IMG/VR virus record: IMGVR_UViG_3300010413_001230
Location: 1 to 49,310 of that record
DNA from: a virus
Direction: 5' to 3' (one strand)
Length of the DNA stretch: 49,310 bases
Position 1 is the stretch's first letter, and each line of letters starts with the position of its first letter. A program made the position numbers and the translations under genes. Under the pieces are notes generated by a model, which did no database searches, was not told the origin of the DNA, and saw only the letters and a program-made list of their open reading frames with translations. Positions 1 to 49,310 of the stretch are shown piece by piece.

Positions 1-33
1 CGCGTTTGCTGCTGTATCCCACGGGTCACTCAT
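1..33 (-). CDS. 5' end of an early gene, cut by the window edge
   Basis: Only the first 11 codons are present (MSDPWDTAANA), starting at an ATG that reads leftward off the edge. They resemble the start of the 231-residue protein at 48468-49163 (MSKDPWDVANEA). The upstream neighbour is also the same type of gene in both places, so this is the same locus seen from a slightly different copy. No function can be assigned from this piece. Confidence 0.6.
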   Translation of the reverse strand, partial: MSDPWDTAANA

Positions 34-180
34 GATTCTTGCTCCTTGTGATGAAAAAGTTTACCCCCAAACGAAGCGATATTCCCCCTTTCACCTCCCT
101 TGTGCTATACTTGAAGCGCCTCCCCAACGATCTCATCTCTGCGCGTCAACGTCCTGCATTCCACGCAACGATACAAATTC
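31..180. repeat. Left copy of the near-identical terminal repeat
   Basis: Bases 31-180 align without gaps to 49161-49310. I count mismatches at 48, 53, 54, 61, 80 and 154, about 96% identity. Upstream of base 31 the two copies diverge, although both still encode a related N-terminus. An exact overlap would mean simple circular closure. The substitutions instead suggest population variants joined in assembly, or two related prophage copies in tandem. Confidence 0.9.
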
Positions 181-398
181 GATTGCTCGGCCCAATAGGC
201 AAAAAAGGTAAACGTGCTCTCTTGCCCACAATGAGGGCAAACGGCAGTAATAGGGGATTCGGTGTATTCGGTGCTGTACTTGTCTTTGACCAGCTCACTG
301 ACAAGCCTGCTGACACTGATGTTTTCTGCCTCGGCCATCAGCTTGGCCTTTTCGGCAGTTTCGGGGCTGTCCCAATAGATGCCAGTTGCTTGAGCCAT
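105..398 (-). CDS. Small regulator-like protein: helical N-terminus plus zinc ribbon
   Basis: 97 residues. Residues 1-40 (SPETAEKAKLMAEAENISVSRLVSELVKDKY) have the alternating pattern of ribbon-helix-helix/Arc-like DNA-binding domains. The C-terminal half carries CPHC and CVEC pairs that would bind one zinc ion. The ATG at 398 lies downstream of a strong promoter at 445-472 and among repressor-like operators, so it is the first gene of the leftward lytic operon and a candidate early regulator. The 3' end of a second copy is present at 49235-49310. The zinc ribbon is clear from the sequence. The DNA-binding role is inferred. Confidence 0.75.
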   Translation of the reverse strand: MAQATGIYWDSPETAEKAKLMAEAENISVSRLVSELVKDKYSTEYTESPITAVCPHCGQESTFTFFAYWAEQSNLYRCVECRTLTRRDEIVGEALQV

Positions 399-430
399 TT
401 ATGCTCCTTGGTTACTCGGTGTCCGAATCT

Positions 431-532
431 GTTAGCTACTAACCATTATAACAGAAAGCTAACAGAAGTCAATACCTCAAGTAGTTAGGTATTAACCAAA
501 GCAGTTATGTTTCTAACCAGTTAACAGGTTAC
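431..532. promoter_or_regulatory. Operator array between repressor and lytic genes
   Basis: Four 13-14 bp sites share a GTTA...TAAC plan: GTTAGCTACTAAC (431-443), GTTAGGTATTAAC (484-496), GTTATGTTTCTAAC (504-517) and GTTAACAGGTTAC (520-532). The first two are near-perfect palindromes with a 3-bp centre. They overlap the leftward promoter and the leader of the repressor gene, as expected for a lambda-like immunity region. The cognate protein is inferred to be the XRE protein at 566-916. Confidence 0.7.
445..472 (-). promoter_or_regulatory. Strong sigma70-type leftward promoter
   Basis: On the minus strand TTGACT (467-472) is followed after 16 bp by a perfect TATAAT (445-450). It drives the gene starting at 398 and, beyond it, the early operon that continues at the right end of the window. 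A GTTAG half-site lies in the spacer and a full operator (431-443) lies just downstream of the -10 box, so repressor binding would block this promoter. Confidence 0.75.
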
Positions 533-565
533 AATACCTATGAAGGAGGGAAGGGGGTAACTTTG

Positions 566-916
566 ATGTTTCAGGATTGGCTAAGCGAAGAGATCCGAAA
601 AAGTGGCTTGTCTTATAGCGAGATTGCACGACGGGGGGGCATTACTCATGGCAGGATCAGCCAGGTGATAGGAGGTGAAAATCCCGGCATGGCTTTCTGT
701 GCCGGCATTGCCCGAGGGCTGAATCTGCCACCTGATCTGGTCCTTGAAAAAGCCGGCATCATTCCGGCAAGCCGCAACCAAGCAGAGCGCCCGGCAGAGC
801 GTTTTGCTCGTGAGATTGAGCAATTACCGCTTGAGGATCAAGAACTCGTGTTCGATCTAATGGAGCGATTGAGGCAGTTGAGGGCAGCCCCAAGTGACCC
901 ACTGGCAACAAGTTGA
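566..916 (+). CDS. XRE-family HTH transcriptional repressor (CI-like)
   Basis: 116 residues from the ATG at 566; an in-frame TTG at 563 is the alternative. A purine-rich Shine-Dalgarno (AAGGGGGT, 551-558) fits the ATG. Residues 10-65 form a helix-turn-helix of the XRE/Cro-CI class (LSYSEIARRGGITHGRISQVIGG). The rest is a short helical tail without a LexA-type peptidase domain, so any induction would not be by RecA-stimulated self-cleavage in this protein. It is one of only two plus-strand genes, divergent from the lytic operon and upstream of the integrase. This marks it as the lysogeny repressor. Confidence 0.85.
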   Translation: MFQDWLSEEIRKSGLSYSEIARRGGITHGRISQVIGGENPGMAFCAGIARGLNLPPDLVLEKAGIIPASRNQAERPAERFAREIEQLPLEDQELVFDLMERLRQLRAAPSDPLATS

Positions 917-1028
917 AAAACACTTCTCACCCCTTGAGATCCGCTTTGGGCTTTTCCTGATCCGAGTGCTCAAGATTCGTCAATTTCTATACTCGGCTCT
1001 TGGAATCTCCAAACGGACATGGCGCATA
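917..1028. other. Non-coding spacer between repressor and attP
   Basis: I see no credible gene here. It has a loose inverted repeat (CCGAGT at 962-967, ACTCGG at 991-996) but no T-run that would make it a terminator. It probably belongs to the attachment-site region or acts as the repressor mRNA trailer. Confidence 0.4.
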
Positions 1029-1174
1029 TCAAAAGCAAAAGACTGCCGCATTGTAGAGTGATCTGCTTCCCAAGCAGGCGGCCAGGGGTTCAAATCCCCT
1101 CACCCGCTCAGTAGTGCAGGGGGCTATTACCTCTACAATAGGTAGTATAAGGGGTAGTAGCCTTTTGCTTTTGA
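1029..1174. repeat. 13-bp inverted arms flanking the attP core
   Basis: TCAAAAGCAAAAG (1029-1041) and its exact complement CTTTTGCTTTTGA (1162-1174) sit on either side of the tRNA-like core. The arrangement matches arm-type integrase binding sites (P and P' arms) around a core. The right arm would lie inside the integrase gene if translation began at the upstream GTG (1114), which favours the ATG at 1183. Confidence 0.6.
1050..1110 (+). other. attP: attP core: 3' part of a tRNA-Gly(CCC) gene
   Basis: An anticodon arm (1062-1078) with loop TTCCCAA gives anticodon CCC. It is followed by a 5-nt variable loop, a T-arm (1084-1100, loop TTCAAAT), the acceptor 3' strand CACCCGC and discriminator T (1108), which is normal for bacterial tRNA-Gly. 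The 5' acceptor strand (GCGGGTG) and the 5' half of the D-arm are absent, so it is not a functional tRNA. Many integrases use the 3' end of a tRNA gene as attB, with a matching copy in the phage that restores the gene after integration. The adjacent integrase supports this reading. Confidence 0.8.
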
Positions 1175-1182
1175 GGGCATTG

Positions 1183-2064
1183 ATGACCATCTGCTCTTTG
1201 CTGCTCTCAGAGCTGCACGAGGAGTGGCGCTTCGTGCTGCTTGTCGAGGGCAAAGCACCCAAAACAAGCCGCGTCTACCTCGACGCATTGCAACGGCTGA
1301 TCAACATCGTTGGGGATCTGCCCCTGAACCGGGTCACTCGGCAAAACCTGCGTTTCTATTTTGCCCACCGGCAAGAGCAGGGCTTGAGCGCCTACACCAT
1401 CCACCAGGATTTTCGATCCCTACGAACCTTCTTCTACTGGTGCAAGCGGGAAGGGTATCTAACCAGTAGCCCGATGGAGGGCATCAAGCCGCCCCGGTTG
1501 CCGCAAAACCTGCCCAAGGCACTCTCTCCGGGACAGATTGAAATGCTCCTTCGTGCAGTCAAGGGCACTACGCATCCCCAGCGCAACGAAACGATTGTGC
1601 GGCTTTTCCTTGACACCGGCCTGCGATTGTCAGAGCTGATCAACCTCGATGTAGGAGATGTGGACTTGGAGCAGAGCGCGATCATTGTCAGGAAAGGGAA
1701 GGGCAGCAAAGATCGGCATGTGCCGCTCGGGGCAAAGATGCGCTTATGGCTGCACCGCTACCTCAGAAACCGGCCCGAGGCCGAGGCAGAACCACTTTTC
1801 GTCTCACGATTCGGGGAGCGATTCACACGGGATGGCCTGCGGCGTCTCTTCCGTACCCTCGATGCACGTCTGCCCTACCATCTACACCCGCACATGCTGC
1901 GCCATACCTTTGCCACTGAGTATCTCCGGGCAGGGGGCAATCTCGAGTATCTCAGGCGCATCTTGGGCCATACTGGCATCGAGACGACGCAAATCTACTT
2001 GCACATCGTGAATGGCGACCTGACCGAGGCACACAAGAGCCTGTCGCCTGGTGATAGATACTAA
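1183..2064 (+). CDS. int: Tyrosine recombinase / integrase (XerC/D-like)
   Basis: 293 residues from the ATG at 1183, preceded by GAGGG; a GTG at 1114 would add 23 poor residues and include the attP arm. Residues 8-95 are a SAM-like core-binding domain. Residues 115-285 are the catalytic domain with R148 (TGLRLSEL), K173 (GKGSKDR), H237/R240 (HMLRH), H263 (LGHTGIETT) and nucleophile Y272 (IYLHI). It would integrate the phage at a host tRNA-Gly gene via the adjacent attP. Its stop codon overlaps that of the convergent LamG gene (2061-2064), leaving no room for a terminator between them. Confidence 0.93.
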   Translation: MTICSLLLSELHEEWRFVLLVEGKAPKTSRVYLDALQRLINIVGDLPLNRVTRQNLRFYFAHRQEQGLSAYTIHQDFRSLRTFFYWCKREGYLTSSPMEGIKPPRLPQNLPKALSPGQIEMLLRAVKGTTHPQRNETIVRLFLDTGLRLSELINLDVGDVDLEQSAIIVRKGKGSKDRHVPLGAKMRLWLHRYLRNRPEAEAEPLFVSRFGERFTRDGLRRLFRTLDARLPYHLHPHMLRHTFATEYLRAGGNLEYLRRILGHTGIETTQIYLHIVNGDLTEAHKSLSPGDRY

Positions 2065-2882
2065 ACTCGGAATATCTCTCTAAGCTGGGAATAGAGGCAT
2101 CGCACCCACGCATCACTGAGCGCCCCGGCACAGAGGAAACAGCACGAGGCCCGGCCATCGAGGTAGAGGCCGCCGCCACTTTGGGAGCCGATGGTCAGAT
2201 CGGCGGTGCTGTCGTTCAGCGCTGCCGGGATGGCCACCACGTTGGTACTCGATTCCACTGCATCACCTGCGCCTACATAGATTTTGATCTCGGCGCCCGG
2301 CGTGTAGCGCCCCACGACAAAGTACCAGCGGCTAATTTCCACCGTCTTGCTCAGGGTATGGGTGACTGTGGTAAACGCGGCCCCGTTGCTGATGACAAAG
2401 TAGAAGGGATCGTTAGCTACATCGCCACGAAAAGAGAGCCGGTAGCTTGATGTGCCCACCACCGTAGTGTCCTTGGCGATCAAGAACTCGTGATTGGTCA
2501 GCCGGTCAAACCTGAACCAGCCGCCAAAAGTTAGCCCCCGTTGAGCAGCCGGAACGTATGCCTCGGTGCCCAGGATGTCAGCCCAGTTGCCGGCGCCGCC
2601 ATCGGCCCGGTTTAGCCACTGGTTTACTCCATCGAACTCAGCATAAGGAGCGCTCGAATCGAAGCCATAAACAGGGGCGTTATTGTCGGTCAGCCGGTAG
2701 CCCATGCCGGTCACATCGCACACGCGGGGATTCTGATAGTCAATAAAGCCCATCGTCCACCCGGCCCGGATGAAGGGCAAGGATACCAGCGGGGCACAGG
2801 TGCGCTTTTGGGGGTCTGTACTCTCAAGATACCCCATGCGCTTCCACAACTTGGTCATTGAGCGTGTTACGTGAATGGTCAT
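2061..2882 (-). CDS. LamG/concanavalin-like tail or receptor-binding protein
   Basis: 273 residues. The middle and C-terminal parts (about 75-255) read as a LamG jelly-roll: EFDGVNQWLNR, LTFGGWFRF, RWYFVVGRYTPGAEIKIYVGAGDAV and ADLTIGSQSGGGLYLDGR, the usual beta-sandwich strand order. It is the last gene of the late operon, where siphoviruses usually place tail-tip or adhesin proteins. A carbohydrate-binding adhesin role is inferred. A second LamG protein lies at 12354-13082. No signal peptide is visible. Confidence 0.7.
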   Translation of the reverse strand: MTIHVTRSMTKLWKRMGYLESTDPQKRTCAPLVSLPFIRAGWTMGFIDYQNPRVCDVTGMGYRLTDNNAPVYGFDSSAPYAEFDGVNQWLNRADGGAGNWADILGTEAYVPAAQRGLTFGGWFRFDRLTNHEFLIAKDTTVVGTSSYRLSFRGDVANDPFYFVISNGAAFTTVTHTLSKTVEISRWYFVVGRYTPGAEIKIYVGAGDAVESSTNVVAIPAALNDSTADLTIGSQSGGGLYLDGRASCCFLCAGALSDAWVRCLYSQLREIFRV

Positions 2883-2883
2883 G

Positions 2884-4020
2884 CTAAAAGTCCCAATCTA
2901 CCGACTCAAGCCGGGCATCTATGATCTCCCGGCCGCCGCTGTCCAGGGTGATGATCACCTGCCTGATGATCGATTCAAACTCAAGCCCGAGAAATCGCGC
3001 CGTGACCCGATCGCCATAGTTCCAATCCCGGCCAAAGCGGGTACCCTGTGTGTCGATGGCCTGGCCCGAGAACACGCGCCGGGGGCGGCTGTCCAAAAGC
3101 GCCTCTTTCGCCGCCGCTTCTACCGCCTCGGGAGAGCTGCTAAACGTGGCGTATGCGTAGCTCTCGGACCTTGCATACTGGGAGATATTGACGCGGGTGG
3201 TATCGTATGCCTGCACCACGTCTCTAAATTCATCCTCCCCCTGGCCCAGGCTATAAATGTAGTTGTCCTCGTCGGTCCAATCATACACCAGCTCGGACGC
3301 TTCCAAGTTGCCCCGCGCCTCCCCAAAGGTTACGCGATCGGTCAAGTCGGCCCCCGGCTGCCCGGTCTTGGTGCGAAACTGAAAGGCAATGCTTGAACTG
3401 GACACGTCATCTACAGCCACATCCCAAAATACCTCGTTGCCCTCGGCCCGTGTGGCCCGTTGGATGTCCTCAATCACATTGCTGACCTTTTGCCACGCAC
3501 ACGCCCGGCTGATGGTCGCCCCCTGGCTTGTATCGGCCTCCACCGTGAAATTGGGCATCACCCTTGAGCCGTAGGAGGGCGCCGGGTCTGATCCATCGGT
3601 GACAAGCTGCTCGGACACGATCTCTTTCATCATATCGTCAGCATAGTCCCGCTTCTCGCTGCCTACCGTCTGTGTGTAGTTGGCTACAATGCGCCGCCTG
3701 AGCAGGTCATTGCAGTCCGGCCCGACCATCTCGATGATCAAGTCAGAGCCGATCCGCGCAAAGCGCCACCAACGGACAAAGTACACCCGCCAAAGGGATA
3801 GACGCTCTCCCTCGGGCGCTCTCCACACCTGCATCATCCGGTCAGGGCGAATCAAGGTGGTGTCAAAGCTGGCTGGAAATCGGGCCGAGAACCGCGCCAC
3901 ACCATTGGCTACCCGCTGAAATGTGCCCCCGAGGATGTTGTCAAGCAGGGTGCGACCGTCCATGTCAGCCAATCGCCGCCCTCGATCATCGGTTAGCCAG
4001 AACTGATACTGCCCGGCCAT
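2884..4020 (-). CDS. Tail protein, siphovirus ReqiPepy6 Gp37-like (baseplate hub type)
   Basis: 378 residues from the ATG at 4020, which overlaps the upstream stop as TAATG; an ATG at 4050 is possible but less likely. The N-terminal beta-rich part (FWLTDDRGRRLADMDGRTLLDNILGGTFQRVANGVARFSARFPASF) and the body (LSLWRVYFVRWWR, LIIEMVGPDCNDLLRRRIV, and the end GDRVTARFLGLEFESIIRQV) match the plan of Gp37-like tail proteins. In Gram-positive phages these follow Dit and act in the tail tip. Position directly after the Dit-like gene supports this. Confidence 0.75.
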   Translation of the reverse strand: MAGQYQFWLTDDRGRRLADMDGRTLLDNILGGTFQRVANGVARFSARFPASFDTTLIRPDRMMQVWRAPEGERLSLWRVYFVRWWRFARIGSDLIIEMVGPDCNDLLRRRIVANYTQTVGSEKRDYADDMMKEIVSEQLVTDGSDPAPSYGSRVMPNFTVEADTSQGATISRACAWQKVSNVIEDIQRATRAEGNEVFWDVAVDDVSSSSIAFQFRTKTGQPGADLTDRVTFGEARGNLEASELVYDWTDEDNYIYSLGQGEDEFRDVVQAYDTTRVNISQYARSESYAYATFSSSPEAVEAAAKEALLDSRPRRVFSGQAIDTQGTRFGRDWNYGDRVTARFLGLEFESIIRQVIITLDSGGREIIDARLESVDWDF

Positions 4021-6653
4021 TAGTCGGCGCTCCAATAGGGATCGCGCCACACCATCGTAACTTGCTCTTCTGCCACACCTCCTATGTCAACAAAGAAGGT
4101 GATCAAGTTTGTTCCCGGCCTGAGCGCCCAGGTTCCAAAGTCGGAATTGGGCAACACGATCTGTTGAATCGCTCCCCAAAAGTTGCTATGCACACTCTTT
4201 GCCCCCGGAGCCAGATCAATGGTGATAATTTCACCGGCCAGTGGTTGATAACCACTGATCAAAATCTCCTTGCCCGTTGTCTCATTCCTGAGAGTATATA
4301 CCCGGTTCGTTGACGTTTCCGTTATTCTAAAGATTTCGATTCGAGGGTATGCGTTCTCGGTGCCAAGGTTAGTAATCGTCACATCCCCCGCGTATTGGAA
4401 TTGAGCTGTGGTGGAACTATACCCGGCCCATAGGTTGTAATTTCTTCGTATGACAGGATCGGCCTGATCCGCTACAATGCGGGTGATGTAGCCGCCCCCG
4501 TTAGCATCCAAGGGCGCCCAGTTTGAACCAGTCCACTTTGCGCCGTCGTCTACTGTGATGCCCCCCGCTGTGGTAAAGTTGCCAACGGCATAAAGCACGC
4601 CATCAGGGCCAAAAGCCAGATCGGTTACTGCCCCACCACTGATGCCCGTTCCCAATGCCCGTATAGACTGACCATCCCACATGGCAATGCCATCGGCATT
4701 GGCCACACCGCCGGCATTGGTAAAACTCCCGCCAAAGTATACATTGTCTTGAGCATCAATAACGATGCTGCCTACAAGGTTATTGAGCTGCACAACCTGA
4801 TTCCAGTTTGTGCCGTCCCACATGGCAATGTAATCAATGCCGGCAACCCCGGCCAGGCTGGTGAACTGCCCTCCCACGTACACGTTCCCCTGACTGTCTA
4901 CTGCCACATCATAAATTGCAACAACAACAGCCGGTGCCGTGCTGGGTGCTCCTACAGCATTCCAGGCCGCGCCATCCCACATGGCTACATAGTCGGCAGC
5001 CGGAATGGCAGCCAAGTTCAAGAAGCCGCCCACTACATACAGGTTGACCGGCGCACTGTCAACGCTGGGATCGAATGCGCCTGCATAGATCGGGTTTCCA
5101 AGGCCGGGCAGGTTCGGGTTTCCCACAGCATTCCAGGCCGCACCGTCCCACCGGGCGATCTTGTCAGCATTCGCCACACCGCCGGCAAGTGTAAAATCAC
5201 CAAAGACAAAAAGATCGTTATTCGGTGCCAGGCAAAAGCCACGTACTATGTTGTTCAACCCAACGCCCACGGTCGCCCAGGTTGCCGTGCTGGGAGTGTA
5301 GCTTATGATGTAGTTGGCCGCCCCTCCGAGGTTATCAAAGTTCTGAAAATCGCCGCCATAGTACACAAGTCGATCCTGATCTACAACAACGGCATCAATT
5401 CGGTTGTACGTACCTGCGGCATTGGGTGGTCCCAAGATATTCCACTGCCCGGTATTCACCAATCGAGCGGCAACGATCTGCCTGTTTGCAGTAAAATCAT
5501 TTGTGTCCAATATGGCTGCCGATTCCCCAAGCTTGTAAAAGTTGGGATCGGCTGCCAGGAATCGCAAGGCAAAAGCCTGCTCAAGGCATGGGAAGTCTGC
5601 CCGTATGCGGCCCTCAAGCCCGGCCTCGTAATAGGCGCTGATCTCCTTGGTCACAAAGGCCCCGGTGTAGCGGAGCACAACCGGCTGATTGTTCGGCACG
5701 CTGTTGGGTGCCACGTCCTCAATCAACTGTTGCCGCTTGGCGTGCAGGTCAGAGAGCGAAGTGCCGCGCACCCAACCCGTGAGGGTAAACGGGCGCACAT
5801 TGGTTTTCTGGCTGTTCAGCTCCCCACCGGGCAGGATGGCGTAACTATCCACGTTCAGGGTGATGGGTGACATGCCCGGCCCGATCATACCTTCGATGTC
5901 AAAGTCCCGATCGGCAAAGTCCACCACCAACCCACCGGCCCGGCTTACTGCCGAGCGCTGGCTGATGCTGTTGTGCTCTGGCCCCAACCACTCACAACCG
6001 GGCTGATCACCGCCGCAGTAGGTGGTCACCGTCGAACGCACTTCCATTTGAACGGCATCCACGTAAGCCCCCTGTGGCGGTGTGCCTTCTATGTAGACGT
6101 AGACAGTTATATTGTCGCCCGTTGCGTTTGCGGTCAGTGCATCTGTTTCAAGATGCGCCCACGCGCCGATGCTTGTCCAGGTGGCCTCGACCTGCTGGGC
6201 CACACCAACGCCGGCTGCCTTTGCCAACCTGAGATAAAAGGTTTGACCGGCAGTGCCAAGGTACACCCACGCCGAGGCAACATACCGGGCATTCAGCGTG
6301 CTTGTGATCAGGGTGTTTGTCTGCATTCCCCAATCATCAGCCGCCACCCCGCCGGTCTTGTTCAAGTTCAAACTGTATGCCCCAAACTTTTGCGTCGTAC
6401 TAGATTGAAGCCGTGTCCCTGCAGCTGCACCTGTAGCGTAGTTGTTCCATCCATCGGTGATATTGCGCTCGAAAGAGGGGTTGACGACATAGTTGATTGT
6501 TGCTGTCGGTTGAATGAAGCTCCAAATACCCATACGTTTTACCCTACAACTAGAATCCTGTACGATCGGCAGATAGACATTGTGTAATCCCTGCGCTGCC
6601 GGGTGCAACGTCACCAAGAGCACAAGGAACAGGACCACCATAATTCTCTTCAC
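4020..6653 (-). CDS. Dit-like distal tail protein with beta-propeller insertion and N-terminal export-like signal
   Basis: 877 residues from GTG 6653; ATG 6533 is the alternative start. Residues 1-22 form a hydrophobic signal-like segment followed by VYLPIV (26-31), a motif typical of Chloroflexota exported proteins. About 53-210 is a carbohydrate-binding-like beta-sandwich (NYVVNPSFE...GW). About 235-380 and 700-877 are the two parts expected of a distal tail protein (VRPFTLTGWVRG...; NRVYTLRNETTGKEILISG...). Between them lie at least five propeller blades of the type YVGGxFTxAGGVAxxDxIAxWDGxxW. The start overlaps the upstream gene by about 100 nt. In the overlap this frame has the higher GC at third positions, which supports the long start. 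Confidence 0.7.
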   Translation of the reverse strand: MKRIMVVLFLVLLVTLHPAAQGLHNVYLPIVQDSSCRVKRMGIWSFIQPTATINYVVNPSFERNITDGWNNYATGAAAGTRLQSSTTQKFGAYSLNLNKTGGVAADDWGMQTNTLITSTLNARYVASAWVYLGTAGQTFYLRLAKAAGVGVAQQVEATWTSIGAWAHLETDALTANATGDNITVYVYIEGTPPQGAYVDAVQMEVRSTVTTYCGGDQPGCEWLGPEHNSISQRSAVSRAGGLVVDFADRDFDIEGMIGPGMSPITLNVDSYAILPGGELNSQKTNVRPFTLTGWVRGTSLSDLHAKRQQLIEDVAPNSVPNNQPVVLRYTGAFVTKEISAYYEAGLEGRIRADFPCLEQAFALRFLAADPNFYKLGESAAILDTNDFTANRQIVAARLVNTGQWNILGPPNAAGTYNRIDAVVVDQDRLVYYGGDFQNFDNLGGAANYIISYTPSTATWATVGVGLNNIVRGFCLAPNNDLFVFGDFTLAGGVANADKIARWDGAAWNAVGNPNLPGLGNPIYAGAFDPSVDSAPVNLYVVGGFLNLAAIPAADYVAMWDGAAWNAVGAPSTAPAVVVAIYDVAVDSQGNVYVGGQFTSLAGVAGIDYIAMWDGTNWNQVVQLNNLVGSIVIDAQDNVYFGGSFTNAGGVANADGIAMWDGQSIRALGTGISGGAVTDLAFGPDGVLYAVGNFTTAGGITVDDGAKWTGSNWAPLDANGGGYITRIVADQADPVIRRNYNLWAGYSSTTAQFQYAGDVTITNLGTENAYPRIEIFRITETSTNRVYTLRNETTGKEILISGYQPLAGEIITIDLAPGAKSVHSNFWGAIQQIVLPNSDFGTWALRPGTNLITFFVDIGGVAEEQVTMVWRDPYWSAD

Positions 6654-7011
6654 AGTACCCCCTAGCGTACTCTCTAACCATCGCTGAAATGTTCCACACC
6701 TCCACGCCGCAAGACAGACCGGGGAAAGGTGCCAGATGCTCGGGCACATCCACCACGATCGGCCTGCCCCCCACATTGTAAAGCGAGAACGGGCCACAGT
6801 CCCATACCCGCGCCATCATCGTTGTGCCGTTGTCAAAGCGCAAGTAAAGCAGGTCGCCCCACTCGTAGAAATCACCCAGGGCGCTGCTGTCCAATGCCAC
6901 CCAAGGCTCTCGATCCAAGGTATAGTATCCCTCCCCACTGGCAAGCGGCTGCCCCACATAGATGCCGCCATACCACGTCGCTACCCCGATCAGAACGAGA
7001 GCAGTGCTCAC
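6550..7011 (-). CDS. RlpA-like double-psi beta-barrel protein
   Basis: 153 residues. GTG at 7011 overlaps the tape-measure stop (GTGA), implying coupling. The core ATWYGG ... GTTMMARVWDCGPF ... GGRPIVVDVPEHLAPF matches the RlpA/3D double-psi beta-barrel pattern, including the conserved Asp in the WDCGPF segment. RlpA-type folds bind or cleave peptidoglycan, so a tail-associated wall-penetration or lysis role is plausible. Only a very short hydrophobic N-terminus (MSTALVLIGVA) precedes the domain. The last 35 codons overlap the next gene and have poor third-position GC, so the true C-terminus may be free to vary. No classical endolysin is visible elsewhere. Confidence 0.65.
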   Translation of the reverse strand: MSTALVLIGVATWYGGIYVGQPLASGEGYYTLDREPWVALDSSALGDFYEWGDLLYLRFDNGTTMMARVWDCGPFSLYNVGGRPIVVDVPEHLAPFPGLSCGVEVWNISAMVREYARGYCEENYGGPVPCALGDVAPGSAGITQCLSADRTGF

Positions 7012-8768
7012 CCAACCAGCCCCTTCATTAGCTCAAACTCGTTGGCCACGCTCATGGCGCTCTGCTGGCTGTTCACAGCCAGGTTGAAATTGTTGGTAAC
7101 GTGCCGACTCTGATCAGCCGGCAACACTGCCGATCCCCTCGGGATCATAGCCAGCTCAGGGCCGCGTTCCCCGACAAGCGCCCAACCGCCACGGGCAAAA
7201 GCACTACCAAACTGCATCCCCTCGGGAATGTTGCCCGGTGTAGGCGCTTCCCCAACGCCACTTGGAGGCCGCCCCACCGTCCGGTAGGTGGTCACGATCT
7301 CCACATCCACCCGCTTGGGCAATGCATCAAGGGCGTTGTTGAACACACCCACCTCAACCCCGGCTGATTGGGACTGTTGGATCACAGCTTTGAGCGCTTC
7401 ATCATAGCCGGATGCTTCCAGGGTGCCATCGGCAAGAGCACCCGTGAGCTTGCCCAGGCTTTCGGTTAGAAAGATGCTCTGTTCATCGGCAAGGCCAAAG
7501 GCAAGCTGCGTCTCTGTGACCGCTGTGGTGTACTGGTCGAGGGTGATTGTGCCCTCTTGCAGGGCCATCCCCAACTGCATCACGGCTGTTTGCGCGATCT
7601 GTGCATCGGTGGCGTCTTTCAAGCTTCCAGCAAGGCCGGTCTGTGCAAGTGCTGCCTCCTCAGCAGCTTCCTGTTGCGCTTTCAGCGCTTCCACCTGTGC
7701 CGCCGCTGCCGTCGCCATGCGCTCCATCGCCACACTGTTGAAATCGCTCATACCGGCCTGCCGGGCCAGGGTCACAGAATAGCTCTCGGTGGCCTGCTCT
7801 GCCTCCTTGATCGCCCCGGCGTTTTGCAGGTGTGCGTACCGTTGCACCTCGGACACATGCGCCACGTCAGACATGGCTATTTCCCCACGCTTGATGGTGT
7901 TAATAAACTCATCCCACGCGCCCGAAAAGAGGCCGCCTGTCAGAAATTCGGCCTGCGCGTTTCTCCACGCCTGTTGCAAGATGACGATCCGCATGAGCGT
8001 ATCGGGCAGCATACGGATTCGAGCAGCCAAACCGTCTACACTGCCGGTGGCCTCAAGTACACTCACCGCCATCTCGGCAAAGCCCAACTTTGCATCCTGC
8101 ACAGCGGCCTGCAAGGTGGCGATCTTTTGCGCTGTCGTGTCCGACGTATCCCCCAGGATGGCCAGTGCTTTTGCTCCCTCTTCCATCACGGCCATCTTGA
8201 AAGCGCTCTCTCTGTCAAGCGCTTGGCCACTCCTGAGCAGTTCGTCAATTCGCGCACGCACGCGACCGCTGCTGATTCCAAAGTTGTCCAAGCGGGGTAT
8301 GGACTGGTTGGCTAGGAGGGCGGCAAAGTCGGCAATGCGATCGCCGGCATTCATTGTCTGATCGCCCAACTTGGTGGCAATGGCGGCCACGCTGGACATC
8401 TCATCGGCTGTGCCCACAAGGCCCATCTGCAAGAGCTTGGAAGCGCTCTGCATGGCCGACATACGATCCACCGTGTTCTGGGTGCCCTGCTGGAAAGCTG
8501 CCAGATAATTGGCCGCCTGCCGAGCACCCCCGGCAAACTGGGTGAAACGGTTTTCTGTGGCCTCGGCAGCAATGCCAAGCTTTGTCAACTCCACAGCCAT
8601 TGCCGGCAATTGCCGGACAAAGCCCATAGCCGAATCACCTGCATTCCTCAAAGCTCCGGTTATAACCTGACTAAATGCCTCACGAAAGCCCTTCTTGACG
8701 CCCGTGAGGGCACCTGTTGTCCGGTCCCTTGCTTCTATGTCTACCTGAACGGTAAAGCGCTCACTCAT
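7008..8768 (-). CDS. Tail tape measure protein
   Basis: 586 residues, mostly alpha-helical and Ala-rich. The first 250 residues have the usual tape-measure pattern (MSAMQSASKLLQMGLVGTADEMSS, GDQTMNAGDRIADFAALLANQSIPRLDNFGISSGRV). The C-terminal signature is GGWALVGERGPELAMIPRGSAVLP. It follows the frameshifted tail chaperones and precedes the tail-tip genes. At roughly 1.5 angstrom per residue it would specify a short tail of about 85-90 nm (inference from the family rule). No lytic transglycosylase or peptidase domain is visible. Confidence 0.92.
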   Translation of the reverse strand: MSERFTVQVDIEARDRTTGALTGVKKGFREAFSQVITGALRNAGDSAMGFVRQLPAMAVELTKLGIAAEATENRFTQFAGGARQAANYLAAFQQGTQNTVDRMSAMQSASKLLQMGLVGTADEMSSVAAIATKLGDQTMNAGDRIADFAALLANQSIPRLDNFGISSGRVRARIDELLRSGQALDRESAFKMAVMEEGAKALAILGDTSDTTAQKIATLQAAVQDAKLGFAEMAVSVLEATGSVDGLAARIRMLPDTLMRIVILQQAWRNAQAEFLTGGLFSGAWDEFINTIKRGEIAMSDVAHVSEVQRYAHLQNAGAIKEAEQATESYSVTLARQAGMSDFNSVAMERMATAAAAQVEALKAQQEAAEEAALAQTGLAGSLKDATDAQIAQTAVMQLGMALQEGTITLDQYTTAVTETQLAFGLADEQSIFLTESLGKLTGALADGTLEASGYDEALKAVIQQSQSAGVEVGVFNNALDALPKRVDVEIVTTYRTVGRPPSGVGEAPTPGNIPEGMQFGSAFARGGWALVGERGPELAMIPRGSAVLPADQSRHVTNNFNLAVNSQQSAMSVANEFELMKGLVG

Positions 8769-8777
8769 AGTTCCTAC

Positions 8778-9358
8778 TCATTGCTGATTCCTGATCTGCG
8801 ATTCCAGCCCTTCAAGTTCCAAGTGTTCGAGGGCTGTTGCAAAGTCCTCTTTGTAAACCTGGCTTGGCGTGCAATGGTACATCTGGCAAAGCCGCTTGAT
8901 CACCCAGGCCCACGGTGGGCTACCCGTGCCGGTCCACAGCACTTCAGCAGCCCGGTCAATCAGTTTTTTTGCTCCTCCGATTGGCGCCGCCCGTACACAG
9001 CCTCGATGATCACTCCCAACTCTGCCTCGGTGATGCGCTCGGCCACGCGGGGATCGTCAGCGGGTTGCGGCAATGGCTGCCCGTGTTCATCCACCCAATT
9101 CCACTCACGGATGAACGCCACCATGCGGTATGCAAACTCTTGGGTCACATCGCTGGGACTTTGCCGCTTTCGCAGGCCAAAGACGCCGGCCACGCGCCCC
9201 AGGAACACACCCAGCTTGTACCAGAAGCCGGATCTCTGCTCTTGCGCCCGTTGCGTCTCAAGGATTTCTCCAATCGTCGCCGGGCGCACGATTACATAAG
9301 AGTCCGGCCCCTGAACGTCAGCCGTGAGCACTTTTCGCGCCCCGATTCTCTCAGGCAT
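8778..9358 (-). CDS. Tail assembly chaperone, frameshift-extended form (gpGT-like)
   Basis: A -1 shift at the A AAA AAC site (8963-8969) in the short chaperone gene continues translation for about 62 codons to a TGA at 8778-8780, nine bases before the tape-measure start. The extension (LIDRAAEVLWTGTGSPPWAWVIKRLCQMYHC..., ending SQIRNQQ) resembles the helical T domain of lambda-type G/GT pairs. Spacing, gene order and slippery site all agree. The shift efficiency and any stimulatory RNA structure cannot be judged by eye. Confidence 0.82.
8960..9358 (-). CDS. Tail assembly chaperone, short form (gpG-like)
   Basis: 132 residues ending EEQKN, with the stop directly after the slippery run. It has an N-terminal beta-rich segment and a helical remainder (ILETQRAQEQRSGFWYKLGVFLGRVAG, VAERITEAELGVIIEAVYGRRQ). 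It lies between tail tube and tape measure, the canonical place for the G protein, which keeps the tape measure soluble and directs tube polymerisation around it. Confidence 0.85.
   Translation of the reverse strand: MPERIGARKVLTADVQGPDSYVIVRPATIGEILETQRAQEQRSGFWYKLGVFLGRVAGVFGLRKRQSPSDVTQEFAYRMVAFIREWNWVDEHGQPLPQPADDPRVAERITEAELGVIIEAVYGRRQSEEQKN
8963..8969 (-). other. Programmed -1 ribosomal frameshift site A AAA AAC
   Basis: On the minus strand the zero-frame codons are CAA AAA AAC TGA. The heptamer A AAA AAC is a canonical -1 slippery sequence and the zero-frame stop follows at once. Slipping joins the short tail chaperone to a downstream open frame that ends just before the tape-measure gene. 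Confidence 0.88.
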
Positions 9359-9381
9359 AAGCTACCCCCTTCCCATGCGCC

Positions 9382-9846
9382 CTAGCTCACGAACACGAAC
9401 GGATCGATCTCGCTCACGCGCACGATGAAAGAAACCATCACCGGCCCGGCTGTGGCGGCATCCACCGGGGGCCAATCGAACGAGGTGACCGGCGCGTAGT
9501 TGGTTTCAAAACCATCGCCGCCCACGGCCCCGCTTGGAATCCAGCGAATGCAAATCTTGCCGTCACAGGCACCTTCCATAAACTGATCGCGCACGATCCG
9601 GTATGCCTCGGTGGCCACGTTGGTAAACACGATCCGCACCGTCAGATCGAACGGTTCGTGCTTGCCCGGTTCCACGAGGGCATAGTTGCCATCGAAGGTG
9701 TACTCTTCCCCAACCATGCGGGTCTGAGTCGTGCCCGTGACGCTGTTGGCGCTTCCACTTACGTTGGTCCATACGCTGCAATCCGAAAGCGTGCTGATGT
9801 CAATTCTGGCGCACGATTGTGGGACTGCACTGGTTGTCTGTGGCAT
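9382..9846 (-). CDS. Major tail tube protein
   Basis: 154 residues, beta-rich, with a Shine-Dalgarno AAGGAG before the ATG. The pattern TRMVGEEYTFDGNYALVEPGKHEPFDLTVRIVFTNVATEAYRIVRDQF followed by a Gly-rich loop and a terminal strand block (GPVMVSFIVRVSEIDPFVFVS) matches tail tube subunits of long-tailed phages. It sits immediately before the G/GT chaperones and after the tail-completion genes. The tube monomer would polymerise around the tape measure. Confidence 0.82.
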   Translation of the reverse strand: MPQTTSAVPQSCARIDISTLSDCSVWTNVSGSANSVTGTTQTRMVGEEYTFDGNYALVEPGKHEPFDLTVRIVFTNVATEAYRIVRDQFMEGACDGKICIRWIPSGAVGGDGFETNYAPVTSFDWPPVDAATAGPVMVSFIVRVSEIDPFVFVS

Positions 9847-9863
9847 TGTCTATTCTCCTTGAT

Positions 9864-10277
9864 TCAGTTTCCACAGCAGCGCTTTACTCTGGCGCTGTCG
9901 ATTCCTAAAAACTGCCTGATCTCACCCTGCCAGCGAAACACCGCCGCTGTGAGATTTTCCACCTTGTGATCGAACGTCTCTTGATCCTCTTCCACATCCA
10001 GGCTGGCCCGGATGGCATAGGCCACATCGCCGGGCTTCATGGTGATAAAGCCAATGGTATCAATGCCCAGCTCGTCAAGTTTCCTTGCCCGACCTGCCCA
10101 ATGGGTGAATGTGCCCAGGGGAGGCGCTTGCACGATGCTGATCGCCCCGACCTGCAACAAAATCGCCCGGTTCTCCTTGCTCACCATGTCCAGGGTATGC
10201 ACGCATCCCTCACCGCCCTCGATCTGCACATTGTTCTTGCTGTCTACTAGCAATCGCTGGTGTATCCTGTAGAGCAT
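9864..10277 (-). CDS. Tail-module protein of unknown function
   Basis: 137 residues starting at an ATG that overlaps the stop of the upstream gene (TGATG). Longer readings upstream are low-complexity Arg/Gly shadows. It has no motif I recognise. Visible are a mixed alpha/beta N-terminal half and a helical C-terminus (HKVENLTAAVFRWQGEIRQFLG). It lies between tail terminator and tail tube, so a tail-completion or assembly role is likely. Confidence 0.7.
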   Translation of the reverse strand: MLYRIHQRLLVDSKNNVQIEGGEGCVHTLDMVSKENRAILLQVGAISIVQAPPLGTFTHWAGRARKLDELGIDTIGFITMKPGDVAYAIRASLDVEEDQETFDHKVENLTAAVFRWQGEIRQFLGIDSARVKRCCGN

Positions 10278-10741
10278 CAGAAAATCCTCAACGTCAGCTC
10301 GAAGCGCCACCCGGTGTAGAGAATCCCGGCATAGTCGAACACCACCCGCGTGCAGGTCCAATGGAAGGAGCGAATCCCCACGGTAGCGAATAGGGGGCAA
10401 GCGCCCTGCTCCTCTAGCTTGTCGTTGACCGCATCGGCCACATCCACCGCATCGCCCCAATCCTCGTTGAGCTGGCTTCTCTGTCTTACGTACACATCCA
10501 CGCGGATCAGCACTTCGGTTTGTCGCACGCCGGGCACGCCTGTAAGCGCATCCACAAAGGTGGTCCGATCTGTTTCGCTGGCTACGTCCACATCCCAGCG
10601 CTCGGGGTACACCTGAATGGTAGGGAGCGTGTTCATGCCCTCGGTCAATTCGTCATAGTCCTGCACCCTGGCTATGTCGGCAGGCACGAGGGTACTCATC
10701 ACATCGTGAACGGCTGTGCAAATCTCGCCTATGGTTGGCAC
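10277..10741 (-). CDS. Tail terminator / tail completion-like protein
   Basis: 154 residues. The segment TLPTIQVYPERWDVDVASETDRTTFVDAL, followed by VRQTEVLIRVDVYVRQRSQLNEDWGDAVDVADAVNDKLEE, follows the alpha/beta order of small tail-terminator proteins of the gpU / HK97 gp10-neighbour type. Position between the HK97-gp10-like gene and the tail genes fits that role: capping the tail tube at the head-proximal end. Confidence 0.65.
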   Translation of the reverse strand: MPTIGEICTAVHDVMSTLVPADIARVQDYDELTEGMNTLPTIQVYPERWDVDVASETDRTTFVDALTGVPGVRQTEVLIRVDVYVRQRSQLNEDWGDAVDVADAVNDKLEEQGACPLFATVGIRSFHWTCTRVVFDYAGILYTGWRFELTLRIF

Positions 10742-10742
10742 T

Positions 10743-11228
10743 TCACTTCCTTATAATTGTTCTGACTGCATCACCTATGATCCGGTAGATCCGCTGTGCG
10801 TTCTCTGTAACAGCCCGTTGCAGATAGCGCTTCGCCTTGATACCTCGGGCTGAAATGGCCAGGATGGCCCCGGCTGCCAATCGTCCGGCCTCCACCCGGT
10901 TGCCCTTGGTCACCCTGAGCGCCCAGGCATAGAGCGGCCCCCACGGTGGCCGGAATGGCCGCGTGCCAAACTCCTGATAGGGTGCATACTCGATGTTGCT
11001 GCCCACGATGCCGCGCACCTCTTGCGTGCGGATCACCACTTGCGGCACGATGGAGGCACGCAAAGGGCCACGATCCACGGGCGCATTCTTTCGCGCTGAA
11101 CGGGTGACCAAGAGCGTTGCCCGTGCCATCGCTGTGCCCATCGGGGTGCCTGTAATATCCCGGCTCACCTGATCGAGCTTGGCATAGAACTCTTTTAGTC
11201 CCTCAACACTGACACCAATCTCGCTCAC
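10743..11228 (-). CDS. HK97 gp10-like head-tail / minor tail component
   Basis: 161 residues. ARATLLVTRSARKNAPVDRGPLRASIVPQVV then VRGIVGSNIEYAPYQEFGTRPFRPPWGPLYAWAL is the conserved signature of the HK97-gp10 family (helix, basic 'APVDRGPLRASI', then 'YAPYQEFGT'). These proteins lie in the neck/tail-completion cluster. The ATG overlaps the connector stop by four bases, indicating coupling. Confidence 0.85.
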   Translation of the reverse strand: MSEIGVSVEGLKEFYAKLDQVSRDITGTPMGTAMARATLLVTRSARKNAPVDRGPLRASIVPQVVIRTQEVRGIVGSNIEYAPYQEFGTRPFRPPWGPLYAWALRVTKGNRVEAGRLAAGAILAISARGIKAKRYLQRAVTENAQRIYRIIGDAVRTIIRK

Positions 11229-11926
11229 CGTCGCCCCACTCCCGGCTTCACATAGCGCCCATCCAAGAGAATCCCGGCAATGTCGGGATCGAGCTGTTGC
11301 ACATAGAGCAGTTGTCCCAGGTCAGCGCTTGCCAGGGTATCACTCATGGCCCCCTGCAAACGCTTGTACCACCGGGCGCTCTGCATAATGCACGCCTCCT
11401 GAATGTCATCAGGAACTAGCACCGAGTATCCCCACTTGGCTGTTACGCACACCGTTGGCACCCGCGCCAGGAGGGATGTGCCCCTGACTTCCCGGCCCCG
11501 CTTTCGCATGGCCCCATCCTCCCCGGTGAACCAACTCTGATCGCCGTTCGGGTCTACAAAAACGATGGTATAGGGCAGCTCGTTGAATTGCGGGTTGTCG
11601 GGATCGCCCGTGCCAGGGTACCAATCGCCGTTCCCGGCAAACATGGTGGTGGGGTTATCCCAAATGGTGTAATCATCATCGCTGATGGCATCCTTCACGG
11701 CTACCACGGTGATCTCTACACATTCATCGATCAACTGGTAAGCCTTGCCGCTGCCCTTGTAGTACCGGGCACTGGCTACCGCGTCGGCCTCGAAGCCGTC
11801 CGGCCGGTTGCAAAAGCGGTTGATCTTGCGCTCTGCTCCCTCGATGATGCGCCCCAGGAGCACATCATCTGTGGCATCGGTTTTTTGCATAGAGCTTTTC
11901 AGTTCGGCAACGGTGCAATAAGCCAT
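11225..11926 (-). CDS. Head-tail connector / adaptor protein (gp6-like)
   Basis: 233 residues from ATG 11926, which overlaps the upstream stop as TGATG and has GAGGTGAT before it. The N-terminal helical bundle (MAYCTVAELKSSMQKTDATDDVLLGRIIEGAERKINRFCNRP) is the hallmark of HK97 gp6/SPP1 gp15-type adaptors. The C-terminal helix (PDDIQEACIMQSARWYKRLQGAMSD) is also typical, as is the beta insert between them. It would form the ring below the portal that joins head to tail. Confidence 0.85.
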   Translation of the reverse strand: MAYCTVAELKSSMQKTDATDDVLLGRIIEGAERKINRFCNRPDGFEADAVASARYYKGSGKAYQLIDECVEITVVAVKDAISDDDYTIWDNPTTMFAGNGDWYPGTGDPDNPQFNELPYTIVFVDPNGDQSWFTGEDGAMRKRGREVRGTSLLARVPTVCVTAKWGYSVLVPDDIQEACIMQSARWYKRLQGAMSDTLASADLGQLLYVQQLDPDIAGILLDGRYVKPGVGRR

Positions 11927-12354
11927 CAGATCACCTCTTCCCACTCTGCCCGGTTCGCTGCCAGGTAGCCCAGGCATTCCTCCCGGCTTTGTGGCCACGT
12001 CCCGCCGCGCCCGAGCCGGCGCACCACAAAGCGGATTATGCCGGAGTACAAGAACTCCCACACTGTTGTGCCGTGTCCGGCATAGTCCTCCGCGCCAATG
12101 GTGTGCTCGATGTCCTCGACCGGGATCGAGAACTCAGCCGCAAGCAGCTCTTTGAACTGTTCAATTGTGACCTCTGCCGGGTCAAAGGCCGATTCGTAGA
12201 TTGCCGCATTTCCATCCAGCCGCGCCCGGTCGTGCGTGTTCTCTGCCGGGAATGTGCTGTCATGCGTGCCCATCGCCTCAAATAGGGCAATCAGCGATTG
12301 CCAATTTCCAATCCCCACAGTGCCCCGTTCAACTACAATGTATCCATGCCACAT
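11926..12354 (-). CDS. Hypothetical neck-region protein
   Basis: 142 residues from the ATG at 12354, coupled by TGATG to the LamG gene upstream; an ATG nine bases earlier is possible. Visible features are a beta-rich start (MWHGYIVVERGTVGIG), an acidic middle (DPAEVTIEQFKELLAAEFSIPVEDIEHTIG) and an aromatic segment (TTVWEFLYSGIIRFVVRRLGRGGTWPQSREECLGYL). I do not recognise the family. It may be a structural accessory of the neck. Confidence 0.6.
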   Translation of the reverse strand: MWHGYIVVERGTVGIGNWQSLIALFEAMGTHDSTFPAENTHDRARLDGNAAIYESAFDPAEVTIEQFKELLAAEFSIPVEDIEHTIGAEDYAGHGTTVWEFLYSGIIRFVVRRLGRGGTWPQSREECLGYLAANRAEWEEVI

Positions 12355-13082
12355 CAGGACCACCTTGCTCGATACAGATCCGCAATCTCATCAGCAGAGA
12401 GAACACGACTCCACACCGCACAATGGGCCAATGTGCCGACCCACGGCGAAGTTGGCACAGTGCTCGCTGCGCCTACTACGGTTTCCGTGACGCTTAACGC
12501 GCCAGCCCACACACCAAGCCCGTTTTGAGTCGCCCCGACCTGTGTACCGTTGTAAAACATCCGAAACTGATCGGTTGGTCTATTCCACGTCTCTGCCCAG
12601 CACATCCAATCTGTGGTCGTGACTCCATCCAGAGGCCCGCCCCTGGCTACTCCTCCAGCAACATAATCCCAGTAAACACGGTTATTGACGGCTCCCTTGG
12701 TGATCTGGACATAGTTGTTTGCATTCACACGTAGACAAACGGCACGCCTCCCAGCTCCATCCGTCCATCTGCCAACAGCATCCACCCGTGCCCAAATGAG
12801 CACAGTACCAACAGCTCCATTAAATACCCCGGCAAAGGTAGCACTATAGATGTTGGTATAGTCGTTTGCCCCATCATAGAATGGACTATAAAATCCATCC
12901 CTAATGCCCGACTGCAACAGCGTAACACCTACATGCGCCCCATTCTGAGCACCCGCCACACGCCCTGATACCCAGTCATAAGCAATCGTGCCCACCTTCT
13001 CATTCAATGGCCAGTAGGCAATAGGGTTGGTGGCAAGCACCCGCTCATGGTACTGCACAAATTGTCTTGCAGTTTGAGACAT
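12354..13082 (-). CDS. LamG-domain structural protein
   Basis: 242 residues. NPIAYWPLNEKVGTIAYDWVSGRVAG at the N-terminus and the sandwich strands VGTVLIWARVDAV, DQFRMFYNGTQVG and the end GTLAHCAVWSRVLSADEIADLYRA are textbook LamG/concanavalin-like lectin features. It probably forms a surface appendage of capsid or tail that binds glycans (inference). It overlaps both neighbours by single bases, so it belongs to the late operon, and it sits just after the modification block. Confidence 0.8.
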   Translation of the reverse strand: MSQTARQFVQYHERVLATNPIAYWPLNEKVGTIAYDWVSGRVAGAQNGAHVGVTLLQSGIRDGFYSPFYDGANDYTNIYSATFAGVFNGAVGTVLIWARVDAVGRWTDGAGRRAVCLRVNANNYVQITKGAVNNRVYWDYVAGGVARGGPLDGVTTTDWMCWAETWNRPTDQFRMFYNGTQVGATQNGLGVWAGALSVTETVVGAASTVPTSPWVGTLAHCAVWSRVLSADEIADLYRARWS

Positions 13083-13702
13083 TAGAACCTCTCAATAGTG
13101 AGCTTCACTGTGAGATCATCTGTTGCCGCATACGTCGGCGCCCCACGGGTGACAAGCTGCCCGAACAAACTTGTGCCGTTCAGCGCAATCGGGAAGGGCA
13201 TTCTCAAGCCGCTCGACTTGGCCGCTACTGCGTTGTCCACAAAGTTGGCATAATCGGTGGCTGCCGTGTCAATGTAGCCAATGCAGTTGGCAAGGTCGGC
13301 ATCGCTCGGGTCAAAGGGCGCATTGTCGGCAGTTGCCGTGAATGTCCGATCAAAGAGCACCAGATCGAGCGCCACCCGCTGTGCCGCATCGTCGGTGATG
13401 ACCACCTTGGTGATCACAGCCTGCCCACCTACCGCCCGTACCGCATTGGCAAAGGTCAGGAGGCCGCCCACGGCATCTCCGGCCGCGTAGGCGCCTGCCG
13501 TGATTATCGGCGTTTGCGTGATCTCGATGGGCGAAACAGTAGGCACCGGGTTGGTCAAGCTCACATCGGTATTGCCCACCTGAATATTTGAGCTTCCACC
13601 CGTGGATACGACCAGTGCATGGGTGCCATCACCCATATCCCTGTACCGGGTCTGCATACTGTTGGGCACGCTCTCTTGCTGATTTCGGATAATGTCTGCC
13701 AT
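13082..13702 (-). CDS. Virion accessory protein, shares N-terminal motif with 13925-14575
   Basis: 206 residues. The first 36 residues (MADIIRNQQ...MQTRYRDMGDGTHALVVSTGG) resemble those of the protein at 13925-14575 (DIRTRYKDMQDTTHALVTATR), which suggests a shared docking segment. The rest is beta-rich (VGGQAVITKVVITDDAAQRVALDLVLFDRTFTATADNAPF). This sort of domain is common among phage surface and fibre accessory proteins. Shine-Dalgarno GAGG precedes the ATG. No precise family is recognised. Confidence 0.65.
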   Translation of the reverse strand: MADIIRNQQESVPNSMQTRYRDMGDGTHALVVSTGGSSNIQVGNTDVSLTNPVPTVSPIEITQTPIITAGAYAAGDAVGGLLTFANAVRAVGGQAVITKVVITDDAAQRVALDLVLFDRTFTATADNAPFDPSDADLANCIGYIDTAATDYANFVDNAVAAKSSGLRMPFPIALNGTSLFGQLVTRGAPTYAATDDLTVKLTIERF

Positions 13703-13706
13703 CGTT

Positions 13707-13925
13707 TTACCTCACTAGCAGCCAGATGATCACACCTAGCTGTGCATTGACCCCCACCAGTAACAAAGTCAGGGGCAAATTGTCTGCCATCCAATCGAGG
13801 GATCGCCCAAGCAATCCCTTGCGCGTTCTGTAGGGAAATGGGGAGGGCAACCAGCGGCCCCGCTCGTCTACGGAGAGCGGCTTGCTCTGCCCTGCCGGGT
13901 CTACGCCGTACATCGGGGTGGCCAT
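13707..13925 (-). CDS. Small membrane protein
   Basis: 72 residues. A polar N-terminal half (VDPAGQSKPLSVDERGRWLPSPFPYR) is followed by one clear transmembrane helix (LPLTLLLVGVNAQLGVIIWLLV) at the C-terminus. It lies between two structural genes that share an N-terminal motif and is coupled to the upstream stop. The role is unknown; a membrane anchor or lysis helper are both possible. Confidence 0.6.
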   Translation of the reverse strand: MATPMYGVDPAGQSKPLSVDERGRWLPSPFPYRTRKGLLGRSLDWMADNLPLTLLLVGVNAQLGVIIWLLVR

Positions 13926-14575
13926 TAGTTCGTGCTCTCCTCATACCACTCAATAGCCAGGCTCATGGGTTGTGCGTTTCCGGCCCGGTTGGTGATCCGC
14001 ACCATGTAGTTCGTGTTCCTGGCAAATACCCACTCGGCACGCATCGTGCCAGCCCCGCCAACAGCCTGCGGCCCCGTGCCGCCGGGGATGAACTCATTCT
14101 CAAGCAGCACACCGGCATTATTGATCGCCGGCTGCCGGATCACCTGCGCCGTGTTGCCGCCATCGCCCGTTGGCCGGCTCTTGTTACGCTCGACCATAGC
14201 CGTGCCCGTTCCCACCTGATAATTGGTGCCCTCGTATAGCTCGGCCTCGGCATCACCGCCGCACCCGGCACGGGCAAGCAGGTGAACGTACTTGGAGCCG
14301 GTCACCACCACAAAGGCTATCGTCCCATTGTCAGCAATCGGATCGGCATCGGGGCTTTTGTACGATACAAGCCACGTCTCACCTTCGTGTATCTCGTGGT
14401 GGGCAACGTCGATCACCACCCGAGCGCTGGTGATGTGATCCATGCCGTATTCGCCATACTCCCCAAAGGAACGGGTAGCCGTCACGAGGGCATGGGTAGT
14501 GTCTTGCATGTCCTTGTAGCGCGTTCGGATGTCGGCCTGTAGCCCTTCCCCCTGTTTTGGCGTCACATCGGCCAT
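13925..14575 (-). CDS. Virion accessory protein with shared N-terminal segment
   Basis: 216 residues, beta-rich. The N-terminal TRYKDMQDTTHALVTATR repeats that of 13082-13702. A beta-sandwich follows (ITSARVVIDVAHHEIHEGETWLVSYKS, FVVVTGSKYVHLLARAGCGG, then NTNYMVRITNRAGNAQPMSLAIEWYEE). It is directly downstream of the aminotransferase, at the border between modification genes and structural genes. It could be the modified acceptor or a fibre protein. This is not demonstrable here. Confidence 0.65.
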   Translation of the reverse strand: MADVTPKQGEGLQADIRTRYKDMQDTTHALVTATRSFGEYGEYGMDHITSARVVIDVAHHEIHEGETWLVSYKSPDADPIADNGTIAFVVVTGSKYVHLLARAGCGGDAEAELYEGTNYQVGTGTAMVERNKSRPTGDGGNTAQVIRQPAINNAGVLLENEFIPGGTGPQAVGGAGTMRAEWVFARNTNYMVRITNRAGNAQPMSLAIEWYEESTN

Positions 14576-15703
14576 TTAGAGATTCCTCTTTGCAAATGAC
14601 ACAACCGTGTCAATGATCCGGCCCACGTCCTGATCGCTCAGGTTTTGGTGGATGGGCAAGCACAACGTGTGCTCTGCGGCCCACTCCGCACCGGGCAATG
14701 TTTGGCGGCTCCCATAGTAGAGCACTTGGTGCAGGGGATAGTACCGGAATGTGCAATAGATGCTATGCTCACACAGAAACCGCGCCAATTCATCGCGCTT
14801 TTCGAGCTGCACCCAATACAGGTAATAGCTTGATGTGCTGTTGGGCGTCGGGTTGGGCGGTCGCGTGATGCCCGGCACATCGGCAAAAGCGCCCTGGTAC
14901 TGTTCCCAAACCTTCTGGCGTCGCTTAATGAAGGAGGGCAGCTTTTTTAATTGCACACGCCCGATGGCGGCAAGCACATCGTTGCTGATGTGCCGGCCTC
15001 CCCCGGTTTCTACCTGAAATTCCCACCAGCGCCCGTTGCCTTTTCGTTGGGAGTCCGTACCACTGGCAGCTTTCGGTGGAAAACCAAAGTACCTCAACTT
15101 TTCGGCATACGTCCTGGCGTGATCGCTCTGCATCCACAGTGCCCCGCCATCCACCATGACCAGCTCTTTCATCGCGTCAAAGGACCACACCCCGGCATCA
15201 CCGAGCGTGCCGCACGCCTTGCCCTCCCAGGTACTTGCCACCGCATTGGCGGCATCTTCCAGAATGAGCAGCCGGTATGCTGCCTCTCGGATGCCAAACA
15301 TCGGGGCGGGATGGCCGCCATAGTGGAGCAGGAACACGGCCCTCGTCTCGGGCGATCGTAGCCGATCGATCTCCTCGGGCAGAATTTGCATCGTGTGCCG
15401 GTCCACGTCGGCAAAGACCGGCCGCGCCCCACAATGGACCACTGCATTGGCTACCCCGACAAACTGGATGGCCGGCACGATCACCTCGTCACCCGGCCCG
15501 ATGCCGAGCGCTTCGAGGGCCGTAAACGTGGCGCTGGTGCAGTTGTTGAACAGGAGCACCGGACGATCCGTGCCAAGATACCCAGCAAACTCCTCTTCAA
15601 AAGCCGTGCATTGGTTGCCCTTGCCCAGCCACCGGCTTTTGAAAACCTTGTTGACCTCTTCCAGTTCTTCAATTCCCAGGGTGTTACTGAAAATCTGTAT
15701 CAT
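14576..15703 (-). CDS. DegT/DnrJ/EryC1/StrS sugar aminotransferase
   Basis: 375 residues, full length for the family. The PLP-binding lysine is K179 (FDAMKEL), with D150 (LEDAANA) contacting the pyridine nitrogen. The N-terminal CTSATFTALEALGIGPGDEVIVPAIQFVGVANAV and the C-terminal HEXHXP-like segment (YYPLHQVLYY) complete the fold. The enzyme would transfer an amino group to a 3- or 4-keto nucleotide sugar. It is the last gene of the modification block; with the UDP-sugar-dehydrogenase-like protein (19839-20534) it could supply an unusual amino sugar. No matching dehydratase is seen, so a host intermediate is likely. Confidence 0.9.
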   Translation of the reverse strand: MIQIFSNTLGIEELEEVNKVFKSRWLGKGNQCTAFEEEFAGYLGTDRPVLLFNNCTSATFTALEALGIGPGDEVIVPAIQFVGVANAVVHCGARPVFADVDRHTMQILPEEIDRLRSPETRAVFLLHYGGHPAPMFGIREAAYRLLILEDAANAVASTWEGKACGTLGDAGVWSFDAMKELVMVDGGALWMQSDHARTYAEKLRYFGFPPKAASGTDSQRKGNGRWWEFQVETGGGRHISNDVLAAIGRVQLKKLPSFIKRRQKVWEQYQGAFADVPGITRPPNPTPNSTSSYYLYWVQLEKRDELARFLCEHSIYCTFRYYPLHQVLYYGSRQTLPGAEWAAEHTLCLPIHQNLSDQDVGRIIDTVVSFAKRNL

Positions 15704-15718
15704 CGTTCCTACCCCCTA

Positions 15719-16387
15719 TCAAAAGTGCTTCAAATCGCCGCTGACCCATCGGGCCACGGCGTCAAAACTGTTCCTGAACTCGGAGCCGAACACGAAACTT
15801 GCCAGGCTGCGAATCTCGGGCAACGGTTTAGCTACCAAGTGCTCATACTGGATAGTGTAACTTGGCCCTTCCCAGGCCAACAACTGCCGGTCAAGCCCGG
15901 CCTGCCAAGTGTCAATGATCTCCTTTGCCCCGTACTTGTATCGCCCCTTGTACGTGGTCTGCAAGTGCTTCTGGACACTGGCAATGCTGGCCTTGCGCTC
16001 CCGCTGGGTGACCACGATCTGCACCTTGAAGCCCTCCTGTAGCAGGATGGGCCAGATGAATTGCCCGAGAAAGCAAAGCCACGGATCTTTGATGCCCCAT
16101 AGGGGTGTATCCTTGCGCTTTCGGGCAAGCGCCCGGTACGTCTTTTTCTGCACTGTGCCGATGTGGGCCACATTGGCCGCCCTCAACGAGTATCCCTTGC
16201 CCGTGATCCGCTGGTTGGCATAGCGCCATCTTAGATCCTCAAAGTAGCCCTTGGGGTTGAACTTGTCGGTGGGCTGAAAGTGCCCGGCCCCCATATCACA
16301 GCCAAGCTGGTGCAACACGCCGGCCACACAACTTGTGCCGCTTCGGGGCACGCCAAGGACCAGCACACAGGTGCTAGACATACTCAT
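15719..16387 (-). CDS. Sulfotransferase-like P-loop protein
   Basis: 222 residues. The P-loop at 12-19 (GVPRSGTS) corresponds to the PAPS 5'-phosphosulfate loop of the sulfotransferase fold. It is followed by a family-typical GCDMGAGHF...NPKGYFED segment and by VQIVVTQRERKASIASVQKHL, which sits where the 3'-phosphate-binding Arg/Ser usually lie. It is likely to sulfate a carbohydrate or small molecule. The substrate is unknown. Confidence 0.75.
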   Translation of the reverse strand: MSMSSTCVLVLGVPRSGTSCVAGVLHQLGCDMGAGHFQPTDKFNPKGYFEDLRWRYANQRITGKGYSLRAANVAHIGTVQKKTYRALARKRKDTPLWGIKDPWLCFLGQFIWPILLQEGFKVQIVVTQRERKASIASVQKHLQTTYKGRYKYGAKEIIDTWQAGLDRQLLAWEGPSYTIQYEHLVAKPLPEIRSLASFVFGSEFRNSFDAVARWVSGDLKHF

Positions 16388-17108
16388 AAAGCTCCATCAC
16401 CGGCCCACAGATCGCCTTGACCATTTGCTTCTCTGCCGCTGTCAGGCTGATCTTGTCCTTGTTCTTGACTGCCGATTGGTTGTTCCGCATCTGCCAGATC
16501 AAGTTGTCGCCCCGTTGCGGCTCAATTTTGAACTGCTCGAAAATTGAGTGAACGCGCTCCAAGTATCGTGCCTGGCTCACCCGGTAGTCAAAAAGAAACT
16601 CGTACTTGAGCCACAGGCAATCGCCCTTGAGCAGGCCATGAGCAAAGGCATTTTTGCAGGACCACGCGATCGCCGCCTGCTCTACCATGCTTCGGTTGGC
16701 AAAGTCGGTGCCGATGTTGAACACGTCCCGCGCCTTTGGGTAGTTCCACCAAGCCCAACCCCACCCCTTCGCCTTCAACGAGGCCGCATAAGTGTATGGG
16801 TGCCGGGTGATCAGCAGCCCATGCGCTTGCACATCGGAAGGGAGCACACCGGGCGCACTGGTTATGCCGTAGGTCAGGGCAACGTGCTCCAAGAGCGCCG
16901 GGTTGCACTCCACATAGGTTCCGGCTCCCTTGCTCCTGGCTTCCAGATTGAGCAGGTAGTTGCGCCAGAATGCACCCTTGGTACTCCTGATCTTTGCACG
17001 TCTTAGAAATCCATCATGGAACGTTGCCACCCCGTTGCACAAGGCATCAATGATGCTCTGCACCCAGTGTGTTGCCGTGCGGCCTGTGCCGGTTATGTAA
17101 CAGAACAT
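16374..17108 (-). CDS. Second sulfotransferase-like P-loop protein
   Basis: 244 residues with GAGGAG before the ATG. The N-terminal YITGTGRTATHWVQSIID (4-21) is a P-loop of the sulfotransferase class. A candidate 3'-phosphate segment is LLITRHPYTYAASLKAKGW, where RHP and the Ser spacing resemble 'RxPxxxxxS'. It overlaps the next gene by 14 bp. It differs clearly from the proteins at 15719-16387 and 22396-23076, so it probably has another acceptor. Confidence 0.7.
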   Translation of the reverse strand: MFCYITGTGRTATHWVQSIIDALCNGVATFHDGFLRRAKIRSTKGAFWRNYLLNLEARSKGAGTYVECNPALLEHVALTYGITSAPGVLPSDVQAHGLLITRHPYTYAASLKAKGWGWAWWNYPKARDVFNIGTDFANRSMVEQAAIAWSCKNAFAHGLLKGDCLWLKYEFLFDYRVSQARYLERVHSIFEQFKIEPQRGDNLIWQMRNNQSAVKNKDKISLTAAEKQMVKAICGPVMELYEYV

Positions 17109-17740
17109 GGTGTGCTCCTCAAATGTAGCATCGTCAACCCCAGTGGGTGCCCATAGCCGGGCACATCCACGAGGGCCAACCCTGCATTCTCAATCCAGCC
17201 CTGCAATCGCTCCATCGGGTAGTGGAATGGGTCTTTATCTGGATATGTCGTGGCAAAGATACCCTTTTCTTCCCACAGGACCGGCTCTTGGCTATCTGAG
17301 ACAAAAGCCGTTGCGTAAATATCCCCGGCCAATGGTGCCACATCGCACAAAGCCCGGTTTACCTGTGCCGGTTTCATGTGATCCAGCAGGGCGTGCATCC
17401 ATACAATGTCAAAACGATCGCGCTCCAAAATACGGGGCAGATCAATCGGACCATCCCCCAATTTCAGATTTTCAATATGAGGATACCGGCGCCGGATCAT
17501 CTTGTACCCCAATTGCTCCTTGCGCCCATATGTCAAGGCACCCCCATTGCGATCGATACCGTAATAATGCCCCGGTTTCAGGTAGGGAATGACCAACCGG
17601 CCCAACCGGAATGCACCACAACCTACATCCAGCAAGTAGCTCTCAGGCTCCAAACCATGCTCACGCAAGAATGAGAACTGCAATATGCCCACTGTACGCC
17701 ACAGCTCTGGAATGCCCGAATAGCGATAGAATCTAGGCAT
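17093..17740 (-). CDS. Class I SAM-dependent methyltransferase
   Basis: 215 residues. Motif I is LLDVGCGAFRLGRL (36-49); the acidic post-I residue is in YYGIDRNGGAL; FDIVWMHALLDHM is motif IV; and GWIENAGLALVDVPGYGHPLG closes the domain. This is a complete small-molecule or sugar methyltransferase fold. The acceptor is probably a glycan built by the surrounding transferases. It overlaps both neighbours by 8-16 bp. Confidence 0.85.
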   Translation of the reverse strand: MPRFYRYSGIPELWRTVGILQFSFLREHGLEPESYLLDVGCGAFRLGRLVIPYLKPGHYYGIDRNGGALTYGRKEQLGYKMIRRRYPHIENLKLGDGPIDLPRILERDRFDIVWMHALLDHMKPAQVNRALCDVAPLAGDIYATAFVSDSQEPVLWEEKGIFATTYPDKDPFHYPMERLQGWIENAGLALVDVPGYGHPLGLTMLHLRSTPCSVT

Positions 17741-18401
17741 TGGCTTTCACTGCCTTAGCTCGTCTCCTCTTTGCCCCCTTGTTTACCCACTTGCGCCTGT
17801 ATAAGCTCTTGTCGTGCTTGGCCCATTGGTTCCTGAGCTGCTTATTGTCCTGTGTGCTCACCGCTCTCAAGTGCTTGATGTAGACGCCTTTTACCCAAAT
17901 TTGCGCCCAGCCCTTGCGCTGCGCTCTCTGCACAAAGTCGCTTTCATCTCCGTAGTGAATGAAATCCTCGTCAAAGAGGCCGGTATCCACGAACACCTGA
18001 CGCCGGACCACAGCACAGAACCAAGCAAGCGGCCCCTTGACAAGATGCACCTCGAACGGATCGCCCGGCTGCCCACTGCGCTGTGGGGTAGTGGAGCACT
18101 CCCCTGATGGACAGGCCATGCCGTATTTGGCGTTCATCGTCAAGCCCTGCACGAGGAGCTTGAGCCAGTCCCGCTGACTTGGGATCGTATCGTCGTTCAG
18201 GTAGCAAATGAACGGAGTCTGCAAGTGCAGGGCTGCCTTGAAGAGCGCATTATTGAGCTTGACCGCCCCGCGCATCTTGAAGTCCACCAACAGGACGCCC
18301 ACCGTCTCCACGCCGGCAGTGCTCCGCGCCAGCTTCATGGTCTTTGCGCCCCGGTCAAGATTCAACGTCGGCATGACGATCGTTATCTGTGGCTCTGCCA
18401 T
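17733..18401 (-). CDS. Family 2 glycosyltransferase
   Basis: 222 residues from the ATG at 18401 (GAAGGAACT upstream). GT-A fold: ITIVMPTLNLDRG at the N-terminus, nucleotide-sugar site ending in CYLNDDTIP (69-71 as the DxD-like NDD), then LAWFCAVVRRQVFVDTGLFDEDFIHYGDESDFVQRAQRKGW, the conserved ED/QxxRW-like segment. The basic C-terminus (KSLYRRKWVNKGAKRRRAK) may contact membrane or partner. It resembles the GT2 protein at 23049-23630 in plan, suggesting a duplicated origin. Confidence 0.85.
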   Translation of the reverse strand: MAEPQITIVMPTLNLDRGAKTMKLARSTAGVETVGVLLVDFKMRGAVKLNNALFKAALHLQTPFICYLNDDTIPSQRDWLKLLVQGLTMNAKYGMACPSGECSTTPQRSGQPGDPFEVHLVKGPLAWFCAVVRRQVFVDTGLFDEDFIHYGDESDFVQRAQRKGWAQIWVKGVYIKHLRAVSTQDNKQLRNQWAKHDKSLYRRKWVNKGAKRRRAKAVKANA

Positions 18402-19075
18402 AGTTCCTTCAGTTCTCCACTGGCGCAAGGCCACATCAGGATCATCCGGCTGTCATCTTCCCCAGGCCCGATGTCAGTTACCCACCATCCTGAATCTTTC
18501 AACCGCCTCACTTGTTCCTCACAAACGGTCAGGATTGTATAACGCGAATGTGACAAGAACCACACATCGGCCGCGTTTGTCAGCCATTCTTCATCTTTCC
18601 TCAAGTCGGCGCTTTGCCATCCCCGGTAGGTATTGAGCATCACGCACACGTCAAAGAGCGCCGCGCCGCCATCCCTGAACAGCCGTTGGATCGGGATTCT
18701 GAACAGTCGCACGCCCATGTCCTGCACAAGCGGGTGTGTCTCAAGCCGCCCCGCGTTCAGGTCCACCCCGCAACAGGTCGCCAGCGGGTAGCGCCTCTTG
18801 ACGTGCCAGGGAATGAGCGCATCGCCACAACAGATGTCCAGCAGTGTGAAGCGCTCGGGAATCAGGCAGTTATAGAGCAGGTAGCGAATCTGGCGCACAA
18901 TCTGACAAGGGCGGCTCTTGGGATCTTCGATCACCCAATCACTCACCCCTTGCCGCTGCCAGATTTCGGCCTGCAAGTTGCTAATGGGCGTGCGGGGCCA
19001 CAGATACAGATCCTTGACATGATTCTGCTGCGCTTCCGCTTCCAACCTCTTCAAGTAGGCAATCTGTTCGCTCAT
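18383..19075 (-). CDS. SAM-dependent methyltransferase-like protein
   Basis: 230 residues from the ATG at 19075, which overlaps the upstream stop (ATGA). An earlier start would add about 59 residues of shadow sequence. Motif I is LLDICCGDALIPWHVKRRYP (78-97), followed by CCGVDLNAGRLE, and a C-terminal strand (WVTDIGPGEDDSRMILMWP). The Cys-rich glycine loop is unusual but keeps the fold pattern. It is the second methyltransferase of the block. Confidence 0.72.
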   Translation of the reverse strand: MSEQIAYLKRLEAEAQQNHVKDLYLWPRTPISNLQAEIWQRQGVSDWVIEDPKSRPCQIVRQIRYLLYNCLIPERFTLLDICCGDALIPWHVKRRYPLATCCGVDLNAGRLETHPLVQDMGVRLFRIPIQRLFRDGGAALFDVCVMLNTYRGWQSADLRKDEEWLTNAADVWFLSHSRYTILTVCEEQVRRLKDSGWWVTDIGPGEDDSRMILMWPCASGELKELWQSHR

Positions 19076-19842
19076 TTGCCCGTGAGATTCCTTCTCAAGA
19101 TGTCCCGGCTTGCGTACTTTTTCCAGAACTTGCGCGTGATCGGAGCGCCACCCTCTACCGTGCCGCCAAAACGGGCAGCTACGTAGCCATCGAGAATGCT
19201 GCCCAGGTCCAAGATGGTGGCCGAGCCGCCGCGCTCCTTCCAAAGCTGCCACGCAAACACGGGGGAGGGCGGCCCGGCATGGATACTATAAAGGCTGTCT
19301 GCAGGATACTGTAGTGCTTCTTCCACAATTCGCTCTCTCTGAAAAAACGCACGCCTGTACGGCACCTCGACAAAGCCGGTATAGTTGAAGCAGCCTGCCT
19401 TGTCGATGGCCCTCAAGTGCCGAGGGCCGATCACCACAACCGGGCGCTTCTGTTGGCGCATGGCCTGGAAATATGGGTAGTTGCGCCCCTCCACGTTGGC
19501 AAAGTGGATGGCCAGCGCATTGTACCAAGTGACGTTGGGCACCAGCCCCGGCAAGTGCTCACGCGCTAGGATCTCCATCGGTTGGCAGTTGCCATCCATC
19601 CACAGCGATCGGTAGTAATTGCTGCTGTTGGGTGGCTGCTTGGCCGATTGCCTGAGCAGGTATCGAAGGTCTTTGTTTCTGAGCGTGTGACCATCGCCGT
19701 TCTTGGTGCGGCCCCCGCCTTTGCCCCTACCTACCCAAAACATCCCGTTTAGCTCACCATCCCCGAAGCGCACAAAGGTAAAAGGCTCCTGGCTCTTGAT
19801 CTTGGCTACCCACCAACTATAGGGCTTGCACACAGTTTTCAA
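19072..19842 (-). CDS. GT-D type glycosyltransferase (DUF1792-like)
   Basis: 256 residues. The N-terminal FTFVRFGDGE (21-30) and the C-terminal SATILDLGSILDGY are the two signatures of the GT-D glycosyltransferase fold, in which the DGE acidic pair binds the metal and nucleotide sugar. Middle segments VVVIGPRHLRAIDKAG and SLYSIHAGPPSPVFAWQLW also occur in the homologue at 20527-21258. It is coupled to both neighbours by four-base overlaps. Confidence 0.8.
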   Translation of the reverse strand: MKTVCKPYSWWVAKIKSQEPFTFVRFGDGELNGMFWVGRGKGGGRTKNGDGHTLRNKDLRYLLRQSAKQPPNSSNYYRSLWMDGNCQPMEILAREHLPGLVPNVTWYNALAIHFANVEGRNYPYFQAMRQQKRPVVVIGPRHLRAIDKAGCFNYTGFVEVPYRRAFFQRERIVEEALQYPADSLYSIHAGPPSPVFAWQLWKERGGSATILDLGSILDGYVAARFGGTVEGGAPITRKFWKKYASRDILRRNLTGK

Positions 19843-20534
19843 TGATTGCGCTCCCTGATCAAGCGCACAAAAGGATCATCGGCCATCAAGTCAAGGTTGG
19901 GCAATACACAGTGGCCGCCGATCTTGCCCTGAATTGGGATCAGGCTCGGGCGCAAGAACTCGGGATGCCCCAGCTTGGTATAGCCATCGTTGTATGCTGC
20001 TGTCCACAAGCTCCACAATTCAAAGGGCACATCCTCAAGGTTGCACTGCTCGTCAACGTGCTTGGCCCACTCGATGCACAGGCCATAGAAGGTGGTACTG
20101 AGCAGCTTGACCAGCTCTGTGGCCTCGGGCGTATCGGTGATGTAGCAACGGATGCCGGCCCTCATCAGGTGTTGCGCCGTCCTCCCGGCCTCAGCCCCTC
20201 CGCAAAACTTGGTAAACGTCGTCAAGCTCTGCTCAAGGTTCGGATGGAGGCCCATCACTGGGCTATGGACTGCACCCACCTGCCGGCTTGTGCCCACCGG
20301 CACGGTGCTATGGATCACGGTCAGCCCCGGCTCGTAGCGCCACTGGCACCATTCCACATCCTCAATAAAGGACTCCGAGTAGGGAAAGCAGATATGGACC
20401 ACATCAAAAGCGGCCTCGCTCTGCCCGTTGTCCCTGCTCTCCTTGTCCACGGCATGGACACTGTGTGCATTCAAGAGCACCTTGTGCAGGGCCCGGCCCA
20501 CCTCGCCCAACCCGATCACCAACGTGTTATCCAT
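19839..20534 (-). CDS. Minimal UDP-sugar dehydrogenase-like oxidoreductase
   Basis: 231 residues against the usual 400-450. The NAD Rossmann motif VIGLGEVG (6-13), HSTVPVGTS (75-83), the E139/K143 helix (EATELVKLLST) and catalytic-type GGHC (206-209) are all present in UDP-glucose/GDP-mannose dehydrogenase order. The C-terminal UDP-binding domain is missing. It might oxidise a sugar nucleotide to a uronate as an incomplete dimer, or act on another substrate. Overlap with the GT-D genes on both sides suggests a three-gene unit. Confidence 0.75.
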   Translation of the reverse strand: MDNTLVIGLGEVGRALHKVLLNAHSVHAVDKESRDNGQSEAAFDVVHICFPYSESFIEDVEWCQWRYEPGLTVIHSTVPVGTSRQVGAVHSPVMGLHPNLEQSLTTFTKFCGGAEAGRTAQHLMRAGIRCYITDTPEATELVKLLSTTFYGLCIEWAKHVDEQCNLEDVPFELWSLWTAAYNDGYTKLGHPEFLRPSLIPIQGKIGGHCVLPNLDLMADDPFVRLIRERNH

Positions 20535-21258
20535 TTGCTACCCCCTTGTCTATTCCCAAGTTCTGTTTGATAATGGCGGGATGCTTGAGCATCCCTTTAT
20601 GGTAGGTCCGGCTTGCCTTGCCTACGTACACGTCCCACAAACTGCCCAGGTCCAAGATCCACGAGTGCTTGCCAACGTGGTGATGCAAGGACCACGCAAA
20701 CACCTTGCCAGCAGGCCCTGCCGTGATCGAGTACAAGGCCGGGTCTTGGCTGATCAGCGCTTCCCTCAAGATGCTTTCTCGCATTGCCCAGCAGTTTTTG
20801 TTGGGTATGACGACGTGCCGGGCAATCGGAAACACCTTCCCATCAAGCCCCCGCAAGCGCTCGGGGCCGATCACCACAATGGGCACCTCAAGCTCCCTCA
20901 GTGCTTTGATGAACGGGTAAAGCTGCCCCTTTTTGCTGGCCTTGTAGAACACCGTGCAATCGTGCCATCGGACATACGCCGGCGTATTCTGCTCAAGCCA
21001 CTCAGTAATGCCTGCCCGGTAGCTGGTCTGCCTGAGCGCCAGAATGTATCTCGGGTTGTCCGGTGCCCTGGTGATCACCTTGATCATCCCCTGTTGCAGA
21101 CTGGTATGGTTCAAGGTCTGAGAGCGTGAGCTTGTAATGTTCCGATCCTGCTTGATAGCCGACCACTCGCCATCACCCAACCGGATGAACGTGAACGGCT
21201 GCCCACTGGTGATCTTGTCCACATAATATTGCAGTGGAGGGCTAAAGATTTCAGGCAT
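20527..21258 (-). CDS. Second GT-D type glycosyltransferase
   Basis: 243 residues. FTFIRLGDGE (22-31) and the C-terminal SWILDLGSLWDVY match the GT-D signatures, with VVIGPERLRGLDG and LYSITAGPAGKVFAWSLHHHVG aligning to the other copy at 19072-19842. The two are diverged paralogues separated by the dehydrogenase-like gene. They likely add different sugars, or the same sugar to different acceptors. Confidence 0.8.
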   Translation of the reverse strand: MPEIFSPPLQYYVDKITSGQPFTFIRLGDGEWSAIKQDRNITSSRSQTLNHTSLQQGMIKVITRAPDNPRYILALRQTSYRAGITEWLEQNTPAYVRWHDCTVFYKASKKGQLYPFIKALRELEVPIVVIGPERLRGLDGKVFPIARHVVIPNKNCWAMRESILREALISQDPALYSITAGPAGKVFAWSLHHHVGKHSWILDLGSLWDVYVGKASRTYHKGMLKHPAIIKQNLGIDKGVANG

Positions 21259-21670
21259 CTAACCTTTTCTCATATTGAACACATCCAAACTCCCGAACAG
21301 TCAGCATACTACCATCGAGAAAGACCTGATTATCAAAATGATTACCACATATCCCAACTCCTGATATATCAGTTTTTTCTCTTGACCACCATTTGCACGT
21401 CCGGCATTCTGCTACCTGAAAGGTTGGATCAAACAAGGGATAATCAACCCCTGCAATTGTCACCGCATAAGACTTGGCTTTTTCTTTCCAAGAAGCCGAC
21501 TCAAAAACAAAGATTGGATCTGGCTCTCTTCCCAAATGATGTATAGTCACCAAGCACAGTCTAGCATCCTCTGGCAATCCATTTACACACTGTATACCCC
21601 CGCTTGTATATCCATGTGTCATGATCTGTTTCCAAAATTCAAACGAAACTCTGATTGCTCTCTTTTCCAT
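21251..21670 (-). CDS. Hypothetical protein with Cys cluster, AT-rich
   Basis: 139 residues. A zinc-site-like arrangement CRTCKWW...GVGICGNHFDN and a final CVQY are visible. The gene is clearly more AT-rich than its neighbours, as are 37773-38372 and parts of 47470-47811, suggesting later acquisition. I recognise no family. It sits inside the modification block between GT-D and TOD1-like genes. Confidence 0.6.
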   Translation of the reverse strand: MEKRAIRVSFEFWKQIMTHGYTSGGIQCVNGLPEDARLCLVTIHHLGREPDPIFVFESASWKEKAKSYAVTIAGVDYPLFDPTFQVAECRTCKWWSREKTDISGVGICGNHFDNQVFLDGSMLTVREFGCVQYEKRLDA

Positions 21671-21679
21671 TTTTACCCC

Positions 21680-22399
21680 CTACATATGGTGTTTCACATA
21701 GTGAAAGTGCTTGTGCGTGTTCCCCGCAAAGCATCGCCCCGGAATCTCACGCCATCTCAAGCCCAATTTCCAACAGCAGTAGGGCAGGCTGACTTGATCC
21801 CTCACTGAGTGCTCAAGCAGCTCGTGCCACCACAGGTCACCAAGTGTCTTGATCTTGTCCGTGTTTCTCCTGATGACGCACCGGGTTTCTGGAAGCCCCC
21901 AATGGTGCGGCATCCCTTCGGCCTCGTAGAGCCGTGCTTGCTGCCTGAGCACCTTTGGATCGTCCTTGCCTTTCTCGGCACAAAAAGTGGCCTCCTCGTA
22001 CAGGCAATCGCGCTCTGGATGCCGGAAGATAGCCAGGTCATCACTGCCAAGGTACTCTCTCACCATCTCCTCCGGCGTCAGCATCGGGCGCACGTTGCCG
22101 TCTACCCAAATCCACACATCGGCAGGCGTCAGGTAACGGTGGGGGAGTGCCTTGTAGTGCCTGGCTGTTTTCCTCGGCCCGGCCAACTGTGGCACTCTTC
22201 GGATCTCCCAGGTTGGGAGCGCACCCATCAAGCCCGTGCTCTGCCTGACTTGGGGCGGGTTATCATCGGTCCACAAGCCCACTTCTCTTAGGGGCTGATC
22301 CGAGAATGCCACCCAATCGGCTTTTCCGGCTGCCAGCGGGTAGACGCTCCATAGCTTGTCAATGTTGCCAAAGATGGCGGTGTAGACAACGATCTTCAT
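21680..22399 (-). CDS. Glycosyltransferase-like, TOD1/MUCI70 (DUF616) type
   Basis: 239 residues from the ATG at 22399, overlapping the upstream stop (ATGA). MKIVVYTAIFGNIDKL (1-16), ADWVAFSDQPL, ARHYKALPHRYLTPADVWIWVDGNVRP (79-105) and the histidine-rich end are characteristic of this GT-A-like group. WVDGN corresponds to the DxD-type site. It would transfer a sugar in the same pathway as the flanking sulfotransferase. Confidence 0.75.
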   Translation of the reverse strand: MKIVVYTAIFGNIDKLWSVYPLAAGKADWVAFSDQPLREVGLWTDDNPPQVRQSTGLMGALPTWEIRRVPQLAGPRKTARHYKALPHRYLTPADVWIWVDGNVRPMLTPEEMVREYLGSDDLAIFRHPERDCLYEEATFCAEKGKDDPKVLRQQARLYEAEGMPHHWGLPETRCVIRRNTDKIKTLGDLWWHELLEHSVRDQVSLPYCCWKLGLRWREIPGRCFAGNTHKHFHYVKHHM

Positions 22400-23076
22400 T
22401 GCCCGATTGCCCACCTATAAATTGCCATGTCCCACCTGTTGTATTCAGCAAGGATCTGTCCCTCTTCCGCTGTCGGCCTCGGATGTTTGTTCACCATCTT
22501 GCGCTTGTACTGGGTGTGCTTCCACCCGAACGCCGCCGCCATCCGGCTCAAGCCATCGTCAAAGTGCTCTACAATGCCCACCACCTTGCACGCCCTTAAG
22601 TGCTCCAAGGCCATCTCGAAGTCTGCCCCGGTTACGGCCCCCTGATTCTTGAGCGCCCCGCAATCGCCGCGCCCAACCAGCCAGCGAGTCATGCCGTTGT
22701 CCAAGTCGGCAAACGTGCCACTTGTAGCGAACTCTACCAACGAAAGCCGCCGCGCCAGGTCGTGATACTTGTGCGCTTTGAACCCGCGCACAAACCAGTA
22801 GAGCGATACCACCCGATCTACCGGGTTCCTGAGCATCACCGCGTGTTGGTAGGGGGCCTGCACATATTGGCATAGTCCCCACGGCATGTGACCAGTGAGA
22901 CAGGTGATCTGCTTTCGCTGCTCCAAAGGTCGCTTGTGGAACTTTCGCCACGCGCCCCCATTGCCTACCCGATAGAAGCCCTCTCCATAGTTGGCCCTCA
23001 AGATCGGCATCATCGTTGTGCCGGCGCACTTGGGAATGTGCAGGTAGATTAGAGTCGGATTCTCAGCCGTTGCCAT
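22396..23076 (-). CDS. Carbohydrate sulfotransferase (heparan 2-O-sulfotransferase-like)
   Basis: 226 residues. Both PAPS-binding signatures are intact: the 5'-phosphosulfate loop LIYLHIPKCAGTT (9-21) and the 3'-phosphate motif MLRNPVDRVVSLY (81-93). The order and the early histidine (HIPK) match the sulfotransferase-family-2 group that sulfates glycans. It lies among glycosyltransferases, so the substrate is likely the glycan they build. This is the clearest of the three sulfotransferases. Confidence 0.9.
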   Translation of the reverse strand: MATAENPTLIYLHIPKCAGTTMMPILRANYGEGFYRVGNGGAWRKFHKRPLEQRKQITCLTGHMPWGLCQYVQAPYQHAVMLRNPVDRVVSLYWFVRGFKAHKYHDLARRLSLVEFATSGTFADLDNGMTRWLVGRGDCGALKNQGAVTGADFEMALEHLRACKVVGIVEHFDDGLSRMAAAFGWKHTQYKRKMVNKHPRPTAEEGQILAEYNRWDMAIYRWAIGQ

Positions 23077-23630
23077 ACCAGATCATCGATCTCCTTCCAC
23101 CGATGAACCAACCCACTGCCGTGGTGTGTGTGTTTCAGGTACACATCGCGCACCCAGGCGCATTGGAGGCCCACTTTCTTGGCCATCTGGCAGTAGTAGT
23201 TGTCACTGCCATAGTGGGCAAAGCGCTCGTCAAGGTAGCCGATCGATTCAGTCAAGCGCCGCTTGACCAAGACACACCAAAAGGGCAGGTGATCCACTAC
23301 TTCGATACCGCTTTGCCCCGGCCAACCATCGCACATCGGTCGCGTGCTAGAGCGCCCCGATGGCCCCACGATGCCGAACGTCGGATCGGAGTAGAGCGCA
23401 TCAGCCAGGATTCTGAGCCACCCGTATTGAAACCACTCTATGTCATCATTCAGAATCATCACATCGCCCGGCGCCTGCTTCCACCCGGCATTGACCGTCC
23501 GGCTGAATCCCTGCCGCTTCTGGTCGTGTACGATCAGCGCTTGTGCCTCACAACCTGCTGTGAGCTGCGCCAGGGCCATTGTGTCTTGCGCTTTCTTGGG
23601 CTTGATGGTCGGCATCACGATGGTGATCAT
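23049..23630 (-). CDS. Family 2 glycosyltransferase
   Basis: 193 residues from the ATG at 23630, overlapping the upstream stop (ATGA). MITIVMPTIKPKKAQDTM, LIVHDQKRQGFSRTVNAGWKQAPGDVMILNDDIEW (NDD at 61-63) and FWCVLVKRRLTESIGYLDERFAHYGSDNYYCQMAKKVG are typical GT2 features. It is short for the family but has the complete catalytic core. Confidence 0.85.
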   Translation of the reverse strand: MITIVMPTIKPKKAQDTMALAQLTAGCEAQALIVHDQKRQGFSRTVNAGWKQAPGDVMILNDDIEWFQYGWLRILADALYSDPTFGIVGPSGRSSTRPMCDGWPGQSGIEVVDHLPFWCVLVKRRLTESIGYLDERFAHYGSDNYYCQMAKKVGLQCAWVRDVYLKHTHHGSGLVHRWKEIDDLVWQRLRIRL

Positions 23631-24244
23631 CCTCTTGCCGCCCCGAACCGATGCCCCACCACCGCGCCGCCATTGTATGGCCTGCCCAGGAGGGCAATGC
23701 TCGTCTTGCACTTCTCAAGTGCCCTCAAGAGCGCCCCTTGGTCCTTGTCCTTGAATCGTTCCCACTCCACGCGCCACTCTCGAAAGAGCCGCCGCACCCG
23801 CTCGGACTTCTGAAACCAGATCACGCCCGTGTTGAGCTGCAACGGATCGATGGAGCATTGCGAAAGCGTGACAATCCGTTCATGGTCTGTCAGGTGCCCC
23901 AGGAGCGCCCCGCCTTGCGGTTGGCTGTGGACCATGACCATATCCCAACCGAGCTCGAGAAGGTTGAACCCGATCCGCAAGTCACCATAGACACGAGTAT
24001 CAGCATCCAAGAAAAGTGTGCCCTCAAATGGCGAGAGCACATCAAGATTCACCTTGGCCCACCGGCCTGGCGTGCCCCGGTCGACCCATTCGATACTTGG
24101 CGCCCATCCAACCTCGTGATCGCTGATGACCACTACCGGCCATTCTCTGTGGACCATTGTCAGGGATTCAGCCGAGAAACGCGCCTCTTGGAGCGCTTTT
24201 TGCCCGTAGGCCACATACACCACACCGGGATTGATCAACGTCAT
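23627..24244 (-). CDS. GT8-like glycosyltransferase
   Basis: 205 residues. A GT-A fold with the metal-binding DxD in TLFLDADTRVYGDL (80-82), the acceptor-site strand LQLNTGVIWFQKSERVRRLF and DQGALLRALEKC, all in GT8/nucleotide-diphospho-sugar-transferase order. The C-terminal GRPYNGGAVVGHRFG supplies the usual terminal His region. Confidence 0.82.
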   Translation of the reverse strand: MTLINPGVVYVAYGQKALQEARFSAESLTMVHREWPVVVISDHEVGWAPSIEWVDRGTPGRWAKVNLDVLSPFEGTLFLDADTRVYGDLRIGFNLLELGWDMVMVHSQPQGGALLGHLTDHERIVTLSQCSIDPLQLNTGVIWFQKSERVRRLFREWRVEWERFKDKDQGALLRALEKCKTSIALLGRPYNGGAVVGHRFGAARG

Positions 24245-24245
24245 A

Positions 24246-24932
24246 CTACCTTCGCCACCTGCCCAACCATCCGGCAGGTAGAGAGCAGAGCAATACCCGA
24301 TGTGTGTAAAGCGCCCTCAAGAAAGCGTGCTCGGGCGCATCGGGGGATTCCTTGCGCTCCCGGTCCCAGGCATCGATCAGTGCCTCCGTTGCCTCGGTCT
24401 TTCGCACCCATACAGCAGCCGTATCGTACACCGGCAAGCGCAAATCGCCAATGGCAACTTTGGTCTTGTTCTGCTCCGATCGATCCCCGATCTCGCTGGC
24501 GAGCATCTCGTTGCCGCGCAACATCGCCGCCACTTCCCAACTGGCATACTGCCCGGTATCTTCCACGCGCACAAAGCCAAGTGCCACCTGCTTTGGCTCG
24601 ATTGGCCTCGCCGCGCTCCATATCAAGGTGCGCTCCCAGGGCAGCCGGAGCGATCCACTGTACTCGCACGCATCCAGATCGTGGTGCCCCATGATGCCTT
24701 TTGCGTCCCGGATCGAGCCATCGAGCACATAGATGCCGCAATCGGCCAAGTCCTGAGAGAGCGCCCGCTGTGCTTGCGCTTGCTCGGGCATTTCGGCCTG
24801 CCCACTCTCCAGCAGCTCGATGGCCCGTTGCTTACTTACACCAACCCAATCCCCAGGATGATAGATTTTTAAGGTGCCTGTTTCGTCGGCCGCCATAATG
24901 ACGGTGACCGCTCTTACCTGTACTAGGGCCAC
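24246..24932 (-). CDS. Fusion of a phage head-associated N-domain with a GT-like domain
   Basis: 228 residues from GTG 24932 (AGGGGGTA upstream). Residues 1-48 (VQVRAVTVIM...KIYHPGDWVGVSKQRAIELLESGQAEMP) match a short module often encoded beside phage capsid genes. The remainder (LRLPVYDTAAVWVRKTEATEALIDAW ... EHAFLRALYTH ... LPAGWLGRW) has the strand-DxA/N-W pattern of a GT-A-type transferase. It is the first gene of the modification block and nearest to the capsid genes. The fusion might tether a transferase to the virion or to a structural partner (inference). Confidence 0.6.
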   Translation of the reverse strand: MALVQVRAVTVIMAADETGTLKIYHPGDWVGVSKQRAIELLESGQAEMPEQAQAQRALSQDLADCGIYVLDGSIRDAKGIMGHHDLDACEYSGSLRLPWERTLIWSAARPIEPKQVALGFVRVEDTGQYASWEVAAMLRGNEMLASEIGDRSEQNKTKVAIGDLRLPVYDTAAVWVRKTEATEALIDAWDRERKESPDAPEHAFLRALYTHRVLLCSLPAGWLGRWRR

Positions 24933-25026
24933 GCTCTACCCCCTTTGGCGGGGTGATCGGGCGGGGGGTAGACGCCCAACCACCCCAGGAAAGCGCCAGA
25001 AAACTGCCCCCGGCGCACGAACACGA
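24933..25026. other. Short spacer with two GC-rich hairpins
   Basis: Between the capsid-accessory gene and the modification block lie two small potential hairpins: ACCCC/GGGGT around 24945-24961 and GGGCG/CGCCC around 24958-24977. There is no T-run on either strand, so this is not a convincing terminator. Attenuation or RNA processing at this border is possible. Confidence 0.35.
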
Positions 25027-25464
25027 TTACGGCACGACCTCAGTAACCAACGTGGTGGCAACAGGCGCATACCTGTTGATGATCCCGTAGGTGGTCACAT
25101 CGGTCAGCGCTGTGTTGCCAGCAACGGTAAGCTGTGCTCTCACAAAGTCAAAGCCCGGCGTCATCTCCTCGGTCCTCAGCTCGATGATACACACATCGTT
25201 GCCATCGCCGCCCGCCTGCGTCAACTGCGCGATTGCCTTGCCGGCAATAGCCGCGGCCCCGGTTCCGGTTGCGTCCTGCGCCTCTTGGAGGATCAGGTCA
25301 ACCGTTCCCGCCGCTGCAATCACACCCACTTTCAGGACACACGCGGCCCTGTGGTGGATGGACATATTGAACCAAGCGGTCTGGTAAACCCCGATCGCCC
25401 GGTTGGCCGGGTAAAGCTCGGCCCCAACCTGATGAACTTCGCTGAATCTTTCGGTGTATGGCAT
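25027..25464 (-). CDS. Capsid accessory / decoration-like protein
   Basis: 145 residues directly downstream of the major capsid gene. GAELYPANRAIGVYQTAWFNMSIHHRAACVLKVGVIAAAGTVDLILQEAQDATG reads as a beta-rich domain with the 'YxxNxxxGxYxTxWFNM' pattern seen in small phage head proteins. No catalytic motif. It is probably a decoration or head-stabilising protein, and a candidate carrier for the modifications encoded next door (inference). Confidence 0.65.
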   Translation of the reverse strand: MPYTERFSEVHQVGAELYPANRAIGVYQTAWFNMSIHHRAACVLKVGVIAAAGTVDLILQEAQDATGTGAAAIAGKAIAQLTQAGGDGNDVCIIELRTEEMTPGFDFVRAQLTVAGNTALTDVTTYGIINRYAPVATTLVTEVVP

Positions 25465-25476
25465 CTCTTATCCCTC

Positions 25477-26775
25477 CTAGCTCGCCACCGCGCCGAGGAT
25501 GACGAACGGGCTGATCTGCGTTACGCCATCAGCCAGCGTCAAGGGCGCACTGAGCCAGGGCTGACCGTCCACACGGTGAACGGCACGCCACGCGGTTAAG
25601 TCGTACTGGAATCGGTAGTGCATGGAGCTGTCAATGGTCGTTGCCTGCCGATCTCCGATCAGGTAATAGGACCAGTCAGCCAGCAGGATGTCACCCGGCT
25701 GCCCGAGACGCGGCAATTTTTCGGTCCACATGATCGGGAAGCCGAACAGGGTGCCCGGCATACCGTCACGCGCATTGGGGATGAACACATAGCTTGGGTT
25801 GGCCGCCGGCCCGTTCAGGTTGAGCAGTTGCGGCATCGCGCCCCGGCTAATGTGCCAAACCGGGGTGTCGCCGTGGTGGACGCTGACCATATTGAAGATG
25901 TCGGCAAGATTGATCTGCCCAGCCACTGCACGCGCAACGGTGATCGTCACGCCGGCATTCAGAACGCCAAGCGGCTGCCCGGCCCCGGTGCCCTGCAAGA
26001 AGCAGTATTCCTCTTCCCAACGGATGGCCCCGGCAAAGCCCATCTGACCCTGCAAGAACGAAACCAAGCCCACTGCTTCATCAGCAAGCAGCTCGTCAGA
26101 CGCCTCGGTATAGCACACTAACTTGTGGGCAACGAGATTGATTTGCCGGAAAGCCGGCTGCGTCTCGCTCTTGGCTACACCCTCTTCCGTCCAGCTTGCC
26201 ACGATGCCGCCATGCTGCCTGGTCTGCCCTGCCGTCGTTCCGGTCTGATCGAGCGTCGGCATAGCCAACTGGCGCCGGCTCATACGGATCACGGTTGCTC
26301 TCTGCCGGATCGGGTTGGCCTCGTATACAACGCCCAGCAATTCGGGCCGGAACTCCACCGGCACCAAAAAGCCGCCCGATGCCCCGGTCTGTTCGAGCAG
26401 GTCTTTGTGCTCCTGAGCGCTCTTGGAAAGCCAGCTTGCGCCTTCCGGTTCGTCGTTGTCCTTGAACGGCTGCCCCAGTTCGGTGACCGGGAAACGGTAG
26501 GTTGGATTGTAGAACTGGTGAACTTTGGTCAACCACTGCCCGACGTTCTTGATCTTCGCCTTGGCGGGATCGGGCGCATCTTTGGCATCCTGATACGCCT
26601 TGGCCGCCTCTTCGACCTCTCGAAGCTGGGTGGCCTTTTGCCGCCAGCTCTGAGCCTCAACAATCAGCTTATCCCGGCGCTCTGCGTCTTCGGGGCTGAT
26701 CTTTTCCAGCTCGATCAAGCCCCTGGCCTCCTGAAAAAGGACATTGGCTTTTTCAAGCATCTCTTTTCTGTTCAC
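25477..26775 (-). CDS. Major capsid protein, HK97 fold
   Basis: 432 residues. The N-terminal 70 residues are an acidic/basic helical delta-domain (MLEKANVLFQEARGLIELEKISPEDAERRDKL). From GASGGFLVPVEFRPELLGVVYEANPIRQRATVIRMS onward the order N-arm, E-loop, P- and A-domains is standard for HK97-type capsids, including LADEAVGLVSFLQGQMGFAGAIRWEEEYCFLQGTGAGQPLGVLN and GTLFGFPIMWTEKLP. The delta-domain would be removed by the upstream protease. The gene overlaps that protease gene by four bases. Confidence 0.95.
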   Translation of the reverse strand: MNRKEMLEKANVLFQEARGLIELEKISPEDAERRDKLIVEAQSWRQKATQLREVEEAAKAYQDAKDAPDPAKAKIKNVGQWLTKVHQFYNPTYRFPVTELGQPFKDNDEPEGASWLSKSAQEHKDLLEQTGASGGFLVPVEFRPELLGVVYEANPIRQRATVIRMSRRQLAMPTLDQTGTTAGQTRQHGGIVASWTEEGVAKSETQPAFRQINLVAHKLVCYTEASDELLADEAVGLVSFLQGQMGFAGAIRWEEEYCFLQGTGAGQPLGVLNAGVTITVARAVAGQINLADIFNMVSVHHGDTPVWHISRGAMPQLLNLNGPAANPSYVFIPNARDGMPGTLFGFPIMWTEKLPRLGQPGDILLADWSYYLIGDRQATTIDSSMHYRFQYDLTAWRAVHRVDGQPWLSAPLTLADGVTQISPFVILGAVAS

Positions 26776-28223
26776 TTTGTTTCCTCCGAAAGTTGGGATT
26801 GGATCTCAATGATCCATTGTTCCACATCTGCCAGCGTGATCCCTTTCTCGGTGGGTGCCTGATCGGGCGGCCCGGCCTCGGGTTCGTCATCTTGCTCTTG
26901 CTGGCTATCCAAAGCGGCCTCCTCTTGTGGAGGTGCTTCTTTGCTCTGCTCTTCTTCTGTCTCCGGTTCGTCCGGCATGGCCCCTGACAACATTTGCTCA
27001 AGGTCACTCAATGCCTGCTGAACGCCATCAATCGCCCCCTGAATGCGCCGGATGTTGGCGGCGCTGAACGTGCGGCCCACCTTGGCCTCGAGCTCCGGCT
27101 CTTCGGCCTTTTCCCACGGTGGCACGATGCTGCTATCATCAAACTGCTCACGCATACGGGCATAATACCGCGCCACACGGGAGCGCACGGCATCACGATC
27201 GTCCTCGGGGATGTCCACGCCGCCCCGGCTACCTTGCAAAACCGCCGCTGTGGCAAAGATGCCACGAGGGATCGCCGTCAATCGCCCATCCACCTCAGCC
27301 GCAAAGGGCAGCTTGTAGCTGCCGAACTGGTCAGCCGCGCCCGAGTCGTACCAGAAGAAGCCCTGCCTGTACCGCTCACTCGGGGCATCCTCGCTACCTG
27401 TTGCACGCCGAATCCCGGCCACCGCTGCAGTAGAGTCCCATGCCCGGTCCCTATCGGCAATGGGCAACGAGGTAGACCCGCTTGCCCCCTTTTCATCCTC
27501 AGATCCCACATAGCGGGGCTGCTCCTGTTTGGCGCTCAGGGTGCTCGTTGCTGGATTCATGGCAAAGGCCACGGGCGAATACTCCCATAGCCGGATCTCT
27601 TTGAGATTGCGTATAGTCTGCTCCTTGCCGCCTATGGTTTCATCGGTATAATCGGCAAGGATCGGGTCATACCCAATCGAGTATTCACCCACAGCGCCGT
27701 CTCGAATCCGCACGAACGCACCTTTGCCCTCGGGCGTGTCCATCAAGAACTGCGTGCGTGCCATCAGCGCCCCCGTTGCGTCGGGGTAGTGGGCCAGCAC
27801 ATCGGCAGGTAACTGCTCCTTGCCGACCTCCCACAGCGCCAGGGGCTTGCCGATCACGTCTCGCACGCTGCCGGAGTTGTGCGTATCGAGCACGCGGATC
27901 TTGCCCATGCGCTCTGTGATCGTCTTGGTAAACGCGCCCTGGTGGATGCGATCATTTCCAAAGTCAACATTGCCCATCACGGCAACCGTATGCTCTACAA
28001 TGCCCTGCTCGTTGTCTACCTTTGTGATGATAGAAGGTAGCACCTTGTGCTCTTTTGCTTGCTCCACCTCACCTTGCTCCTGTACCCCCTTGCCTGTCTC
28101 CCATAGCGAAATACAGACAGCAACCGCTTGCTCGTTGCTCTCTGCTGTGCCGTCCCCCAGCACAATGGGGATACAGCGACTTATGAAAGTTTCTTGATCC
28201 TCACCCGCCCTCGGCGTTGGCAT
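26772..28223 (-). CDS. HK97-family prohead protease fused to scaffold-like tail
   Basis: 483 residues. Residues 1-42 (MPTPRAGEDQETFISRCIPIVLGDGTAESNEQAVAVCISLWE) form a small phage module. The S78 protease core follows, with VLDTHNSGSVRDVIGK (His) and RDGAVGEYSIGYDP (Ser), and ends in LWEYSPVAFAMNPAT. The last 110 residues are acidic, Glu/Gln-rich and helical (QQALSDLEQMLSG... EQSKEAPPQEEAALDSQQEQDDEPEAG), as expected for an internal scaffold. It processes the capsid delta-domain during maturation. Confidence 0.88.
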   Translation of the reverse strand: MPTPRAGEDQETFISRCIPIVLGDGTAESNEQAVAVCISLWETGKGVQEQGEVEQAKEHKVLPSIITKVDNEQGIVEHTVAVMGNVDFGNDRIHQGAFTKTITERMGKIRVLDTHNSGSVRDVIGKPLALWEVGKEQLPADVLAHYPDATGALMARTQFLMDTPEGKGAFVRIRDGAVGEYSIGYDPILADYTDETIGGKEQTIRNLKEIRLWEYSPVAFAMNPATSTLSAKQEQPRYVGSEDEKGASGSTSLPIADRDRAWDSTAAVAGIRRATGSEDAPSERYRQGFFWYDSGAADQFGSYKLPFAAEVDGRLTAIPRGIFATAAVLQGSRGGVDIPEDDRDAVRSRVARYYARMREQFDDSSIVPPWEKAEEPELEAKVGRTFSAANIRRIQGAIDGVQQALSDLEQMLSGAMPDEPETEEEQSKEAPPQEEAALDSQQEQDDEPEAGPPDQAPTEKGITLADVEQWIIEIQSQLSEETK

Positions 28224-28404
28224 ACTCTTTCTTGTACTCTGTTGGCCCTACCTTGTGCCGTGCCTGGTGCTCCTCCTTGCTGATGCACCGCAAGCACACG
28301 GTTTCCAACTTGTCATCCACTACTACCAGCGTTCCAGCCTCTAAAGGCTGATTGCATCGCGCACATCTCAATGGTAAAGGTAATCGATGCACTTTCCTTG
28401 CCAT
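28201..28404 (-). CDS. Small zinc-ribbon protein
   Basis: 67 residues from the ATG at 28404 (GTG at 28413 is possible). Two CxxC pairs (CARC, CLRC) form a zinc ribbon, with a Lys/Glu-rich helix after it (SKEEHQARHKVGPTEYKKEYANAEGG). It overlaps the protease gene start by 23 bp. The function in the head module is unknown; small zinc proteins often lie near portal/protease genes in phages of this type. Confidence 0.65.
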   Translation of the reverse strand: MARKVHRLPLPLRCARCNQPLEAGTLVVVDDKLETVCLRCISKEEHQARHKVGPTEYKKEYANAEGG

Positions 28405-28461
28405 TGCCCCCACCTTTCTCTTCTATTGGCCTGCGAAAGTTTGCCGGCTCTCGCAAGCTGT

Positions 28462-29166
28462 CTATACAATGCCCGGCAATTCGGGCTGTTCCACCTCATC
28501 AGGGATCACCGGCACCGTCACACACCGGCAGTTGACGATCTCACTTGCATCAGCCCCCAAGCTGCCATCCAGGGGGTAGAGCAAAAGCGAATTGCCCACC
28601 TCGAAGGGCTGCCCGATGGTTCGGACCTGCCCATGAGCAGCCGCATGTGTCGGCCTCGTGCGTATGTCGTTGGTGGCTACCCACTCGTGCTCTTGCGCCC
28701 CGTATGCCTGGAAGAGAGCATTAGAACCAAAGTTTGCCGCGTGCATACTCTCGGTTCGACTGATCATCTCTACCCGGTAACGGGGCGTGCGGTCCACAAA
28801 CCAACCCCGCTCCTCGTCGGTCAGGGTATCATCGTTCAGGTACACATTCCACAGCGCATCAATCGCGCCGTTGAGCTTCTCGATGGTCCACCCTTCCCAC
28901 TCGGCCACGCGCAAGATGGCGAACAGGTCTTTTACCGTCGTCTCAAGCGGCTCTTGGGCAAAGGTCATGCCGTATGCCTCGAACTCTAGAGCATACTGCT
29001 CAAACAGATTTCTGACGTTGAACTGTATTCCAAGCTCTGCCGTCCATACCTCGTTGGCGTCGGTGGTCACGCCCACCAGTAGCGGCATGAACTCCTCTCG
29101 CCAGTTGGCCGGCGCTTGGTTCTCAAAGTAATCATCCCAATCGCGCTGGATCTGCGTCCAGTCCAT
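28462..29166 (-). CDS. Minor head protein, MuF / SPP1 gp7 family
   Basis: 234 residues from ATG 29166. The C-terminal core VEMISRTESMHAANFG...HEWVATNDIRTRPTHAAAHGQ...GNSLLLYPLDGSLGADASEIVNCRC is the diagnostic SPP1-gp7/MuF signature. The frame remains open for 58 codons upstream (29167-29340), with no ATG, GTG or TTG, up to an A9 run in the portal gene. The extension reads as a good family N-terminus (RLDQTAESWEPEYTEAAKTALERDRRAVLARAQAAAKAF). The protein may therefore be made as a portal fusion by frameshifting, or start at a non-standard codon. Confidence 0.85.
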   Translation of the reverse strand: MDWTQIQRDWDDYFENQAPANWREEFMPLLVGVTTDANEVWTAELGIQFNVRNLFEQYALEFEAYGMTFAQEPLETTVKDLFAILRVAEWEGWTIEKLNGAIDALWNVYLNDDTLTDEERGWFVDRTPRYRVEMISRTESMHAANFGSNALFQAYGAQEHEWVATNDIRTRPTHAAAHGQVRTIGQPFEVGNSLLLYPLDGSLGADASEIVNCRCVTVPVIPDEVEQPELPGIV

Positions 29167-29348
29167 TGACTGCTTGGCCTGCCGGAATGCCTTGGCCGCC
29201 GCTTGCGCCCGTGCCAGAACCGCACGCCGATCACGTTCGAGTGCTGTTTTTGCCGCCTCGGTGTATTCCGGCTCCCAGCTCTCTGCCGTCTGATCTAGCC
29301 GTTTAGCGACTCGATCCTTCTGTTCGGTTGTAAAGGTGCTTTTTTTTT
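29167..29348 (-). other. Possible -1 frameshift region linking portal and MuF
   Basis: The portal gene reads ATT AAA AAA AAA GCA across a run of nine A (29340-29348 on the complement). A -1 slip there leaves the portal frame and enters the open frame of the MuF gene, which has no normal start codon in the next 58 codons. A real programmed slip (or transcriptional slippage) would give a portal-MuF fusion. A homopolymer length error in the assembly would produce the same picture. Confidence 0.5.
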
Positions 29349-30731
29349 AATCGGAAAGGACACGACCTTGCGCGTGTCTGAATCGCTGGTGATCTGCTCG
29401 TCGGTGCCTGCTTCAATGCCCGGCACCACGGGCACCTCGATCATCATCGGGCTGACCACGAAGCGCTCACCCTGCGGAGGCCCAAGCTCGGGCAGGCCCA
29501 AAGCACGCCGGTACTCGTCACGGGTGACCGCGCCGCTCTTGAACGCATCGGCCATCTGTGTTTGCTGCTGGTAGCGGATCTCCTGAAAGGCCGGCACCTT
29601 GCCATAGTCAAAGGCAGGCCACGCCTCGCCGTCGCTCAGGTAGTATTGATAATCCACCTCGAAAAGCGTGTTTTCCGGCACCATCGTGTCCTGCCAAAAC
29701 GCTTTTCTTGCCTCTTCGTAGTTGCTGTAGGTGGAGCGCATCAGGCCGATGCGGCTGCCGATCAGGATGGGAGGCACGCCGAACGGCCCCAAAATGCGGC
29801 TCTCGTTGCGTTCGTCTTGCTCTGCAAAACCCATCTCGTTGAAAGCCAGGCCCACCCGTTGGTAGGTCGTGCCCCGTTCGAGCACGCCGATCTCTTCGCC
29901 CCACCTGTCATACCCACCATACATCTCTTTCCAGCGTTCCTTGATCCCGGCTATGGTGGCATCATCCATCGGTAGGTCAGTTGTCAGCACGCCGGGCAGC
30001 ATCACGCCGTTCTGGAAAAAGAGCTTGAGGAAATGGGTAATCGCGTTGTCCACATCGGCGCTTCTTGCCAGGGGCGAAATGGGGGAGAGGCCATAGCCCA
30101 TGCCTTCCAACGGATCGCCGGGGTTGGGCAGCTTGGTGTGCATCATATCGGCTGCGTCAATGAAAAGCACCCGGTCCTCAGCGGCCATCCGCGCCCGGTC
30201 TGCGCCCCCGGCGTTGACAAATGCGCTCTTACCCTCTGGCACATACACAAAGCCCTTGATCGTGCCCCGGTTGTCCCTGTCCTTGCCCGGCACAATGAGC
30301 ACCCGATCCGGCCTGAGATTGTAGAGCGCATCGGGAGGCCGGTTGGGGGAGGGCCGGCCGAGCAGGGTGAAATTGTCACCGCTGACGTTGAGATACACGA
30401 TGCCCTGTTGCCTGAACTCCACCTGGCTTTGGTGCGGGTTGGGGCGGTCCAAGAGCTTGGCCAGCGGGTGATCGAGCGGAAACAGCTCGGGATCGTCAGG
30501 ATCGCCGGTGTACGCTCTCAGAGGGCTTGCGATTTGCGCCCGTGCCTTGTACATGATGGCCGAATAGATGAGCGTGTTGAGGTTGAATCCCTCATTGACG
30601 TAGCTCTGATAATCGACAATGCCCCACTGCGGAGTATCGTTCGTCCAGTTGGGCCACATGAACGGGGCCACCTTGACTTGCAAGGTTGGGGCCGCCTCAC
30701 GCTTGAAAAGTCGCTGCCAGAAGTTTGCCAT
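29295..30731 (-). CDS. Portal protein, HK97 family
   Basis: 478 residues, typical length. The N-terminal VNEGFNLNTLIYSAIMYKARAQIASPLRAYTGD, DALYNLRPDRVLIVPG, MMHTKLPNPGDPLEGMGYGLSPISPLARSADVDNAITHFLKLFFQNGVMLPGVL and the stem/wing segment RILGPFGVPPILIGSRIGLMRSTYSNYEEARKAFWQDT are the usual conserved blocks. It forms the dodecameric ring at the packaging vertex. It starts one base inside the terminase stop. Its last codons carry the A-run discussed for the MuF gene. Confidence 0.95.
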   Translation of the reverse strand: MANFWQRLFKREAAPTLQVKVAPFMWPNWTNDTPQWGIVDYQSYVNEGFNLNTLIYSAIMYKARAQIASPLRAYTGDPDDPELFPLDHPLAKLLDRPNPHQSQVEFRQQGIVYLNVSGDNFTLLGRPSPNRPPDALYNLRPDRVLIVPGKDRDNRGTIKGFVYVPEGKSAFVNAGGADRARMAAEDRVLFIDAADMMHTKLPNPGDPLEGMGYGLSPISPLARSADVDNAITHFLKLFFQNGVMLPGVLTTDLPMDDATIAGIKERWKEMYGGYDRWGEEIGVLERGTTYQRVGLAFNEMGFAEQDERNESRILGPFGVPPILIGSRIGLMRSTYSNYEEARKAFWQDTMVPENTLFEVDYQYYLSDGEAWPAFDYGKVPAFQEIRYQQQTQMADAFKSGAVTRDEYRRALGLPELGPPQGERFVVSPMMIEVPVVPGIEAGTDEQITSDSDTRKVVSFPIKKKAPLQPNRRIESLNG

Positions 30732-31996
30732 TATGCTAACACCCAGCCCCCATGATAGCTAATGCCTGTACTGGCATAGCGTAGCGCATCCAGCCGGTGA
30801 AAGTGCCTCTTGTTGTCTATGTCATCTGTCGGGTTGCCCATTGCATCCAACTTGCGCCTATAGCTCCCCAGTTCGTCTCTCAAACCTCGCAAGGTGCGAA
30901 AGAGCCGAAAGCGGCCGCTTTTCATCAGTTGTGTGACCCGATCGATCCCGCTCTCCACATCGTCAACAGGCGGCTCCTGTACCATCAAGCCACCCGCCAA
31001 CCAGTCAAGCCGGTGCTGCCCTTCCGACTTTGCGCCCCCGTACACCTGATAGCGCACCCCTTGAGGCAATGCCTCAAGCACCTCTTGCGCGTACCCGGCG
31101 CTCGTCTTGCCTCCGGTCATCTGCTCTTGATAGCAGTACCACACCGCGCTCTCAGGGTCTTGCGCCAGGTAGACGATCGCCGTGTTGGCCCCGCCAAAGT
31201 CCACACCGATCACGCGCTCCCAGGTGTCAGGAATTGGAAACGCATCGATCAGCATGTCGCCCGTGAATGCCGTGTAGATCAGCCCTGCAGGCCGGGTAAA
31301 CTGGCCCCGGTAGCGCATCTCAAAGCGCCAGTCCTGCATTTGCTTCTGGCGCCGCTCGAACTCACGCCGGGGAAACGCCGGGTTGACCACCGAAGCGAAG
31401 TTGATCACATCCACATCGGCACTGCCAGCCTCCCAGGCATCGTACACCTCAGTTTTGAGCCAGCCGAGGTTGTACGGTGTGGTGGTCCCAAGCGCCCGGC
31501 CCTCGTAGAGCGAAAGCCGCGCCTGCACTGCGTCCCAATCGTCAAGCGTGAAATCGTCTTGGCCGCATTCATCCAGCCACGCCGCTTTTGCCGTTGCCGA
31601 TTCGAGGCCGCCCCCAGCACTGGCAGAGCGCAAGATGATGCGCCCCCACATGGGATCATCGCTGCGCTTGGCCCAAAAGTCGCCGCCCGGCTCCCGAAGC
31701 TCGAGCACCTTGTCACCTGCCCACCAGCGGCCCACGCCGAGGAGCGTTTCAAAGACGGTTCGCATCTCGGGCAGCATCTTCAACTTGAAAAGATCGTAAC
31801 TGGCTGTTACTGCCAGGTAATCACCCGGCCCGTGTTCCTGCACCTCACGGTAGAGCCACCACGGGCCGAATGAGGTTTTGCCACCTTGAGAACCAGCAAT
31901 GACGAACACAAAACGGCGCTCCGAGCGCCACGCTCTTGCCTGCCCTTGATGGAATGAGAGCCGCGCTTTGCCATCATCAATCGTCCACAGGTTCAT
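30731..31996 (-). CDS. terL: Terminase large subunit
   Basis: 421 residues. Walker A AGSQGGKTS (34-42), Walker B AWLDE (139-143) and coupling motif TTT (171-173) form the ATPase. The RNase H-like nuclease follows with D266 (GVDFGGA), D346 (VDDVESG) and D403 (HRLDALRYA). It pumps DNA into the prohead and cuts concatemers. It overlaps terS by 20 bp. Confidence 0.95.
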   Translation of the reverse strand: MNLWTIDDGKARLSFHQGQARAWRSERRFVFVIAGSQGGKTSFGPWWLYREVQEHGPGDYLAVTASYDLFKLKMLPEMRTVFETLLGVGRWWAGDKVLELREPGGDFWAKRSDDPMWGRIILRSASAGGGLESATAKAAWLDECGQDDFTLDDWDAVQARLSLYEGRALGTTTPYNLGWLKTEVYDAWEAGSADVDVINFASVVNPAFPRREFERRQKQMQDWRFEMRYRGQFTRPAGLIYTAFTGDMLIDAFPIPDTWERVIGVDFGGANTAIVYLAQDPESAVWYCYQEQMTGGKTSAGYAQEVLEALPQGVRYQVYGGAKSEGQHRLDWLAGGLMVQEPPVDDVESGIDRVTQLMKSGRFRLFRTLRGLRDELGSYRRKLDAMGNPTDDIDNKRHFHRLDALRYASTGISYHGGWVLA

Positions 31997-32390
31997 TGGG
32001 CAAATTGACCACGATCTCGCTGATCATCGGCAATGGTTGGCCACCGCTCGTCACGTCCACCTGCTCCGACTTGGGCAGCCCAGCCCGGTCAAGGATGCTG
32101 TTTGCCGCCGCTACCCTATAGGGCCTGTCCTTGAGCGCCGCCCTGAGCGCCTTAACTGCCTCGGGCGCAAGTTCCTGCAACAGGGTATAAGACACGCCGA
32201 TGGCATCAACCTCCATGTCCTTGATCAACGCCTGGACCTCGAGCCATTCGGGCCACTTGTAGGGCGTTGTCCAGTGGATGCCGATCGCTTTGCACGATTC
32301 CTTGACGCTCCTTGAGAGCAAGTATTCCTTGATGTAATCTCGCTGCGTCGAGGTCAGCTTGGCCAACCTCTCTGCGTACTTGTCTTTCAC
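31977..32390 (-). CDS. terS: Terminase small subunit
   Basis: 137 residues. An N-terminal HTH-like region (KLTSTQRDYIKEYLLSRSVKESCKAIGIHWTTPYKW), an oligomerisation helix pair (MEVDAIGVSYTLLQELAPEAVKALRAALKDRPYRVAAANSILDRAGLPKSEQVDV) and a short basic/acidic tail. It would recognise the packaging site. A large palindrome lies just upstream (32404-32492). Confidence 0.85.
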   Translation of the reverse strand: MKDKYAERLAKLTSTQRDYIKEYLLSRSVKESCKAIGIHWTTPYKWPEWLEVQALIKDMEVDAIGVSYTLLQELAPEAVKALRAALKDRPYRVAAANSILDRAGLPKSEQVDVTSGGQPLPMISEIVVNLPNEPVDD

Positions 32391-32403
32391 ATCACCATCC
32401 TAT

Positions 32404-32492
32404 CTTGTGTCTTGGCAAGGAGCGCTCATGCCAGGGAGGATATAGCGTAGGGGGGGATACGCTAACATGAGCGCCCTTTGCCAAGACACAAG
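32404..32492. repeat. Long imperfect palindrome upstream of terS
   Basis: 27-bp arms 32404-32430 and 32466-32492 are complementary apart from two or so positions; the outer CTTGTGTCTTGGCAA is perfect. Nested inside is a second perfect 7-bp stem (TAGCGTA 32443-32449, TACGCTA 32458-32464) around a loop containing seven consecutive G. It sits 14 bp from the terS start. Candidate roles are a packaging (pac/cos) recognition site or a regulatory hairpin at the head of the packaging operon. Confidence 0.8.
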
Positions 32493-32520
32493 ACCCCACC
32501 CACAAGATCCGTCTATCAAT

Positions 32521-32826
32521 CTAGCAGCACGCCCCGCTGATCGAATGCACCCGACTAAAGCTCTTGGGCCATCGGTCAGGATGCGGCCGGGGCCAACGAT
32601 ACGAACTCGGCACACCGGACACGTCAACGTGGTAGCCATCCTTGCACAGTTTCACGCCGACCAATCCCCGCGCCAGGGGCTGCAAGGAAATGTCCCTGAT
32701 GATGTACATGCGATTCTCACGATCGGCAAAGAGCGCATACACCGGAACAGCCCCACAATCGCCCTCTACCATCTGGCCCACATTAGATGGCTTCAACCTA
32801 CAGTCTGGCATTCTCTTTGTGGTCAC
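32521..32826 (-). CDS. Small hypothetical protein
   Basis: 101 residues from GTG 32826, which has AGGAGGTG upstream; a TTG start at 32862 would add 12 residues. The sequence begins MTTKRMPDCRLKPSNVGQMVEGDCGAVPVYALFADRENRMYIIRDISLQPLARGLVGVKLCKDGYHVDV. Its third-position GC is high across the region where another minus-strand frame (32400-32639) overlaps, so this frame is preferred. No family is recognised. It lies between the exported protein gene and the palindrome. Confidence 0.6.
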   Translation of the reverse strand: MTTKRMPDCRLKPSNVGQMVEGDCGAVPVYALFADRENRMYIIRDISLQPLARGLVGVKLCKDGYHVDVSGVPSSYRWPRPHPDRWPKSFSRVHSISGACC

Positions 32827-32871
32827 GTTTCCACCTCCTATCCTATACGTGATGACGGGCAAATGCCCGTA

Positions 32872-33615
32872 TTATCTCGGCCATACCACTGGCGCTCGAT
32901 CTGCTACCACAGTTTGGATCACCGTTTGGATCTGCTCAATCGTCGCGCAATTGCCACCCGGTACACAGGTAGGGCAGGGTGTTGCCGAGGGTGTTGCTGA
33001 TTGCTCCACTACTCGAATGGTGCAGTTGTCCACATACACCGCGTTGTTCTTGGTGGGCCAGTTGTTGTTGGCCCCCACTGCTACCCTGATGCGATCGCCC
33101 CAGGCTTGAGCGGTGACAGATACCTTGTGCCACTGGCGATAACTGCCCCACGGCTGCTGTTGGCCCCAAATCATCGTGCGCTCGAACACACCAGCGCCCC
33201 ACGGGTTGATGCCAACAAAAGCGGCCTGCTGGCCATCGGGCTCAGAAATGGCGTAGACGTAGCACGAGAACTCATACCACTTGCCGGCCTCCACTGCTAC
33301 GCTCTGGTGGATAGTGCCAAACGAGTTGGCAAAGGTGGCAAACCAGCGTTGGCTAAAGTCGCCGCTGTAGACGATGCTCGATTCTCCCTTGAACTCCGGC
33401 CGCTTGCAAGGACTCGGGCACCATCGATCTGTGGGAAGCGCCGCATAGTCCCAACCCACTGCTACATAGACCTCGGGCGCATTGTCGCGCTGGGTAAAGC
33501 CCTGCTCAAAGTCGGGATTGACCAGGGCAGGCTGTGACACTTGGGCCATCGAGAACGCGCCCACAACCAGCAGGAAAACGAATGTCAGGAGAGCAGCCAC
33601 AAGTCGGGTTTTCAT
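32872..33615 (-). CDS. Exported carbohydrate-binding-like protein
   Basis: 247 residues from the ATG at 33615, overlapping the upstream stop (ATGA). Signal peptide: MKTRLVAALLTFVFLLVVGAFSMAQ. The mature part opens with VNPDFEQGFTQRDNAPEVYVAVGWDY and contains SIHQ/WYEFSCYVYAISEP and WGDRIRVAVGANNNWPTKNNAVYVDNCTIRVV, the plan of CBM4/9-like beta-sandwich domains. The tail SATPSATPCPTCVPGGNC is Thr/Pro/Cys-rich as in many Chloroflexota exported proteins. It adjoins the holin-like genes, so a lysis or wall-binding role is possible. No catalytic domain is seen. Confidence 0.7.
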   Translation of the reverse strand: MKTRLVAALLTFVFLLVVGAFSMAQVSQPALVNPDFEQGFTQRDNAPEVYVAVGWDYAALPTDRWCPSPCKRPEFKGESSIVYSGDFSQRWFATFANSFGTIHQSVAVEAGKWYEFSCYVYAISEPDGQQAAFVGINPWGAGVFERTMIWGQQQPWGSYRQWHKVSVTAQAWGDRIRVAVGANNNWPTKNNAVYVDNCTIRVVEQSATPSATPCPTCVPGGNCATIEQIQTVIQTVVADRAPVVWPR

Positions 33616-33857
33616 ACCAGCCCTAACCATTGCTTGAGCGCTGAAACAGCAATCGGCACAAGGATAGCCGCCATCAAGCCGCCCGTGCCGCTGAGTACCC
33701 AGGCCAAGCGCTCAAGCTTGTCAATGCGTACATCTTGCGCCTCGTGCCGGTTGCACACCTGATCCAACTTGGTCTTGATGTATTGCAGGTCGGCAGCCAG
33801 AACGGCAACCGTTACCTTGGTTTCCGTTGGCGTGATTGCGGCATCGCCCCCATTCAC
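33612..33857 (-). CDS. Holin/XhlA-like membrane protein
   Basis: 81 residues. An N-terminal coiled-coil-like stretch (KVTVAVLAADLQYIKTKLDQVCNRHEAQDVRIDKLERL) precedes a single C-terminal transmembrane helix (VLSGTGGLMAAILVPIAVSAL), the layout of XhlA-type accessory holins. It is coupled to both neighbours, forming a three-gene cluster with the next holin-like gene and the exported protein. Confidence 0.7.
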   Translation of the reverse strand: MNGGDAAITPTETKVTVAVLAADLQYIKTKLDQVCNRHEAQDVRIDKLERLAWVLSGTGGLMAAILVPIAVSALKQWLGLV

Positions 33858-34087
33858 AGCTTGTGATCCTTCTCAAGCGCACGGACCACAGCACGGACAG
33901 AGGTTTGCACGCGCTCGGTGGCAAAGTAGGCGATGCATAGAGCCGCAACCGGCTGCAGGGCCACGATCACCCACTTTACATCTTCAAAGATCGAGGGAGC
34001 CAGGTATTTGCCCCCGAAGTACAAGATCGCGCTCACAACGAGGTCAACAATCACCGTCCAGAACTCTTTGAGCTTCAAAATGGGCAT
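33854..34087 (-). CDS. Putative holin
   Basis: 77 residues with two likely transmembrane helices (FWTVIVDLVVSAILYFGGKYLA and WVIVALQPVAALCIAYFA) and a basic/charged C-terminus (VRALEKDHKL). Size and layout fit small phage holins. It is the first gene after the terminator at 34113-34141, hence the probable first gene of the late transcription unit. Confidence 0.7.
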   Translation of the reverse strand: MPILKLKEFWTVIVDLVVSAILYFGGKYLAPSIFEDVKWVIVALQPVAALCIAYFATERVQTSVRAVVRALEKDHKL

Positions 34088-34112
34088 GGTTTTCCCCTTT
34101 CAGATAGGTAGC

Positions 34113-34141
34113 AAAAAAGCACGACAACGCAAGTCGTGCTT
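34113..34141 (-). terminator. Rho-independent terminator ending the early region
   Basis: A perfect 9-bp stem (AAGCACGAC 34117-34125 with GTCGTGCTT 34133-34141) with a 7-nt loop. On the minus strand it is followed by six U (34113-34118 as A on the plus strand). It stops leftward transcripts after the winged-helix gene (34185-34418) and separates early from late genes. Confidence 0.88.
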
Positions 34142-34159
34142 CTGATGATACCACAAGGT

Positions 34160-34178
34160 GGTCAAGGTGTACTTGACC
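34160..34178. promoter_or_regulatory. Inverted repeat, possible operator
   Basis: GGTCAAG (34160-34166) and CTTGACC (34172-34178) form a perfect 7-bp inverted repeat with a 5-bp centre, between the winged-helix gene and the terminator. The minus strand contains TTGACC, a -35-like box, but I see no well-spaced -10. It might bind the adjacent winged-helix protein. Confidence 0.45.
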
Positions 34179-34184
34179 GATTTA

Positions 34185-34418
34185 TTAGAACGCTACACCT
34201 GCACAAACCAATTCACGCAAAGCGCACACCTGCCAAACGCCATCATCTTGATAGATGGGCAGCACACGAGAGAGACAGATCATCAGCTCCCATGCTCCCT
34301 GCCGCGTGAGGCCAGTCATATCAGCCACGCTGGCTGTGCTCAAGCCGTCGCCATGCGCCAGGTGCCAAACGACAAGCGCGACCTTTTCCCGAGGTGTGTA
34401 CTCGCTTTCCAGTGTCAT
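34185..34418 (-). CDS. Winged-helix DNA-binding protein
   Basis: 77 residues. TPREKVALVVWHLAHGDGLSTASVADMTGLTRQGAWELMICLSRVLPIYQDDGVWQV is a classic winged-helix pattern with the recognition helix in LTRQGAWELMICLSR and the wing in YQDDGVWQV. As the last gene before the early terminator and beside an inverted repeat, it is a candidate switch for late transcription. It overlaps the methyltransferase start by four bases. Confidence 0.78.
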   Translation of the reverse strand: MTLESEYTPREKVALVVWHLAHGDGLSTASVADMTGLTRQGAWELMICLSRVLPIYQDDGVWQVCALRELVCAGVAF

Positions 34419-35923
34419 AGTGCAAGCTCCATCTGTATCGGTTCCGAAAGGCGCGGGATGATATGATCATCGCAATACTCTTTGCTCAACTCAATCAGGA
34501 CCACACGCCGACGCAAGCGGATGGCGACCTTTGCCGTGGTTCCCGAACCGCCGAAGGGGTCCAAGACGGTGCAGGGTATAGGCTCAAAGGGTGTGGTATA
34601 GTGTCCACTGTCGTGACTAAAGCGATCTTCAGAACAGTCACAGGTTGGTTGCCATCTAAGAGTGATGGAAGAACAATAACGTCCTCCCTGCTGGGCCCCA
34701 CCCGTAGAGGCTGTGAGACTCGGTTGGTTCCCTCTTGTGCCAAGGGGTCTAGAGCTTGGCCTATCTGTATATGCCTCTTTCTCCGTCACCCTCTCCCAAG
34801 GTGCCCCACACTCTGGGCAACACCCACGCTCGCTCGTTCCCGCCTTGATCATCGGCTCCACGAGGGCAGGGGGAAATGTGGCGAAGTGGGCACCGGCGTA
34901 GGAGCCGGGGTTGATCAGCCACACGGTGCGGAGGTTGCGGCTTGACACCGGCCCCCAGGTGGCCTCGCTCCAAGATTCATTATCCTTGATGCCCAGTCCT
35001 GGCTCTTGAGTCTTATTCAGCTTGTGATACTCTGGTCCCCTAGAATGTGTGTTCTGACTGGCCCCTTCTTTTACTGCCTCAGCATCATAGAAATAGCTCT
35101 TGCTCTTTGCCAGCAGAAACACGTACTCATGCCCCTTTGTCGGCCTGTCCGTCACGCTCTCCGGCATACAACTGCCCGAGTAGGTAGAGCAGAAACTGAC
35201 GCCCTTGGCCCACACGATGTCCGAGCGCAAGTACCACCCATCGGCCTGGAGGGCAAAGGCCACACGCCAGGGGATGCCGATCAAGTCCTTGGGCTTGAGG
35301 TTGCCCGCTGCCCGGCGCTTGGATGATTCAAACTCTTTTGCCCGCCGATTCATCCCGCCGCCTTGATTGCTTGGCGCATCGGGCGCATAACCGCCCCCGC
35401 CTGAGTAACTATCCCCAAAATTGAGCCAAAACGTCCCATCATCGCGCAAGACCCGCCACAACTCCCTTGCCACCAGGACGATGTGGCCGACGAACATCTC
35501 CACCGTCGGCTCCAGGCCGAGGCAGCCACGCCAGCCGCCGCAGAGAGAGCACCATTGACCCAATGATGCCCTTTGTTCTATTTCCTCATATCCTGAAATA
35601 GGGGAGCGGCGTTGTCCCTGCTCATACATCCTCTGCAAATCATCAGCGGTTTGATCCCGCCTCCCTGTGGCTCTCGTTTGCTCCTCCCCCCACACATGCT
35701 CACACCCCTCTGCACATCCCGGCACCTCAATCTCTGGCAGCCCGGCCATCGGCGCATAGCTCACCGGGGGCCATTCGATGGGAGGCAGGCCGTAGTCCCT
35801 CAAGCCCCAATAGGGGGGCGAAGTCACCACACAATGCACGCTCCCCGCCGCAAGCGCCCGGAGCACATCGAGCACATGGCCCTGGTAGAGCTTACTGCCG
35901 TTCAGTTTCCAATAGGGTTCCAC
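34415..35923 (-). CDS. DNA methyltransferase (N4/N6, beta-type order)
   Basis: 502 residues from GTG 35923 (GGAAAGG upstream); longer reading upstream is shadow. Motif IV is TSPPYWG (34-40) near the N-terminus. The FxGxG/SAM motif LDPFGGSGTT comes near the C-terminus (about 460), giving the beta-class order. SPPY(W) is common in cytosine-N4 and some adenine-N6 enzymes. A zinc-ribbon-like CCPECGAPWERV...CDC lies before the last motif. No cognate restriction gene is beside it, so protection from host restriction or a regulatory role is more likely. Some lineages pair such enzymes with nearby nucleases such as 37773-38372. Confidence 0.88.
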   Translation of the reverse strand: MEPYWKLNGSKLYQGHVLDVLRALAAGSVHCVVTSPPYWGLRDYGLPPIEWPPVSYAPMAGLPEIEVPGCAEGCEHVWGEEQTRATGRRDQTADDLQRMYEQGQRRSPISGYEEIEQRASLGQWCSLCGGWRGCLGLEPTVEMFVGHIVLVARELWRVLRDDGTFWLNFGDSYSGGGGYAPDAPSNQGGGMNRRAKEFESSKRRAAGNLKPKDLIGIPWRVAFALQADGWYLRSDIVWAKGVSFCSTYSGSCMPESVTDRPTKGHEYVFLLAKSKSYFYDAEAVKEGASQNTHSRGPEYHKLNKTQEPGLGIKDNESWSEATWGPVSSRNLRTVWLINPGSYAGAHFATFPPALVEPMIKAGTSERGCCPECGAPWERVTEKEAYTDRPSSRPLGTRGNQPSLTASTGGAQQGGRYCSSITLRWQPTCDCSEDRFSHDSGHYTTPFEPIPCTVLDPFGGSGTTAKVAIRLRRRVVLIELSKEYCDDHIIPRLSEPIQMELAL

Positions 35924-36155
35924 AGAAAAACCTTTCCAGCTCTGCCAGCCGGGCGTCAACCGCCTGCAGATCGTGATCGAGCATCGCAAACCGGGCAGCC
36001 TGGACCAGGGCAGCCACGCGGGCGCATTTCTCCACATGCTCGACAAGCACCTGCGTTGTTTCCTCTTTCCATTGCACCCAAACTGGCGTATGAAATGCCC
36101 CTGCACGAGTAGCCCATTGGAGGAGACAAACAACAGTCCTATCTTCCACGGCCAT
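35892..36155 (-). CDS. Small helical protein
   Basis: 87 residues, almost wholly helical (QVLVEHVEKCARVAALVQAARFAMLDHDLQAVDARLAELERFFCGTLL). It overlaps the methyltransferase start by 32 bp and the tiny membrane gene upstream by 17 bp. I do not recognise it. Coiled-coil potential suggests an oligomeric accessory. Confidence 0.6.
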   Translation of the reverse strand: MAVEDRTVVCLLQWATRAGAFHTPVWVQWKEETTQVLVEHVEKCARVAALVQAARFAMLDHDLQAVDARLAELERFFCGTLLETERQ

Positions 36156-36291
36156 TGCCCTTGCCCCTGATCAGCCGATCAATGCGCCGCTTTTGCTCCT
36201 CTTGCCGGCGCATCTTGACAGCCAAGTAGCCGAGAGACAGAGCGCACAGGATGCACACGGCAAAGGTCCAAAAAGCATCTTGTGCTCTCAC
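36139..36291 (-). CDS. Tiny membrane protein (50 residues)
   Basis: The GTG at 36291 overlaps the upstream stop (GTGA). One transmembrane helix (DAFWTFAVCILCALSLGYLAV, residues 5-25) is followed by a strongly basic tail (KMRRQEEQKRRIDRLIRGKGNGRGR). Coding is supported by the coupling, the clean N-in/C-basic topology signal and the absence of another gene here. It is part of a run of small membrane genes (36139-37475). Confidence 0.65.
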   Translation of the reverse strand: MRAQDAFWTFAVCILCALSLGYLAVKMRRQEEQKRRIDRLIRGKGNGRGR

Positions 36292-36461
36292 TGGAACACC
36301 TGCCTGGCCCTGAGCACCACTTGGGGCTGAACATAAATCGGAGCCGCGGCGACCTGAACCGTCACCGCCACCAGTGGCTTGTCAGAAAGCAGCCACACAG
36401 CCAGGATGCCCCCTGTGCAAATCATCAAGGCCGATGCCAGAATCAAAGCTGCTGTTATCAC
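36288..36461 (-). CDS. Tiny membrane protein (57 residues)
   Basis: GTG 36461 has GGGAGGA upstream and overlaps the previous stop by four bases. A long hydrophobic helix (ITAALILASALMICTGGILAVWLL) is followed by VTVQVAAAPIYVQPQVVLRARQVFQ. A longer reading (from 36671) is low-complexity and rejected. Role unknown. Confidence 0.62.
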   Translation of the reverse strand: MITAALILASALMICTGGILAVWLLSDKPLVAVTVQVAAAPIYVQPQVVLRARQVFQ

Positions 36462-36673
36462 AGATAATCCTCCCTCAGTACATCGCACGAGATTTTCAGC
36501 ATCGGGGCAATCCGAGTCTGATCCCCACTGTTCACCGCCGCCACCAGCCCGGCCAACGTGTAGAAAAGCTGCAAGTTGCGCCGGTCCAAGCTCACATTCT
36601 TGACACTTGCACAAAACGCCCCGGCCAGGTAGCCGACCACACCACCGATCGTCAGAGCAAGGATGATCCACAT
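36458..36673 (-). CDS. Small membrane protein (71 residues)
   Basis: ATG 36673 with GGAGGGTGACGAG before it. N-terminal helix WIILALTIGGVVGYLAGAFCA, then a soluble part (SLDRRNLQLFYTLAGLVAAVNSGDQTRIAPMLKISCDVLREDYL). It continues the coupled series of small membrane genes. No family is recognised. Confidence 0.65.
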   Translation of the reverse strand: MWIILALTIGGVVGYLAGAFCASVKNVSLDRRNLQLFYTLAGLVAAVNSGDQTRIAPMLKISCDVLREDYL

Positions 36674-36677
36674 CTCG

Positions 36678-37475
36678 TCACCCTCCATCACTTGATAGCG
36701 CCCGGCGCACGGTTGACGCACTCGGCATGTTCAAGTGCTCTTCAGCCAGGAGCAGGGCAAGCCCTTCTCGCGTCAGGTTGTCGGCCTGCCCGTTCAGCTT
36801 GGCCACTACCCGTTTCACATCGGCCTGCGTTGCGCTCTCCCAGGACCACCTTTGTGTCAGCTCGGCCACTTGCTGTGTCAACTGCTCAAGTTTCTGTGTC
36901 AGGTTGGCACCGGCCTGCGTCAGGTTGGCCCCTGTTTCCGTCAGCCAGTGTTCCCGCTCCGTCAGCCAATCGGCAAAGCGCAATTCGTAGGAGCCAAAGA
37001 GAAAGCCCAGCTCGATCATTCCCCCGTAGTAGTCAAGCGTCACGGCAATGCCCGAAATCAGCGGCCCCCAGGCCAGCGCCAGTTGCCGCCACGCTGATTC
37101 GGCAAAGAGCGATTGCCGGCTTGCAAACGTCACCAGCAGGTTGATGGCCGTGCCCGTGAGGGAAGCCACCAGGGCGCTGATGTCCCAGGCGTTGTGCTCC
37201 TGTCTCAGCACCTTGCGAAAGACCTCGATCACCGTGAATGGCGTGTTGGCCTCGGCTCCCCACACAATCAGGGCGCTCCCCCAAATCACCAACCAGCTCT
37301 GCACGTTGGGCGCAATCACGCCCACGTCGGAGAACGCAAAGGCAAAGATGCCCGTGAGCGCAAAGCCCAGCATCGAGGCCACCAAAGGCACGAACATGCC
37401 CCAGGTTCGCCAATCGTGCCAGGGCGCACGAGGCCGCTTTGCTTCCAAAAAGCCCAAGTAATCGTTTTGCGTCAT
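36678..37475 (-). CDS. Polytopic membrane protein with coiled coil and HTH-like end
   Basis: 265 residues. Four or so transmembrane helices (WGMFVPLVASMLGFALTGIFAFAF, WLVIWGSALIVW, ISALVASLTGTAINLLVTF, GPLISGIAVTLDYYG) lead into a heptad segment (LTETGANLTQAGANLTQKLEQLTQQVAELTQRW) and a C-terminal HTH-like sequence (NLTREGLALLLAEEHLNMPSASTVRRAL). It resembles membrane-anchored phage proteins of the DUF2637 kind in layout only. A link between membrane and DNA is conceivable. Confidence 0.7.
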   Translation of the reverse strand: MTQNDYLGFLEAKRPRAPWHDWRTWGMFVPLVASMLGFALTGIFAFAFSDVGVIAPNVQSWLVIWGSALIVWGAEANTPFTVIEVFRKVLRQEHNAWDISALVASLTGTAINLLVTFASRQSLFAESAWRQLALAWGPLISGIAVTLDYYGGMIELGFLFGSYELRFADWLTEREHWLTETGANLTQAGANLTQKLEQLTQQVAELTQRWSWESATQADVKRVVAKLNGQADNLTREGLALLLAEEHLNMPSASTVRRALSSDGG

Positions 37476-37628
37476 TTTACCTACCCCCTTTTGAGTGGGG
37501 GAGTGCCCTTCACACTCCCCAGGTTACTCCCCAGGTTACTCCCCAGGTTACTCCCCAAGATCAAAAAGCCTTAACTGCTCCGGTCCGTGCTCTCGCTCGA
37601 AGCGCGATTGCTCTCGCTCAAGCTGTGC
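37476..37628. other. Non-coding segment with hairpin and 12-bp iterons
   Basis: GGGGAGTG (37498-37505) pairs with CACTCCCC (37513-37520). It runs into three exact copies of the 12-mer TCCCCAGGTTAC (37516-37551) plus a partial fourth to 37557. The repeat unit contains AGGTTAC, also present in the repressor operator at 520-532. No gene is credible here. A protein-binding array is likely. Confidence 0.7.
37516..37557. repeat. Tandem 12-bp repeats
   Basis: TCCCCAGGTTAC occurs three times head to tail at 37516, 37528 and 37540, with TCCCCA starting a fourth at 37552. Spacers and repeat length exclude a CRISPR array. It is comparable with iterons or operators. Their position upstream of the membrane-gene cluster suggests regulation of that cluster. 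Confidence 0.85.
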
Positions 37629-37769
37629 CTAGCTGATCTCCCCTGAGATATGATCCTTTACGTGACCATCCGGCTGATAAAACCAGATGGTATGAATAGG
37701 GGAGGCCAAGTCCCAGTCCATACGCCAGCCATCGAGGGCCGTTATTTGGCCTGTAAGTCTCTCTTCCAT
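37629..37769 (-). CDS. Small hypothetical protein (46 residues)
   Basis: ATG at 37769, three bases after the stop of the upstream gene. MEERLTGQITALDGWRMDWDLASPIHTIWFYQPDGHVKDHISGEIS is compositionally protein-like (aromatic and acidic residues in register). No strong Shine-Dalgarno is seen, so expression would rely on coupling. Confidence 0.5.
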   Translation of the reverse strand: MEERLTGQITALDGWRMDWDLASPIHTIWFYQPDGHVKDHISGEIS

Positions 37770-37772
37770 TGT

Positions 37773-38372
37773 CTATGTCTCACAAACAAAACTGTCAGAC
37801 ATAGACAGAAAATCCATTTTGGCCTGTTTCATCTCTTGGAAGACCTCAATTACTCTGAGAAAACCATCAGGCCACTCCCGAATGTAATGCTCCCACTTCC
37901 GATTGCGCTTATGAGAATTGTAGTAACGCCCACATCTGGAATATTCCTGTGCTGTGATAGCCATGTAGCGACCTTTCCCAGCCTTGGAGAATTTCTTGAC
38001 CCAATCTGCCCTCGAAAACAAGAACGGGTAAACAAAACTATCACACTCTCCAAAGAGCACATACCAATCAGCACGATATTCACTTGTCGCCACAGAAAAT
38101 GCCCATTGTAGAGTATCCTTGATTACTCTTGTTCGCCCATTGAGAACTTTTGTAACGCCCTTCCTAGTCAGAGTATTCGAGAACTTGACTTGAAATGTCT
38201 GCCCAGGAAACAGCCTAGACTTGTATACATCAAAGCCGGGATGGTTCCCCCCTGGAAGCCTACCTTGCACAGCCTGAGCAACCAATATCTCCACAGCCTC
38301 AGCACATGAAAGCTCTTTGATCCCCCCAAGTTCAATCGGCAAATCTGACAAAGGGAAAGACATTTCAATCAC
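37773..38372 (-). CDS. Possible PD-(D/E)XK nuclease, AT-rich
   Basis: 199 residues from GTG 38372 (or ATG 38363). The stretch NHPGFDVYKSRLFPGQTFQVKFSNTLT gives D-x12-QVK, the core of a PD-(D/E)XK active site as found in several restriction-type endonucleases. RADWYVLFGECDSFVYPFLF follows as the typical third strand. It is AT-rich compared with its surroundings, which suggests horizontal acquisition. Nuclease function is inferred from one motif only. Confidence 0.55.
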   Translation of the reverse strand: MIEMSFPLSDLPIELGGIKELSCAEAVEILVAQAVQGRLPGGNHPGFDVYKSRLFPGQTFQVKFSNTLTRKGVTKVLNGRTRVIKDTLQWAFSVATSEYRADWYVLFGECDSFVYPFLFSRADWVKKFSKAGKGRYMAITAQEYSRCGRYYNSHKRNRKWEHYIREWPDGFLRVIEVFQEMKQAKMDFLSMSDSFVCET

Positions 38373-38601
38373 CCATCCTAGCCGTTTTAGCCCACCAGGC
38401 GCTTATCAGACGCTGCATGTCCCGCTTTTTCCTCCCCCACTGCCGATCTTGCCATAGCGGGCACTTGGGGCTTTCGATTCCCTTGCAATCGGGCAAGGGG
38501 CAGCTTAGGCAGGTATCGATCTCGGCCTGCTGCGCTGTGGTAAGCTCCATCCTGTATCCCCAACCGCCCACACTCTCTTCCCGATCCCACTCGTAGCCCA
38601 T
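38365..38601 (-). CDS. Small Cys-motif protein
   Basis: 78 residues. DTCLSCPLPDCKGIESPKCPLWQ is a four-cysteine knuckle likely to bind zinc or an Fe-S cluster, followed by a basic helix (RQWGRKKRDMQRLISAWWAKTARMG). Similar Cys-Cys-Cys-Cys small proteins are frequent in early phage regions. It overlaps the next gene by eight bases. An upstream ATG within MGYEWDREESVGGWGYRM makes the exact start uncertain. Confidence 0.68.
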   Translation of the reverse strand: MGYEWDREESVGGWGYRMELTTAQQAEIDTCLSCPLPDCKGIESPKCPLWQDRQWGRKKRDMQRLISAWWAKTARMGD

Positions 38602-38602
38602 C

Positions 38603-38752
38603 CTACCACTCCCCCGAGGATCGTCCGTCCGTCGTCCGTCCGTCCTCCCGTAGGTACTCTGGACACTCCCCGGACGCGGTAGGGGAGTCGGGGTCGTAGC
38701 CCAACAGGAGCAAAAGCACGATTCCGATGATCACGATCCACTCAAGAGACAT
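38603..38752 (-). CDS. Tiny membrane protein (49 residues)
   Basis: ATG at 38752 overlaps the 3' end of the upstream gene. An N-terminal transmembrane helix (EWIVIIGIVLLLLLGY) is followed by an acidic tail. The 3' part contains CGTC-type short repeats (around 38627-38643) that encode DGRTTDGR. The anchor layout resembles the other small membrane genes of this region. Confidence 0.6.
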   Translation of the reverse strand: MSLEWIVIIGIVLLLLLGYDPDSPTASGECPEYLREDGRTTDGRSSGEW

Positions 38753-39644
38753 TGTAACTGGCCTCCTCTAGTTGCTTCTCGGCGATACGCTCGAAAGCTG
38801 CGTATCCCCGTTCTGTGATGTCGTAGCCCTGGTTGCGCCCTGGCCGTGCTTCGAGCAGGTGTGCCCTCTCAGCCTCGCGGCGCCAGTCGAGAAACTCGCT
38901 TTCCATGTAGCCAAAGTCCTTGGCCCCCGGTCCTGACTGGCCCCCTTCCCAAGAGGGAAAAGCGCCCTCGGCTGCCAGCGCCTGGCAGTAGCGCCAAAGC
39001 CCATCCGGGTTGGAGGCCGGCGCAAAGAGCCGCGCGCGCACCTGCTTGGTGACTTTGCCCCGTTCGTCTCGCTCGTTGATCTCGATGTTGGTGCTGGGTG
39101 GAGCCACAACAACCGGCGCCGGCGGCGGTGTGCGTTCCTGTTCATCTACCCTGACGATCAGCTTGTCATCATCGAGAAAGTCACGGCTTGCAATGAACCA
39201 AGTTCCTGCAGTGGCCACCAGCCAGGTGACCGGAGGCACGAACCAGGGCCAGTGCAGGCCGATGCAAATCGGGATGGCTGCCAGGCCGATGAATGCGCCT
39301 GAAATGCCGGCATAGGCAAGTGGTGTGAGGATGTCGCCAAATGAATGCTCCCGATACTCCTTTGACGTTCTTTTCTCGCCGGGTGACAAAACGCCCGGCA
39401 TAATTGAACTCGGCAAGCTCAAAGCTGGTTTTGATCCTGCACCACTTGGTGCCCCGTTGATCGGGATGGTCGACGTGCTGAATTCAAACACGCTTCCATT
39501 GCCACCAAGTGATCGGGCAGCCTCGCCAACTGCCGACCACTGACGCAATCCTGACCCCAACCTGCTTTCGCTTGCTCTCACAATGACCACCAATGATTGC
39601 CCACAGTGTGGACATGGAATCAGTTGATTACCCCCTTTTTCCAA
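38742..39644 (-). CDS. Membrane protein with zinc ribbon and winged-helix-like end
   Basis: 300 residues from a TTG start at 39644 supported by AGGGAGGT. The N-terminal CPHCGQ pair may use a partner for zinc. Two transmembrane helices (ILTPLAYAGISGAFIGLAAIPICIGL, WFVPPVTWLVATAGTWFIA) are followed by a Pro-rich linker (TPPPAPVVVAPPS) and a helical C-terminal domain with a winged-helix-like plan (DFGYMESEFLDWRREAERAHLLEARPGRNQGYDITERGYAAFERI). It could couple a DNA-binding domain to the membrane. Function unknown. Confidence 0.65.
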   Translation of the reverse strand: MEKGGNQLIPCPHCGQSLVVIVRASESRLGSGLRQWSAVGEAARSLGGNGSVFEFSTSTIPINGAPSGAGSKPALSLPSSIMPGVLSPGEKRTSKEYREHSFGDILTPLAYAGISGAFIGLAAIPICIGLHWPWFVPPVTWLVATAGTWFIASRDFLDDDKLIVRVDEQERTPPPAPVVVAPPSTNIEINERDERGKVTKQVRARLFAPASNPDGLWRYCQALAAEGAFPSWEGGQSGPGAKDFGYMESEFLDWRREAERAHLLEARPGRNQGYDITERGYAAFERIAEKQLEEASYNVS

Positions 39645-39659
39645 AGTAACCTCCCTTTG

Positions 39660-39899
39660 TTACCCTTCAATCACCTTGGGCACATCGAGCAGGGCAGCCG
39701 CGTCCACTCCCAACTCACGCCGGCACTCTGCCACGAGGCCAGTCCAACTCAGGCCGTACAATGCCGCCTCTGCCTGTGCAAGCGCCAGGATGCCGCCAAC
39801 GTGGTCAAGATTCCGGCTGCCACCTGCCAGGTGATTGCTGATCGTCAGGACCACCATTGCCTTGATGCCATTGGCTAGATCTTTTTGAAGGTATATCAT
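39660..39899 (-). CDS. Small hypothetical protein (79 residues)
   Basis: ATG 39899 just after the upstream stop; a longer reading would add 27 shadow residues. MIYLQKDLANGIKAMVVLTISNHLAGGSRNLDHVGGILALAQAEAALYGLSWTGLVAECRRELG is helical and Ala/Leu-rich. It is one of several small early genes between the helicase and the membrane-gene cluster. No motif is recognised. Confidence 0.6.
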   Translation of the reverse strand: MIYLQKDLANGIKAMVVLTISNHLAGGSRNLDHVGGILALAQAEAALYGLSWTGLVAECRRELGVDAAALLDVPKVIEG

Positions 39900-39901
39900 T
39901 G

Positions 39902-40192
39902 CTATACCCTCCCATACTCGATCCAGATCCCCGCCTGGTCGAGCAGATATTGTGCCCATTTGGCTTGATTCGGATGGCAACTGATCATGATGTGGCCCTG
40001 AAATACCATCAGCCCATACGTCTTGATTCCCTTGCCCTCAAGATACCACTGCACCTCGATCGGCGCATAGGGGCAGTAGTCAACCGGCAGTAGAAACGTG
40101 TGCCCTCCCTGGTTGGCCATGTCTTGGATCGCTGCCCACAGTGGCGTGATCCAATCCGCATAGGAGCCAATCTCTAAAAGTTTGTCTATCAT
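39902..40192 (-). CDS. Small hypothetical protein (96 residues)
   Basis: ATG 40192 with AAGGGGGTAAG in front, a strong Shine-Dalgarno in this genome's style. Mixed alpha/beta with aromatic residues (IGSYADWITPLWAAIQDM, FLLPVDYCPYAPIEVQWYLEG, YGLMVFQGHIMISCHPNQAKWAQYLLDQAG). Its spacing places the putative origin region immediately upstream. Function unknown. Confidence 0.65.
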   Translation of the reverse strand: MIDKLLEIGSYADWITPLWAAIQDMANQGGHTFLLPVDYCPYAPIEVQWYLEGKGIKTYGLMVFQGHIMISCHPNQAKWAQYLLDQAGIWIEYGRV

Positions 40193-40443
40193 CTTACCCC
40201 CTTCAATTAGCCCTGAACTGCTCCCCATTAGCCCCTGCTTGCTCTCTGTTGGCCCTGGATAGGTCTTAGGTGGCCAAAATTAGAGTATCCAAGGGTCGGT
40301 TAGAAATTATTCCAGTTATGTCTAGCTGGTAACGGTAACGATAGAAACGATAATCCCCCAGGAGATTATTTTTGTAGAATTCACACTAGGATTATGTGAG
40401 AAATTACCGTTTCCTATCGTTACCGTTACCCGTATCGTTACCA
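40193..40443. other. Putative replication origin / regulatory region
   Basis: No gene. A 17-bp inverted repeat (GGTAACGGTAACGATAG 40328-40344, complement at 40414-40430) surrounds an AT-rich centre. The core unit TATCGTTACC recurs at 40433-40442. GGTTAGAAA at 40298 recalls the immunity operators. It is directly downstream of the PrimPol-helicase gene and upstream of the small early genes, the classical setting of a phage origin. A strong promoter is not obvious. Confidence 0.6.
40328..40430. repeat. 17-bp inverted repeats of the putative origin
   Basis: Arms at 40328-40344 and 40414-40430 are perfect complements, about 70 bp apart. Each holds two overlapping GGTAACG-type units. The repeats continue imperfectly into AAACG segments on both sides of the centre. 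Confidence 0.85.
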
Positions 40444-42735
40444 CTAGATCATCCTGATCCCGGTCACACCTTTTTGATTTTGACCGATAGAGTTTTTCTT
40501 TTGTGCCCCGGTTGCCAATCCCTTGCGTCTTAGCTCCATGCTGAGTGATCGCTGATGCTTAGGCGTGACGCCATTCTCTTTGCACCACTCACTGTAACTC
40601 AGGTAAAGCGCCGCATTGGGCACAAAGTGTGAGCCCGGATCGCCCTTGGTAGGGTCCACGACCTCCACACATTCTTCAAGCCACTGGCCTACGTAATCCA
40701 GCTCAAGCCGCTGCTGTTCTGTTGCGTCCACAACCTGCTTGGGAACTCGTAAGCCCGTTCCCTCTTGGTTGTACCACCGGATCGCTCCGGTCACCGCCCA
40801 GGCCAGAACGCCTTGCAATACCTCGGTAGTCTTGAGCTGCGTCTTGAGCGTCTTATCCTCCCGGCCGGCATAGCTGTTGGGAAAGTTGATCACTTTGACG
40901 CGGTACCATAGAGCGTCATCGTCCACATCAGCATTCACAGGCCAGTTGCTGAGAAGCCACACCTTGAATTGTGGCCGGTAGGCAAAGTGGGTGCGGTGCT
41001 TGAAAGCACAGTAGACAGAATCGCCGCCGGTCAAGCTTTTCACCCGCGCCGCGTTGAGACTGGTGTACTTGCTCGATTCACTGGCAGCCACAAAGCGGCA
41101 GGGCTTGAGCGGTGCCAGGTCAAAGTTCTGTGCATCGTGGCTCCGGTCCATCGTGAACGTGCTAAAATCGACCTCCACGCCAAGAGGCTCCAGCCCCAGC
41201 ATGGCCAAGATCGTCTCTTTGAATGTTCCCTTGCCGCTTCTCAGTGGCCCATACAGGTAAAACAAACACTCCTCACTGGTATGCCCGGTCAACGAGTACC
41301 CCACGGCCATCTGCAAAAAGTCTAGGATCTGCAGGTCGCCACCTACCCAATCAGCAAGCAGCTCTCGCCACCGGCTATGATCGGCCTTCGGATCGTACTC
41401 AATTGGCAGGCAGTAGGTGAACCGCTGACCGGGCAGATGGGCCACAAGCTCTCCTGTTCTCAGATTCAGCACGCCGTTGCGACAGTTGAGCAAGTCGGGG
41501 AAATTGTCAAAGTCCCCTACGCTGGCCGGCACAAGCGATTGGAACAGGTACTTGGTGTTTCGCACGTTGGTAGCCGTGCTGCGCGTCGTCTTGACGATGT
41601 GCTCGGCCTGCGCTCTTGCAGCCTCCACCCGGCGCCGGATCAGCGTTTCCACGATGGCCCGATCGAGCTCGCTCTCTGCCAATTCCCGGTTCCAATGCGT
41701 CCCGATGTTGGACATCCAGCCGTAAGCCTCGCAGTGCAGAAACTGCCCCGAGTAGAGCGCCTGCACGCACCGGGCGTTGCCCTCGTCGCTGGCATCGGCG
41801 CGCAAGAGGATGCTCTCTGCCGGGCTACCTGTGGGCGGCTCCGTGGCCGGCAAATCGTCGGGCCGGTAGCGTTCCATGCTCTCGGCGATCTCGACAAGCT
41901 CGTGGTCCTCGAGCGGCGGATTGCCCCGCTTCCGGTTGGCTATGCGGAGGGCGGCAAGGATCTCTTCAGCATCGGCCCCACGCCGGCGCATACTGCCGGC
42001 CAGGCTCGTCAGGGTGACGTTGCGTGTCCCATCGTCGATTTCCGGCGGGATTGTGCGCCCGTTGCCGTTCTCGGGATTGGCCGCGCTTTCCCAAGGGTCC
42101 GATGTTGGCATCCTGAGCAGGTCCACGATTGCGGCCGGGATCGGCGCTTCCCGGTGATCGTCCGGGTGGCTGCTCACCTCCCAGGTGTAGGAGCCCTGCG
42201 CGGTGCGGCTCGGGGCCACCAGGATGTAGCCACCCTCGCCGCGGGTGTCAATGCCGGGCCCAAGACGGCTGGCGCTGTTCTTGATGGCCCCATTGGGCGA
42301 GTGCCATACCAGGTGGATACCGCCCGAGGGGGTCTGTTGTTCAAGAGCTTGGCTATCATCGATCTGGTGCTGCGCTTTGAGATTGGCCCACTCGCTGGGG
42401 CCATCATTGCCGGCCTTCACGTCCAGATCCACCACGGCCAGCTTGGAGCGGCCGCAGTCTATGCCGATGTTGGCCAGGGGCGTGGCTGCCCACCAACCCT
42501 TGATGGCGGTTGGATCTCTGGTCGCATCCTTGAAACCGTGCGCTGTGAGCGGCTTTTTCTCACCCGGCACGCACGGGAACACGTACCACCCGCGCTTGGC
42601 ATAGCTCAAAGCGGCAGTGAGCAGAATTTCACGCCAGCCATCTTGCGGCGTCATCTGGCTGATTTCCTGCTCACTATGCCCCAGCTCTTGTAGTTGGCGC
42701 TTGGCCTCATTGGTGAGAAAGAGCGGTATACTCAT
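40444..42735 (-). CDS. Bifunctional primase-polymerase / SF3 helicase
   Basis: 763 residues. N-terminal PrimPol domain (about 35-210): acidic metal site VVDLDV (101-106), SGGIHLVW (137-144) and GIDTRGEGGYILVAPS (161-176). A linker follows, and then D5-N and SF3 helicase domains with Walker A GPLRSGKGT (496-504), Walker B-like segment around FVAASESS and sensor WLLSNWPV. The last 90 residues resemble the winged-helix end of such primases. It would prime and unwind at the adjacent origin. One polypeptide does both jobs, as in P4-type and many satellite/siphophage systems. Confidence 0.93.
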   Translation of the reverse strand: MSIPLFLTNEAKRQLQELGHSEQEISQMTPQDGWREILLTAALSYAKRGWYVFPCVPGEKKPLTAHGFKDATRDPTAIKGWWAATPLANIGIDCGRSKLAVVDLDVKAGNDGPSEWANLKAQHQIDDSQALEQQTPSGGIHLVWHSPNGAIKNSASRLGPGIDTRGEGGYILVAPSRTAQGSYTWEVSSHPDDHREAPIPAAIVDLLRMPTSDPWESAANPENGNGRTIPPEIDDGTRNVTLTSLAGSMRRRGADAEEILAALRIANRKRGNPPLEDHELVEIAESMERYRPDDLPATEPPTGSPAESILLRADASDEGNARCVQALYSGQFLHCEAYGWMSNIGTHWNRELAESELDRAIVETLIRRRVEAARAQAEHIVKTTRSTATNVRNTKYLFQSLVPASVGDFDNFPDLLNCRNGVLNLRTGELVAHLPGQRFTYCLPIEYDPKADHSRWRELLADWVGGDLQILDFLQMAVGYSLTGHTSEECLFYLYGPLRSGKGTFKETILAMLGLEPLGVEVDFSTFTMDRSHDAQNFDLAPLKPCRFVAASESSKYTSLNAARVKSLTGGDSVYCAFKHRTHFAYRPQFKVWLLSNWPVNADVDDDALWYRVKVINFPNSYAGREDKTLKTQLKTTEVLQGVLAWAVTGAIRWYNQEGTGLRVPKQVVDATEQQRLELDYVGQWLEECVEVVDPTKGDPGSHFVPNAALYLSYSEWCKENGVTPKHQRSLSMELRRKGLATGAQKKNSIGQNQKGVTGIRMI

Positions 42736-42790
42736 TTACCTGTTTCCAGTGTGTGACCGTTAATGTGTGTTGGCGGACCTGCCTGATAAG

Positions 42791-43297
42791 TCAACTTATC
42801 GGAAGCCGTATTTGTCGCTTCCACACTTCCCAGGCACGGGTTACGGCCCCGCTGCCAGGAAACAGATCCACAAATTCGTCATCCGGTCGCAGCCCGACAA
42901 ATCGAAACAGCCAATAGCAGAACTTGTCCGGCTTGACGCCCACGAGTCCCCGCTTGAGCGTGATGCTGACAGACACCCAGTCCGTCACAGTAGGAACGTC
43001 ACGCCCAAGATTGCGGCCACCCCACACAATGATCGGCTCCCAAGCATAGGCCGGGTTGACGTTTGCCTTGAACGCGCAAAACGGCTTTACCCACGCGCAT
43101 ATACGCACATCGTCGGGGCATTCTGGCAGTGATAGAATCTGCTTGAGACTTGGAGAACTGGCCGACAAGGCCCAAGCATCGTATTGGCTCAATTCTCGTA
43201 GCAACTCAGAATGATCCACCTCGGCGCACTGCGGGTCATCGCTGTAGTGTTTTTGTGCCTGTCCTATGTATGGCGGGTCAGCGTATGCGAATCTCAT
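42791..43297 (-). CDS. Adenine-specific DNA methyltransferase (MT-A70/Dam-like)
   Basis: 168 residues, compact. MRFAYADPPYIGQ gives the catalytic DPPY near the N-terminus. The SAM-binding FVDLFPGSGAVTRAW lies at the C-terminus, a beta-type order. It would methylate adenine. It is distinct from the enzyme at 34415-35923, so the phage encodes two orphan-like methyltransferases. It lies between the VWA and primase genes. Confidence 0.85.
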   Translation of the reverse strand: MRFAYADPPYIGQAQKHYSDDPQCAEVDHSELLRELSQYDAWALSASSPSLKQILSLPECPDDVRICAWVKPFCAFKANVNPAYAWEPIIVWGGRNLGRDVPTVTDWVSVSITLKRGLVGVKPDKFCYWLFRFVGLRPDDEFVDLFPGSGAVTRAWEVWKRQIRLPIS

Positions 43298-43323
43298 CCT
43301 GGTCCCCTAAGAGTCATTAGCGG

Positions 43324-43893
43324 TTACGCCGTCGCTCCCAAGAGCAAAGTAACCTGGTCGGCCAACAGCCCCGGTGCGTTCGACTTTGAAAAAGTGCCCC
43401 CACTGGCCTTTGCCAACCGCTCGAGAAATGCGCGCCCTCCCCAAGCGCCGCCATCCTCCGGGCCGATGTAGACGCAATCAATCCGGTCTGTGAACGTTCG
43501 CGCCACGTCGAGGGCGGCTTGCTCGTCGTCCGGCTGCCCATCGCTGATGACAATGAACTTGATTCCGGTCCCATCGGCAGGCTTGACAAAGCGGAGCGCA
43601 CCTGCCAAATTGGTGCCATTCCCGATGCGCCGAGGGATGCCCGTTGGGGCAAATTCGGCAATGTCACTGAATGCGATCACGGCCAACTTGCCGGGAAATT
43701 GCTCTTGGAGCCGTCTCAGCTCGGCTTCCGCGGCCTCGTAGCGAGAAATGCCCCCTGGTGCATCGTTGGCGCCCATACTGCCGCTCATGTCCACGATTAG
43801 CAGAGCATCAGCGCTCAAGAACGATTCGGCAAGGCTGATATGGTCACGCTGTGCCACTGCTCCCAAACTACCCAAAGTCAATGCGTTACTCAT
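43324..43893 (-). CDS. VWA-domain protein with intact MIDAS
   Basis: 189 residues. LLIVDMSGSMG (D35, S37, S39) is the metal-ion-dependent adhesion site. The third and fourth ligands lie in the NGTNL and ISDGQPDDE segments. The whole protein is a single von Willebrand A domain without signal peptide, so it acts inside the cell. Phage VWA proteins are of mostly unknown role; MoxR-VWA partners are absent here. It starts within the coiled-coil gene's stop. Confidence 0.82.
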   Translation of the reverse strand: MSNALTLGSLGAVAQRDHISLAESFLSADALLIVDMSGSMGANDAPGGISRYEAAEAELRRLQEQFPGKLAVIAFSDIAEFAPTGIPRRIGNGTNLAGALRFVKPADGTGIKFIVISDGQPDDEQAALDVARTFTDRIDCVYIGPEDGGAWGGRAFLERLAKASGGTFSKSNAPGLLADQVTLLLGATA

Positions 43894-44080
43894 CGGGGAT
43901 TGCTCCTTCTATGGTTGCCAGCAAGAGAGCAATGTTCTCTTGGTAGTCTTGGATCTGTTGCTTCATTTCCTCAATCGCCGCTTCCAGTCCCCCAATTTGA
44001 GCGCGTAGGTACTCGGCATCTTTGGATGTTGAATAGCCAAGCTCTGTGCGCCTGAGTGCTTTTGTGGTTTGGGTGTTCAT
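43886..44080 (-). CDS. Small coiled-coil protein
   Basis: 64 residues. A heptad region from residue 20 (DAEYLRAQIGGLEAAIEEMKQQIQDYQENIALLLATIEGAI) predicts a coiled coil. It lies between a J-domain gene and the VWA gene and overlaps the latter by eight bases. It might bridge those proteins (inference). Confidence 0.65.
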   Translation of the reverse strand: MNTQTTKALRRTELGYSTSKDAEYLRAQIGGLEAAIEEMKQQIQDYQENIALLLATIEGAIPDE

Positions 44081-44962
44081 CTATATCCACCTCTCTGTAA
44101 ACGTATCATCTCCATAACGCCACGAGGTGACCAGTGTCCCCCGGCTGCTTACAATGTCCTCCCAACCAAGAATCTTTGAGACGACAAAGCGCCCAAACTG
44201 CTCCTGGCCCTCACAGAGGATGTAGCCACACCGGAGCGGTGGCTTCCAGCCGAACTTTTGCCGGCTGTCGAGCATCTGGAAAGCCCCGGTGCGATCTGCA
44301 TAGTCTTGTGCCCGTTCTGGCGCTGTGGCTTGTGCCAATTGCAGGCCCGCGTCGTACTTGCGGCGCTGGATGGGGTTGCTCAACACCTCGTAGGCATGGC
44401 CGATCAGCTTGAATTGTTCATCTGCGTCCGGGTCTTTGCACACATCTGGGTGCCATTGCTTGGCTGCCCGGCGATAGGCTGATTTGAGATCCGCCACGAC
44501 CACCGTGCGCTTGACGCCGAGAACCGCATAGAGCGTTGCGGCCTCTTCCGGCCTGGTATCCACGGCGAACCACTCATGGAGCACAGAGAGCGGAAAGATT
44601 GCCCCCCACTGGCCATTGACCCAACCAAAAGCCGTGGTTTCCCCGTTGCCGCGATCTTTGGCGGCTCCCAGGTATCGCACGTCGAGCAGCCTGGTTTCCG
44701 TTTGCGCCTGGACCCGCACTTGCGGCACCTGCGGCCGGATGCCCAAATGCTGCTCTGCCAGGTCGGCCAGGGTGTTGGCGTGCTGTGGGGCCACCAACCA
44801 GACTTTCTGTTCCCGGTCCCACTGCCGATCCGAATGGGGGATCTTTGCCTTGAGCGCGGCCACGAGGCCCGGATCATAGGGCGACTGAAACGCAAGGGAG
44901 CCATCGCGCTGGGGTGTGATGTGCGCCTCTTCACTTCTGGGTGCAAAGCGTTGGTATCTCAT
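44081..44962 (-). CDS. HARP-like domain fused to a DnaJ J-domain
   Basis: 293 residues. About 20-75 (SLAFQSPYDPGLVAALKAKIPHSDRQWDREQKVWLVAPQHANTLADLAEQHLG) resembles the HARP domain of annealing helicases. About 143-206 is a full J-domain (TLYAVLGVKRTVVVADLKSAYRRAAKQWHPDVCKDPDADEQFKLIGHAYEVLSNPIQRRKYDAG) with the HPD motif at 171-173. Such a protein could recruit host DnaK to DNA or replication complexes (inference), in the manner known for lambda P/DnaJ remodelling. The C-terminal 80 residues are unassigned. Confidence 0.75.
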   Translation of the reverse strand: MRYQRFAPRSEEAHITPQRDGSLAFQSPYDPGLVAALKAKIPHSDRQWDREQKVWLVAPQHANTLADLAEQHLGIRPQVPQVRVQAQTETRLLDVRYLGAAKDRGNGETTAFGWVNGQWGAIFPLSVLHEWFAVDTRPEEAATLYAVLGVKRTVVVADLKSAYRRAAKQWHPDVCKDPDADEQFKLIGHAYEVLSNPIQRRKYDAGLQLAQATAPERAQDYADRTGAFQMLDSRQKFGWKPPLRCGYILCEGQEQFGRFVVSKILGWEDIVSSRGTLVTSWRYGDDTFTERWI

Positions 44963-45162
44963 AGCCCCACCACATCTCTCAAGTGTCTATAAGCGCACTC
45001 GGCTTTCTTCGTGGCTTTCCACCCTCGCCACTTGGGCAAGTCGACCAGGGCGACAATCTCCCCGGCGGGCTTGGTGCTGCTCTTGACGATCTCGGCCTGG
45101 TCAAAGTGCAGGCCGATCACGGTTGTGTCACTCAGTCGGACTTGTTTAGGGTTGGGATTCAC
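44959..45162 (-). CDS. Small hypothetical protein (67 residues)
   Basis: GTG 45162 overlaps the exonuclease stop (GTGA) and its own end overlaps the J-domain gene, so it is tightly coupled. Beta-rich start (LSDTTVIGLHFDQAEIV) and a basic, aromatic end (LPKWRGWKATKKAECAYRHLRDVVG). No family is recognised. Association with the recombination genes is likely. Confidence 0.62.
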   Translation of the reverse strand: MNPNPKQVRLSDTTVIGLHFDQAEIVKSSTKPAGEIVALVDLPKWRGWKATKKAECAYRHLRDVVGL

Positions 45163-45947
45163 GTTGCACCTCGACAAATCCCCCAGTATTCGCAATAGCG
45201 CGGGCTACACTTGAACGTGGTCGTGTTCGGCGGGAAAGCACCCGCGCTGATCGCCTCCCACGTCTCTTTGATCAGGCCAAAGAGCCAGAACATTTGCCCG
45301 ATGGTCCGATAGGATTCCCAGATCTGGATCTGTGGTTTCTTGGTCTTGACGAAAACATAGTGCCTGAACAGGCCACAGTTGAGGGTGTATCCCGCCTGAT
45401 TCTGCGCGGCCAAGTAAAACACCGGCTGCAACTCGCCATCAGCCTGATCCTGATTCCAAGAGCGCCCGGACGTTTTAAAGTCGGCGGGGATTCCATCGGC
45501 TTCGATCAAGTCGATGTACCCAACGATCGGAATCGGGACGCCGGGCACCTGGAGCTCTATGTACCGCTCGATCTGTACCTGCTCCTCGAGTACCATCGGC
45601 TGTAAGGCATCTACTAGGGCGATTGTGTCAGGGTCAGAGAACATACGCACGCCCAAGTTGCACATCTCTTCTGGCGTGTCGCCGTCCCAGCAAACATCCC
45701 GATCCTCAAGCTGTGCTGTCCAATTCCTTTGCCAATGGTTGATCAATGGTTCCTCTGCTGAACCAGCAAAGCCAGTTTTGATGTAGTCCTCAACCGTATC
45801 GTGAAACGCGCTTCCGAAAATCAGCGCCGGGCTCGTCGGCGTTTGTACCTTGTCCAGATAGTGAAACCGCCAAGAGCGGGGGCACATCTGGTAGGTGCTG
45901 ATACTGGAATAGCTCAGGTGATCAATTTGGCTTGTGATGTCAACCAT
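45159..45947 (-). CDS. PD-(D/E)XK exonuclease (RecB/Cas4-like)
   Basis: 262 residues from ATG 45947, eight bases inside the RecT-like gene. YSSISTYQMCPRSWRFHYLDKV (N-terminal Cys), FGSAFHDTVEDYI (His), VGYIDLIEADGIPADFKTS (metal Asp/Lys) and QPVFYLAA build the nuclease core. A C-terminal CSPRYCEYWGICRG supplies three more cysteines, the 4Fe-4S arrangement of AddB/Cas4-type nucleases. Together with the next gene it would form a RecE/RecT-like recombination pair. Confidence 0.85.
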   Translation of the reverse strand: MVDITSQIDHLSYSSISTYQMCPRSWRFHYLDKVQTPTSPALIFGSAFHDTVEDYIKTGFAGSAEEPLINHWQRNWTAQLEDRDVCWDGDTPEEMCNLGVRMFSDPDTIALVDALQPMVLEEQVQIERYIELQVPGVPIPIVGYIDLIEADGIPADFKTSGRSWNQDQADGELQPVFYLAAQNQAGYTLNCGLFRHYVFVKTKKPQIQIWESYRTIGQMFWLFGLIKETWEAISAGAFPPNTTTFKCSPRYCEYWGICRGAT

Positions 45948-46686
45948 TGGAGGCCTCCAACTTCTCAGCCACAGCCTTGCACTCTTCCGATGTTGCCGGG
46001 ATTTTGCCCTCATTGGCGCTCATGATCTCTTCCGGCCCCCACTGCTCCAAGAGCGCTTCGATGGTGTCAAAGGTCGGGGCTTGTGGCTCCTGTACTGGTG
46101 CAGGTATCCAATCGTTGTCAATGGTGACTGTATCCCCCTCAGCCGTCACCTCGGCGCCCAACTCATCGGTGCGCTTCATCCCGCCGATGATGTCAGGAAA
46201 CACCACATCGGCGCAAAAGCCCACGGCACGCCACCTGAGCATATTGGCCGGCCACTTTTCCCAACCGCTGCCCGGTTTGACCAGTCCGGCCCGCTCGGCA
46301 TCTTCCATCGTCACCGTGACCGAGTAGACAAATTCCCCCCTGCCCATCGTGACGGTGCAGGCGCTTGGCTTGCCACCCTTATCCTGCTGATCCTCAATCT
46401 CCAACTTGGTGCAAAGTGGCGATTGCTGAATCAGCGCCAGGCAGCCACGAGGTGAAAGGCCAACATGCCCCTGGATCACCTGCACGAACTCGAAAGATGC
46501 CGTCAAGCTCAAGCCCAGCTCATACCCCTTGAGCATAATGGCCATGGCCTGCTCGGGATTGCTGACGCCAAACAGCCGCGCCTTGTGCATCGCCGGGCCG
46601 ATGGCGCTGATCATCTCCCAAACTTGCGGCGTGAGTTGTGGGGCAACTGTAAGCGCCCTGGTCTGATATTCTGGCTTAGTTTCCAT
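45940..46686 (-). CDS. RecT-like single-strand annealing protein
   Basis: 248 residues. NPEQAMAIMLKGYELGLSLTASFEFVQVIQGHVGLSPRGCLALIQQSPLCTKLEI is the characteristic start of phage RecT-type annealing proteins. VTVTMEDAERAGLVKPGSGWEKWPANMLRWRAVGFCADVVFPDIIGG matches their central block. It would anneal single strands exposed by the adjacent exonuclease. The acidic tail (QWGPEEIMSANEGKIPATSEECKAVAEKLEASNG) could bind SSB or nuclease. Confidence 0.82.
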   Translation of the reverse strand: METKPEYQTRALTVAPQLTPQVWEMISAIGPAMHKARLFGVSNPEQAMAIMLKGYELGLSLTASFEFVQVIQGHVGLSPRGCLALIQQSPLCTKLEIEDQQDKGGKPSACTVTMGRGEFVYSVTVTMEDAERAGLVKPGSGWEKWPANMLRWRAVGFCADVVFPDIIGGMKRTDELGAEVTAEGDTVTIDNDWIPAPVQEPQAPTFDTIEALLEQWGPEEIMSANEGKIPATSEECKAVAEKLEASNG

Positions 46687-47473
46687 TGTGGTTTTCTCCC
46701 TGTTGTACTAGGCCAAAGATCCACTCTCTTGCTTGTGAATCCGCGGCCACATATCCCCCATTCGCTGTGAAAAACGGGGCCACCTCTTGCGGCACGCTCA
46801 ACAGCCTTTCCCCATCCTGCAAACCAAGTGCCCGGCGTACTGCCTGCTTGGTTCCATCGGCCACGCCGGGCACTGTTCGTGTATCCCCCAGGTTTGTCAG
46901 CCATTCGAGCGTGTCAGCCACGCTCGGGAATGCCTCAACGAGGGCTTGCACTCTCTCAATGCCAATACCGGGCAGAGCGGCAAGCGCCGCTTCCCCGTTC
47001 TTGAGCAGGTATCCTTCCCTTGGCGGCTTGATCCGCACCGTGCCCCGTTCCCGATTGCACAACCGGATCACGGCCTGCTCATAATCGTTCTCGCCGCAGT
47101 AGAGCACCCCGGCGCCCATCTCCTGAGCGGTCAAGAGCGCGCCCTGCACGCTGTCATAGTTCCACCCGGTATGACCTGCCCCGCTCACGGTGACCATACC
47201 ATCCCGATCGCGGTAGATCGTCCCGGTGATCACGACGTAGGTCCAGGGCGTGATCCCGATCATCTTCTCGATCTGGGGCAGAAACCGCTTTGACCGTAGG
47301 GTAGAGAGCAGGTCGGAGGGCGTCTTGCGCTCGATCAAGAGCTGCGCGCCGTCATCTGTCTGAGCCATCAGATCGCCCGCGTCGAGGGCCATAACCATCG
47401 TCGGCACCCCGCCGAAGGTCAAGCGTTTGACGGCTGCGCTTTCCCGGCTGTCAATGATTGCGCTGGTGATCAT
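46676..47473 (-). CDS. ERCC4-type nuclease with helix-hairpin-helix domain
   Basis: 265 residues. IDSRES (7-12), DAGDL (31-35) and LLIERKTPSDLL (46-57) form the XPF/ERCC4 active site (D, D, ERK). The C-terminal half contains the HhH motif ALAALPGIGIERVQALVEAFPSVADTLE. It would cut branched or flap DNA during replication or recombination. It overlaps both neighbours. Confidence 0.85.
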   Translation of the reverse strand: MITSAIIDSRESAAVKRLTFGGVPTMVMALDAGDLMAQTDDGAQLLIERKTPSDLLSTLRSKRFLPQIEKMIGITPWTYVVITGTIYRDRDGMVTVSGAGHTGWNYDSVQGALLTAQEMGAGVLYCGENDYEQAVIRLCNRERGTVRIKPPREGYLLKNGEAALAALPGIGIERVQALVEAFPSVADTLEWLTNLGDTRTVPGVADGTKQAVRRALGLQDGERLLSVPQEVAPFFTANGGYVAADSQAREWIFGLVQQGENHNGN

Positions 47474-47811
47474 TGCTCCCTCGAGTATTTTTCCAAAACT
47501 TGCTTGGTCATCTCTACAATTTGCGGTTCAAATTCCGTCGTTACAGTTTCCCACCGGATCGAGAGAGCTTCAAGCTCTTGGGCAAAGTCATAGCAAACCT
47601 GCGATGATTTGAACGCTTTAGAGACAACCAGACCATGCCCGTTGGCCAGTGTCCAGTCTACAGGATTGCGAAACATCACAAACGACTTTGACACCCGAAA
47701 ACCTCTGAACACATCGAGACGTTCCAGCTTACATCTTGGGAAGAATTTTGACCACTGAATAGCTACGGGGATTGATGGTCCCAAATCAATGGACCCGTTC
47801 TTTATCCGCAT
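47470..47811 (-). CDS. Hypothetical protein (113 residues)
   Basis: Mixed alpha/beta, with VSKSFVMFRNPVDWTLANGHGLVVSKAFKSSQVCYDFAQELEALSIRWETV. The local base composition is more AT-rich than in the flanking nuclease gene. It is coupled by a four-base overlap to the ERCC4 gene, which suggests a functional link. No family is recognised. Confidence 0.6.
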   Translation of the reverse strand: MRIKNGSIDLGPSIPVAIQWSKFFPRCKLERLDVFRGFRVSKSFVMFRNPVDWTLANGHGLVVSKAFKSSQVCYDFAQELEALSIRWETVTTEFEPQIVEMTKQVLEKYSREQ

Positions 47812-47989
47812 GTTGATCCTCCCTGTTTTCTTCCGCCCGATACACCTGCCTGACCTCTTTGCACAATGCGCATGTGCCCAAGTAGTTGATCAGATGCAGT
47901 CGCCCCCCGGCTCGTGTATGGTTCCGCGTGTCCAGTGGGATTTGGTATACCCCTGCACACTCTCTACAGATCCAAAGTTCCGTATCCAC
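47786..47989 (-). CDS. Small zinc-ribbon protein
   Basis: 67 residues from GTG 47989 (GAGGAG eight bases upstream); the ORF is open for 37 more codons, but that part is Arg-rich and looks like shadow. CREC...CALC (residues about 8 and 38) form a two-knuckle zinc ribbon in a basic background. It may regulate or bind nucleic acid. It overlaps the next gene by 26 bp. Confidence 0.55.
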   Translation of the reverse strand: MDTELWICRECAGVYQIPLDTRNHTRAGGRLHLINYLGTCALCKEVRQVYRAEENREDQHADKERVH

Positions 47990-48149
47990 GGGGAGCACTC
48001 CTCTGTCTTGCCGGACGTGATGACGTGCTCTCCTCCTATCCTTTGGGGCTGCTCTGCCGTCTAGGGAATACGCCCGACCTGATTCCCTGCGAATCCACAT
48101 AATGGGGTGCTTGCAGTTCTAGTCACGAACAGAGCAGCCACTTCTTTCA
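47990..48149. other. Non-coding leader between structured element and next gene
   Basis: I see no credible gene apart from the upstream reading of the zinc-ribbon ORF. No clear sigma70 promoter is visible on the minus strand. It would form the 5' part of the transcript downstream of the structured element. Confidence 0.35.
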
Positions 48150-48234
48150 TCGCTCTTGGGTGCCCCCAAGGATACCGGGCTACCTTGGGCTCTGTCCTTC
48201 TTATTCACCCGGTCGGACTAGCACCCAAGAGCGA
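48150..48234 (-). ncRNA. Structured RNA / multibranch element, candidate leader
   Basis: Outer stem TCGCTCTTGGGTGC (48150-48163) with its exact complement (48221-48234), 14 bp. Inside lie CCCAAGG/CCTTGGG (48165-48171, 48183-48189) and a smaller GTCC/GGAC stem (48194-48197, 48215-48218). Read on either strand it makes a three-way junction. It begins where the T-run of a terminator ends, so it could regulate readthrough, as the put antitermination RNAs of HK022 do, or be a processed RNA. No gene fits here. Confidence 0.55.
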
Positions 48235-48265
48235 AAAAAGTGGGGCCATTTTACGCCCGGCCCCA
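48234..48265 (-). terminator. Rho-independent terminator after the first early genes
   Basis: Stem TGGGGCC (48241-48247) with GGCCCCA (48259-48265), then six U on the minus strand (A at 48234-48239). It ends the transcript from the operon of the 48468-49163 and 48289-48471 genes. Expression of the rest of the early region then needs a new promoter or antitermination. Confidence 0.78.
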
Positions 48266-48288
48266 AAGGCGTACTCCACAAACCTATT

Positions 48289-48471
48289 CTATTGGCCTGC
48301 CAAAATGAGCGTTACCTGTTCCCCCTCCTCTCTGCTGGCTTGATCCAGCAGCACATTGGCGTGCTCGATGGCCTTTTGCGGATCGGCCCGGTAAAGGCGA
48401 TCAAACGCTCGGCGTATGCGTAACGCCCAACGATTGGCCTGCAGGGTGCGGAACCTCACAAAGGACTTCAC
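48289..48471 (-). CDS. Small basic helical protein (60 residues)
   Basis: MKSFVRFRTLQANRWALRIRRAFDRLYRADPQKAIEHANVLLDQASREEGEQVTLILAGQ is a basic helix pair followed by an acidic helix. Coupled by four bases to the upstream gene. No family is recognised. A 14-bp sequence around its stop codon (48287-48300) is also found at 28421-28434. Confidence 0.6.
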   Translation of the reverse strand: MKSFVRFRTLQANRWALRIRRAFDRLYRADPQKAIEHANVLLDQASREEGEQVTLILAGQ

Positions 48472-49163
48472 GCCGCCACCCCAGCACCCACGAGGTCCAG
48501 AACCTCGGGGCTGTTCAGGTCAAAGTGCTTGGCCAGGCTGTCATTGGCCTGCAAAAGCTCCCCGAACTTGATCACGTCCTGACCGGCCTGCGTCCACAAG
48601 AGTGGCAGGAACTTGGCCAGGTTAGCGCGCTCTGCGCCATCCCCACCGGGCTTGGGCGCTTCGGCCTCGGGCATCGGCAACGGCGTCTCTTCATCCTCAA
48701 TACCCCGGCGGTAGTGCGCGGCCTCGGCGGCCCGGCACTCCTCTTCGCTGTCATAGATGGCCCGGAACTTGAACGTGGTGGCCTGCACCTCTTCGCCGGT
48801 CGTGTTGCTGTGGTAGCTGCGCCCGGTGTTGACCATCTCCCAGGAGGCCCACCGCTCGTCCAGATCGCGGGGATGAACCCCGGCCACTTTGAGCGATGGC
48901 AACACGATCCCGGCCCACTCACGCCCGAACTCGGCGATCATCTCGCGGTTGATGGTGTACTCACTCCCATCGGCCCGGTGACAAACGCCGTCGATCTTGA
49001 TCTGGGTGAACTTCTTGTCAGCGGGATGCCGACCTTCGTCAAAGAGTACCTTCGGCTCTCCCTTGCTGATGTAGACAAAATCCGAGAGGGCAAAGACTTG
49101 GCCGAAATAAATTTTCGGACCAAGGCTTGCTTCATTGGCTACATCCCACGGATCTTTACTCAT
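48468..49163 (-). CDS. Early protein of unknown function (231 residues)
   Basis: A beta-rich N-terminus (IYFGQVFALSDFVYISKGEPKVLFDEGRHPADKKFTQIKIDGVC), a W-rich centre (GREWAGIVLPSLKVAG...DLDERWASWEMVNTGRSYHSNTTGEEVQATTFKFRAIYDSEEECRAAEAAHY), an acidic linker and a helical C-terminus. The layout (OB-like start, acidic tail) would suit a single-strand DNA-binding or nucleic-acid protein, but I cannot support that from motifs. It is the second gene of the leftward operon and its variant starts at base 33. Confidence 0.65.
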   Translation of the reverse strand: MSKDPWDVANEASLGPKIYFGQVFALSDFVYISKGEPKVLFDEGRHPADKKFTQIKIDGVCHRADGSEYTINREMIAEFGREWAGIVLPSLKVAGVHPRDLDERWASWEMVNTGRSYHSNTTGEEVQATTFKFRAIYDSEEECRAAEAAHYRRGIEDEETPLPMPEAEAPKPGGDGAERANLAKFLPLLWTQAGQDVIKFGELLQANDSLAKHFDLNSPEVLDLVGAGVAA

Positions 49164-49310
49164 GATTCTTGCTCCTTCTGATTGAAAAGTCTACCCCCAA
49201 ACGAAGCGACATTCCCCCTTTCACCTCCCTTGTGCTATACTTGAAGCGCCTCCCCAACGATCTCATCTCTGCGCGTCAACGTCGTGCATTCCACGCAACG
49301 ATACAAATTC
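49161..49310. repeat. Right copy of the near-identical terminal repeat
   Basis: Ungapped match to 31-180, offset 49,130, with about six mismatches. It includes the ATG of the 231-residue gene, a leader and the 3' part of the zinc-ribbon regulator gene. It fixes the genome unit at about 49.13 kb. Confidence 0.9.
49235..49310 (-). CDS. 3' end of a second copy of the zinc-ribbon regulator
   Basis: The last 25 codons of a gene almost identical to 105-398, cut by the window edge (stop CTA at 49235-49237). One substitution (base 49284) distinguishes it from the left copy. Confidence 0.75.
   Translation of the reverse strand, partial: NLYRCVECTTLTRRDEIVGEALQV

Follow-up and report, generated by a model that had tools for sequence, protein, structure and literature searches.

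The early operon of the phage analysed here raises a question: what is the role of a strongly folded RNA segment located directly behind an intrinsic terminator? The window, which is the whole stretch of DNA analysed, contains the 49,310 nt of the IMG/VR record IMGVR_UViG_3300010413_001230, and a first-pass annotation, made from the sequence alone, had proposed an RNA-based readthrough system of put type at this locus. To our knowledge, protein-free RNA elements controlling early phage transcription are rarely described, HK022 put being the standard case. In place of the proposed antitermination switch, the region appears to be a new regulatory RNA, best read as a cis-acting RNA of early phage operons not described before, with a constant hairpin (stem 2) after a variable branched domain (element 1 in the window). 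The factual part of this reading, namely that an RNA hairpin is conserved and has a variable branched domain beside it, is very probably correct. If the whole is true, it would be a new regulatory RNA open to testing: a conserved hairpin combined with a branched domain that can be exchanged, missing from Rfam and shared by two phage lineages whose early operons are unrelated. The swap that has occurred naturally between two near-identical phages offers a genetic experiment ready for use.

The genome in the window belongs to a temperate phage, a virus of a sediment bacterium, and has HK97-type capsid, portal, protease and terminase genes in addition to those for an integrase and a repressor (Table 1). 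Its ends show an imperfect overlap of 168 bp (94%). Protein searches with the early genes for close relatives found one contig and no other: IMG/VR contig 3300009506_000278 (G001), hereafter the sister phage, whose metagenome is sample MaiPo-8 of a study on sedimentary archaea (PMC6461988). Since in the sister an unbroken stretch takes in the promoter, three early genes, the terminator and the genes that follow, the early operon of the window spans the window ends. The gene following stem 2 encodes a protein of 67 aa, its start codon at 47989 being inferred from the alignment with the sister, and beyond it are found a 113-aa gene, an ERCC4 nuclease gene, a RecT-like gene, the exonuclease and DnaJ-domain genes and a primase-helicase gene. 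The region between 917 and 1113 contains a partial tRNA-Gly(CCC)-like 3' part beside the integrase gene, which is likely attP; no exact 45-nt match to this tRNA fragment was found in the GTDB genome collection, and a host search by capsid alignment against the genome collection gave nothing. An AT-rich intergenic stretch past the primase gene (40229-40443), whose sequence includes GGTAACG repeats as well as a long inverted repeat, is a possible replication origin. The strongest fold in the window (32401-32494, minus strand) is an inverted repeat of 28 bp, nearly perfect and enclosing an inner hairpin, just upstream of the GTG start codon of what is probably the gene for the small terminase subunit.

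Table 1. Coordinates in the window of the features of the early region and of the adjacent lysogeny genes.
Feature	Coordinates	Strand	Description
Early promoter PL	445..472	-	TTGACT-16-TATAAT, 11/12; divergent from repressor; identical promoter in the sister phage
HTH repressor	563-916	+	
Tyrosine integrase	1114-2064	+	
Terminator T2	34110..34142	-	Next intergenic intrinsic terminator on the same strand, 14 kb from T1 and element 1
67-aa gene	47786..47989	-	Zinc-finger-like protein (CxxC pairs); next gene past stem 2
Stem 2	48047..48139	-	Conserved core; arms 48139-48125 and 48060-48047; directly follows element 1
P0	48138..48243	-	Outer extension enclosing element 1; 48243-48234 (CCACUUUUUU) pairs with 48147-48138 (AAAGAAGUGG)
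Element 1	48150..48234	-	15-bp outer stem closing a three-way junction, directly after the T1 U-run
Element 1, 7-bp hairpin	48189-48165	-	CCCAAGG/CCTTGGG
Element 1, 4-bp hairpin	48218-48194	-	GTCC/GGAC
Terminator T1	48234..48265	-	Intrinsic terminator; 8-bp GC-rich stem at 48265-48240, then six U at 48239-48234
60-aa gene	48289..48471	-	Last gene ahead of T1; 98% identical in the sister phage

The strong terminator and the branched structure described by the first-pass annotation at 48150-48265 are confirmed on the minus strand, and their location in the early region, with the rest of the early operon beyond, is also borne out. T1 shows a stem energy of about -15 kcal/mol and is retained in the sister phage, where one C to T change gives a longer U-run. 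A 10-nt perfect complement of the T1 5' arm (CCTTTGGGGC, 48260-48269) lies at 48040-48049, just past stem 2, and is not shared by the sister. Element 1 has an outer stem in which 13 of the 15 bp are perfect (CGCTCTTGGGTGC/GCACCCAAGAGCG), two internal hairpins and a fold energy of -44 to -46 kcal/mol; its z is about -4.6, or -5.0 with T1 included, and none of 200 shuffles was as stable. Perfect inverted repeats of at least 13 bp with arms within 120 nt are present at four sites in the window (1029, 32403, 40328 and 48150) and absent from 20 locally shuffled copies of it, and by minimum free energy corrected for GC (MFE/GC residual scan) element 1 ranks about seventh in the window: its fold is strong but not unique there. 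A 6-nt stretch in one hairpin loop is perfectly complementary to one in the other, ACCGGG/CCCGGU (loop-shuffling p about 0.015), and a loop-loop (kissing) pairing between 48213-48208 and 48179-48174 is possible. Through P0 the outer stem runs on, with a 3-nt bulge, into the U-run and the 3' end of T1, and reaches about 23 bp in total. No further copies of element 1 were found in the window, its relatives, phages, plasmids or viral contigs, the latter queried with a sequence pattern from element 1, and BLAST of the region against phages and plasmids gave nothing meaningful.

The order of transcription decides against readthrough of T1 as the role of this structure. Element 1 is transcribed after T1 and cannot cause its readthrough, because the RNA of element 1 exists only once the polymerase has passed T1. 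A put-type antiterminator acting on T1 would agree with an early operon in which no antiterminator protein is recognised, with a two-hairpin RNA and with the lack of a clear promoter past T1, but it is contradicted by this order and by the sister, which has the same T1 and no element 1, and it is very improbable. The likeness to put also fails in the model comparison: model R3, built from the putL/putR pair located in NC_002166, shows no match in the window at E<=10 with filters on, and its best score is 3.9 bits in 47950-49310 with filters off. What stands of the put-type idea is a conserved RNA part in the early operon of a relative whose early region is otherwise unrelated, as expected of a nut or put site; what falls is the readthrough of T1. 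As the element lies after T1, its possible targets are limited to sites further downstream, and T2 is the sole intergenic intrinsic terminator found as a potential one. A promoter downstream of T1 would have been another explanation for the expression of the remaining genes, and none scoring at least 9/12 is seen from T1 to the next genes. With no such promoter, the genes past T1 may be reached through a leaky T1, an unusual promoter or another factor.

Comparison with the sister separates a variable and a constant part. The proteins encoded beside the element are 90-100% identical in both phages, and the site of element 1 contains an unrelated cassette in the sister: between the U-run and AAGTGG, it shows 59 nt folding as a perfect four-way junction and an imperfect hairpin of ~100 nt, without element 1 and with no uninterrupted stem above about 11 bp. 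A shorter P0 (CCAUUU/AAGUGG) surrounds this replacement cassette. Amid the replaced sequence, two islands are identical in both sisters, AAGTGGCTGCTCTGTTCGTGAC and CTAGACGGCAGAGCAGCC, and these are the arms of stem 2, which are therefore 100% identical, while the sequence between and ahead of the arms is unrelated. Since the islands are identical and the rest differs, the first-pass annotation had picked out the variable part, with the conserved one located just past it. Mosaic patches are also found elsewhere: the exonuclease and DnaJ-domain genes (45159-46013 and 44081-44962) are 76-80% identical to those of the sister, and most of their neighbours are near 100%.

Stem 2 has arms of 14 bp with one U-G pair and one bulged U, followed after the 5' arm by an invariant GAC, and its apical part is variable, with an arm spacing of about 23-64 nt. 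A covariance model built from the two sisters only finds a copy in a distant phage with 37 bits and an E-value of about 1.6e-6, which is approximate owing to a short calibration, and no second match in 277 kb from 28 sources. This distant relative, contig 3300028840_002358 (G004; G005 is identical in sequence), surfaced through a capsid search, and it is the only relative found in this way (as two identical contigs) which has stem 2; the other capsid relatives, mostly short fragments, show no copy. Its structural genes are ~40-80% identical to those of the window at the amino-acid level, none of the tested early genes is common to both, and the proteins neighbouring its stem 2 are non-homologous to those of the window. 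When all sequence collected was searched with the sister cassette, the distant relative turned out to match the sister cloverleaf exactly over 18 nt, and the distant stem 2 (GGCTGCGCTGTTCGTGAC...ACGGCAGCGCGGCC) lies ~40 nt past this match, after the first early gene and ~440 nt downstream of an early promoter (TTGACA-18-TATACT). Ahead of it lies a cloverleaf-like fold closed by a stem of 7-8 bp, and no equivalent of P0 is seen there by eye. In another part of this contig (L018), a predicted methyltransferase gene contains two hairpin palindromes, both perfect and over 30 bases long (4639-4673 and 4779-4812).

Pairing in stem 2 is retained at 14 of the 14 pairs in all three sequences, which are the independent sequences (n=3) in the collections searched. 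The distant phage shows one compensatory change (U-A to G-C) and one change from U-A to U-G; the shuffle control of this covariation is weak, with 180 of 500 shuffles reaching the observed value, since just two pairs vary. The U-G pairs form on the transcribed strand alone, which points to an RNA rather than a DNA feature. Behind stem 2, all three phages lack a U-run, which argues against a free-standing terminated sRNA; a free sRNA would need processing. The distant phage contains a 48-aa ORF with a good ribosome-binding site (6379-6522 of L018), which runs through the cloverleaf, ends inside stem 2 and is absent elsewhere. A conserved small peptide encoded through stem 2 was thus rejected: the frame with the good ribosome-binding site is exclusive to the distant phage, and its counterpart in the window is broken by a stop seven codons upstream. 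Rfam gives no family above the gathering threshold in the whole window and nothing meaningful at E<=10 in all three phages, and ARAGORN scans found no tRNA. Every copy of stem 2 is in sense orientation within the early operon, where it sits between one early gene and the module that follows, close to the ribosome-binding site of the next gene, whose start codon is about 30-60 nt off. On sequence comparison, stem 2 is a self-contained conserved RNA motif, with a homologous copy in an independent genome in which the pairing is kept. Conservation of both sequence and pairing despite differing genes, together with the sense orientation, the position and the U-G pairs, points to an RNA acting in cis within the early transcript.

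Element 1 would then be the front part of a structured, untranslated cis-acting segment of ~190 nt within the early transcript. The slot ahead of stem 2 is occupied by a three-way junction in the window and by a cloverleaf-like fold in the distant phage; in the sister it contains a four-way junction and a long hairpin. This branched domain may be an exchangeable spacer or a specificity module. Stem 2 would be a recognition site, in the nascent or fresh early mRNA, for RNA polymerase or a host factor, and its recognition would set the expression of the downstream replication and recombination genes, possibly by altering the behaviour of the polymerase at sites further downstream, nut- or put-like in effect; the preceding T1 would not be acted on. 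Recognition of stem 2 in nascent RNA, altering the expression of the genes beyond, is tentatively favoured. A role of stem 2 in translation control or in protection of the mRNA 5' end fits as well, given the nearby ribosome-binding site. An RNA-encoded transcription control in the full sense, with a constant polymerase-binding hairpin and an interchangeable branched module in phages with unrelated early genes, seems unlikely.

Processing of the RNA or protection of its 5' end is possible, and nearly as likely as the favoured recognition in nascent RNA. The stems (the 23-bp P0+P1 and the 14-bp stem 2) would be cut by a double-strand-specific RNase or would block exonucleases, so that the first early genes and the replication genes would end up on separate mRNAs and the new 5' end would be shielded. 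A long stem right at the border of gene modules agrees with such punctuation, as does an element 1 whose sequence is free to vary with some structure kept in each phage, and the location near the start of the next gene suits 5'-end protection; however, the near-invariant sequence of stem 2, including the unpaired GAC, exceeds the needs of a sequence-blind nuclease, and the limit of about 11 bp on uninterrupted stems in the sister also speaks against it.

Two further roles are less likely than recognition in nascent RNA and processing. A DNA-level feature, such as a replication origin, a site of recombination or exchange, or a small mobile insertion of palindromic sequence, would account for the perfect inverted repeats where modules meet, at this locus as well as at 32403 and 40328, and for the sharp cassette swap between identical islands. 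It is improbable, as the U-G pairs and variable arm spacing of stem 2 fit RNA, element 1 has no other copy in any of the collections searched and no target duplication is seen. An RNA-based immunity or antisense control as in P4 (CI RNA) or P1 (C4 RNA), with the variable domain as specificity determinant, is quite improbable. It would explain a hypervariable structured RNA in an early transcript with near-identical flanks, and the transcript of the distant phage includes, ~190 nt further upstream, a 9-nt stretch perfectly complementary to the common cloverleaf arm; but this complement is missing in the sister outside the arm itself, the protein repressor is 100% identical in both sisters and Rfam gives no match.

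Known systems share some of these features. In P4 and P1, the CI RNA and the C4 antisense RNA are structured RNAs in the early leader whose sequence differs among related phages; the present region differs from them in the lack of an Rfam match and in the identical repressor of the sisters. A likeness to tRNA is found in the four-way cloverleaf with a 7-8 bp closing stem folded by the sister and the distant phage, and in a UUCGAUC stretch of the latter which resembles a T-loop, but neither ARAGORN nor Rfam finds a tRNA and element 1 of the window is a three-way junction. The nut site of lambda is a small hairpin recognised in the early transcript for N-dependent antitermination, and nutR is located after the first early gene; stem 2 is likewise a hairpin in an early transcript, but it is far longer than boxB and no N-like gene is recognised here. 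The put RNA of HK022 is located upstream of the terminators that it suppresses, and acts via the beta-prime zinc-binding domain of the polymerase without any phage protein. Its putL and putR sites are two-hairpin RNAs of ~70 nt in an early phage operon, putR being ~270 nt past its promoter, and a bulged U in stem II matters (PMC9378689). Here the region contains a branched domain plus a hairpin, is located after a terminator and gives no match to the put model. Where put has two successive stem-loops close to the start of its early transcript, this region has two consecutive domains, element 1 and stem 2 in the window, ~1.3 kb past PL there and ~370-440 nt past the promoter in the distant phage; like put, it occupies an early operon, and stem 2 too has an invariant bulged U.
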